From the NCBI GenBank assembly GCA_018812265.1, contig JAHJDG010000117.1, positions 1 through 40,250 on the forward strand: a stretch of DNA of 40,250 bases. Reading direction: 5' to 3'. The first letter of the stretch is position 1; every line of letters begins with the position of its first letter. Under the pieces are notes generated by a model, which made no database searches, had not been told where the DNA came from, and worked only from the letters and a program-made list of their open reading frames with translations. Shown here piece by piece: positions 1 to 40,250 of this stretch. A program made the translations under genes and the position numbers. Origin of the DNA: a bacterium (lineage in GTDB: Bacteria > Electryoneota > RPQS01).

Positions 1-7
1 GGATGAA

Positions 8-3000
8 ATGGACTGGCTGAAGCGACATATCTTTGACGGAGAAGAATTCGGCGGGATCGGGAAGGGTCTCGGCGAAGCGGCGCGCGTACTGGTGAAGAAT
101 GCGCCGGGATCGCTGCCGGTTCTGATCGCGGATTATCTGAGCGAGCGCTGTGCGCGGCCCGTGCTGTTTGTGGCCGAGACCACTGAAGACGCCGAAGAAG
201 CGGTGGATGATCTCACGGTTTTGATGGAGTACCCCCCCCTACCCCCCCACAAAGTGGAGGGGAGACAGGAAGTACCCCCCCCAGCCCCCCCGCAGAGCGG
301 AGGGGAGACGCGAAGTACTCCCCCCGGCTCCCCCGCAAAGCGGAGGGGAGAGAGTAGTCCGTGCTTCCTGCCCGAGCGGCCGCACTTCGCGCGCGAACTC
401 ACGCCCGTCGAGCAGTCGGAGCGGGCGGAAGTCTTGCTCACGCTCGCGGGCGGCGGACAATCGGTGGTGGTGACCACGGCGGCGGCGCTCCTCGATCCCG
501 TGCCCGAGCCGGGTTCGCTCTCGGCCAATCTCTACACGATTACCAAGGGCGAAACTCTGCCGCGCGAATCGCTCTTGCAGTATCTCGTGGAGGCGGGCTA
601 CAAACGTGAAATGTTCGCCGAGTCGGTGGGACAGTTTGCCGTGCGCGGCGCGGTGGTGGACATCTATCCGTTCGGCGCGGCCGAGCCGATGCGACTGGAA
701 TTCTTCGGCGAAGAGGTGGAAAGCCTGCGCACGTTCGATCCGTCCTCGCAGAAATCTACCGGCTACGTTGATGACGTGACGATGGTGGCGGCGGAACTGC
801 CAAACACCGCGACGTCCTCGCTGCTGGCTCATCTTCCCGCAAATGCCGTGATCGTCTGGGCGAGCGGCCGGCCCGCGTGGGGCGCGCTGAAAAAGTCCTA
901 CGAAGAGCGGCAAGCAGCAAATGGCAATGGAGCGTTTCGCAAGCTGGCCGAGCGCTTCGTCGAAACGCTTGATCTGGAAGATGAAGCGAGCGAAGAGCCG
1001 GAAGAAGAAATAGGCGAAGACGAAAACGACACCGAGACGGCAAGCAATCAAGTTTTTCTGAATCCCGAAGAAATACGCCGCGCTTCCCGCTCGTTTACGC
1101 AAATCTTCCTCGAGAGCGCGCCGTGGGAATGCGACTCGACACTGGACTTGCAGGCGCAGCCGCAGGAGCGGTTCGCCGCGAATCTTCCGCTGGTGGCCGA
1201 CCGCCTGAAGGAGTATCACGAACAGGGCACGCGCGCGGTTCTCCTGTGCGATACCGACGCGGCCGGAGAGCGGCTCGCGCAAATCCTGATCGAGCGCGGC
1301 TGCCCGGATAATGCTTTTGTAGTTCGCGAAGGGGGATTGCATCACGGTTTCACGCTCACGCGCACGAAGCTCGCGGTCCTTGTGGATCACGACATCTTCG
1401 GCCGGATGCGGCGGCGACGGAGATTTCTCAAGTTCAAGAACGTCGTTCCGCTGCACGATATTGACGCGCTAAAGCCCGGAGATTTCGTGGTGCACGTTGA
1501 CTACGGAATCGGCCGCTACATGGGACTGACCAAGATCAGCGTCGGCGGCACGCAGCGCGAAGTCCTGAAGATCGAGTATCGCGACGGCGTGACGCTGTTC
1601 GTGAAACTCGAAAATCTCGCACAAGTACAAAAATATTCGGGTCGCGACGGATTTCAACCGCCACTCTCGAAAATCGGCGGCCGGGATTGGCGGGACCTCA
1701 AACGCAAGACGAAGAAATCGCTGCTCTCTATCGCCGAGGAACTGATTAAGCTGTACGCGCAGCGAAAGTCGGCCACGGGAATCGCCTATTCGGACGACAC
1801 CGCGTGGCAGCGCGAGATGGAGGCGAGTTTTGCCTATGAAGACACGCTCGATCAAATGCGCGCGGCCGAAGACGTAAAACACGACATGGAACGGCCGCTG
1901 CCGATGGATCGTTTGATCTGCGGAGACGTGGGCTACGGCAAGACGGAGATCGCAATTCGGGCGGCGTTCAAATCGGTAACCGACGGCAAGCAGGTGGCGG
2001 TTTTGGTGCCGACCACGATTCTTGCGCAGCAGCATTTCCGCACGTTCCGCGAGCGGCTGAAAAACTGGCCGATCCGCGTGGAAGTGCTTTCGCGATTTCA
2101 ATCCGCGAAGGAGCAGAAGCAGACGCTGAAACGGCTCGCCGACGGGAAAGCGGATATTCTCATCGGCACGCACCGCCTGCTTTCGAAGGACGTGCAGTTC
2201 AGCGATCTGGGCCTGCTCATTATTGACGAAGAGCACCGCTTCGGAGTGGTGCAAAAGGAACGGATCAAATCGCTGCGCGCGAATATTGACGTCTTGGCGA
2301 TGAGCGCGACGCCGATTCCCCGCACGCTGCACATGGCGCTGATGGGCGCGCGCGACCTTTCGCAGATCAACACTCCGCCGCCGGGACGGCTGCCCATCGA
2401 AACCGACGTGGTGCAATTCTCGGAGAAGGTCATCAAGGACTCGATCACCTACGAAATGCAGCGCGGTGGGCAGGTGTTCTTCGTTCACAACCGGATCGAA
2501 TCCATCGAGGCGGTGCGGCGAATGCTCATGCGGCTGTTGCCGAAGGTGAGGTTCGCGGTCGCGCACGGAAAGATGGACGAAGACAAACTGTCGCATGTGA
2601 TGGTGGATTTCATCGAGGGCAGCTACGACGTATTGATCTCAACCATGATTATCGAGTCGGGACTTGATCTGCCCAACGTGAACACAATGATCGTAAACCG
2701 TGCCGACCGGTTTGGCGTGGCCCAGCTTCATCAGCTTCGCGGACGGATCGGACGGTCATCGCGGAAAGCCTACGCGTACCTGCTGGTTCCGCACAAGTTC
2801 GAGATCTCGCGGATGGCCCGGCAGCGGCTGGCGGCGCTCACCAATTTCTCTTCGCTGGGGGCGGGCTTTCAGGTGGCGATGCGCGATCTGGAGATTCGCG
2901 GAGCGGGCAACCTCCTCGGCCGCGAGCAGTCAGGGTACATCAATGCGGTGGGCTTTGAGATGTACCAGAAACTGATCGAGGAGGCCGTCCGCGAGGTTAA

Positions 3001-3517
3001 ACTGGAGGTGGCGGGCGGCAACGGCAAGGAACAGCCGCCGGTTGAGCTCAGGCTGAAGCTCGAAGCTGACGCCTTTTTCCCCGAGGATTACATGCCGGAG
3101 GGGGCGATGAGGCTCAACTACTACCGGGATCTGTCGCGGACCAAGGAGCTGGATTCGGTGGACGAGGCCGAGCGCGAGGTGGCGGACCGCTTCGGGCGGC
3201 TGCCGGATGCCGCGCGGAACTTGTTTGATATGGTGCGGGTGCGTATCTTGAGAGAATGGCTCGGCGCGGAGACCATCGCTCTGGAGCGGGCGGTCTGCAC
3301 GATCGAGTTCCCACAGGACGGCCTCTCGCGGGAGCGGGTGCTGGGGATCGCGGCAGCCGGCGAGGGCTTCCCGGTGGAGTTCTCCGCCTCCGGGCCGCTC
3401 AAAATCCGTTTGCCCTTGGGGATGGTGAAAGACTGGCGGGAGAAGCTGGGGTACACGCTGAAATATCTGCACAAAATTGCGGAAGTTGGTCGGCTGCAAG
3501 CAGCCGACACGGCGTAG
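8..3517 (+). CDS. mfd: Transcription-repair coupling factor Mfd
   Basis: Mfd is a superfamily 2 DNA translocase that removes RNA polymerase stalled at lesions and recruits UvrA. Visible in order: an N-terminal UvrB-like region; a CarD-like RNA-polymerase-interacting domain from about residue 488 (DFVVHVDYGIGRYMGL); Walker A GDVGYGKTE at about 639-647; a DEEH box at 740-743; SATPIPRT near 766; QLHQLRGRIGR near 906; and a C-terminal TRCF domain from about 1010. At 1169 aa the length is normal. The frame is open to the window edge, so the true start could lie upstream of the ATG at 8, although the N-terminus aligns sensibly. Two oddities: residues about 75-118 are a proline-rich insert encoded by three tandem copies of an intergenic hairpin repeat, and the last residues (GRLQAADTA) are encoded by another dispersed palindrome. 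The identification is secure. Confidence 0.97.
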   Translation: MDWLKRHIFDGEEFGGIGKGLGEAARVLVKNAPGSLPVLIADYLSERCARPVLFVAETTEDAEEAVDDLTVLMEYPPLPPHKVEGRQEVPPPAPPQSGGETRSTPPGSPAKRRGESSPCFLPERPHFARELTPVEQSERAEVLLTLAGGGQSVVVTTAAALLDPVPEPGSLSANLYTITKGETLPRESLLQYLVEAGYKREMFAESVGQFAVRGAVVDIYPFGAAEPMRLEFFGEEVESLRTFDPSSQKSTGYVDDVTMVAAELPNTATSSLLAHLPANAVIVWASGRPAWGALKKSYEERQAANGNGAFRKLAERFVETLDLEDEASEEPEEEIGEDENDTETASNQVFLNPEEIRRASRSFTQIFLESAPWECDSTLDLQAQPQERFAANLPLVADRLKEYHEQGTRAVLLCDTDAAGERLAQILIERGCPDNAFVVREGGLHHGFTLTRTKLAVLVDHDIFGRMRRRRRFLKFKNVVPLHDIDALKPGDFVVHVDYGIGRYMGLTKISVGGTQREVLKIEYRDGVTLFVKLENLAQVQKYSGRDGFQPPLSKIGGRDWRDLKRKTKKSLLSIAEELIKLYAQRKSATGIAYSDDTAWQREMEASFAYEDTLDQMRAAEDVKHDMERPLPMDRLICGDVGYGKTEIAIRAAFKSVTDGKQVAVLVPTTILAQQHFRTFRERLKNWPIRVEVLSRFQSAKEQKQTLKRLADGKADILIGTHRLLSKDVQFSDLGLLIIDEEHRFGVVQKERIKSLRANIDVLAMSATPIPRTLHMALMGARDLSQINTPPPGRLPIETDVVQFSEKVIKDSITYEMQRGGQVFFVHNRIESIEAVRRMLMRLLPKVRFAVAHGKMDEDKLSHVMVDFIEGSYDVLISTMIIESGLDLPNVNTMIVNRADRFGVAQLHQLRGRIGRSSRKAYAYLLVPHKFEISRMARQRLAALTNFSSLGAGFQVAMRDLEIRGAGNLLGREQSGYINAVGFEMYQKLIEEAVREVKLEVAGGNGKEQPPVELRLKLEADAFFPEDYMPEGAMRLNYYRDLSRTKELDSVDEAEREVADRFGRLPDAARNLFDMVRVRILREWLGAETIALERAVCTIEFPQDGLSRERVLGIAAAGEGFPVEFSASGPLKIRLPLGMVKDWREKLGYTLKYLHKIAEVGRLQAADTA
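231..358 (+). repeat. Three tandem ~43-bp C-rich hairpin repeats inside mfd
   Basis: Three imperfect copies start at 231, 274 and 317 (43, 43 and 42 nt). Each reads ACYCCCCCC, then a second C-run, then GC-AAA/AGA-GC, then GGAGGGGAG; the second C-run and the G-run can pair to form a hairpin. Related single elements occur between genes at about 9214-9252 and 15766-15800. The copies are translated in frame as a Pro/Arg/Gly-rich segment of Mfd. Confidence 0.85.
3489..3508 (+). repeat. Perfect 8-bp-stem hairpin at the mfd 3' end
   Basis: GTCGGCTG-CAAG-CAGCCGAC forms an 8-bp stem with a 4-nt loop. The same 20 nt, with identical near flanks (GG before, AC after), recurs at 12237-12256. Here it encodes the last residues of Mfd before the TAG stop. 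There is no T-tract, so it is not a typical intrinsic terminator. Confidence 0.75.
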
Positions 3518-3596
3518 TGCGTTCCGGCCGGGCGGGGACGCGTGCCTCGGCGAAAAATGTATTTCGCCACGTTAAGAAGACATACGTGTATATTTA

Positions 3597-5153
3597 ATGC
3601 CATCGCATACCGACAATAACGGGAATCTCCAGCTCGGCGGCATTGCCCGCGCGTTTGGCATCGTGGCGGCGGCAGCGGCGGGGCTGTACATCGTGACGTA
3701 TCTCTGTGTCGCACTGCTGCGAATTCCGTATCCGTTCGAGCTGGAATTCATGGAAGGGGACTCGGTAGATCAGGTGTGGCGGGTGCTGCACGGCCAGGCA
3801 CTGTACGTACCGCCATCGGTCGAGTTTGTTCCGGCTTTGTATCCGCCGCTCTACTACTACATCGGCGCGGCGGTTGCCTACGTGATGGGGCTGGATATGC
3901 TGCCGCTGCGGGTCGTTTCGTTTCTCGCTTCGCTCGCCTGTTTCTCGCTGATCGGTTCGTTCGTGTGGCGGGAATCGCGCGACCGACTCGTAGCTTTGCT
4001 GGCCGTGGGTCTCTTCGCCGCTACGTATGCCGAGAGTGGTGCGTGGCTGGACACCGCGCGGGTGGATACGCTGCTGGTCATGTTCATGCTCGGAGCGGTG
4101 TGGTGGGTGAGATTCGGCAGGGGAAAGTGGCCCCACGTCGCAGCGGGGATACTGTCGGCGGCGGCGATCTTCACCAAGCAAACCGCGCTCCTCCTGCCGC
4201 TCGCGCTGTTCCTGTATCTTCTGCTGATGAGGCGCAATCGTGCGGCCTATTTCGGCATCGCGTTCATTGTCGCCTTTGGCGTGCCGTTTTTCCTTTTGAT
4301 GAACGCATCTCACGGATGGTTCGGTCTATACACCGTGACGATTCCGGCGGCGCATCCGTGGGACAAACTAATGCTGCTGTCCTTCTGGACCCAGGACATT
4401 CTGTTGCCGCTGCCGATCGCGTTCACGTTAGTGTTTTTCTATTTGATTTTACGCTGGCGCGAACGGAGACGGGATGACTGGCTGTTCGTGCTGCTCGTGG
4501 GCGCGGGAATGATCGCGGCAGCCTACGCCCCGCGTGTGAAGGCGGGAAATTTCGACAATGATCTCGTCCCGGCCTACGCGTTTCTGGCGCTCGTTTTCGG
4601 CGCGGCCCTGGCCGATTTGCGGGAGCGAATTCGCAGGTCGGAGAGTTCACAAAGATCGACGGCGGGGCTTCTCCATGCGCTACTCATGCTGCTGGTCGTC
4701 GTGCAGTTCGCCTCGCTTGTCTATCATCCCTCGCGAATGATTCCCTCCGCGAAAGATCGCCAGGCGGGAATGGAACTCGTGCGGCAAGTGCGCGCCTACC
4801 CCGGCCCGGTGTGGGTCGTGCATCACGGGTACATTTCTGTCATGGCCGGGAAAGCGCCCCTGGTCACGATGCAACCGATGCAGGATTTGCTGGCTGCCAC
4901 GGACGAGCGCAGCCGGGAGATGATCGTGGCCAGCGTGGAGGATGTCCTGCGGCGGCATTCCTTCGACGCGATTTTCCTGAACGAACCGTGGCCGGAACAA
5001 CTGCGAGGTGTCGAGTGCTACGAAGCGAAGCGCGCAGTCTTTGCGGACACAAGCTGCTTCTGGCCGGTAACCGGCTATCGCACGCGGCCTGAACTTGTCT
5101 ATGAACCCATTCGCACAACTTGTGGATCACAACAAAACCAAGAGATAGAGTAA
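3597..5153 (+). CDS. GT39/ArnT-like polytopic membrane glycosyltransferase
   Basis: The 518-aa protein starts with a cytoplasmic tail and a TM helix (about residues 18-40). The first periplasmic loop follows: ELEFMEGDSVDQVWRVLHGQ and then LYPPLYYYIG. This arrangement, an acidic motif after TM1, 'GQ-LY' and 'YPPLYY', is typical of GT-C enzymes of the PMT/ArnT/GT39 type, which transfer sugar from polyprenyl-phosphate donors on the outer face of the inner membrane. A second acidic motif, WLDTARVDT, lies near residue 145. Around ten further hydrophobic segments follow, then a soluble periplasmic C-terminal domain of about 120 residues. ATG 3597 begins 79 nt after mfd without a strong Shine-Dalgarno sequence. 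The acceptor cannot be deduced; the neighbouring foldase genes suggest an envelope role only by association. Confidence 0.75.
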   Translation: MPSHTDNNGNLQLGGIARAFGIVAAAAAGLYIVTYLCVALLRIPYPFELEFMEGDSVDQVWRVLHGQALYVPPSVEFVPALYPPLYYYIGAAVAYVMGLDMLPLRVVSFLASLACFSLIGSFVWRESRDRLVALLAVGLFAATYAESGAWLDTARVDTLLVMFMLGAVWWVRFGRGKWPHVAAGILSAAAIFTKQTALLLPLALFLYLLLMRRNRAAYFGIAFIVAFGVPFFLLMNASHGWFGLYTVTIPAAHPWDKLMLLSFWTQDILLPLPIAFTLVFFYLILRWRERRRDDWLFVLLVGAGMIAAAYAPRVKAGNFDNDLVPAYAFLALVFGAALADLRERIRRSESSQRSTAGLLHALLMLLVVVQFASLVYHPSRMIPSAKDRQAGMELVRQVRAYPGPVWVVHHGYISVMAGKAPLVTMQPMQDLLAATDERSREMIVASVEDVLRRHSFDAIFLNEPWPEQLRGVECYEAKRAVFADTSCFWPVTGYRTRPELVYEPIRTTCGSQQNQEIE

Positions 5154-5205
5154 CACCACCCGGGCCGCCGCACGAACCGGCGGGCCACAGCGAAGGAGAA
5201 GATTC

Positions 5206-6948
5206 GTGAAAATCAGGAACGTCATTTCAATGGGACTGGCGATGCTGTTTGTGATCGCCGGTTGTGGGCCGAAAGAAGAGATTGTAGCCAAGGTCGGTCG
5301 GGAGAAAATCACCGCCAGCGAATTCAAGGATTCGTTCGTCAACCGCTATCGCGGCGAGGAAAACGCGAAGAACCGCTCCTATCCCGACCGCGAGCAGGCC
5401 GTACGCGAAATGGCCATCGAGCGCGCCAAGTATCAGGAAGCGGTGGCCCGCGGCTATGACAAACTGCCCGAGGCGACCGAGCAGATCGAGAAGATCGCCC
5501 GCCGCAAGGCGCTGGACATGCTGTACGAAGAGAAGATTATGAACGCGGTGATCACGGACGCGGCGGCCAAGGACTTCTACGACAAGTCGGGAGTCGAGTT
5601 GAAAGCGCGGCACATTCTGCTGCGCACCGTAACGGGCGATTCGACCAAGGACAGCGCAACCGTGAAAACGCGGATGGATTCGATCCATCAGGCGATCAAG
5701 AAAGGGCTGGACTTCAAAGCCGCGGCCAAGACGTTCAGCGAAGACGCGACCTCGGCGGCCGACTCGGGAGATCTCGGCTGGTTCCCGTGGGGACGAATGG
5801 TGGACGAGTTCCAAACCGTCGCCTGGAAAGCCACCCCCGGGCAGATTGCCGGACCGGTCCAGACCAACTACGGCTATCACCTGATTCTGGTCGAGGACAA
5901 ACGGCCCGTGCAAGGGCGGACGTCCTATGAGGAAAGCCGCGAGCAGATCAAGAGCCAGCTGCGGCAGGTGTTTTCCACGCAACTTATGGAGACGGCCCGC
6001 GCATACGTGGAGAATCTCCGGGAGAAGCGGAAACTGGAAATGAACACGGAAAACATGGAAGTGTTCCGCCAGCGCCTCCTCGATCCCGGCGTGAGCAAAA
6101 CGCAGGATATCAGTCCGGTGTTCACGGAAGATCAGAAGGCTTTGGTTGTGGCCACCTACTCGGGCGGGAAAGTGACCATCGCCGATCTGATCGAAAAAGT
6201 CGGCCAGAACGCGGCCCGGGCGAATTGGGCCGATGAGCAAACGATGAAGGATCTGATCCACTCGATTGCCGAGCCGGTTTTCCTCGAGGCGGACGCCGAG
6301 CAGCAGGGACTCTACCGCAAGGCGCTGCGCGATCCGGAAGTGGAAGCGCAGAAACGTCGGGCAATGGCCCGGCATCTCGAAAAGATGGAGGTGACCGACA
6401 AGGTCAATCCGACCGAGGACGACGAGAAGCGATACTACGAGAATCATCTCGCCGAGTTCGTTCAACCGGAGATGCGGACGATTCGCGAGATCTTCATCAA
6501 GGAAGACTCAGCCAAGGCGGCGCGGGTTCGCGAGCGGGCACTCAAGGGCGAGAATTTCACGAAGCTCGCGCGGCAGTTCAACGAGAAGGAATCCACCAAG
6601 GCCGATACCGGCCGCCTCGGTCCCTTTGAAGAGACGCGGTTCGGACTGATCGGCAAGACGGCGTTCATTATGCAGAAAACGGGCGAGGTTTCGCAGGTGG
6701 TTCCGGTCGGCAAGAACTACTCGGTGATCCAGCTTCTTGAGATGATTCCCTCTCGCACGAAGACGTGGGCCGAAGCGCAGACCGAAGCGAAGCGCAAATG
6801 CCGGCAGACGATGACCGAAAATGCGCAAAAAGCTCTGGACGAAATGGTTCTGGGCAAGTACAAGCTGGACGTGCAGGCCAATGTCCTGGCCGCCGTGTGG
6901 CCGCTGCCGGAAGACGCGCGCAAAGACAAACTGGCGCGGGAACCGTAA
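5206..6948 (+). CDS. Double-parvulin peptidylprolyl isomerase lipoprotein
   Basis: This 580-aa protein has a lipoprotein signal peptide with lipobox LFVIAGC (lipidated Cys20), so it should be anchored on the periplasmic face of a membrane. A SurA-like helical region follows (about 25-125), then a PpiC/parvulin domain at about 131-233 (ARHILLR ... SGDLGWFPWGRM ... GPVQTNYGYHLILV). A second, more diverged rotamase domain lies at about 421-515 (REIFIK ... DTGRLGPFEETRFG). Such proteins isomerise X-Pro bonds and chaperone outer-membrane proteins. The start is GTG at 5206, supported by AAGGAG about 8 nt upstream. A GC-rich imperfect hairpin occupies the spacer at about 5162-5187. It is the first of three consecutive foldase genes. 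Confidence 0.9.
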   Translation: MKIRNVISMGLAMLFVIAGCGPKEEIVAKVGREKITASEFKDSFVNRYRGEENAKNRSYPDREQAVREMAIERAKYQEAVARGYDKLPEATEQIEKIARRKALDMLYEEKIMNAVITDAAAKDFYDKSGVELKARHILLRTVTGDSTKDSATVKTRMDSIHQAIKKGLDFKAAAKTFSEDATSAADSGDLGWFPWGRMVDEFQTVAWKATPGQIAGPVQTNYGYHLILVEDKRPVQGRTSYEESREQIKSQLRQVFSTQLMETARAYVENLREKRKLEMNTENMEVFRQRLLDPGVSKTQDISPVFTEDQKALVVATYSGGKVTIADLIEKVGQNAARANWADEQTMKDLIHSIAEPVFLEADAEQQGLYRKALRDPEVEAQKRRAMARHLEKMEVTDKVNPTEDDEKRYYENHLAEFVQPEMRTIREIFIKEDSAKAARVRERALKGENFTKLARQFNEKESTKADTGRLGPFEETRFGLIGKTAFIMQKTGEVSQVVPVGKNYSVIQLLEMIPSRTKTWAEAQTEAKRKCRQTMTENAQKALDEMVLGKYKLDVQANVLAAVWPLPEDARKDKLAREP

Positions 6949-6982
6949 CCGCTGGGAAGGGGAGAAGGATGAGGGATGAGGG

Positions 6983-7801
6983 ATGAAACAATGGTCCCTT
7001 TGGCGGCGTCTTGCAAAGGCGGCGTTTGTCTTGGCCGCAGCCTCGATCTCCGTCGCGGGATGTGGATTGCGGAGTAACGAGGGGCCGCTGATTGCGCGCG
7101 CCGGATCACGGACGCTTTCGCAAACGGAGATGGAAACGGCGATCGGTTTACCGCTGGATTCCGTTCCTGAGGCGGAGCGGCGGCGCTGGGTCTCAAGTTG
7201 GATCGAACGCGCGCTGGTCGAGCAGGAAGCCGAGCGGCGCGGCCTCGACAAAGACGCCGACCTGGTTGCGAAGGTGCGCGCGCTGCGAGCGGAAATCTAT
7301 CGCGCCCGCCTGCTCGCCGAGATGGACGCCACTCCGCCCACCGATTCAACGATCGCAGGCTATTATGAAACTCATCGTCAGGAATTCCTGCGATCCACCG
7401 ACGCGTTTCTGATCGAACTCTTCTGGGCCGAGGAACGATCCGTGATGAATCGCTTCCGCGAGCAAATCGGACGCGGCGATACGACCCTGCTCGCGGCGGG
7501 AAGAGTGTCGTCCGAAGGCAAATGGCTCGCCGAACGCGGAGAGCTGGGCGAAGAATTCGAACGCGAACTGGAGAGCCTGTCGCCCGGCGCGGTGACGGCG
7601 ATTCGTCCCTACGAAGACGGCTTCCGGGTCGCGCGGCTGGCGGAGAAATTCCCGGCCGGAACGGTTCTCGACTTATCGGCGGTGCGAGACGAAATCGAAG
7701 AACGGCTGATCGTCGAGCAGAGCCGGGCCCGGCAGGATTCGCTCGGCGCGTATCTTCGACACAGGTATCCGGTGAACGTGAATCTTCCCGAATCGCCGTG
7801 A
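6983..7801 (+). CDS. Small PPIase/SurA-like lipoprotein, probably degenerate
   Basis: The 272-aa protein has a lipoprotein signal peptide (SVAGC, Cys27). A helical SurA-type N-terminal region follows (ARAGSRTLSQTEMETAIG, then WIERALVEQEAERRGLDKDADL). The C-terminal half is shaped like a shortened parvulin domain (KWLAERGELGEEFERELESL, then GAVTAIRPYEDGFRVARLAE) but lacks the usual 'HIL' start and the GGDLG motif. It may therefore act as a chaperone rather than an isomerase. It sits between a double-parvulin lipoprotein and a SurA homologue, in one probable operon, with 34- and 45-nt gaps. The ATG at 6983 follows a GGATGAG-type heptamer repeat, and the GAGGG within that repeat may serve as ribosome binding site. 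Confidence 0.7.
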   Translation: MKQWSLWRRLAKAAFVLAAASISVAGCGLRSNEGPLIARAGSRTLSQTEMETAIGLPLDSVPEAERRRWVSSWIERALVEQEAERRGLDKDADLVAKVRALRAEIYRARLLAEMDATPPTDSTIAGYYETHRQEFLRSTDAFLIELFWAEERSVMNRFREQIGRGDTTLLAAGRVSSEGKWLAERGELGEEFERELESLSPGAVTAIRPYEDGFRVARLAEKFPAGTVLDLSAVRDEIEERLIVEQSRARQDSLGAYLRHRYPVNVNLPESP

Positions 7802-7846
7802 TCGCGCGGTGAACGCGGAAGGCATAACTTACTCTCTGAGGCGTAC

Positions 7847-9133
7847 ATGAAGCTCAATATCCGAGCCGCGGTGACGTGGATCGCGGTGCTGCTTACGTTC
7901 GGCGGCGCGGCGGCCGAAGACAACTACGTGGATCGCATCGTGGCGGTCGTGGACAACGAGATCATTCTCGAATCCGAATTGCAGCAGTACATTCAGTTCA
8001 CGGCCGGCTCGCAGGCGGCGCTCGAAAAAATGTCCCAAACGCAGATTGACAGCCTGCGCCGGGGAGTCCTCGAAGAACTGATCCGCCAGAAAGTGCTGCT
8101 CGCGAAAGCGCGGGCCGATACGATGCAGGTGGAAGCGCGGGTGGTGGACGCCGAACTCGACGGACGCGTGAAGGCGCTCATAGATCAGGCGGGCGGACAG
8201 GAACGGCTCGAGGATTATTACGGAATGCCGCTCGCCCGAATCAAGCGACAGTTCCGCGCGCTGGTCGAGGAGGGGATGCTCATCGAAAAAGTCCGGCAGG
8301 CGAAGCTTAAAGACGTTGCCGTGACGCCCAGCGACGTGCAGCGGTTCTGGGAGATGTATCGGGACTCGATGCCTGAACTCAAGGACGCCGTGCGGATCGC
8401 GCACATTCTCCTGCAGGACTCGCTGTCCGAGAGCTCGATTGAATCGGCCATCGCCAAGGCCTATTCGGTGCGCAAGCTCCTGCTGGCGGGTGACCTGACG
8501 TTCGAGGGCTATGCGATGGCCTATTCTGAAGACCCGGGATCCGCCTCGAAGGGCGGGATTCTCGGAACGACCAATCGCGGCGAGCTGGTTCCCCGTTACG
8601 AAGCGGCGGCCTATGGTCTCGAAGAGGATGAGATTTCCGAGCCGGTGGTGTCGGAGTTCGGCGTGCATCTCATCCGTTTGAACGAGCGCATCGGCGAGAA
8701 GATCAACACCAGTCACATTCTCTTCAAGATCGTTCCCACCGACCATGATCGCGAGGTCACGCGGGCACGGGCCGATTCGATCGTACAGGCGCTGCGCGGC
8801 GGAGCCGATTGCGGAGAGCTTGCGCTTCGCTATTCCAGAGACCTCAAGACGGCCGGCAAGGGCGGTGATCTCGGCTGGTTCGCTCCCGAAGAGTTGCCGG
8901 ACGATTTTCGCGCTCCGGTGACGGGACTCAAGAAGAGCGAGATCACCGAGCCGATTCGCACCCGCTTCGGCCTGCACGTTCTCAAGGTGACCGACCGCAC
9001 CTTCGCGCGCAAGATCACACTCGAGGAGGACTATGAGCGGGTCAAGCGAATGTCGCTGGCCAAGAAGCAGGATGAAATGTACTCGAAATGGGTGGATGAA
9101 CTTGCGCAGGACACCTACATCGAAAGAAAATAA
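7847..9133 (+). CDS. SurA-like periplasmic chaperone / peptidylprolyl isomerase
   Basis: The 428-aa protein has a cleavable signal peptide (1-23, ending AAAE). The classic SurA N-domain follows: YVDRIVAVVDNEIILESEL, then a long helical region to about 175. Parvulin domain 1 is at about 183-281 (RIAHILLQ ... KGGILGTTNRGELVPRYE ... EFGVHLIRL). Parvulin domain 2 is at about 286-384 (INTSHILFKI ... KGGDLGWFAPEELPDDF ... RFGLHVLKV), and a C-terminal helix closes the fold. Length and order match SurA, which escorts unfolded outer-membrane proteins through the periplasm. GAGG five nt before the ATG supports the start. It ends the mfd-to-surA gene run. I leave the symbol empty because three related paralogues occur here. 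Confidence 0.92.
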   Translation: MKLNIRAAVTWIAVLLTFGGAAAEDNYVDRIVAVVDNEIILESELQQYIQFTAGSQAALEKMSQTQIDSLRRGVLEELIRQKVLLAKARADTMQVEARVVDAELDGRVKALIDQAGGQERLEDYYGMPLARIKRQFRALVEEGMLIEKVRQAKLKDVAVTPSDVQRFWEMYRDSMPELKDAVRIAHILLQDSLSESSIESAIAKAYSVRKLLLAGDLTFEGYAMAYSEDPGSASKGGILGTTNRGELVPRYEAAAYGLEEDEISEPVVSEFGVHLIRLNERIGEKINTSHILFKIVPTDHDREVTRARADSIVQALRGGADCGELALRYSRDLKTAGKGGDLGWFAPEELPDDFRAPVTGLKKSEITEPIRTRFGLHVLKVTDRTFARKITLEEDYERVKRMSLAKKQDEMYSKWVDELAQDTYIERK

Positions 9134-9136
9134 GAA

Positions 9137-9252
9137 ACGAGAAATGAGAAACGAGCGCGGTAGTGCCGCACGGCAGTGCGCTCTTCCCGTTGCGCAGCAT
9201 GGATATGCGCTCCCATCTCCCTCCGCTTACGGGGGGATTAAGGGGGATCGCA
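9137..9252 (+). repeat. Mixed repeats between surA-like gene and GNAT gene
   Basis: This spacer holds a purine-rich GAAACGAGAAATGAG tract (about 9134-9154). Next is a GTAG-headed hairpin at 9160-9185 (GCCGCAC-GGCA-GTGCG). A second hairpin with CAT-GGAT-ATG at its tip lies at about 9188-9212. Last is one C/G-rich element at about 9214-9252 related to the repeats inside mfd. The GNAT open frame can be extended artificially back through these repeats. Confidence 0.7.
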
Positions 9253-9273
9253 ACCTTTTTAGCGAGAACTTCC

Positions 9274-9798
9274 ATGCGAATCGAACTAAGCAAATGCGTC
9301 GTGCGCTCGTGGGAGGAGAGTGACGCGCCGTCGTTGGCGCGCTGCGCCAACAACCGCAACATCTCGCGGAATCTGCGCGATGCTTTTCCGTTTCCCTATA
9401 CCGAGGACGACGCGCGGTCGTTCATTGAAATGGCGCGCGGTCGCAACCCCGATACGTTCTTCGCGATTGAAGTGGAAGGCGAGGCGGCGGGTGGCATCGG
9501 CTATCGGCTGCAGGGGGACATAGATCGCGTGGCCGCCGTGATCGGCTACTGGCTGGCCGAACCGCTCTGGAATCGCGGGATCATGACCGAAGCGCTGGCG
9601 GCGGTGACGGACTATGCGATCCGCGAGCACGGCTTGACCCGCGTCTATGCGACGCCGTTCGAGTGGAACGCGGCTTCGATGCGCGTCCTCGAAAAGTGCG
9701 GCTACCTCTGCGAAGGCCGCCTCCGCAAACGCGCCATCAAAGACGGAAAAGTGATTGACCTGTTCATGTACGCGTATGTCGTAAACGATGAACGATGA
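9274..9798 (+). CDS. GNAT family N-acetyltransferase (RimJ/RimL type)
   Basis: This 174-aa protein transfers an acetyl group from acetyl-CoA to an amine. It begins MRIELSKCVVRSW, a typical first strand of the RimJ/RimL/Acetyltransf_3 group. It continues with a conserved IGYWLAEPLWNRGIMTEAL segment, in which WNRGIMTEAL replaces the usual Q/R-x-x-G-x-G/A pyrophosphate loop. It ends with the familiar VYATPFEWNAASMRVLEKCG. I chose ATG 9274 rather than the longer open frame because upstream codons are dispersed repeat sequence and because the N-terminus then matches the family. The substrate cannot be read from sequence. It appears to be transcribed alone between two repeat-rich spacers. Confidence 0.88.
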   Translation: MRIELSKCVVRSWEESDAPSLARCANNRNISRNLRDAFPFPYTEDDARSFIEMARGRNPDTFFAIEVEGEAAGGIGYRLQGDIDRVAAVIGYWLAEPLWNRGIMTEALAAVTDYAIREHGLTRVYATPFEWNAASMRVLEKCGYLCEGRLRKRAIKDGKVIDLFMYAYVVNDER

Positions 9799-10305
9799 GC
9801 AATGAAAAGAAAATCAGAAATTAGAAATGAGAAACGAGAAAGAAAGCGCACAATATGATCAGTTTGTAGGGGCCGATTTATCGTGCCCGCCAGTGCGTTG
9901 TGGTAGGGGCTGATTGCATCGCCCGTTGTAGTTTCACACGGCAGTGTGTTGTGGTAGTGCCGCACGGCTGTGCGCTCTTGTAGTGACACGATTCATCGTG
10001 TCCTGATCCGGTGGTAGATGTAAACGGCAGTTTGCCCGTAGGGTCGCACGGCCCGGCGAACCGTGGGGCTGTTCTGTGTGGCCGCCCGTAGTCCCGTCCC
10101 GAGCGCAGCGAAGGAAGCCGACACCGCACGAATTCCCCGCCGTTGTCAGTCTCCAGACCGGCAATGGCGCCATTGCGGCTCAAGAGAGCCACAACGGCGA
10201 AAGCCCTTACCTTTTCCCGGTGGTGACTCTCCAGAGTCGCCCTTCGGCAAAGGTTGGGGTGAAGAAAACATCGTAGGTAATAGTTGTACAGAAAGGAGAA
10301 TGGCG
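9799..10305 (+). repeat. Repeat-rich spacer with an array of eight GTAG-headed hairpins
   Basis: There is no gene here. After a purine-rich GAAATGAGAAACGAG tract, eight units headed by GTAG start at about 9866, 9903, 9928, 9954, 9980, 10014, 10038 and 10088. Most carry a short hairpin with a 4-6 nt loop and a different stem each time, for example CACAC-GGCA-GTGTG, GCAC-GGCT-GTGC, ACACGA-TT-CATCGTGT and AAAC-GGCA-GTTT. A composite palindrome follows at about 10139-10199 (CAATGGCGCCATTG core), then a GGTGACTCT-CC-AGAGTC hairpin at about 10220-10240. GTAG plus palindrome is the hallmark of REP elements mobilised by RAYT transposases. No RAYT gene is present in the window. Confidence 0.75.
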
Positions 10306-11154
10306 ATGATCCGCATTCTGACTTGTGCACTGCTGTTTCTTGTTTTGACTTGCCCACTAGGTCAAGCCGAGGCTACACAATCATCTTCTGCTGGCAAAGA
10401 AGCACAGACAATTGCCGTTGATACAACAATTGATACCGTTGAAAAGACACAAGCCGAACCGCTCACAATCGAGAACCATATTGAGTTATTGACAGCGAGA
10501 GTAGATACGATAGCAGAAGAGATCGGAACAATAAAGGAAAGATATTGCTATTTTGGAAGTGCCCTGTCCTTTCAAACCACAGTCTTCGCGCTTATTACGG
10601 CTGGGCTGTTGGCAATAGCAGGCTTTTGCACGTGGGCAGGTTTTCGCCATGAAGTGAAAACTATCGAAAGGCACCTGACTGAGCGCATGGAGCTCAGGGA
10701 CAAGGAGGTGTCAAAACAACTCAAGGCTATTACAGATCTGAAAATCAAACTCCACAACACGACCTGTTCCACAAGAGCGTCTATCGGTGATTGGTTCAGC
10801 GAGAAGGGCTGGCATCTGCTGGCCTTAGAGCAATTGTTGTGGGCGGCTCAGGAAGCTGCCTCGGCGTGCGAACTCATGGATGAAAAGAATCGCCGCGACG
10901 AAGCGCTGTCCTCCTGCGACGCGGCGCTTGAAGAGATCACTACCGTACTCCAGAAGGCGCTGGCTGATCAAGGTACAGATTGGAGCGAGTTCGACTACGA
11001 AAGTAAACGGAAAGAACTCATGAAGGTGGAGTCGTGTGGACAAGAATCTATCATGAATTTGACAGACAAAATCAGAGTCTTACTACTCGACTGCAAGAAA
11101 CGGAAGGAAGGGGGATTACCTAAGGATAGCGCAGAGAAAGGCAAGACGACATGA
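10306..11154 (+). CDS. Unrecognised membrane protein with coiled coil
   Basis: I do not recognise this 282-aa protein. It has a signal-peptide-like start (residues 1-22, ending LGQA), a linker, a short coiled coil (about 55-80) and one strong TM helix (about 88-112). A charged helical region follows the TM (KTIERHLTERMELRDKEVSKQ), then a helical C-terminal domain rich in Ala/Glu with several Cys residues. The ATG at 10306 lies 7 nt after GAAAGGAG, whereas the ATG at 10300 would be only 1 nt away, so the later start is better. Codon use is AT-richer than in neighbouring genes and the gene follows directly on a repeat array, both hints of acquisition. No function is proposed. Confidence 0.7.
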   Translation: MIRILTCALLFLVLTCPLGQAEATQSSSAGKEAQTIAVDTTIDTVEKTQAEPLTIENHIELLTARVDTIAEEIGTIKERYCYFGSALSFQTTVFALITAGLLAIAGFCTWAGFRHEVKTIERHLTERMELRDKEVSKQLKAITDLKIKLHNTTCSTRASIGDWFSEKGWHLLALEQLLWAAQEAASACELMDEKNRRDEALSSCDAALEEITTVLQKALADQGTDWSEFDYESKRKELMKVESCGQESIMNLTDKIRVLLLDCKKRKEGGLPKDSAEKGKTT

Positions 11155-11230
11155 TCCCCCCGCAACCCCCGCCCCTCACGGCGAGTTCAATAGTCAACTG
11201 GGTCGAAATGCCCACAAACCATTCAATCCA

Positions 11231-11932
11231 TTGAGAATACAGCATTTGAAGAGACTGCTGCAAGGAGCGATGTGCGCGCTCGCTATCCTTTTATATAGTG
11301 GAGCGTACGCGCAGACCTCCCCTCCGCTGAGCGCGACCGGAATCGGGCTTCTCAAATACAAGGGCGGCGGCGACTGGTACAGCGCGGCGCGGGCGCTGCG
11401 CAACCTCATGCTGTTCGCGCGCGAGAGCACCAACCTCCGCCTCGCCCCCGAACCGACCGCCGTCGAACCGTCGTCGCTGGAACTCTTCGCCTACCCCGTC
11501 ACCTTCATCAACGGCCACGGCAACGTCGCGTTCAGCGAGGACGACGTCCGTAATCTGCGCGCGTACTTCGCGGCGGGCGGATTCCTGTTCGCCAACGACG
11601 ACTACGGCATGGACGCGAGCTTCCGTCGTGAGATGAAAAAAGTCCTGCCCGAATCCAAGTTCATCGAACTGCCGTTTTCGCATCCCATCTATCACGTGCA
11701 ATACAATTTCCCGAACGGCACTCCCAAGATCCACGAGCACGACAAGCTGCCCGCGCAGGGATTCGGAGTGTTTCTGGACGGCGTGATGGTCTGCTACTAC
11801 AACTATCAGAGCGATCTCTGCGACGGCTGGGAAGCGGAGTCCGTGCACGGCGATCCGCCGCAGAAACGCCGCGCCGCGCTGGAGATGGGAACGAATGTGC
11901 TCCTCTATGCGCTGTCACGGGGAGTACAATAA
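11231..11932 (+). CDS. Secreted DUF4159 protein
   Basis: The 233-aa protein has a signal peptide (KRLLQGAMCALAILLYSG, cleavage near AYA-Q). The mature part matches the DUF4159 family: GIGLLKYKGGGDWY at the start, FINGHGNVAFSEDDVRNLRAYFAAGGFLF in the middle, then NDDYGMDASFRREM and PIYHVQYNFPNG. The fold resembles a glutamine-amidotransferase-like/flavodoxin-like domain, but I see no catalytic Cys-His-Glu triad. DUF4159 genes often sit near DUF4175 and MoxR/BatA-type genes in FCB genomes, and here a DUF4175 gene follows. The start is uncertain: TTG at 11231, TTG at 11246 (gives MKRLL, a better signal peptide), or ATG at 11270 with AAGGAG but no basic n-region. Confidence 0.85.
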   Translation: MRIQHLKRLLQGAMCALAILLYSGAYAQTSPPLSATGIGLLKYKGGGDWYSAARALRNLMLFARESTNLRLAPEPTAVEPSSLELFAYPVTFINGHGNVAFSEDDVRNLRAYFAAGGFLFANDDYGMDASFRREMKKVLPESKFIELPFSHPIYHVQYNFPNGTPKIHEHDKLPAQGFGVFLDGVMVCYYNYQSDLCDGWEAESVHGDPPQKRRAALEMGTNVLLYALSRGVQ

Positions 11933-11996
11933 GAAGAAGCTGAAATGCTGAAAAGCTGAAAGACTGAAAAAGAGGAATTGACTTGCGGGAGGTATC

Positions 11997-12197
11997 ATGG
12001 GCGACCCGAAACCCCTCATCACCATCAAGAAAGACGGCCCGTATGTTGTGTCGGGCGTGCGCGATCTGACCAACTCGAAGGGCGAACACCTCACGATCCA
12101 GGATCCGATGTCGCTGTGCCGCTGCGGACAATCGAAGAACAAGCCGTTCTGCGACGGCTCGCACCGCACCGCCGGATTCAAAGACGACAAAAACTGA
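11997..12197 (+). CDS. CDGSH iron-sulfur domain protein
   Basis: This is a 66-aa small protein with a single CDGSH motif, CRCGQSKNKPFCDGSH. The three Cys and one His ligate a redox-active, labile [2Fe-2S] cluster. The upstream strand region (KKDGPYVVSGVRDL) is typical of bacterial single-CDGSH proteins. No signal or TM segment is seen, so it should be cytosolic. A GGGAGG Shine-Dalgarno sequence six nt before the ATG fixes the start. Its partner is unknown; such proteins are linked to iron-sulfur and redox homeostasis. Confidence 0.93.
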   Translation: MGDPKPLITIKKDGPYVVSGVRDLTNSKGEHLTIQDPMSLCRCGQSKNKPFCDGSHRTAGFKDDKN

Positions 12198-12203
12198 CGA
12201 GAT

Positions 12204-12256
12204 CTGTCATCCTGAACGAAGTGAAGGATCTCTCGGGTCGGCTGCAAGCAGCCGAC
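12204..12256 (+). repeat. Dispersed 'GTCATCCTGAACGAAGTGAAGGATC' type repeat plus hairpin
   Basis: The first part (about 12206-12233) is a sibling of the left arm of the inverted-repeat element at 27806, with two substitutions. The second part, 12237-12256, is the perfect hairpin GTCGGCTG-CAAG-CAGCCGAC also found at the 3' end of mfd. The junction of two repeat types suggests nested or sequential insertions. Confidence 0.65.
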
Positions 12257-12356
12257 ACCGCTATACACATTCTGTACATTACTACCTACTAGGCGGGACG
12301 CTCCCGCGTCCCGCACACCACCGGCATTGCGAACACGGATGAACAGGAGACTCTGA

Positions 12357-15300
12357 ATGGGAGCGCGTGAAGTACTGCAGACGATTCATGGATGGATGGC
12401 CCGGCTGCGGCGGGCGATCATGGCAAATCGGCTCAAGGCCGGAGCGCTGGCGGCGGTCGCCGGACTCGTGGCTGCAAGCCTTCTGATCCTGATCGTAGAA
12501 GCGGTGGGACATCTCTCCGGCGCGGCCCGCGGCGTACTGCTCGCGCTGTGGGGAGTTGCCGCGCTTGCCGCGCTCGGCGTGGGCGTCGTCTGGCCGGTGC
12601 TGCGCTACACGGTGTTCGCTCCCGACGACAAAAAGCTCGCTGGAGACTATGCGCGACGAATGCCCGGTGTGCGCGACCGCGTGCTGAACGCCTTGCAGCT
12701 TCTCGAACGAGCCGAAGGCGCGAACCGCGAAGGATACTCGCCGGATTTGATCTTGGAAGCGGGCCGCGAGGTTGCAGAGGATTTGCAGCCGGTGGATCCG
12801 CGCGCGCTACCCGATAAAAAACCCATTCGTCTGCTTGGACGGGCGGCGATTGCCGTAATTGGATTCGCCGTGCTGTTTCTCGCTTTTGCAGGCGGGCCGC
12901 TACTTCGCGCTGGCGAACGGGTGATGAAACCCGGTCAGGAATTCGAGCCGCCGCCGCCGTTCACGTTGACGATTTCTCCCGGCGACGTGGAACTCGTACG
13001 CGGCGACTCGCTGCTGGTAACCGTGACCGCGAGCGGCGCGATCCCCCGCTCGATCACGCTCGAACGAATCGAGAAGGGTAAGCGTGCTTCGGAACCGGTG
13101 ACGCTGAAAAGCGAGACCGGAGAATTTCGTTATACCTATCGCGGTATTACCGCGCCCTTTTCGTATTGGGCGCACGAGGGTCGCGTGCAAAGCGAAGCCT
13201 ACGACGTGACCGTGCAGGAACTCCCCGCCGTCCGTTTTCTCTCGCTCCGTTTGACTCCGCCCGCCTATACCGGCATGCCCGATCAGGTTCTGGAGGAAAA
13301 CGTCGGTGACGTCGCGGCTGTCGTCGGAACAAAGGTGAAGTTCCAGCTTGCCGCCACCAAGCCGCTGAAGGACGCGCGCATCGAGTTTATCGAGCCGGAG
13401 TTTCCCGGAACCGAAAAGGAAACCATCCGCGCCGAGCAGAAACTCGACGTGGACGGCTCGCGCGCCGGCAGCGAGTTCCGGGTGCAGAAAAGCGGTTACT
13501 ATCGCATTCGCCTGACCGATCGCGAAGATTTAAAGGATCGCGACGCGATTCTGTATCGCATCACCGCGCGTCCCGATGAATTTCCGCTGGTGAGCGTTCT
13601 TCAGCCGCCCAACGATCTGGAGATCGCCGCCGGAGTCAAAATTCCACTGGTGGCCGAGGCGATGGACGATTTTGGTTTCTCCCGTATCGCGCTGCGCTAT
13701 CACCGCACTTCCGCCTACGAACCCGCTGAAGCGCGTGAGGACGAGTCGCTTTTTGAAAAAGTGCCGCTCAATCTGCGGCTCTTGGAACCGGGCCGCGCCG
13801 TGGCCGAAATGCAGTGGGACATGACGCCACTCGATCTGTTGCCCGAAGATCAGGTCGCCTACTTCGTGGAAGTGTGGGACAACGACGCGATCAGCGGCCC
13901 CAAGCGCGCCCGCAGCGAAACGCGGATGCTGCGCTTCCCGTCCATGTCGGAGATTTTTGAAGAGCAGGAGAAGATGTCCGAAGCCCGCGAGATTACGCTC
14001 TCCGAGTTGCTCGAGCACTCGCGCGACATTCGGGAAAAGGTGGACAAAGCCATTGAGGAATACAAATCCAATCCCGATCTGAGCTGGGAGCGCAAGAAGG
14101 AAATCGAGCAGCTCATGGAAAAACAGCGCGCCATGAATGACATGCTCGAGCAGATTTCCGACGCGATGGAAAAGGCCGCCGAGCAGATGCAGCAGCGCTC
14201 GATGTTCTCTCCCGAGGTTATGGATAAAATGATGCAACTGCAGAAGCTGGTGCAGGAAGTCATCACTCCCGAGATGCGGGCTGCGCTGCAGAAACTCGCG
14301 CAGTCCCTCCAGCAACCGAGCGAAGAAGAGATGCGGCGGGCGATGGAGAACTTCCAGCTCACGCAGGAGATGTTCGAACGCGCCCTCGATCAGACGCTCA
14401 ACATGCTCAAGCAGCTCAAGATGGAGCAGAAACTCGATGAGCTGACCCGCCGCCTCGATGAGCTGGGCCGTCAACAGGAACAGCTCAACGAGAAGATGGA
14501 CAAGAACACTCCCGAGACCGCGCCCAAGAACGCCGATGAGCAGAAGAAGCTGGCCGAGGAAATGCGCAAGATCGAGGAGGAAGCCCGCAAGCTGGCCGAA
14601 GAGATGAAAAAAGAGAACACGCCCGGCCAGAAGGAGATGCAGCAGGCCCAGCAGGAGATGCAGGAAGAGCAGCTCTCCGAGAAAATGGAGCAGAATGCTC
14701 AAACCATGAACATGTGCCAGAACCAGTCGGCTAAAAAGAGTGGAAAACAATCGCGTCGAAAGATGGCCGAGTTGGCCAACATGATGCAGAACGTGAAGCA
14801 GCAGATGCAGCAGGATCAGATGGCCGAGGTGCTCGAAAAAATGGAGCGGGTGCGCGATCAGGTGCTCGACCTCTCCATGCGGCAGGAAAAGCTGTGGCGG
14901 GAGTCGGAAGGACTGGAAGCCGGAAGTCCGTTGACGGCACAGGCCGCCGAGGACCAGGAAAATCTGCGGCAGGCCTTGAGCCGCGTGAACGAGGATCTGC
15001 GCGAACTGGCGCGCGAAACAATGTTCGTGACTCCGCAGCTCATCGGCGGAATCTACAGTGCGATGAACCTCATGGGACAGGCCGCGCAGGCCGGGCAGGA
15101 GCGCGATCCGCGCACCGCTTCGCACTACCGTCGGCAATCCCTCGGAGCATTAAACAGCGCGCTCAAACAATGCCAGCAGGCCTGTTCGGCATGCCAGAGC
15201 CAGTGCAACAAGCCGAATCCCAACTCGATGTGCAACAAGGCCGGGCAAATGGCTTCGCAGCAGCAGAAGATCAACCAGCAGACGCAGAACCTGATGTCGC

Positions 15301-15761
15301 AGTGCCAGAATCCCGGCAGCCTGACGATGGGCGAGCAGGCGGCGATGCAGCGGCTGGCCGTCGAGCAGCAGGGACTCGCCAAAACCGCCAAGGAACTGGC
15401 TCAGGAAGCCGCCGCCTCGCAGCGGAGCTTGGGCCGTCTCGATGATATTTCCAAAGAGATGGAAGAAGTCGCCAAGGATCTCGAAAATCGCAACGTTACT
15501 CAGCGCACCATGCAGCGGCAAGACCACATCGAGTCGCGTCTCATGGATTTCCAGCAGGCGCAGCGCGAACGCGAATTCTCACCGCGACGACGCGCGAACA
15601 CCGGAGTGGACGTTGTGCGCGCGAGTCCGGGGCCGCTTCCCGAAAAACCAGGACAGGACCAACTGCGGCAGGATATCCTGCGCGCACTGGATGCAAAATA
15701 CACTCCCGACTACGAACAGCTTATTCGGCAATACTTCGATGCGCTCTCGAGATGGAAGTGA
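12357..15761 (+). CDS. DUF4175 membrane protein with long Gln/Met-rich coiled coil
   Basis: This 1134-aa protein has two N-terminal TM helices (about 25-50 and 55-82) and a third at about 158-182. A periplasmic beta-rich region with Ig-like features follows (FTLTISPGDVELVRGDSL, then RFLSLRLTPPAYTGMPDQVL). From about residue 530 a very long coiled coil runs almost to the end, rich in Glu, Lys, Gln and Met. Several Cys residues cluster near 939-960 (CQQACSACQSQCNK). Domain order and length match DUF4175 family proteins of FCB bacteria, whose role is unknown but envelope-related. AGGAG about 8 nt upstream supports ATG 12357. The coiled coil produces long spurious open frames on the other strand. 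Confidence 0.87.
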   Translation: MGAREVLQTIHGWMARLRRAIMANRLKAGALAAVAGLVAASLLILIVEAVGHLSGAARGVLLALWGVAALAALGVGVVWPVLRYTVFAPDDKKLAGDYARRMPGVRDRVLNALQLLERAEGANREGYSPDLILEAGREVAEDLQPVDPRALPDKKPIRLLGRAAIAVIGFAVLFLAFAGGPLLRAGERVMKPGQEFEPPPPFTLTISPGDVELVRGDSLLVTVTASGAIPRSITLERIEKGKRASEPVTLKSETGEFRYTYRGITAPFSYWAHEGRVQSEAYDVTVQELPAVRFLSLRLTPPAYTGMPDQVLEENVGDVAAVVGTKVKFQLAATKPLKDARIEFIEPEFPGTEKETIRAEQKLDVDGSRAGSEFRVQKSGYYRIRLTDREDLKDRDAILYRITARPDEFPLVSVLQPPNDLEIAAGVKIPLVAEAMDDFGFSRIALRYHRTSAYEPAEAREDESLFEKVPLNLRLLEPGRAVAEMQWDMTPLDLLPEDQVAYFVEVWDNDAISGPKRARSETRMLRFPSMSEIFEEQEKMSEAREITLSELLEHSRDIREKVDKAIEEYKSNPDLSWERKKEIEQLMEKQRAMNDMLEQISDAMEKAAEQMQQRSMFSPEVMDKMMQLQKLVQEVITPEMRAALQKLAQSLQQPSEEEMRRAMENFQLTQEMFERALDQTLNMLKQLKMEQKLDELTRRLDELGRQQEQLNEKMDKNTPETAPKNADEQKKLAEEMRKIEEEARKLAEEMKKENTPGQKEMQQAQQEMQEEQLSEKMEQNAQTMNMCQNQSAKKSGKQSRRKMAELANMMQNVKQQMQQDQMAEVLEKMERVRDQVLDLSMRQEKLWRESEGLEAGSPLTAQAAEDQENLRQALSRVNEDLRELARETMFVTPQLIGGIYSAMNLMGQAAQAGQERDPRTASHYRRQSLGALNSALKQCQQACSACQSQCNKPNPNSMCNKAGQMASQQQKINQQTQNLMSQCQNPGSLTMGEQAAMQRLAVEQQGLAKTAKELAQEAAASQRSLGRLDDISKEMEEVAKDLENRNVTQRTMQRQDHIESRLMDFQQAQREREFSPRRRANTGVDVVRASPGPLPEKPGQDQLRQDILRALDAKYTPDYEQLIRQYFDALSRWK

Positions 15762-15765
15762 CAAT

Positions 15766-15803
15766 AATTCCCCCCGCCACTTCGTGGGGGGGTAGGGGGG
15801 GAA
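15766..15803 (+). repeat. C/G-rich hairpin element downstream of the DUF4175 gene
   Basis: CCCCCCGCCAC-TTC-GTGGGGGGG followed by TAGGGGGG forms a GC-rich hairpin. It is related in structure to the three copies inside mfd and to the element near 9214-9252. It lies just after the DUF4175 stop and could attenuate transcription, but no T-tract follows. Confidence 0.6.
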
Positions 15804-15849
15804 ATGAAGAATCAACAATACATTCGTGTCAACACAGGAGAAACATTCA

Positions 15850-17307
15850 ATGCGGCACGGGATTCTGTTGGCACTCCTGCCTCTGGTGGCGTGGGGACAG
15901 TTCACCTTCGCGCCGGTCCGCCTAGATGATGGACTGGCGGAGTCATACTACTATCCAAGAGTGGAAGCGGTGAGCGAAGACAGCCTGCTTTGTACGTGGG
16001 GATCGGATACGGAAGGGGCATTTGTTACATGGGGACGGAGGGTGGCCGCGAACGGATCGCCCGCCGGATCATGGACGCTGCTTCACGATGCTGGCGGCCA
16101 AGCGACCTGTCCGGCCAGCGTGAAATCACTGCCGTTGTCGGTCGGTGGCGAAGCCCGACTGTTTTATCATACGTGATCGCGATATACCTTGCTCCAGTTC
16201 GTCTCCCCGGAGGGGCAGACGCTGGATTCCATCGAATGGTACCTCTCGTCCTCGCCGCAGATGGTTCGCACCGGAACCAGTCTGTTCATCTCGTTCCATG
16301 ATTGGAACTCCGGCCAGCAGGCGCTGGTGTGGGTGAGCGAAAACGGAAACGTCCTTCACCGACAACAGGAAGATCATCTCGAAGTTCCTTTCGCATACAA
16401 TGTTGGTGATACGGCGATGCTCGTCGAATACGTGCAGCGAATAGACGAGGACTGGATGTGGCGGAGACTGTCCGTTCACGGGTATAACACGCAAGGATTG
16501 CGTGTTCTGAGCGATACGCTCCTGTGGGACACGCTGGATTCCGGGCCTGCCCCCCAACACGTTTTTGCGGGGTCGGATTTCGATATGCAAAATAGAGAAT
16601 TGCTTGCAGTATCGGTGACGGCGCGTTCCATACAATATCCGGACAGCTACCGTGTCCAAGTTGTGCGCTACGCAGACGGCGAAGTCAACGTGCAAGAGCC
16701 GTTCGATCCGGGTCCGCCGCCCCCGCAAGGATACCTGAGGGGCTTCAAAGTGGCTCACGGCGAAAATGGTGGCGGTGTCTTGGCTTGGTTCGGCATACGG
16801 ATCTACGAACATTTATCGCTTAACCTGCGCGCATTCAATGCGAATGGTCAGCTGTATGATGTGACTCACAATATCGCACTTGATCCGAACCTGCTCCCCT
16901 CGGAAATGGATCTGACGGTCCACGGAGGAACGGTTTACACAGCCTATGCTCTCAGCACCGGTATTGACTCATTGCGCGGAGTCTGGCTCGCGGGTTTTCC
17001 GGAAAGCGAGCTCCTGCCGGTGAGCGTGCCGCCGAATGCCTTGCCGAACCTTCTCGGCTTGTCCGCTTACCCAAATCCGTTCAATTCCGTCACGCGGATT
17101 GACTACGTCGTACCGCAGATGGGTGATGTTTCCTTGACGGTGTTCGACCGCTTGGGCCGCGAAGTGACAACGCTCTCTCGAGGTATGCAAACGGCAGGCG
17201 AGCACTCGATTCTTTGGAATGCCGATGGGGTTTCTTCAGGGATTTACTTCGTGCGAATGAACTCGGGCGGTACAACGAACACTTGCAAACTGGTTCTGAT
17301 TCGATGA
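15850..17307 (+). pseudogene. Secreted FlgD/Por-type sorting-domain protein, interrupted by one TGA
   Basis: One continuous frame of 486 codons is broken by a single in-frame TGA at 16174-16176. The upstream part (108 aa) has a signal peptide (RHGILLALLPLVAWGQ) and starts at ATG 15850, nine nt after AGGAG. The same frame continues straight after the stop (SRYTLLQFVSPEGQTL) to a C-terminal sorting domain beginning LSAYPNPFNSVTRIDY and ending SGIYFVRMNSGGTTNTCKL. The middle is beta-strand-rich without a recognised catalytic domain, so a surface or secreted role is likely. TGA ends other genes here, so a changed genetic code is unlikely; a nonsense mutation or base-call error is simplest. A fragment from TTG 16189 would lack a signal peptide. 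The stop overlaps the next gene's ATG. Confidence 0.8.
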
Positions 17308-19193
17308 GACATATAAGCTCTTCCGTAAGACACTTCATTTCGCTGTGTGTGATGTTCCTTGTCGTCACTTCCGCCGTGGCGCAAGAAACACAGATTCCCA
17401 TCGAGATTCACGGACGGCCCACCAAAGACCGTCGTCCGCTCGGCGAACTCCAGCTTCTCATTGAGCGGGCGCGCAGCGCGGAAATGCGCGGTGACTTCGA
17501 GCGGTCGCTTCCCATCTGGCGGGAGCTGCTCGCTCGCGATCCCTGGAACCGCGAAGCGATCATGGCCATTCCCCGCGCGCTGCTCGTTCTGCGTGACTTC
17601 ACTCAGGCTGAAGAATTTCTGCGCCAGTGGATGGCCAAAGATATGTTTCGCCCGTTCCCGGTGACGCCCGAAGATCCGACCAGCAAGTATTCGCTCATGC
17701 TGCGGCTCGGCGAAATCCAGCTGGCCAAGGAAAACGAAGCCGGTGCGTGGGAGATTTGGAATACGGCCCTGAAGGAAGCGGGCCGCACTCCGGAGACGGT
17801 GCGGTCGCTTGTGAATCTTCTGCAATCCAACCGCCGTTGGGAGGAGAGCGAGCGCTACATTCGCAGCTATCGCAAGGAAATCGCCGACGCCGCCTTCATG
17901 TCGCTGGAGCTCGCGATAAGCCTGCAAGGGCAGATGAATTACGGAGCGGCGGCGGAAGAGCTTCTGCTTTACGCAGAGAGTTCGCCCGCGCGATGGCAGA
18001 CCGCATCGAGTTACCTCAATCGCTTTCCGGCCGACACGGCGGTCATTGAGAAGGTGAATATCGTGCTGCAACGAGCCGTGAAACGCGACCGCGCGAGCGC
18101 CGAACTCCAGAGTATCATGGCCGGTTGGGCGCATCGCGTCGGAAATCTCGACGAATATCTCGATGCCACCATCGCCGCCGATTCACTTTCGAAAGCCGGC
18201 GGAGCGCAGGTTCTGAATGCTTCCGAGCAGCTTCTACGTGAAGAAGCGGTGGAATCGGCGCGTCGCGGATTCCGCAAGATTCTCGCCTGGCAGACCGCTC
18301 CCGACGTGGCCGCGCGCGCCGAACTTGGTCTCGGGCAATGTCTCGAAGCGCTCGGCGAGTGGGCCGACGCGAAAGCGGCCTATCTGAATTTCATTGACAA
18401 GCATCCCAGTTTTCGCGAAGTGGATCAGGCCCGCTATCACGTCGCCGACATTCTCTTGCAGCGCGAGAATAGTCCGCTAGAAGCACTGACGATCTTCCGC
18501 GGACTCTGGTCGCGGCCGCTGGGCGTTTCGCGTACGGATGTAGGTCTCAAAATCGGCGATTGTCATGCGTGGATGAGCGAGTTCGATCCGGCCATCGGCG
18601 CGTGGAAGGACGTAGCGAACTTGGATCGCGGCTTGGGCGAGGACGCGACGTTGGCGCTCCTGCGGGTCGCGCGCGCGAATCTCTGGCGCGACTCGACGAA
18701 CGCTGCGCTCGCTGCGCTCGATAAAATCACCGCCGCCAACACCATGAACACCGCCTTCAACGACGCCATGCTCTACACCGCTCTGCTCGGCGAAGGTGGA
18801 TTTCACCGGGCGACGCGCGCTTTTGCCGAAGCCGACTACGCGAGCTTTCGTCACGAAGACTCTCTGGCGGCGGCGCGCTACGAGGAATCGGCAAGTCTCC
18901 TGAAGTTCGGCAAACTCGCGGAATGGGCGCGCTATTCGCAGGCGCTCGCGCTCCGCGATGCCGGTCGCCCCGCCGAATCCGTCGCCGTACTCGATACGTT
19001 TATCGTGACCTATCGCCAGTCGGTGGACCTCGACCGCGCCAAGTACACGCGGGCCGTGATTCTCATGGACGATCTCGCAAGATACGAAGCCGCCCGCGCC
19101 GAACTCGAACAATTCCTGATTGACCACCCCCGTTCGATCTATCTCGAGCCGGCCCGCCGCCGCGCCCGAATGCTCACGGGCAAGGTGTCGTAA
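17304..19193 (+). CDS. Secreted TPR-repeat protein
   Basis: This 629-aa protein has a signal peptide (about 1-26, ending SAVAQE), so it acts in the periplasm or at the outer membrane. Nearly the whole mature part is helical tandem repeats of TPR type: 'GDFERSLPIWRELLARDPWNREAI', then several pairs such as 'GLGQCLEALGEWADAKAAYLNFIDKHP' and 'RYEAARAELEQFLIDHPRS' (quoted in parts). TPR arrays are scaffolds for protein complexes, so the partner cannot be named. The ATG at 17304 overlaps the preceding stop as ATGA, indicating translational coupling with the sorting-domain gene; a longer open frame upstream lies inside that gene and is rejected. Confidence 0.85.
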   Translation: MRHISSSVRHFISLCVMFLVVTSAVAQETQIPIEIHGRPTKDRRPLGELQLLIERARSAEMRGDFERSLPIWRELLARDPWNREAIMAIPRALLVLRDFTQAEEFLRQWMAKDMFRPFPVTPEDPTSKYSLMLRLGEIQLAKENEAGAWEIWNTALKEAGRTPETVRSLVNLLQSNRRWEESERYIRSYRKEIADAAFMSLELAISLQGQMNYGAAAEELLLYAESSPARWQTASSYLNRFPADTAVIEKVNIVLQRAVKRDRASAELQSIMAGWAHRVGNLDEYLDATIAADSLSKAGGAQVLNASEQLLREEAVESARRGFRKILAWQTAPDVAARAELGLGQCLEALGEWADAKAAYLNFIDKHPSFREVDQARYHVADILLQRENSPLEALTIFRGLWSRPLGVSRTDVGLKIGDCHAWMSEFDPAIGAWKDVANLDRGLGEDATLALLRVARANLWRDSTNAALAALDKITAANTMNTAFNDAMLYTALLGEGGFHRATRAFAEADYASFRHEDSLAAARYEESASLLKFGKLAEWARYSQALALRDAGRPAESVAVLDTFIVTYRQSVDLDRAKYTRAVILMDDLARYEAARAELEQFLIDHPRSIYLEPARRRARMLTGKVS

Positions 19194-19203
19194 CGAAACA
19201 ATT

Positions 19204-19340
19204 CCTTTCGTCATTGTCGGTCTCTTGACCGGCAGTGGCGTCCCAGTGGTGACTCTCCAGAGTCACCCCCTTCGTGAAAACACGGGCGCGATAAATCGGC
19301 CCCTACAACAAGAGACACGATGAATCGTGTCGCTACACAA
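19204..19340 (+). repeat. Mixed hairpin repeats, including two GTAG units in reverse orientation
   Basis: A part of the 'GGTCTCTTGACCGGCAGTGGCG' composite lies at about 19216-19240. The hairpin GTGACTCT-CC-AGAGTCAC lies at 19248-19265. Two GTAG-type units are inverted (they end in CTAC): GATAAATC at 19284-19306 and GACACGAT-GA-ATCGTGTC at 19314-19336. The second ends only six nt before the ATG of the next gene and so lies in its leader. Confidence 0.7.
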
Positions 19341-19342
19341 CC

Positions 19343-20644
19343 ATGAAACACCGTCTTCATTTCATCCTTCATCCTTCATCCTTCATCCTTTGCCTTCTTG
19401 GCATCTTGGTTTCTTGGCTTCTTGGTTCTTCCGCTTCCGCCCAGAAGCTCCTCATCCCGATGGACCTTTCCCAGACCGATCACCTCAAGGCTTACGGCGT
19501 CGCCTGGGAAGCTCTGAATCGCGGGCTGAAGGTCGAGTGGCTCCTGAACTATCGCGGCGGCAGTTTTCTCATGGATCCCGCGCCGGAGATCGAGAACACC
19601 TGTCGGCTGCGGGGAGTGCTCGCCGAGTCGGGAGTGGACGAAGGCTCGATCTACGCGCAGATCGAGGACTCCAACATGGAGGTGGTGCTGCTCGAAAAGG
19701 CGACCAAGCTCGCCATCTACGCTCCCCCCGACGTGGAAGACGGCCCGTGGGACGACGCCGTGAATCTCGCGCTCACCTATGCCGAGATTCCCTTCGACCG
19801 CATCTATGATGAGGACGTCTTAGCGGGCAAGCTCGCCAAATACGACTGGGTGCATCTCCATCACGAGGACTTCACCGGTCAATACGGCAAGTTCTACGGG
19901 ATGTATCGCAACGCCGACTGGTACATCCGGCAGGTGCGGGACGAGGAAGCGCGCGCGTCACGTCTTGGATTCAGCAAGGTCTCACAATTGAAGCTGGCGG
20001 TATCGCGGGCGATCCAGAGCTACATCGGACAGGGCGGATTTCTGTTTGCCATGTGCAGTGCGACCGACAGCTACGACATCGCGCTCGCCGCCAGTGAAAC
20101 CGACGTCTGCGCGCCGGTCTTCGACGGCGATGGAATTGATCCGAACTATCCGGCCAAGATGCGCTTCGTCTTAGGCTTCGCCTTCGAGAACTACGGGCTG
20201 CTCACCGATCCGATGGTTTACGAGTTTTCCGAGATTGACGTTTCGCCGCGAACCGGCATGTCGGCCCGCGGCGACGCCGGCGACTACTTCACGCTCTTCG
20301 ATTTTTCCGCCAAGTACGATCCCGTGCCGACCATGCTCACGCAGGATCACACCAGCGTCATCAAGGGATTCATGGGTCAGACCACGGCCTTTCACAAGCG
20401 GTTCATCAAGCCGTCGGTGACGATCCTCGCCCAGAACGAGGGCACCGACGAAGTGAAGTACATCTACTCGAACTTCGGCAAGGGTTTTTGGACTTTCTAC
20501 GGCGGCCACGACCCCGAGGACTACCGCCACCACGTCGGCGATCCCCCCACCATTCTCGAACTCCACAAAAACTCCCCGGGCTATAGGCTCATCCTCAACA
20601 ACGTCCTCTTCCCGGCTGCAAGGAAGAAGGAATTGAAGACGTAA
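19343..20644 (+). CDS. Secreted protein of the FCB 'asparagine synthetase B'-labelled family
   Basis: This is a 433-aa secreted protein. Mature sequence starts near QKLLIPMDLSQTDHLKAYG and includes GLKVEWLLNYRGGSFL, YDWVHLHHEDFTGQYGKF and FGKGFWTFYGGHDPEDYRH. I recall close relatives in FCB genomes annotated 'asparagine synthetase B', but no N-terminal Cys glutaminase or PP-loop is visible, so that activity is unsupported. Parts resemble the DUF4159-type glutamine-amidotransferase-like fold (IGQGGFLFAMC). The signal peptide (about residues 1-33) is partly encoded by tandem TTCATCC heptamers, giving HFILHPSSFIL. No Shine-Dalgarno sequence is visible; a repeat hairpin abuts the start. Gene order with TPR, DUF4175 and DUF4159 genes suggests a shared envelope function. 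Confidence 0.75.
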   Translation: MKHRLHFILHPSSFILCLLGILVSWLLGSSASAQKLLIPMDLSQTDHLKAYGVAWEALNRGLKVEWLLNYRGGSFLMDPAPEIENTCRLRGVLAESGVDEGSIYAQIEDSNMEVVLLEKATKLAIYAPPDVEDGPWDDAVNLALTYAEIPFDRIYDEDVLAGKLAKYDWVHLHHEDFTGQYGKFYGMYRNADWYIRQVRDEEARASRLGFSKVSQLKLAVSRAIQSYIGQGGFLFAMCSATDSYDIALAASETDVCAPVFDGDGIDPNYPAKMRFVLGFAFENYGLLTDPMVYEFSEIDVSPRTGMSARGDAGDYFTLFDFSAKYDPVPTMLTQDHTSVIKGFMGQTTAFHKRFIKPSVTILAQNEGTDEVKYIYSNFGKGFWTFYGGHDPEDYRHHVGDPPTILELHKNSPGYRLILNNVLFPAARKKELKT

Positions 20645-20945
20645 CCATATACGCTACAACGAATAACCATACTAAGGACAAGGACTCTAAGATATGTGTT
20701 GCCAAACAACCTTTCCTGTCCTGGCAAATCAGTTACCACGGAGGAGTTGAATCTTTTTTAAGTGCGTGCCTCCTTGCATGACAGCCAAACCGAAGGGAAA
20801 TACACCCAACACACATAATATGTTAAACTTACGACGAAATTCCCAATCGCGACAAACACTTGAGCAGCCTCACGCTGCCCTTGCTTTCTGATTTTAGATG
20901 AATATATTGTCTCCTTAGAATGCGGTCCTAACAATGAGGATTGCC
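20645..20945 (+). other. AT-richer spacer with a probable promoter, no gene or repeat seen
   Basis: This 300-nt stretch lacks the hairpin families found in other spacers and is AT-richer than the flanking genes. It contains a promoter-like site at its downstream end and otherwise nothing I can support. Confidence 0.5.
20881..20908 (+). promoter_or_regulatory. Promoter-like TTGCTT-N16-TATATT
   Basis: A TTGCTT -35-like box at 20881-20886 and TATATT at 20903-20908 are 16 nt apart and lie about 37 nt before the start at 20946. The same TATATT -10 box recurs before the genes at 28342 and 30448. Confidence 0.45.
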
Positions 20946-21941
20946 ATGAAAACCCTTAGCTTAGTTGTTGATCCTGAACGGCGTCGCGTTCGTTTGGAAC
21001 GGGATGATAATGCCGTCGAATGGATTATGTCGGCGGCGGAATTTGACAGCCTGTTGCGGCTTCTTGATCCTGCGCGACTAAGGGACATATTTACAACGGT
21101 TCAGCGTGAACCACCTGATGTGTCTGAGAATCATGAGATAGAGCGTCCTGAGTCCAGGGGAGCCGTGCTGGATGAGCCTTCCGTATTGAGCGAAACAGTG
21201 AGGAAGGTGAAGGGGGTGCTCTCGGGTCACAAGTTGCGCAATCACGGAGTGGACTATGCGGTAGCCGTGGTCTGGGCGTTATCGAAACTCGATGGCAAGG
21301 GCTTTGCCAAAGAGTTCGAAATAGCGGAATGCTTTGAGGCGATATATGAGGGAAATAGTAGCCTTCGAAGTGCATTGCATCACGGACGGCGGGAGAAACT
21401 GTTGGAACGATCGGACGATGGTCAGTGGAGAATAACTCAGCATGGCAAAACCCTGCTTAGCAACGCCAATCTCCGCGCGCGCATTGAGAAGCGCAGTAGT
21501 CGTATCCGGAATGTTCCTGCCTCAGGCGGCCAATCAAGCATTGCGCCAGAGCTACACGAGAATGAGTCGCTTCGCAGGGCACTGTTGGAGGATAATGGAC
21601 AGACGTTCGAGGCTTTTGTTCGCGCAAAGCGCCTCCGCGAACGGAACCGAAAAAATGCGGATATCATTGCTCACTTTGCATACTTTCTCGCGAAACAACT
21701 CGGTTTTTCAGAGTTTGACGAGAACGATATTTACACTATGTATCGGATTGTTGGCCGGCAACACCCCGAATACTTACGGACCAACATAGACAATCATAGA
21801 CGCTTCTTCAGCATCTATAATAAGTTGCGCAATAGGAAGTATGCACCAAATGATTTGCTGATCGAAGTCGTTGAGCAAGGTCGAAATCTCGCCAAAGGGA
21901 AGAAAGCCAAGCGGAGCGAGGATACCCAGAGGTTTTTTTAG
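20946..21941 (+). CDS. Unrecognised protein with winged-helix-like segment
   Basis: I do not recognise this 331-aa protein. Its N-terminus looks like a small beta-rich domain (KTLSLVVDPERRRVRLERDD). The middle resembles a winged helix: FEIAECFEAIYEGN, then SSLRSALHHGRREKLLERSD and GQWRITQHGKTLL. A helical C-terminal region follows (ADIIAHFAYFLAKQLGF, then NIDNHRRFFSIYNKLRNRKY), ending in a basic tail (KGKKAKR). No signal or TM is seen. ATG 20946 is preferred over ATG 20934 because TGAGG lies about 7 nt upstream of it. AT-rich relative to neighbours. With the next gene it may form a small DNA-binding pair; that is inference from shape only. Confidence 0.65.
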   Translation: MKTLSLVVDPERRRVRLERDDNAVEWIMSAAEFDSLLRLLDPARLRDIFTTVQREPPDVSENHEIERPESRGAVLDEPSVLSETVRKVKGVLSGHKLRNHGVDYAVAVVWALSKLDGKGFAKEFEIAECFEAIYEGNSSLRSALHHGRREKLLERSDDGQWRITQHGKTLLSNANLRARIEKRSSRIRNVPASGGQSSIAPELHENESLRRALLEDNGQTFEAFVRAKRLRERNRKNADIIAHFAYFLAKQLGFSEFDENDIYTMYRIVGRQHPEYLRTNIDNHRRFFSIYNKLRNRKYAPNDLLIEVVEQGRNLAKGKKAKRSEDTQRFF

Positions 21942-21987
21942 TTGCTAGGCAAACGTTTCAAGATAAGAAAGAACAATGGGAGGAAGG

Positions 21988-22485
21988 ATGGAACAAGTCA
22001 CAGAGTCCTTTCAAGCAAAAGGTGTACGGGTTAGCTGTGCAGGGGAGCCGACGATTGTGGCTGGCCTGCTTCGTCGTTTCAAGGAAGTTGTGCGGACGGA
22101 GTTGTCGGGCACGCGGCAGAGTTGTCGATCACCAATTGTACCTGTTAGGCGCGCCCCAAGGTATCTCGACCTTTACGGACGAAGAGATGGTTTGCCGTAT
22201 AAGGAAGTAATCCGGGAGCTTCTTCCAGAAATCAGCCTCCAGGACAGAATGAAATGCGTTATGTGGACACACGGCTTTAAGAAATGCGAGGGTGCCATCA
22301 AGCTTGACGGGATTCAACAAGTGTTTCGGCACATGAAATGGACGTTCCCTCGCCGACCGCACAGAACCCTCAATAGTCTGATTCGAAAAGGACTTGTGGA
22401 AGAGACTTCCCTTGACGCATTTGTCCCCACTGAAAAGCTGATGCGGGAAATGGAGTCGCGCCTTTCTGCCGAGCCGGATTCTTAA
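21988..22485 (+). CDS. Unrecognised small protein with winged-helix-like C-terminus
   Basis: I do not recognise this 165-aa protein. The N-terminal half is basic (RRFKEVVRTELSG, VRRAPRYLDLYGRRDG). The C-terminal half fits a winged helix: IKLDGIQQVFRHMKW, then RTLNSLIRKGLVEE and FVPTEKLMREMESRL. This mirrors the 'RSALHHGRREKLLE...WRITQHGKTLL' pattern of the gene before it. The start at 21988 follows GGGAGGAAGG; ATG 21976 has a weaker site. The gap to the upstream gene is 46 nt, so both are probably one transcript. There is no signal peptide or TM. Confidence 0.6.
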   Translation: MEQVTESFQAKGVRVSCAGEPTIVAGLLRRFKEVVRTELSGTRQSCRSPIVPVRRAPRYLDLYGRRDGLPYKEVIRELLPEISLQDRMKCVMWTHGFKKCEGAIKLDGIQQVFRHMKWTFPRRPHRTLNSLIRKGLVEETSLDAFVPTEKLMREMESRLSAEPDS

Positions 22486-22528
22486 ACCAACGGCCCTGAA
22501 TTACCATGCATTTAGCCGAAAACTCCGC

Positions 22529-22620
22529 CGCCCGCGGTCTCCTGACTGGCAATGGCGCCATTGCGGCTCTGGAGAGCCACAACGGCGATACGTAGCGCCG
22601 CATGGATATACGCTCTTCTC
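22529..22620 (+). repeat. Composite palindrome and one hairpin repeat
   Basis: About 22535-22587 is a second copy of the composite found near 10139-10199: GGTCTC...GACTGGCAATGGCGCCATTG, then CGGCTCT-GGAG-AGCC and ACAACGGCG. A GTAG-headed unit follows at 22592-22615 (GCGCCGCAT-GGAT-ATACGC), a sibling of the unit at about 9188-9212. Confidence 0.7.
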
Positions 22621-22719
22621 CGCCGAGCCGGTTTAAGCGCGCACTTTCCTTTCCGCCAGCAAGCCTTTGCCGCGCGCAACTCGGCCGGAACGCAAGGTTA
22701 ACATAGAAGGAGCCCCACC

Positions 22720-23034
22720 ATGTTCGCTTGTCAGTGGCATGTGGATGTGCCGTACGGAAAGCAGAAGGAAGCGCTGAAGATTCTGAAGGACTGGCACGAT
22801 GAGATGGAAGCGTCGCCCGACTATCCGAAAGATCGCGGCGCGCGGCTGACCGTCGGTCACATTGGAGTCTCAACCTCGCATCTCGTCGTCGAGCACGTGT
22901 TCGATTCGCTGGCCGACTGGGAAAAGGTCATCGAAGAAGTCGCCACCGGCAGGTATCGCCAGTACACCGACGCGCTCTCGCCGATCGTCGTCCCCGGCTC
23001 GCAGCACTGGAAAATTCTGAGAATCGTCAAGTAG
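22720..23034 (+). CDS. Small dimeric alpha-beta-barrel-like protein
   Basis: This 104-aa protein starts FACQWHVDVPYGKQKEALKILKDW and continues with STSHLVVEHVFDSLADWEKVIEEV. The beta-alpha-beta pattern, a first strand followed by an amphipathic helix and then a hydrophobic strand and 'SLADWEK' helix, is typical of NIPSNAP/ABM-like ferredoxin folds. These bind small ligands or act as monooxygenase-like or stress proteins; no ligand residues can be assigned. AGAAGGAG about 9 nt upstream of the ATG gives a clear start. It appears monocistronic, with a possible terminator shortly after it. Confidence 0.75.
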   Translation: MFACQWHVDVPYGKQKEALKILKDWHDEMEASPDYPKDRGARLTVGHIGVSTSHLVVEHVFDSLADWEKVIEEVATGRYRQYTDALSPIVVPGSQHWKILRIVK

Positions 23035-23078
23035 CCCTCCCGGCGCACTCGGTAATTCGAGGGGCCGATCTGCCATGT

Positions 23079-23114
23079 CCGGCGGCACTGCCGGGCGTGG
23101 TTTTCTCTTTTTTT
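23079..23114 (+). terminator. Possible intrinsic terminator after the alpha-beta-barrel gene
   Basis: CCGGC at 23079-23083 and GCCGG at 23090-23094 form a short GC stem, followed seven nt later by a T-rich run at 23101-23114. The stem is short and the T-run is displaced, so the call is tentative. Confidence 0.4.
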
Positions 23115-23132
23115 GGCAAGCCAAATCTCCCC

Positions 23133-23161
23133 TTGCACATGACCTAAACGTAGCGTAAATT
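23133..23161 (+). promoter_or_regulatory. Promoter-like TTGCAC-N17-TAAATT
   Basis: TTGCAC at 23133-23138 and TAAATT at 23156-23161 are 17 nt apart, between the possible terminator and the methyltransferase/ATP-grasp gene. The spacing is ideal for a housekeeping sigma factor. Confidence 0.45.
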
Positions 23162-23196
23162 GCGCGCGTGAAAACGGCCGGAAGGGACAGCCCGCT

Positions 23197-25212
23197 GTGA
23201 TTGAGCTGGTCCGGGCCGTACGTCCTAAGCGGTTGAAATCCATGAACAAGAAAGAGAAAGAACCTCCCGATCAGGGCATGACCATTGACGAGATCAAGAG
23301 CCGCACCAAGCTCCGCAGCGGCCTGACTGGTCTCCGCCCCGACGGACGCCCGCGAACCCTCGGCCCGGTGTCCGACCTCGAACGGCACATCCCCCCCGAG
23401 TGGTGGACGACGCTGTTCAACGCGGTCTACCTCAAGACCGACGGCGACGTGGTGGAGGACCATGAGCTTACCCGCCGCGAGGTGGATCTGGTGGTCGCGC
23501 TGACCGGCATCGAACCGGAGGACCGCGTGCTCGATCTCTGCTGCGGGCAGGGCCGGCATGCGCTCGAACTCGCGCGGCGGGGATTCAAACAGGTGGCCGG
23601 CGTGGATCGCTCGCGCTTTCTGATTCGCCTCGGCCGCCGCCGCGCCAAAAAAGCCGGGCTTTCGGTGCAGTTCCGCGAAGGCGACGCGCGCAAAGTGCAT
23701 CTGCCCGAAAACTCCTTCGATTGCGTCATCATGATGGGTAACTCGTTCGGCTATTTCGAGAGCGCCGACGATGACGCGCGCGTGCTCGAATCGGTGAAGC
23801 ACGTCCTGCGCTCGGGCGGACTGTTGCTTCTGGATTTGGCTGACGGCGAATTCCTGCGCGAACACTTCGAAGCCCGCTCCTGGGAATGGATTGACGACAA
23901 CTACTTCGTCTGCCGCGAGCGCTCGCTCTCGAAGGACGGCGCGCGGCTCATCAGCCGTGAAGTGGTGGTCAGCGCGCAGGAAGGCGTGATCACCGATCAG
24001 TTCTACGCCGAACGGCTCTATTCGCGCACGGCCATCGCCGAGTTGCTCGACAAGACCGGCTATCGCAACGTCCGCTTCCACGGAGAGTACGCCACCAATT
24101 CCGAGCGCGCGCAGGATCTCGGCATGATGGCCCGCCGGCTCTTGATTACCGCCAGCGTCCCCCAGAAGGCGGTGGTGGTGCGCAAGCGCGCGCCCATCAT
24201 CTTCCCCGACGTGACGGTTCTGCTCGGCGATCCGCATCTGCCGGATTCGGTAAAGCTGGGCGGTCAGTTCAATCCCGAAGACATGGACACCGTGCAGCGG
24301 TTGAAAACCGCGCTGTCTGAACTCGGCGATTTCCGTTTCACCTATCTCGATCAGCATGGCACGATGTTGCAGGCGCTCCGTCAGAATCCGCCCGCCTTCG
24401 CGCTGAACTTCTGCGACGAGGGTTTCAACAACGACGCGTTTCTCGAGCTGCACGTTCCCGCTTTTCTCGAAGTCCTGGGAGTTCCCTACTCCGGTGCGGG
24501 TCCCTCCTGTCTCGGACTCTGCTACGACAAGGGTCTGGTGCGGGCGATTGCGCAGAGTCTGGACGTTCCGGTTCCCGCCGAGACCTACGTGGACGCCGAC
24601 GACATCGCGGGCACGATTCCCTCGATCTTTCCGGCCTTCATCAAACCCGCCACCGGTGACAGTTCCATCGGCATTACCCAGCATGCCGTCGTCAAGACTC
24701 CCGATGAAGCGGTGGAGTACCTGACCTTCGTGCGCGAATCGCTGCCCGGACGCTCGGTGCTTGTGCAGGAGTTTTTGCCCGGCGAGGAATACTCGGTGGG
24801 AATCATCGGCAATCCCGGTCGCGGCTGGACGGTGCTGCCCGTTCTCGAAGTGGACTACAGCAAATTGCCGCCCGGTCTGCCGCCGATTCTCTCCTATGAA
24901 TCCAAGTGGGATCCGCAGTCGCCCTACTGGACGAGCATCCGCTATCATCGCGCGCATCTTTCCGATGAGCTGCATCGGTTGCTCATGGACTACTCGCTGC
25001 GGCTGTTCGAGCGGCTCGGCTGCCGCGACTACGCGCGCTTCGATTATCGCATGTCGGCCGACGGTGATCTGAAACTGCTCGAGGTCAATCCCAATCCCGG
25101 CTGGTGTTGGGACGGCAAGTTCTTTATGATGGCCGAGTTCGACGGCCACAGCTACACCGATTTCCTGCGGCTGATTCTCGACGCCGCTCAGGCCCGCTAC
25201 GCCCGCGCCTGA
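23197..25212 (+). CDS. Fusion of class I methyltransferase and D-Ala-D-Ala-ligase-like ATP-grasp enzyme
   Basis: The 671-aa protein joins two enzymes. Residues about 95-320 form a SAM-dependent methyltransferase: motif I VLDLCCGQGRHALELARRG (from 111), acidic loop GVDRS, then DCVIMMGNSFGYF. Residues about 339-665 form an ATP-grasp ligase like Ddl: VLLGDPHLPDSV, VPYSGAGPSCLGLCYDKG, FIKPATGDSSIGI (about 482-493), VQEFLPGEEYSVGI and LEVNPNPGW (about 628). It probably makes a peptide-like or amino-acid-derived product and methylates it or a precursor, but the substrate is unknown; EVNPNPG differs from EVNTLPG of true Ddl. No signal peptide is seen. The start may be GTG 23197 (GGAAGGGA about 9 nt upstream) or ATG 23242. 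Confidence 0.87.
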   Translation: MIELVRAVRPKRLKSMNKKEKEPPDQGMTIDEIKSRTKLRSGLTGLRPDGRPRTLGPVSDLERHIPPEWWTTLFNAVYLKTDGDVVEDHELTRREVDLVVALTGIEPEDRVLDLCCGQGRHALELARRGFKQVAGVDRSRFLIRLGRRRAKKAGLSVQFREGDARKVHLPENSFDCVIMMGNSFGYFESADDDARVLESVKHVLRSGGLLLLDLADGEFLREHFEARSWEWIDDNYFVCRERSLSKDGARLISREVVVSAQEGVITDQFYAERLYSRTAIAELLDKTGYRNVRFHGEYATNSERAQDLGMMARRLLITASVPQKAVVVRKRAPIIFPDVTVLLGDPHLPDSVKLGGQFNPEDMDTVQRLKTALSELGDFRFTYLDQHGTMLQALRQNPPAFALNFCDEGFNNDAFLELHVPAFLEVLGVPYSGAGPSCLGLCYDKGLVRAIAQSLDVPVPAETYVDADDIAGTIPSIFPAFIKPATGDSSIGITQHAVVKTPDEAVEYLTFVRESLPGRSVLVQEFLPGEEYSVGIIGNPGRGWTVLPVLEVDYSKLPPGLPPILSYESKWDPQSPYWTSIRYHRAHLSDELHRLLMDYSLRLFERLGCRDYARFDYRMSADGDLKLLEVNPNPGWCWDGKFFMMAEFDGHSYTDFLRLILDAAQARYARA

Positions 25213-25352
25213 AACGATGACCGATGAGCGATGAAGGATGAGGGATGAAGGATGAATGATGAAGGATGAATGATGAATCCTTCCTCCCGGTGGTGACTCT
25301 CCAGAGTCACCCCTCAATGACCCGTAGCGCTGCACTGCGTGCGCTCCAATTT

Positions 25353-25629
25353 GTAGCGACACGATTCATCGTGTCCTGTCCCCGTAGATGCAAACGGCAG
25401 TTTGCTGATGGGGATTGATTGCATGCCCGCTGTAGTTTCACACGGCACTGTGTTTCGTAGGGGCACGACATGTCGTGCCCGTGCATAGCCTCCCCTTTGT
25501 AGTGACACGATTCATCGTGTCCTGACCTCGTAGATGCAAACGGCAGTTTGCTGATGGGGATTGATTGCATGCCCGCTGTAGTTTCACACGGCACTGTGTT
25601 TCGTAGGGGCCGATTCATCGTGCCCATCT
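25353..25629 (+). repeat. 146-bp tandem duplication of a four-hairpin REP-like cassette
   Basis: GTAG heads occur at 25353, 25384, 25432 and 25457, and again at 25499, 25530, 25578 and 25603; every pair is exactly 146 nt apart. Stems in order: ACACGATTCATCGTGT, CAAAC-GGCA-GTTTG, CACA-CGGCAC-TGTG, then GGGCACGACATGTCGTGCCC in copy 1 and GGGGCCGATTCATCGTGCCC in copy 2. Confidence 0.85.
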
Positions 25630-25844
25630 ATTTTCTGTTTTTCGCATTTTCGATTTTCCGCTTTTTCTTGTGGGGGTTCTCTTCTCTCTTGGTTCTCGGC
25701 ATCTTGGTATCTTGGCATCTTGGCTCTTCTTCCGGGATTCTTTCATCCCTCATCCCTCATCCTTCATCCTTTCTTCATGCCTCCTCCCTCTCCACTGACC
25801 CTCTCTAACTTACTCTTTCTTCTCCATTTCGCCCCTCTGACCTC

Positions 25845-25873
25845 TTGCTTTTTTCGGTGTAATAGCTTATCTA
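25845..25873 (+). promoter_or_regulatory. Weak promoter-like site before the TM/caspase operon
   Basis: TTGCTT at 25845-25850 and TATCTA at 25868-25873 are 17 nt apart and about 50 nt before ATG 25923. The -10 match is poor, so this is a suggestion only. Confidence 0.25.
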
Positions 25874-25922
25874 TTTGTGTATATGTTAGGCTCGCACAGT
25901 ACATTTCACGTGGGATGAAACA

Positions 25923-26762
25923 ATGTCAACCACACTAAAGGAACGCTGGCCAGATTGCGATATCAGGCATTTAGTTTACGAAGACATGGATCTATTCGTT
26001 GTTTTCGTCGACAGCGAACTTGATGTAGATTGGGAGACGACCAGCAAGTGGGATGAAAGGCAGCCGACGAACATGCAGGAACTCAATGCGATCATTAATG
26101 ACGCGGCCACAGTAGAGTGCACGCCCTGCGAACACCTTCGAGAAAATATTAGACTGAAGTTCAAACGACTTGTCGGTGAGGCAATAGCTCGAAGCCTTAG
26201 CCATGATTATGACAATGCAAAGAGAATGCTCATTGCAGCCAAAGACTTCATTGATGCCCGAATTCGGGAGAAATCTAGGGCGTGGTATCTCGAAGCGAGC
26301 GTGGTGATTGCTGGATCAGAGTGTTTGGTTGGCGCAATACTCTGGCTATTACGCGAACAGGTGTCGGGACTTGTTGGAAACAATATGATTTCGTTGTTGT
26401 TGTCTGCTGTCGCTGGCGGTTGTGGTGCTCTCTTATCGATTATCCTACGCATTGGAAAGTTTGAACTTGATAGCGCATCTGGGAAAGGTCTTCACAATCT
26501 TGAGGCTGGATCGCGAATTGTCGCGGGGAATCTCTCTGCAATTCTAGTCTATTTCGGTATCAAATCGGGCTTGATTCTTCCCAGTTTGGCGAATGTTCCT
26601 GAGTTGATTTGGGGGCTACTTCTGCTGGCATTCATTGCGGGTAGTAGCGAGCGGCTAGCCCCTTCGATAATTGCCCGCTTTGCTTACTCGGCGAACCCTG
26701 ATGATTCCTCAACCAGTAAGCCAAGCTTATTAGACAAACACAATCCAGGAGGAATATCATGA
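25923..26762 (+). CDS. Four-TM membrane protein, partner of the caspase-like protease
   Basis: This 279-aa protein has no recognised family. Residues 1-120 are soluble: a mixed segment with CTPC (Cys66, Cys69), then helices (RENIRLKFKRLVGEAIARS, NAKRMLIAAKDFIDARIREK). Four hydrophobic helices follow at about 121-143, 155-176, 199-219 and 228-246, with FIAGSSERLAP at the last membrane boundary, then a short polar tail. No signal peptide is present, so the N-domain is probably cytosolic. The basic linker DARIREKSR just before TM1 would suit cleavage by an Arg/Lys-specific caspase homologue; that is speculation. The stop overlaps the protease ATG (ATGA). Codon use is AT-richer than in core genes and repeat spacers lie on both sides, suggesting acquisition. 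Confidence 0.75.
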   Translation: MSTTLKERWPDCDIRHLVYEDMDLFVVFVDSELDVDWETTSKWDERQPTNMQELNAIINDAATVECTPCEHLRENIRLKFKRLVGEAIARSLSHDYDNAKRMLIAAKDFIDARIREKSRAWYLEASVVIAGSECLVGAILWLLREQVSGLVGNNMISLLLSAVAGGCGALLSIILRIGKFELDSASGKGLHNLEAGSRIVAGNLSAILVYFGIKSGLILPSLANVPELIWGLLLLAFIAGSSERLAPSIIARFAYSANPDDSSTSKPSLLDKHNPGGIS

Positions 26763-27490
26763 CACGAGGATCCGTAATTTTTGGATATCCGGGCGAGCTT
26801 GGTCAGGAGGACTATTGCCCAGGCGTTCTCGAAGACATCGAGGGATACCGTCGTTTCCTGACATCACCAAATGGTGGTTTATGGTCAGAGAATGAGATTC
26901 AGCAATTGACAAACGCAAGTTCTGGAGATGTCAATCGTGCTATCGACAGACTCGAGCACGTTGATTATGGTCTTGTGGTCTTTTCTGGGCATGGAAGCTT
27001 TGCATCTAGAACAAATACGACGGTCTTGCAGATCAACAGGACATCCGAAATAGACCACACCGAGCTATTAAGGGGTGCCCAGAGACAGACTCTTATCTTG
27101 GATTGCTGTCGCCAGCCAGATGAACGGATTGTACTTGAGGAGTCTATTAAGAAATCTGCCGCAGCCTACGTTCTTTCCGATGCGTCCAGGTGTCGTGTGT
27201 TATTCGATGAAAGCATTCTGGCTTGCGCGCCTTCCCGTGTTGTCCTATATTCCTGCCGAATTAGCCAAGTGTCCATAGATACACCTGCCGGTGGTTTGTA
27301 TTCGTTCAGCCTTGTCAGGCATGCCATGAATTGGGCAGCAAGACAGGGACAGTCTAGATCGGTTCTTTCCACCGTGGCTGCACACAATACGGCTGCAATC
27401 ACGGTGGGAATGCGTTCCAACGGCACACAAACTCCGGTTGCAGAGAAACCAAGATCCGAGCCGTACTTCCCGTTTTGTGTCTCGGCATAG
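26759..27490 (+). CDS. Caspase-like protease (peptidase C14 / orthocaspase type)
   Basis: This 243-aa protein is a compact caspase-fold protease. The first strand and helix read VIFGYPGEL ... VLEDIEGYRRFL. The catalytic His is in VVFSGHGS (His78), and the catalytic Cys in LILDCCRQP (Cys117, position two after Asp, as in the DSC motif of metacaspases). YVLSDASRCRVLFDES matches the post-catalytic 'vLSAS' strand, and GGLYSFSLVRHAMNWA the late 'G-hydrophobic' helix. Bacterial homologues usually cut after Arg or Lys. There is no extra sensor domain, so control probably comes from the coupled TM protein (ATGA overlap). The pair looks like a stress- or phage-response module, but its role is unproven. 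Confidence 0.85.
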   Translation: MTRGSVIFGYPGELGQEDYCPGVLEDIEGYRRFLTSPNGGLWSENEIQQLTNASSGDVNRAIDRLEHVDYGLVVFSGHGSFASRTNTTVLQINRTSEIDHTELLRGAQRQTLILDCCRQPDERIVLEESIKKSAAAYVLSDASRCRVLFDESILACAPSRVVLYSCRISQVSIDTPAGGLYSFSLVRHAMNWAARQGQSRSVLSTVAAHNTAAITVGMRSNGTQTPVAEKPRSEPYFPFCVSA

Positions 27491-27805
27491 GTCTAGTGAT
27501 CTTTGCATTTGTGTTTCCAATAGTGATTCTGAAGAGTTACCCCTGGCGAAGGTGGCGTATGAAGCTTCCGCCCGGCTTGCGCACGGATTCCGTGCCACGT
27601 GCAATACGATGTGCAGCGCTTAATCCGGCTCGGCGACCCCAACCGTAGGGGCTGATTGCATCGCCCGTTGTCGTTTCACACGGCAGTGTGTTTCGGAGGG
27701 GCACGACATGTCGTGCCCGCTTGATTCCATCGCACCGCCTTTCCCTCGCGAATCGCACTTCCTTGTGTGACTACGCTCCCCTGCTGTCAGCCTACCCCCC
27801 CCATT

Positions 27806-27945
27806 TGTCATTCTGAACGCAGTGAAGAATCTCAGCCCCCGCGCCGCGCTCCATTCGTCCGGTCTGAGCAGGCGGGCTGAGATTCTTCGGGCCGCTTCGT
27901 CACGATGAGGGTGACACAAGAGAAAAAGCGGCCCTCAGAATGACA
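27806..27945 (+). mobile_element. 140-bp MITE-like inverted-repeat element
   Basis: Ends are perfect 11-bp inverted repeats, TGTCATTCTGA (27806-27816) and TCAGAATGACA (27935-27945). Inside, GAAGAATCTCAGCCC (27824-27838) pairs perfectly with GGGCTGAGATTCTTC (27874-27888). It has no coding capacity. The left arm recurs in diverged form at about 12206-12233, and arm fragments occur at 28011-28145. It is probably a non-autonomous element; no matching transposase is in the window. Confidence 0.65.
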
Positions 27946-28231
27946 GAAAGGATAGCACACACTGCGCCCATGAATCCGGGCACGATAAATCGGCCCCTAC
28001 AACATGCTATAGTCATTCTGGACACCGCTCTCTCCCACTGGTCATTCTGGAAACCGCGTTAGCGGGCGTCCAGAATCTCAACTTTTCAGCATTTCAGTGT
28101 TTCAGCTTTCAGTCTTTCCCCAAGCGGGGCGTCCAGAATCTCGTTTCAGCTTTCCGATTTCCGCCTTTCTTTTCTGCCCTCTCCTATCTGCTAATCCGTT
28201 CAACGACTTGCGCATTTTATCGAACATTTTC

Positions 28232-28260
28232 TTGACTTTTTCCAATAAATGTTGTATATT
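28232..28260 (+). promoter_or_regulatory. Strong promoter TTGACT-N17-TATATT
   Basis: TTGACT at 28232-28237 and TATATT at 28255-28260 are exactly 17 nt apart, the canonical housekeeping sigma spacing. The site lies about 80 nt before ATG 28342 and could serve that gene and the symporter gene after it. Confidence 0.65.
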
Positions 28261-28341
28261 CCATCCCTGATTGTTCCCAATCCAGCACTTTTATTTCCTC
28301 CCCTTTCATCCTTCATCCCTCATCCTTCATCCTTTCCTCCC

Positions 28342-28761
28342 ATGTCAAAGTCTCCTTCCGGCAAAGCCCGCTCGCGCATGAATGCCCTCAAGCACGGATT
28401 GCGCGCCACCGACGAACTCTTCCTCGCCCACCTCGCACCCCGCGAACGGGAAGTCTTCGAGAACTTCCGCGAGTCGTTCCACAACGAGTACCGTCCGCAA
28501 ACCGATCACGAAAAACTCCTCGTGGATCGCATCGCCATTCAGCACTTCCGCCTGTTCCGTCTCTATCGCCTTGAATACCTCGCCGAAAACCAGAGCATTA
28601 CCACACCCCTCGCTCCCGAATCGGTCATCCAACACCTCGACCGTTTTTCCCGTTATGACTGGCGAATGGAGCGGCAACTTCGTATACTACACAACCGCCT
28701 GCGTTCGCTCTATTCCCGGCGCGGCGACACCTCCCTCAACTTCTTTGCCGCCAAGGAATAA
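28342..28761 (+). CDS. Small 'NALKHGL' family protein of unknown function
   Basis: This 139-aa protein begins MSKSPSGKARSRMNALKHGLRA. I recognise the 'GKARSR-NALKHGL' opening followed by a helical region (EREVFENFRESFHNEYRPQT, then EKLLVDRIAIQHFRLFRLYR) as a widespread bacterial hypothetical family with no known role. It is basic at the N-terminus and helical throughout; there is no signal or TM. The open frame continues upstream through TTCATCC repeats and the promoter's -10 region, so ATG 28342 is the sensible start. No clear Shine-Dalgarno sequence is seen. It lies 58 nt before the symporter gene. Confidence 0.7.
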   Translation: MSKSPSGKARSRMNALKHGLRATDELFLAHLAPREREVFENFRESFHNEYRPQTDHEKLLVDRIAIQHFRLFRLYRLEYLAENQSITTPLAPESVIQHLDRFSRYDWRMERQLRILHNRLRSLYSRRGDTSLNFFAAKE

Positions 28762-28819
28762 CGCAGTTCGTTTGGTCAAAAAACATTCCCCCCCGGTCCG
28801 TCTAACTTAAGGAATCTCC

Positions 28820-30148
28820 GTGCCCGCCGTCGAACAACTGCTCGGACAAATCAGTGACGCGATGTGGGGAGTGCCGCTGCTCATCCTGCTTTTCGGGACG
28901 CATCTGTTTCTGACCGTGCGGCTGCGCTTCGTCCAGCGATATATTTTTCGCGGGATCAAACTCTCGCTCGAACGACACAAGGAAGGTGAAGGCGACATCA
29001 GCCACTTCGGCGCGCTGACCACCGCGCTGGCCGCCACCATCGGAACCGGCAACATGGTCGGCGTGGCCACCGCGATTGCCGCAGGCGGACCGGGTGCCGT
29101 GCTGTGGATGTGGCTGACCGGAGTGTTCGGCATCTCCACCAAGTACGCCGAAGCCGTGCTCGCCATCAAGTACCGCGTGAAGACCGCCACCGGAGATTTC
29201 GCGGGCGGGCCGATGTACGTCATCGAACGGGGCATGAAACAGAAATGGCTGGCCGTCCTGTTCGCGTTCTTCACCGCTATCTCCGCCTTCGGCATCGGCA
29301 ACATGGTGCAGGCCAACTCGATCTCAACGATGGTCAAGGGAAGCCTCGGCGTCGCACCGTGGATCACGGGGATTGCGTTGACGGTCTTGGTGGGATTCGT
29401 CATCATCGGTGGGATCCGTTCGATCTCGAAAGTCTGCGAGCGTTTCGTTCCGCTGATGGCCGGGTTTTATGTGGTCGGATGTTTCGTATTATTGGTTGCG
29501 CGCTGGGACACGCTGGGCGATACGATCCTGCTCATCGTCAGCAGCGCGTTTACCGGTCACGCGGCGGTGGGCGGACTCCTCGGTGCGGGAATGCGTGAAG
29601 TGGTGCGCTTCGGAATCGCGCGCGGATTGTTCTCGAACGAATCGGGACTGGGCAGCGCGCCGATCGTGGCTGCCGCCGCGCAAACGCGCAACGCCGTCCG
29701 GCAAGCGCTGGTGTCGAGCACCGGAACGTTCTGGGATACCGTCGTCGTCTGCGCGATCAGCGGACTGGTGATCGTAAATTCAGGCTTGTGGAGTTCCGGC
29801 TATGACGGCGCGCATCTCACGGCGGCGGCCTTCGAGCAATTCCACGGTTTCGGTTCGGTCTTGCTCTCGGTCGCGTTGCTGACGTTCGTGTTCTCGACGA
29901 TTCTCGGCTGGTCATACTATGGAGAAAAAGCCGCCGAGTATCTCTTCGGTTCACGCGTCATCAAACCCTATCGCTGGCTGTGGGTGGCGATGGTGATGGT
30001 GGGATCGGTGGTCTCGATTCAGGCGGTGTGGGGTTTCGCCGACATCACCAACGGACTCATGGCTCTTCCCAATCTGATTTCTCTCATTCTGCTCAGCCGC
30101 GTCATCGTCGCCGAAACCCGCGAGCATTTATGGTCAGCCAAAATCTGA
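28820..30148 (+). CDS. Sodium:alanine/glycine symporter (AGCS family)
   Basis: This 442-aa polytopic inner-membrane protein imports alanine or glycine with Na+. It shows the AGCS signatures: ALTTALAATIGTGNMVGVAT near residue 65, GPGAVLWMWLTGVFGISTKYAE, then GGPMYVIERGM, and FGIARGLFSNESGLGSAPI in the second half. About ten TM helices fit the LeuT-like fold. It is a little shorter than many homologues but ends normally (YRWLWVAMVMVGSVVS, then NGLMALPNLISLILLS). GTG 28820 is preceded by AAGGA at a good distance. A strong terminator follows about 20 nt after the stop. Confidence 0.95.
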   Translation: MPAVEQLLGQISDAMWGVPLLILLFGTHLFLTVRLRFVQRYIFRGIKLSLERHKEGEGDISHFGALTTALAATIGTGNMVGVATAIAAGGPGAVLWMWLTGVFGISTKYAEAVLAIKYRVKTATGDFAGGPMYVIERGMKQKWLAVLFAFFTAISAFGIGNMVQANSISTMVKGSLGVAPWITGIALTVLVGFVIIGGIRSISKVCERFVPLMAGFYVVGCFVLLVARWDTLGDTILLIVSSAFTGHAAVGGLLGAGMREVVRFGIARGLFSNESGLGSAPIVAAAAQTRNAVRQALVSSTGTFWDTVVVCAISGLVIVNSGLWSSGYDGAHLTAAAFEQFHGFGSVLLSVALLTFVFSTILGWSYYGEKAAEYLFGSRVIKPYRWLWVAMVMVGSVVSIQAVWGFADITNGLMALPNLISLILLSRVIVAETREHLWSAKI

Positions 30149-30167
30149 TCTTCAGAGTATGGATTGG

Positions 30168-30199
30168 AAAAGACCCAAGCGCGAGATTGGGTCTTTTTT
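30168..30199 (+). terminator. Intrinsic terminator after the symporter gene
   Basis: AGACCCAA (30171-30178) pairs with TTGGGTCT (30187-30194), preceded by AAA and followed by a T-run to 30199. This is a textbook Rho-independent terminator, and the A-tract makes it partly bidirectional. Confidence 0.9.
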
Positions 30200-30447
30200 A
30201 TTGGGCAGCAGATGTTTTTCCATGCTTTCCCACGAGGCTATGCAGCTTCATTTGCACAGTTTCTTACAGGGTTTCCTCGGAGCTATCCATTTCTCCGATA
30301 CTTCGCTAATACCTATGGGCAGCAACGATTTGTATCACGTTGAGAATTAGATTGACACAATCTGCAATGTGCTTTATATTACTATGACAAACAATAAGAT
30401 ATGTGAACTTTTTCTTTTTGTGCGAAACGTAACAAGAGGAGATGGCC
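30200..30447 (+). other. AT-rich leader region of the fibre-protein operon
   Basis: Between terminator and first fibre gene lie about 250 nt with no hairpin repeats. The region carries a strong promoter at 30352-30380 and the ribosome binding site GAGGAG at 30436-30441. Nothing else can be supported. Confidence 0.55.
30352..30380 (+). promoter_or_regulatory. Near-consensus promoter TTGACA-N17-TATATT
   Basis: TTGACA at 30352-30357 and TATATT at 30375-30380, 17 nt apart, match the housekeeping consensus almost perfectly. Transcription would begin near 30387, about 60 nt before the first fibre gene, and could cover all five genes because gaps are only 40-47 nt with no terminator. Confidence 0.75.
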
Positions 30448-32955
30448 ATGAAAGCGACCTTCCGTGCGTGCTTAGCGCTACTGATGATTCTGCCGTTCTG
30501 CGAAGCATTTGCTATGGCTCCGGGACAGATGAATTATCAGGGATTTCTGACGGCGACCGATGGATCACCTTTGGACACAACAGTAGCGATGACATTTCGT
30601 ATTTATCCGATTGCGGTGGGCGGATTAGCCGGTTGGACGGAGATTCATTCCAGCGTGACAGTGTCCGATGGGTTGTTTAAAGTACAACTGGGGGAGACGC
30701 TCCCCCTGTCTTCAGATCGCTTCTATGAAGACACGATGTGGCTGGGGATTACGGTGGGCAATAATACAGAGATGATTCCGCGAATCATGTTTGGAGCGGT
30801 GCCGTATGCCTATCGGGTGGGGACGGTGGACTATGCGACGGGCGGAACGATACTGGGGAACGTCTGGATCGCGGGCAAGGGGAACATCGGACTTGAAAAT
30901 ACGAATGCGGGTGAATATGCTTTTGTGACCGGAGTGGAGAACACCGCAAGTGGTAGCCGGAGTTCGATCCCCGGCGGCACAGACAACACGGCCAGCGGAA
31001 CCGCCAGCTTTGTCGGCGGTGGAGCGGCTAATGTTGCCGAAGGTGATGAATCGTCCATTGGCGGCGGCGCTGAAAATTACACCTCAGCCAGAAATGCGTC
31101 GGTGGGAGGCGGAATCGGCAATACGGCCAACGGAGACTACTCGACGATTGCGGGCGGTTCGACCAATCTTGCCGACGGAGATGGTGCGGCAATATCCGGC
31201 GGCGGCTTTAACCTATCCCGGTATTTCGCAACGGTAGGCGGGGGAAAGTACAACAAGGCGCGCGGAGATTATTCGGTAATCGCGGGCGGTGGCGGACCGG
31301 CAGCCGGAGATTCCAATTCGGCGACGGGGGCAAGTTCTGCGATCGGCGGTGGACGGCAGAACGTAGCTTCGGGACTCTATTCCACGGTCGGCGGCGGCTA
31401 CAGCAACGATGCCACCGCCCACAGCGCGACCGTCGGGGGTGGTTTTGGGAATGGTGCCGAAGGCCAGTACTCGACGATGAGTGGCGGACGCTACAATCAT
31501 GCCGCGCTGGATTATTCGGTGGTCGGCGGCGGCTATGCCAACAATGCCGGTTATATGGCCGTGGTGGGCGGCGGCAACACCAACTATGCGAGCGGCGATT
31601 ATTCGATGGTGGGGAGCGGGCAATATAACCGGGCTCGTGGACTGTACTCAGTAGTCAGCGGCGGCGGCGGGTCGGCGATGGCCGATTCGAACAGTGCGAT
31701 TGGAGATTACTCGACGGTGAGTGGGGGTCGCCACAACAGAACCAGCGCCGACTACACAACCATAGGGGGCGGCTACTACAATCAGGCCCAGGGCAGCGGA
31801 GCGACCGTGGCCGGTGGTCAGAACAATATAGCCAGCTATCTTTATCCGACGGTCGGTGGTGGTGTCAACAACAGTGCCAGTGGATATGGCGCGGTTGTGA
31901 GTGGAGGTGGGTACAACGTAGCTCCGGGCAGCTATTCGACGGTGAGTGGTGGTGTTTCCAATCAGTCACTCAGCGACTACTCCGCGATTGGCGGAGGAAA
32001 CAACAACCGCACCCGCGGTCTCTACGCTGTGGTTGGTGGCGGAGGGGGTCTCGCGTTACAGGATTCAAACTCGGCATCGGGGGACTACTCCACGATTGGT
32101 GGAGGGCGCAGGAATGCAACGGGGTATGAATACACAACGGTCGGCGGTGGTCGGAATAACCGGGCCGATTCCATATATGCTACAGTCGGTGGCGGCTACG
32201 ACAACTGGGCCATTGAGCGATACTCCACGGTCGGTGGCGGATCTGCGAATTTTGCGCAAATGTACGGAGTGGTGGCCGGCGGCGACAGCAACACGGCCAG
32301 TGCCTTTGGAGCGGTGGCTGGCGGGTGGTACAACCGCGCGGAGGGTTGGTATTCGATGGCGCCGGGCGGAGCAAACAACCGGGCTTACGGTTCCTACAGT
32401 TTTGCCGCCGGCCGAAGGGCACAAGCCATGCATAGCGGCGATTTCCGTTGGGCGGATTCCTATAATGCAAATTTCTCCGGACCCGACACGGCCAACACGT
32501 TTGCCGTACGGGCCAGCGGGGGAGTATATCTGTTCACGAACACGAGTTTGACTTCGGGAGCGCGATTGTATGCGGGGTCTTCGACGTGGAACGCGGTCTC
32601 GGACAGCACGATGAAGCGACGCTACGGAAAGGTGGACACGAAAGAGGTACTCGACAAAGTGGCCGCGTTGCCGATTGAGCGCTGGAGCTATAAGGCGCAA
32701 GACGAGAACGTCCATCACATCGGTCCGATGGCGCAGGATTTTTGGAATTCCTTCCACGTCGGAGATGACAGCCTGGCCATCTCCACGATTGACCCTTCCG
32801 GCATTGCGTTGGCGGCGATACAGGAACTGGCGAAGAGGAATGAGAAATTAGAAACGAGAAATGAGAAGTTGGAGGAAGAGATGGCGGTGCTCCGCGCACA
32901 GGTGCAGACGCTGATGGCGGCACAGCAACACACAGAGGCAGGAATTACAAAATAG
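30448..32955 (+). CDS. Secreted beta-roll fibre protein with S74 chaperone domain, paralogue 1
   Basis: This 835-aa protein has a signal peptide (1-22) and an N-terminal domain beginning MNYQGFLTATDGSPLDT and ending near AVPYAYRVGTVD. About 32 YadA-head-like units follow, each about 15 residues, pattern S/A-T-V-G-G-G-x-x-N-x-A-S-G. A 'SFAAGRRAQA' to 'VRASGGVYLF' transition leads to an S74 domain: the dyad Ser718 and Lys723 in SDSTMK, then HHIGPMAQDFW. A coiled coil closes it. In S74 fibres the C-terminal domain drives trimer folding and then cuts itself off before the Ser. ATG 30448 lies 6 nt after GAGGAG; ATG 30442 is too close. The coiled coil holds a heptad duplication (RNEKLET/RNEKLEE). 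It is likely a trimeric surface fibre; the ligand is unknown. Confidence 0.82.
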   Translation: MKATFRACLALLMILPFCEAFAMAPGQMNYQGFLTATDGSPLDTTVAMTFRIYPIAVGGLAGWTEIHSSVTVSDGLFKVQLGETLPLSSDRFYEDTMWLGITVGNNTEMIPRIMFGAVPYAYRVGTVDYATGGTILGNVWIAGKGNIGLENTNAGEYAFVTGVENTASGSRSSIPGGTDNTASGTASFVGGGAANVAEGDESSIGGGAENYTSARNASVGGGIGNTANGDYSTIAGGSTNLADGDGAAISGGGFNLSRYFATVGGGKYNKARGDYSVIAGGGGPAAGDSNSATGASSAIGGGRQNVASGLYSTVGGGYSNDATAHSATVGGGFGNGAEGQYSTMSGGRYNHAALDYSVVGGGYANNAGYMAVVGGGNTNYASGDYSMVGSGQYNRARGLYSVVSGGGGSAMADSNSAIGDYSTVSGGRHNRTSADYTTIGGGYYNQAQGSGATVAGGQNNIASYLYPTVGGGVNNSASGYGAVVSGGGYNVAPGSYSTVSGGVSNQSLSDYSAIGGGNNNRTRGLYAVVGGGGGLALQDSNSASGDYSTIGGGRRNATGYEYTTVGGGRNNRADSIYATVGGGYDNWAIERYSTVGGGSANFAQMYGVVAGGDSNTASAFGAVAGGWYNRAEGWYSMAPGGANNRAYGSYSFAAGRRAQAMHSGDFRWADSYNANFSGPDTANTFAVRASGGVYLFTNTSLTSGARLYAGSSTWNAVSDSTMKRRYGKVDTKEVLDKVAALPIERWSYKAQDENVHHIGPMAQDFWNSFHVGDDSLAISTIDPSGIALAAIQELAKRNEKLETRNEKLEEEMAVLRAQVQTLMAAQQHTEAGITK

Positions 32956-33002
32956 GCGGATTGGAAGGGCAATTCATCGAATAACCGAGGGGAGATCAGG
33001 TC

Positions 33003-35180
33003 ATGAAACGGACATTGATTATTCTGCTGACTCTGGTGTCGGCGGCCGCATTGGCTGCGGTTCCGCAGCAAATCAATTATCAGGGATACCTGACGGATCC
33101 AGTGGGTAGTCCGCTGGATACAACGGTAGCCATGACGTTCAAACTCTACACCGATTCCACGGCGGGGAGCTTGTTGTGGACGGAAGCGCGTCCGTCGGTC
33201 ATGGTGACGGAGGGGCTGTTTGACGTCCGGCTCGGACAGGTCACTGCTTTTGGCGAGGGAGTTTTTGCGGTTCCTGAATTGTGGCTGGAGATCACGGTGG
33301 GAGACAATTCGGAAATGACGCCGCGCTCGAGAATCGTTTCGGTGGGTTATTCGTTTCGCACGGGATCGGTGGACGGTGCGAGCGGGGGGACAATTTCCAG
33401 CAGCGTAAATATTTCCGGCAATCTGAAAGTTGCCGGCATGGCGGAGATTGGATTGAACAACGAAGCCGTGGGATCGTATTCTCTCGTTGTCGGGGAAAAT
33501 AATGTAACAGAGGGAAACTGGTCCACGATCGGCGGCGGCGAGTCGAATCATACCACCAGTTCCTACACCACCATCGGCGGTGGACAAAACAATAATACGA
33601 TCGGGATGCACTCGGCGATTGGCGGCGGCAAGCAGAATCTCACAGGGGACACGTGCGCTGTTGTTGGTGGAGGACTGCGCAACGCAGCGCTGGGAAAGTA
33701 CTCGGTTGTGGCGGGCGGCGGCGGGACGGGTACAGCCGATTCCAATGTTGCTGCAGGCGACTATTCGGCCATTCTCGGCGGCTATCGCAATCGGGCTACG
33801 GCCCCTCGCTCGACCGTAGCCGGTGGATGGATCAACAGCGCTGAAGGGGACGCCGCTTTCGTGGGTGGCGGCTGGACAAACCATGCCACCGGTTTCCAGA
33901 GTGCCGTTCTCGGTGGAGAACAGAATTCCGCATCCGGCGTGTTGTCAGCCATTGGAGGAGGATTTCACAACACGGCTTCCGGAAAGTTCTCCGGGATTAC
34001 GGCTGGTCGCTATAATGAGGCCTCCGATTCCGGCGCGACGGTGGGCGGGGGCGGGTACAACGCAGCACGAGGGAAATATTCCGTGATCGCGGGGGGCGGA
34101 GGCACGAGCGCAACCGATTCCAATTCGACGATTGGTGACTACTCAACTGTTGGCGGAGGCAAAAGCAACAGTGCGAGCGGTTATCTGGCCACGATAGATG
34201 GCGGCTACTCTAATAGTGCTACCTTTTACGGTACCACGATAGGCGGTGGTTTTGAAAACTTATCAGGCAACCCATACGCCACGGTGAGCGGCGGCTCGTA
34301 CAACGAGGCGACCGGCGTCAAAGCCACAGTGGGCGGCGGTGGTGGCAATACCGCCTCCGGCGAAGAAGCTACGGTAGGCGGCGGGTATGCTAACAGTGCC
34401 ACCAGCAATCGCGCCACGGTAGGCGGAGGCGCGTACAACGAAGCAGCCAATAATGCAGCCACGGTGGGAGGCGGCCAAAGCAATCAGGCGACCGGCGATC
34501 GCGCCACGGTAGGCGGGGGCAATATGAACCGAGCCACCGGTATCTGTGCCACGGTGAGCGGCGGCTACAACAATTGGGTCTCGGGCTCAAGCAGCACAGT
34601 GGCGGGCGGGATAAACAACACCTGTTCGGGAGCCCGCACTTTCGTATGCGGCAACAATGCAACTGCTGTGGCCGACAGTTCTTTTGTCTTCAACGACGGA
34701 CGGTACGATGGCAACATCGGTCAAGTATCGCAGCCGCGGCGTTTCATCGCCATTGCTTCGAACGGGACATATTTTTATTCCAATGCGGCCGCATCGCTGG
34801 GTGTGGTGCTGCCCGCCAACGGGACGGCGTGGTCGGCGATCTGCGATTCGACCAAGAAAGTGCGTTATGGCCAAGTGGACACCAGGGATGTGCTACAGAA
34901 AATCGCGCAACTGCCGATTGAGACGTGGAGCTACAAAGACGACCCAAACAGCATTCGTCATATAGGCCCGATGGCGCAGGATTTCTGGAGATTGTTCGGC
35001 TTGGGAGATGACAGTCTGAGCATTTCGACGCTCGATCCCGACGGCATTGCGCTGGCGGCGATACAGGAGTTGGCCAAGAGAAATGAGAAACTGAAAGAGG
35101 AAGTCGCGCTGCTCCGTTCGCAGGTGCAGACGCTAATGGCAGCCAAGCAAGAATCAGCCGTTGTACGGGGAAGTAAGTGA
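33003..35180 (+). CDS. Secreted beta-roll fibre protein with S74-like domain, paralogue 2 (Ser to Cys)
   Basis: This 725-aa protein has the same layout: signal peptide (KRTLIILLTLVSAAALA), N-domain INYQGYLTDPVGSPLDT, a beta-roll of GGG-N repeats, an S74-like domain and a coiled-coil tail. Two differences stand out. At the self-cleavage position it has Cys614 (CDSTKK, Lys619) instead of Ser. The region before S74 lacks the 'SFAAGRRAKA' signature and reads TFVCGNNATAVADSSFVFND. The C-terminal core (RHIGPMAQDFW, ISTLDPDGIALAAIQELA) is intact, so chaperone folding may remain while cleavage is altered or uses a thiol. GGGGAGA before ATG 33003 fixes the start. The gap to paralogue 1 is 47 nt. Confidence 0.82.
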   Translation: MKRTLIILLTLVSAAALAAVPQQINYQGYLTDPVGSPLDTTVAMTFKLYTDSTAGSLLWTEARPSVMVTEGLFDVRLGQVTAFGEGVFAVPELWLEITVGDNSEMTPRSRIVSVGYSFRTGSVDGASGGTISSSVNISGNLKVAGMAEIGLNNEAVGSYSLVVGENNVTEGNWSTIGGGESNHTTSSYTTIGGGQNNNTIGMHSAIGGGKQNLTGDTCAVVGGGLRNAALGKYSVVAGGGGTGTADSNVAAGDYSAILGGYRNRATAPRSTVAGGWINSAEGDAAFVGGGWTNHATGFQSAVLGGEQNSASGVLSAIGGGFHNTASGKFSGITAGRYNEASDSGATVGGGGYNAARGKYSVIAGGGGTSATDSNSTIGDYSTVGGGKSNSASGYLATIDGGYSNSATFYGTTIGGGFENLSGNPYATVSGGSYNEATGVKATVGGGGGNTASGEEATVGGGYANSATSNRATVGGGAYNEAANNAATVGGGQSNQATGDRATVGGGNMNRATGICATVSGGYNNWVSGSSSTVAGGINNTCSGARTFVCGNNATAVADSSFVFNDGRYDGNIGQVSQPRRFIAIASNGTYFYSNAAASLGVVLPANGTAWSAICDSTKKVRYGQVDTRDVLQKIAQLPIETWSYKDDPNSIRHIGPMAQDFWRLFGLGDDSLSISTLDPDGIALAAIQELAKRNEKLKEEVALLRSQVQTLMAAKQESAVVRGSK

Positions 35181-35220
35181 AACACTTGGCTAACGATAGA
35201 CGAACAAGGGAGATCGGATC

Positions 35221-37053
35221 ATGAAACGAATTCTGATCATTCTGCTGGCTATGTGGTCAGCGACCGTCTTTGGCACGATCCCACAACTGGTGAACTATCA
35301 GGGGTTCTTGACGGATTCAGATGGGAGTCCGTTGGATACGGTGGTGGCGATGACATTCAAGATGTATGATGCTGCTTCGAGCGGCACGCAACTATGGACA
35401 GAGACGCAACCCGCCTGCACGGTACGGGTGGGACTATTCAACGTTCTCTTGGGCTCAGTGGTTGCGATTCCGGACAGTTTCGGCGCGACGAGCCGCTGGT
35501 TGGGAGTGACGGTTGGCGGCAACAGCGAGATGGTGCCACGGACTCGTTTCGTTTCGGTCGGCTATGCCTATCGCGTGGGCACGGTGGACGGAGCCAGCGG
35601 AGGCACAGTCAGCGGTGATGTGAACATCGTCGGCAAAGCGAACATCGGTTCAGGCAATGTGAACACGGGAGCCTACGGCTTCGTCGTGGGTTACAGTGAC
35701 ACGGCATCTGGCGATTACTCGACGATAAGCGGCGGGAAATACAACACTGCCAGCGGCAACTATGCAGCAGTTTGCGGCGGCTGGGACAACGATGCCAGCA
35801 TCCTTGCCACGGTGGGCGGCGGGCAATCCAACACCGCCAGCGGCGGTTTAGCCACGGTGGGCGGTGGCTACGGCAACACTGCCAGCGGCACCTCAGCCAC
35901 GGTGGACGGCGGCGAATACAACGATGCCACCGCCTATGCAGCCGCGGTGGGCGGCGGTCGCTACAATCGTGCCCGAGGCGCTTACTCCGTCGTCGCCGGA
36001 GGCGGCGGCGAAGCGGCCAGCGACAGCAATTCTGCCAGTGGCGATCATTCAGCCATTGGCGGAGGGATGGGAAACGCTGCCAGCGGCGACCGTGCCACGG
36101 TGGGAGGCGGCTATGGCAACGATGCCAGCGGTTATGTGGCGGCGGTCGGCGGCGGCTATGGCAACACGGCCAGCAGGTGGTATACCACGGTGGGGGGCGG
36201 CTGGGGGAACGAAGCCAGCGCGCAATGCGCCACGGTAGGTGGAGGCAATCAAAATAGGGCGACTGTCCTCGGCGCAGAGGTAGGCGGTGGCTACTGGAAC
36301 AGTGCCGTTGACACTTGCGCAACGATTAGCGGCGGCTATAACAACTATGCCAGCGCCGAGTATTCCACGGTGGGCGGCGGTCGCTACAATCGTGCCCGAG
36401 GCAATTATGCGGTCATAGCGGGCGGCGGGGGCGATTCCTGGGCCGATAGCAATTCTGCCAGTGGCAACTACTCGGCAATACCCGGGGGGAGACAGAATGT
36501 AGCCGCCGGCCGTTACTCGTTCGCTGCGGGCCGAAGAGCCAAAGCCAATCACGATGGCAGCTTCGTCTGGGCGGATTCTACGAACAGTGACTTCGCTTCC
36601 TCGGCCATCAATCAGTTCAATGTTCGAGCCTCAGGCGGGGTACGCATTGCCACGACGACGGCGGGCAATGTGGGAGTGAAACTCGACAACGGCGATTCCG
36701 CATGGGAAGTCCTCTCCGACAGCACCAAGAAGACCAACCGCCGAGCCGCCAACACCGAAGAGATTCTGGCCAAGGTTGCTCAGTTGCCTATCGAAGAATG
36801 GAACTACAAGCATCAGGATGCCTCAAACAGACACGTCGGGCCAATGGCGCAGGATTTCTGGAGCCTGTTCCACCTCGGAGACGACAGTTTGAGCATCTCG
36901 ACTATTGATCCAGACGGGATTGCGCTGGCGGCGATACAGGAGCTGGCGAAGCAGGTGAACGCTCTAAAGGAAGAAAATCAAAGTTTGCGTACGCAGGTGC
37001 AGACGCTGATGGCGGCGAAGCAGGAGTCTGCTGTTCTTGGAAGAGACAAATGA
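35221..37053 (+). CDS. Secreted beta-roll fibre protein with S74 chaperone domain, paralogue 3
   Basis: At 610 aa this is the shortest complete member. Signal peptide KRILIILLAMWSATVFG; N-domain VNYQGFLTDSDGSPLDT; then about 20 GGG-N units containing two copies of a longer module (SVVAGGGG or AVIAGGGG, then DSNSASGD/NY); then YSFAAGRRAKANHDGSF and QFNVRASGGVRI. The S74 dyad is Ser499 and Lys504 in SDSTKK, followed by RHVGPMAQDFW and a coiled coil (LAKQVNALKEENQSLRTQVQ). AGGGAGATCGGATC before the ATG is shared with the next gene's leader. The DNA of the repeats is near-identical in 45-bp units, so unit number could change by recombination without frameshift. Confidence 0.82.
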   Translation: MKRILIILLAMWSATVFGTIPQLVNYQGFLTDSDGSPLDTVVAMTFKMYDAASSGTQLWTETQPACTVRVGLFNVLLGSVVAIPDSFGATSRWLGVTVGGNSEMVPRTRFVSVGYAYRVGTVDGASGGTVSGDVNIVGKANIGSGNVNTGAYGFVVGYSDTASGDYSTISGGKYNTASGNYAAVCGGWDNDASILATVGGGQSNTASGGLATVGGGYGNTASGTSATVDGGEYNDATAYAAAVGGGRYNRARGAYSVVAGGGGEAASDSNSASGDHSAIGGGMGNAASGDRATVGGGYGNDASGYVAAVGGGYGNTASRWYTTVGGGWGNEASAQCATVGGGNQNRATVLGAEVGGGYWNSAVDTCATISGGYNNYASAEYSTVGGGRYNRARGNYAVIAGGGGDSWADSNSASGNYSAIPGGRQNVAAGRYSFAAGRRAKANHDGSFVWADSTNSDFASSAINQFNVRASGGVRIATTTAGNVGVKLDNGDSAWEVLSDSTKKTNRRAANTEEILAKVAQLPIEEWNYKHQDASNRHVGPMAQDFWSLFHLGDDSLSISTIDPDGIALAAIQELAKQVNALKEENQSLRTQVQTLMAAKQESAVLGRDK

Positions 37054-37094
37054 GACAGTTGACCAATCATAGATGAACAGAAGGAGATCGGATC

Positions 37095-39314
37095 ATGAAG
37101 ACGGTTTTCATAATTCTGCTGGCCCTGTGTGCGGCGACCGCGTGGAGTGCGGTCCCGCAACTGGTCAGCTATCAGGGTTTCCTAACGGCTACCAACGGCA
37201 CACCGTTGGACACGGTGGTGTCCATGACGTTCAAGATGTATGATGCCGCGACGAGCGGCACGCAATTATGGACGGAAACGCAGCCCGCCTGCACGGTGCG
37301 GGCAGGATTGTTCAACGTTCTCTTGGGCTCGGTGGTCGTGGTTCCGGATTGCTTCCATGGAGAGACGCACTATCTCGGAGTCACGGTCGGTTCGAACACG
37401 GAAATGATGCCGCGTGTCCGCTTCGCGTCGGTGCCTTATGCCTACCGTGTGGGCACCGTGGATGGATCCACCGGCGGAGCGATCAGCGGCAAGCTGAATG
37501 TCGGCGACTACAACTCGAATACGGGGTCTTACGCCAACATCGCAGGCCAAAGCGGTCAAGCGAACGGCGACTGGTCAACCGTCGGAGGCGGCACCGGGAA
37601 TCAAGCAGGCGGAATGTTTGCGACCGTCGGAGGCGGCGTCGGGAATCAGGTTTTGGGCAACCATGGAACGGTCGGCGGCGGCGGCGCAAACAAGGTTCAC
37701 ACGTATCGCGGCACAATCGGTGGCGGTCTCTTGAATGAAACACAGGGCGCCATCGCCACCATCGCCGGCGGCGAAAATAACATCGCCTTCGGTTATGCCT
37801 CGACCATCGGGGGCGGCCTCTACAACAAGGTTTTCGGTCCCTATTCCACCATCGCGGGCGGCGGCGGTCCCAATGCCGAAGACTCCAGCTGCATCATGAA
37901 CATGTATGGCTTCATCGGCGGTGGACGGCGGAATCGGATTGACGGCCTCGCCGGGGTGGTCGCCGGCGGCGAATTCAACCACGCGTCCGGCGACTACTCG
38001 TCTGTGGGGGGCGGACTGAGCGATACGGCCAGCGGCACCTCAGCCACGGTGGGCGGTGGCTATGCCAACACTGCCAGCGGCTATACAGCCACGGTGGGCG
38101 GCGGCTCAAGTAACACTGCCAGCGACAGCAGCGCCACGGTGGGCGGCGGCTCCAGCAACTTTGCCACCCACCTCTATGCCACGGTGGGCGGCGGTGAGCA
38201 TAACCATGCCCGGGGCCCGTATAGCGTCGTCGCGGGTGGCGGAGGCGCCACCCTCGCTGACAGCAACTCTGCCAGCGGCAGTCATTCGGCCATTGGCGGG
38301 GGGACAAGAAACAAGGCCACCTACTATTTTGCCACCGTGGGCGGCGGCAACAACAACACTGCCAGCGGCTACATTGCCACGGTGGGCGGCGGCCGTAACA
38401 ACGAGGCTGCCTTCAACTACGCCACCGTGGGCGGCGGTTACAACAACCGTGCCCGTGGTGAATGTAGCGTCGTCGCGGGTGGCGGAGGCGTCTTCTCCGC
38501 TGACAGCAATTCCGCCAGCGGCGACTATTCGGCCATTGGTGGGGGGACAAGAAACAAGGCCAGCGCCGTCAATGCCACGGTGGGCGGCGGCTCTGACAAC
38601 TATGCCACGGGCGCCAGTGCTACGGTGGGCGGCGGCCCGACGGCTGCAGATTCGAACTCAGCGCTGGGTTACGCATCTTTTATCGGTGGTGGAACAAGGA
38701 ACCAGGCTTCCGACACTAATACCACGGTTGCCGGTGGCAAATCAAATACCGCAAGTAGAGTCGGTGCCACCATTAGCGGCGGGAGAGTCAATACTGCAAG
38801 TGGTGACTTTTCCACAGTAAGCGGCGGCCGTTTCAGCACAGCAACCAATTATGATGCGACAGTGGGCGGTGGTTACCAGAACATTGCCAGCGGCTCGCAA
38901 GCTACAGTGGGCGGAGGAGGCAACAACACAGCCAATGGCCAATATTCTGTGGTGTCTGGCGGCTACAGTAACCGGACCGACACGACCTATACCACGGTAA
39001 GTGGCGGGCGAAACAACACTGCCAGCGGCTACATTGCCACAGTAGGCGGCGGCTATAGTAACACTGCCAGCGCTGACTATGCCACGGTGGGCGGCGGCCT
39101 TTCAAACACTGCCGCCGGTGCCTACTCCTTTGCTGTCGGACGCAGAGCCAAAGCCAACCATAATGGCTCATTCGTGTGGGCAGATCAGACAGACGCCGAT
39201 TTTGCATCATCCGCAAGCAATCAGTTCAATGTGCGAGCTTCCGGCGGCGTACGCATCTACTCCAACTCAGGTCTCACCGCGGGTGTCACCCTTGCCGCGG
39301 GGGCAAGTGCCTAG
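37095..39314 (+). CDS. Secreted beta-roll fibre protein, paralogue 4, ended by an amber stop before its S74 domain
   Basis: The translated part is 739 aa: signal peptide (KTVFIILLALCAATAWS), N-domain VSYQGFLTATNGTPLDT, the longest run of 15-residue GGG-N repeats in the set, then YSFAVGRRAKANHNGSF and QFNVRASGGVRI. The frame stops at TAG 39312-39314 in GASA-stop-AAVSDSTKK. Paralogues have Trp at exactly this place (STW, TAW, SAW), so TGG to TAG is the likely change. The same frame continues into an intact S74 domain. The product would resemble a fibre after self-cleavage but would have folded without its chaperone. AAGGAG 14 nt upstream of ATG 37095 gives the start. Confidence 0.82.
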   Translation: MKTVFIILLALCAATAWSAVPQLVSYQGFLTATNGTPLDTVVSMTFKMYDAATSGTQLWTETQPACTVRAGLFNVLLGSVVVVPDCFHGETHYLGVTVGSNTEMMPRVRFASVPYAYRVGTVDGSTGGAISGKLNVGDYNSNTGSYANIAGQSGQANGDWSTVGGGTGNQAGGMFATVGGGVGNQVLGNHGTVGGGGANKVHTYRGTIGGGLLNETQGAIATIAGGENNIAFGYASTIGGGLYNKVFGPYSTIAGGGGPNAEDSSCIMNMYGFIGGGRRNRIDGLAGVVAGGEFNHASGDYSSVGGGLSDTASGTSATVGGGYANTASGYTATVGGGSSNTASDSSATVGGGSSNFATHLYATVGGGEHNHARGPYSVVAGGGGATLADSNSASGSHSAIGGGTRNKATYYFATVGGGNNNTASGYIATVGGGRNNEAAFNYATVGGGYNNRARGECSVVAGGGGVFSADSNSASGDYSAIGGGTRNKASAVNATVGGGSDNYATGASATVGGGPTAADSNSALGYASFIGGGTRNQASDTNTTVAGGKSNTASRVGATISGGRVNTASGDFSTVSGGRFSTATNYDATVGGGYQNIASGSQATVGGGGNNTANGQYSVVSGGYSNRTDTTYTTVSGGRNNTASGYIATVGGGYSNTASADYATVGGGLSNTAAGAYSFAVGRRAKANHNGSFVWADQTDADFASSASNQFNVRASGGVRIYSNSGLTAGVTLAAGASA

Positions 39315-39662
39315 GCTGCTGTCTCTGATTCCACCAAGAAGCGCAACATCCGCTTGGTGGACACAAGGGACATCTTGACAAGGGTGTCACAGCTCCCCAT
39401 CAAGCAATGGAGCTACAAATCGCAGGACCCGTCCATTGAGCACATCGGCCCGATGGCGCAGGATTTCTGGAATTCATTTCACGTCGGCGATGACAGCTTG
39501 AGCATCTCGACGATAGATCCGGCGGGCATCGCGCTGGCCGCGATTCAGGAGCTGGCGAAGCAGGTGAACGCTCTAAAGGAAGAAAATCAAAGTTTGCGTA
39601 CGCAGGTGCAGACGCTGATGGCGGCGACGCAGAAGTCTTCCATCGAGCAAAGTGGCAGGTGA
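39315..39662 (+). pseudogene. Detached S74 chaperone domain of paralogue 4
   Basis: In frame after the TAG, this segment encodes the complete S74 domain and coiled coil: Ser (codon at 39324) and Lys five residues later in SDSTKK, then EHIGPMAQDFWNSF, ISTIDPAGIALAAIQELA and LKEENQSLRTQVQ. The only starts are TTG 39354 or GTG 39357, after the catalytic Ser and without a convincing ribosome binding site. It is therefore expressed only by readthrough or not at all. Confidence 0.75.
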
Positions 39663-39704
39663 AAAAAAGGTTGTCTGGTGATAAACGTACAAGAGGAGTT
39701 TGCC

Positions 39705-40250
39705 ATGAGGCCGATTATTATCCTTCTGCTGGTCTTGTGTTCGGGAGCTGCGTGGGGCGCGGTTCCCCTGCAGATCGGTCATCAAGGATTCCTGACGAAT
39801 ACGAGTGGGAGTCCGCTCGATACCGTGGTGTCCATGACGTTCCGGCTTTACAATTCTGTGACGGGCGGAACTCCGCTGTGGACGGAGACCCAACCGTCGT
39901 GCACGGTGCGGGCGGGAACGTTCAGTGTTCTCTTGGGTTCGGTGGTGGCGGTTCCGGACAGTTTCAGCGGAACCAGCCGCTGGCTGGGTACGACGGTGGG
40001 GAACAACAGCGAGATGACGCCGCGAACGAAACTGGTCTCCGTTCCGTATGCCTATCGGGTGGGGACGGTGGACGGCGCGAGTGGCGGAACGATCATCGGC
40101 AAGCTCAATGCCGGAACGGGAAACACCAACACCGGGACGTCAGCTTTCGTTTTCGGAGAGAACAGCGCGGCCGGCGGTTCGTATGCTACGGCGAGTGGGG
40201 GGATATCCAACACGGCCAGTGGCTATGCAGCGACAACGTGTGGCGGTCAA
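39705..40250 (+). CDS. Secreted beta-roll fibre protein, paralogue 5 (partial, runs off the window)
   Basis: A fifth copy begins at ATG 39705, six nt after an AAGAGGAG site, 42 nt past the previous stop. The 182 codons present are open to the end. They give a signal peptide (MRPIIILLLVLCSGAAWG), the N-domain (IGHQGFLTNTSGSPLDTVVS, then LWTETQPSCTVRAGTFSV and VPYAYRVGTVDGASGGT), and the first GGG-N type repeats (SYATASGGISNTASGYAA). The rest, including any S74 domain, lies outside. The N-domain resembles paralogues 3 and 4 most. Confidence 0.85.
   Translation, partial: MRPIIILLLVLCSGAAWGAVPLQIGHQGFLTNTSGSPLDTVVSMTFRLYNSVTGGTPLWTETQPSCTVRAGTFSVLLGSVVAVPDSFSGTSRWLGTTVGNNSEMTPRTKLVSVPYAYRVGTVDGASGGTIIGKLNAGTGNTNTGTSAFVFGENSAAGGSYATASGGISNTASGYAATTCGGQ

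Follow-up and report, generated by a model that had tools for sequence, protein, structure and literature searches.

A C14 caspase gene coupled to a gene for a four-helix membrane protein: a recurrent bacterial pair that may act as a membrane-linked switch

In the EACC1-caspase system, a two-gene membrane conflict system, EACC1 has been proposed to sense at the membrane and to activate the caspase (Kaur et al. 2020, PMC7159879). EACC1 has a glycine patch in its single transmembrane (TM) helix, and the associated caspase bears one of a variable set of C-terminal effector domains (PMC7159879). In a second arrangement, as a review summarises it, the gene for a caspase-like protease stands next to that for a bacterial gasdermin (Johnson et al. 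2022, reviewed in PMC9612521). TIR-caspase signalling in Thoeris, as cited in a later paper, also places a bacterial caspase in immunity (Rousset et al. 2025, cited in PMC12799240). Here, we compare with these systems a pair of genes from a 40,250-nt stretch of bacterial DNA, referred to below as the window.

The layout of the pair is given in Table 1. Both open reading frames and their ATGA coupling were confirmed where the earlier note on this DNA, made from the letters alone, had placed them. The ribosome-binding site of the caspase gene is a strong one and lies 6 nt ahead of the caspase ATG.

Table 1. Features of the gene pair in the window. Topology, domain limits, and catalytic residues are predicted.
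Feature	Position	Strand	Description and basis
Gene 1	25923..26762	+	279-aa membrane protein, cytosolic N-domain and four TM helices; ORF, AlphaFold2 pLDDT 83
Cytosolic N-domain, residues 1-95	25923..26207	+	Three strands plus helices (model)
Long continuous helix, residues 96-142	26208..26348	+	Runs from the N-domain into TM1; invariant R113, E116, R119, W121
TM2-TM4, residues 153-257	26379..26693	+	Constant GG.GA..SI..R, LH.LE, and AG.SER..P motifs
AGGAGG ribosome-binding site of the caspase gene, within gene 1	26747..26752	+	
ATGA stop/start overlap, gene 1/gene 2	26759..26762	+	Translational coupling
Gene 2	26759..27490	+	243-aa single-domain C14 caspase; PF00656 E 3.2e-9, nine-member alignment
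Predicted catalytic His78 codon (SGHG)	26990..26992	+	Invariant in nine homologues
Predicted catalytic Cys117 codon (D-x-C-R)	27107..27109	+	Invariant in nine homologues

The protein encoded by gene 2 matches Peptidase_C14 (PF00656) with 37.3 bits, above the curated cut-off of 21.4, and contains the motifs S76-G77-H78-G79 and D115-C116-C117-R118. In an alignment of nine members of the caspase family, residues H78, C117, D26, D69, and D115 are identical. The Pfam match and this invariance uphold the caspase-fold dyad, His78 and Cys117, that had been picked out earlier. Gene 2 is a C14 caspase with its dyad intact, and it is predicted to have peptidase activity. The invariant acidic residues, taken together with what is generally known of metacaspases, suggest that its S1 pocket would prefer Arg or Lys. 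An AlphaFold2 model of the caspase, for which two sequences were at hand, had a pLDDT of 30 and was unusable. A search of a viral collection with the caspase gave no matches, and the phage records held no match to the caspase or to the four-TM core of a Skermanella plasmid protein described below. No other sensor domain is recognisable by Pfam or NCBIfam in either gene of the window pair; therefore, one of the two proteins presumably senses.

Neither Pfam nor NCBIfam gave a match at E<=1 to the protein encoded by gene 1, no PDB sequence matched it, and its single match in PADLOC is not significant (E 0.05). This protein and every full-length homologue examined have four hydrophobic segments with an N-in/C-in charge bias. 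An AlphaFold2 model, built from the window protein and six fetched relatives (seven sequences), has a mean pLDDT of 83 and a pTM of 0.69; it predicts a small three-stranded α/β N-domain and a four-helix membrane bundle. Foldseek searches with the model gave no match at E<=0.001 in PDB or BFVD. The partner had been described earlier as an unrecognised four-TM protein with a soluble N-domain, not gasdermin-like, and that description agrees with the lack of a family or fold match in these searches. Among the caspase-linked members of the family, the N-domain is better conserved than TM1, and the helix at residues 74-95 shows 62% identity within this clade and 32% to members outside it. The TM2-TM4 motifs are common to all members. 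This pattern of conservation suggests that the N-domain may be the caspase-specific part of the protein and the membrane bundle its general part.

The caspase and the four-TM protein form a conserved module that recurs across phyla in either gene order, as follows. An alignment of the TM protein, scanned against 84,980 species genomes, gave four homologues. One of them, L010, from a Syntrophaceae MAG, has 42% identity; its upstream neighbour, at a distance of 12 nt, is a caspase from the same subfamily, so that the gene order is reversed relative to that of the window. A profile search of 395 genomes of the L010 phylum with the TM protein then yielded five full-length homologues. In one of these, L026, the TM gene is followed by the caspase gene after a 4-nt gap, which is the gene order of the window. 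The caspase profile found two matches in the same 395 genomes, each of them next to a TM gene; the co-occurrence of the two proteins by genome has a Fisher P of about 1e-4, with adjacency uncounted. In locus L038 (genome G524, from the sample of the Gemmataceae MAG's phylum), a caspase gene precedes the TM gene, and this caspase is the sole caspase match in 226 genomes of that phylum. At L038 5986-8776, within a type I restriction locus, an IS transposase gene interrupts the TM gene. The L009 phylum match proved to be a CorA-like protein and was discarded. The earlier note would have given up its reading if the TM gene were not conserved beside C14 proteases elsewhere; the pair recurs in L010, L026, and L038, with the two genes no more than about 12 nt apart. 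In the window's own phylum, for which 39 genomes were searched, neither gene was found in the other 38.

The pair has a GC content of 0.48-0.50 and a GC3 of 0.47, against a GC content of 0.60-0.62 and a GC3 of 0.77-0.79 in the flanking genes, which bears out the AT-richer codons noticed earlier. The contrast in GC3 and the absence from the 38 relatives show that the window pair was horizontally acquired. Contamination of the MAG was judged unlikely because the pair sits within a 40-kb contig of ordinary genes. The pair is flanked by a methyltransferase/D-Ala ligase fusion and a Na/Ala symporter, with Mfd and PPIases further off. The fusion is a single ORF at 23197-25212 with a methyltransferase domain and a D-Ala-D-Ala ligase C-terminal domain. 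Three large proteins in succession (30442-32955, 33003-35180, and 35221-37053) have a C-terminal Peptidase_S74 (endosialidase chaperone) domain and are probably surface proteins. The housekeeping character of Mfd, the PPIases, and the symporter would suit a role of the caspase in membrane stress or turnover, in which it processes membrane or envelope proteins without any part in defence. The atypical GC3, the absence of the pair from relatives, and the restriction, Abi, IS, or integrase-like neighbours of its homologues argue against such a role, which we regard as the least probable of the readings considered.

Among the window ORFs scanned, no defence gene was found near the pair, and the earlier reading of the pair as a possible defence module is to that extent not supported. 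Known defence genes do lie near relatives of the pair: restriction genes (type I or IIG) or AbiTii adjoin the L011, L012, L027, and L038 homologues, an observation that comes without a base rate. An integrase-like gene lies beside L010 and IS21-like genes lie beside L026, both read by eye. Neighbours of these kinds fit an accessory, mobile module. Repeats on both sides of the window pair are present, as had been noted: a 57-nt element in three copies (25344-25627 and 27663-27719), which contains the 20-nt palindrome GGGCACGACATGTCGTGCCC, and GATGAAG-type 7-mer arrays. The palindromic core occurs exactly at just three sites in the genome, two of them at this operon. The idea that the repeat arrays mark the limits of a defence element was rejected because they are unspecific, and we do not count them as evidence for a defence module.

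In a tree of the TM proteins, those of the window, L010, L025, L026, and L038 form one clade with support of 100/99. All five adjoin a peptidase of the caspase clan, a C14 caspase in four cases and a CHAT-STAND-TPR protein in the fifth. The latter, beside L025, consists of a CHAT domain, a 71-base assembly gap, and then a STAND-like and TPR stretch, in which the STAND part was read by eye. The L011 protein (38% identity) is cut off by a contig end and was left out of the judgement of partners. Outside the clade, the partners are more diverse. L012 has a convergent neighbour with a weak CHAT match, L027 lies beside AbiTii and a type IIG restriction gene, L013 beside a PIN-TPR-GreABC protein, and L028 has no recognised partner. 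Four-TM cores on plasmids of Skermanella (L003 4284-5636) and R. etli (L007 5707-6852) adjoin an LCAT-like hydrolase and an amidase plus a C1 peptidase, respectively, and the TM homologues of L042 (5182-6315) and L043 lie in phage or prophage contigs. The cores of L003, L007, and L042 carry differing N-domains, as parts of a wider unnamed membrane family. Homologues are thus also found without a recognised caspase (L028, L013, L042 from phage, and those on the plasmids of R. etli and Skermanella), so the TM family must have a role in its own right.

One alternative casts the TM protein as the effector. It would be cut by the caspase, and the freed four-helix bundle would permeabilise or depolarise the membrane, following the logic of bacterial gasdermins, which are activated by adjacent caspase-like proteases (PMC9612521). 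The membrane core, with its GG.GA..SI..R and AG.SER..P motifs, is constant in a superfamily in which the N-domains and the partner enzymes change, and stand-alone copies occur in phage or prophage contigs. The neighbour of L025 is a sensor-protease that already has a sensor of its own, which suits an effector role of the TM protein better. The fold model speaks against this alternative. After a helix at residues 74-92 in the N-domain, an unbroken helix enters the membrane at 96-142, and no flexible linker joins the N-domain to the TM bundle. Disorder is confined to the last 22 residues (258-279), a tail that is unconserved and just 7-8 residues long in two members with the pair. A search of gene 1 for conserved Arg or Lys residues as a cleavage site gave just R77, R90, and R144, which are more typical of the caspase-linked clade and too weak for a claim; most of the conserved Arg residues are also present in TM proteins that have no caspase. 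We consider the effector reading somewhat unlikely. The earlier note had left two options side by side, a membrane effector gated by the protease and a membrane sensor that controls it, and the lack of a linker in the model tilts the balance slightly to the second.

Further evidence comes from caspases with a different membrane partner. The caspase found on Leptospira plasmids belongs to the same subfamily (30% identity over its full length) and groups among the caspases paired with four-TM proteins, at a support below the tree's own threshold. The gene ahead of it encodes a protein with a single TM helix at its N-terminus; in L004 this is an annotated ORF of 101 aa, and in L005 a 151-aa ORF whose end lies 1 nt before the caspase. 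In the phylum of L011, four genomes have this caspase (L050-L053), one of them with two in tandem, and in all four a one-TM protein of about 155 aa lies directly 3′ of the caspase. Three of these one-TM proteins share 56-58% identity with one another and 24% with the Leptospira one, and the four genomes contain no relative of the four-TM protein at E<=1e-10. In L050-L053 (for example, L050 4220-6422), the caspase is located between glycan or ABC transporter genes and the one-TM protein, which is followed by a protein of about 300 aa from an unnamed family. This locus is a second, apparently undescribed membrane-caspase operon. The occurrence of the same caspases beside a one-TM protein elsewhere implies that a membrane partner is constant and that its type is exchangeable. 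One-TM partners are less obvious as pores, a further point against an effector role of the TM protein. Exchangeable membrane partners, the tight coupling of the two genes, and the patchy distribution would also be expected of a toxin-antitoxin-like pair, in which the TM protein sequesters the caspase at the membrane and keeps it inhibited, and a toxic protease is set free once the TM protein is lost or degraded. The gene order flips between pairs, however, and we judge this arrangement distinctly improbable.

The exchangeable membrane partner, the conservation of the N-domain, and the unbroken helix favour a reading that makes the four-TM protein a sensor or platform in the inner membrane, which holds and triggers the caspase, the whole being a horizontally acquired module. 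We give this reading a probability of about 0.45, a little short of even odds. It would work as follows. The cytosolic N-domain of the four-TM protein would hold the single-domain caspase. The four-helix bundle would feel a change, whether the entry of a phage, damage to the membrane, or a phage factor, and the signal would pass down the rigid 96-142 helix to activate the caspase by release or by clustering. The active caspase would then cleave cell proteins, leading to a growth stop or to the death of the infected cell. We infer the direct binding, the sensing, the activation, and the defence role of the pair. Against the sensor or platform reading stand the TM homologues without a caspase, the L025 pair, and the window pair's lack of a defence neighbour. 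The recurrence of this mobile pair in unrelated bacteria speaks for a so far undescribed switch, linked to the membrane, that would serve cell suicide or defence against phages.

A broader proposal, which we hold to be unlikely, is that the four-TM AG.SER..P family is a widely shared membrane-permeabilising immunity effector, gated in this clade by peptidases of the caspase clan (C14 or CHAT-STAND-TPR). If so, the family would be an analogue of gasdermin built on an integral membrane protein. The analysis has in any case revealed a four-TM family without a classification, members of which recur next to hydrolases of several kinds and also in phage or prophage contigs. Bacterial caspases have been regarded as ancestors or cousins of the machinery of animal cell death, and to our knowledge most of them have no known trigger or target. 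A single-domain caspase with an exchangeable membrane partner is about the simplest setting in which the switching-on or the targets of a caspase can be studied.

The pair compares with described systems as follows. A match to an already described system, the other outcome that would have counted against the earlier note, was found neither in the libraries searched nor in the open-licence literature, and a description elsewhere is possible; the pair is not described in the accessible part of a survey of prokaryotic caspase operons (PMC3501461). Thoeris likewise uses a bacterial caspase, but no TIR match was found among the window ORFs and neighbours scanned. Canu, a caspase-nuclease system (PMC12799240), shares a caspase and a neighbouring partner in defence-associated loci; the window pair differs in having neither a nuclease nor an Ig-like domain and a membrane protein as its partner, and no nuclease match, such as to the MBL-fold pro-nuclease of Canu, lies beside it. 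The gasdermin systems likewise place a gene for a caspase-like protease beside one for a membrane-acting protein. Gasdermin is soluble, whereas the partner in the window is an integral membrane protein made of helices, four of them TM; searches of Pfam, NCBIfam, and the PDB sequences placed it in no gasdermin family, and its model matched no fold in the PDB at E<=0.001. The Leptospira plasmid caspase, annotated as a "caspase family protein" and with no described function that we could find, is of the same subfamily and directly coupled to a small membrane protein, but its partner's single N-terminal TM helix shows no visible relation to the four-TM protein. The EACC1-caspase system is the nearest described kind: genes for a small membrane protein and a caspase are adjacent, and a membrane sensor is proposed. 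The window pair resembles this plan and departs from it in the three features tested. Its membrane protein has four TM helices, with an N-domain that is unrelated; its caspase is a single domain of 243 aa without a C-terminal effector domain; and that caspase scores 29.6 bits with the EACC1-type caspase model NF047832, against a cut-off of 140, with its relatives at 22-25 bits or without a match. We file the pair among the membrane-partnered caspase modules, with EACC1-caspase as its closest described counterpart.
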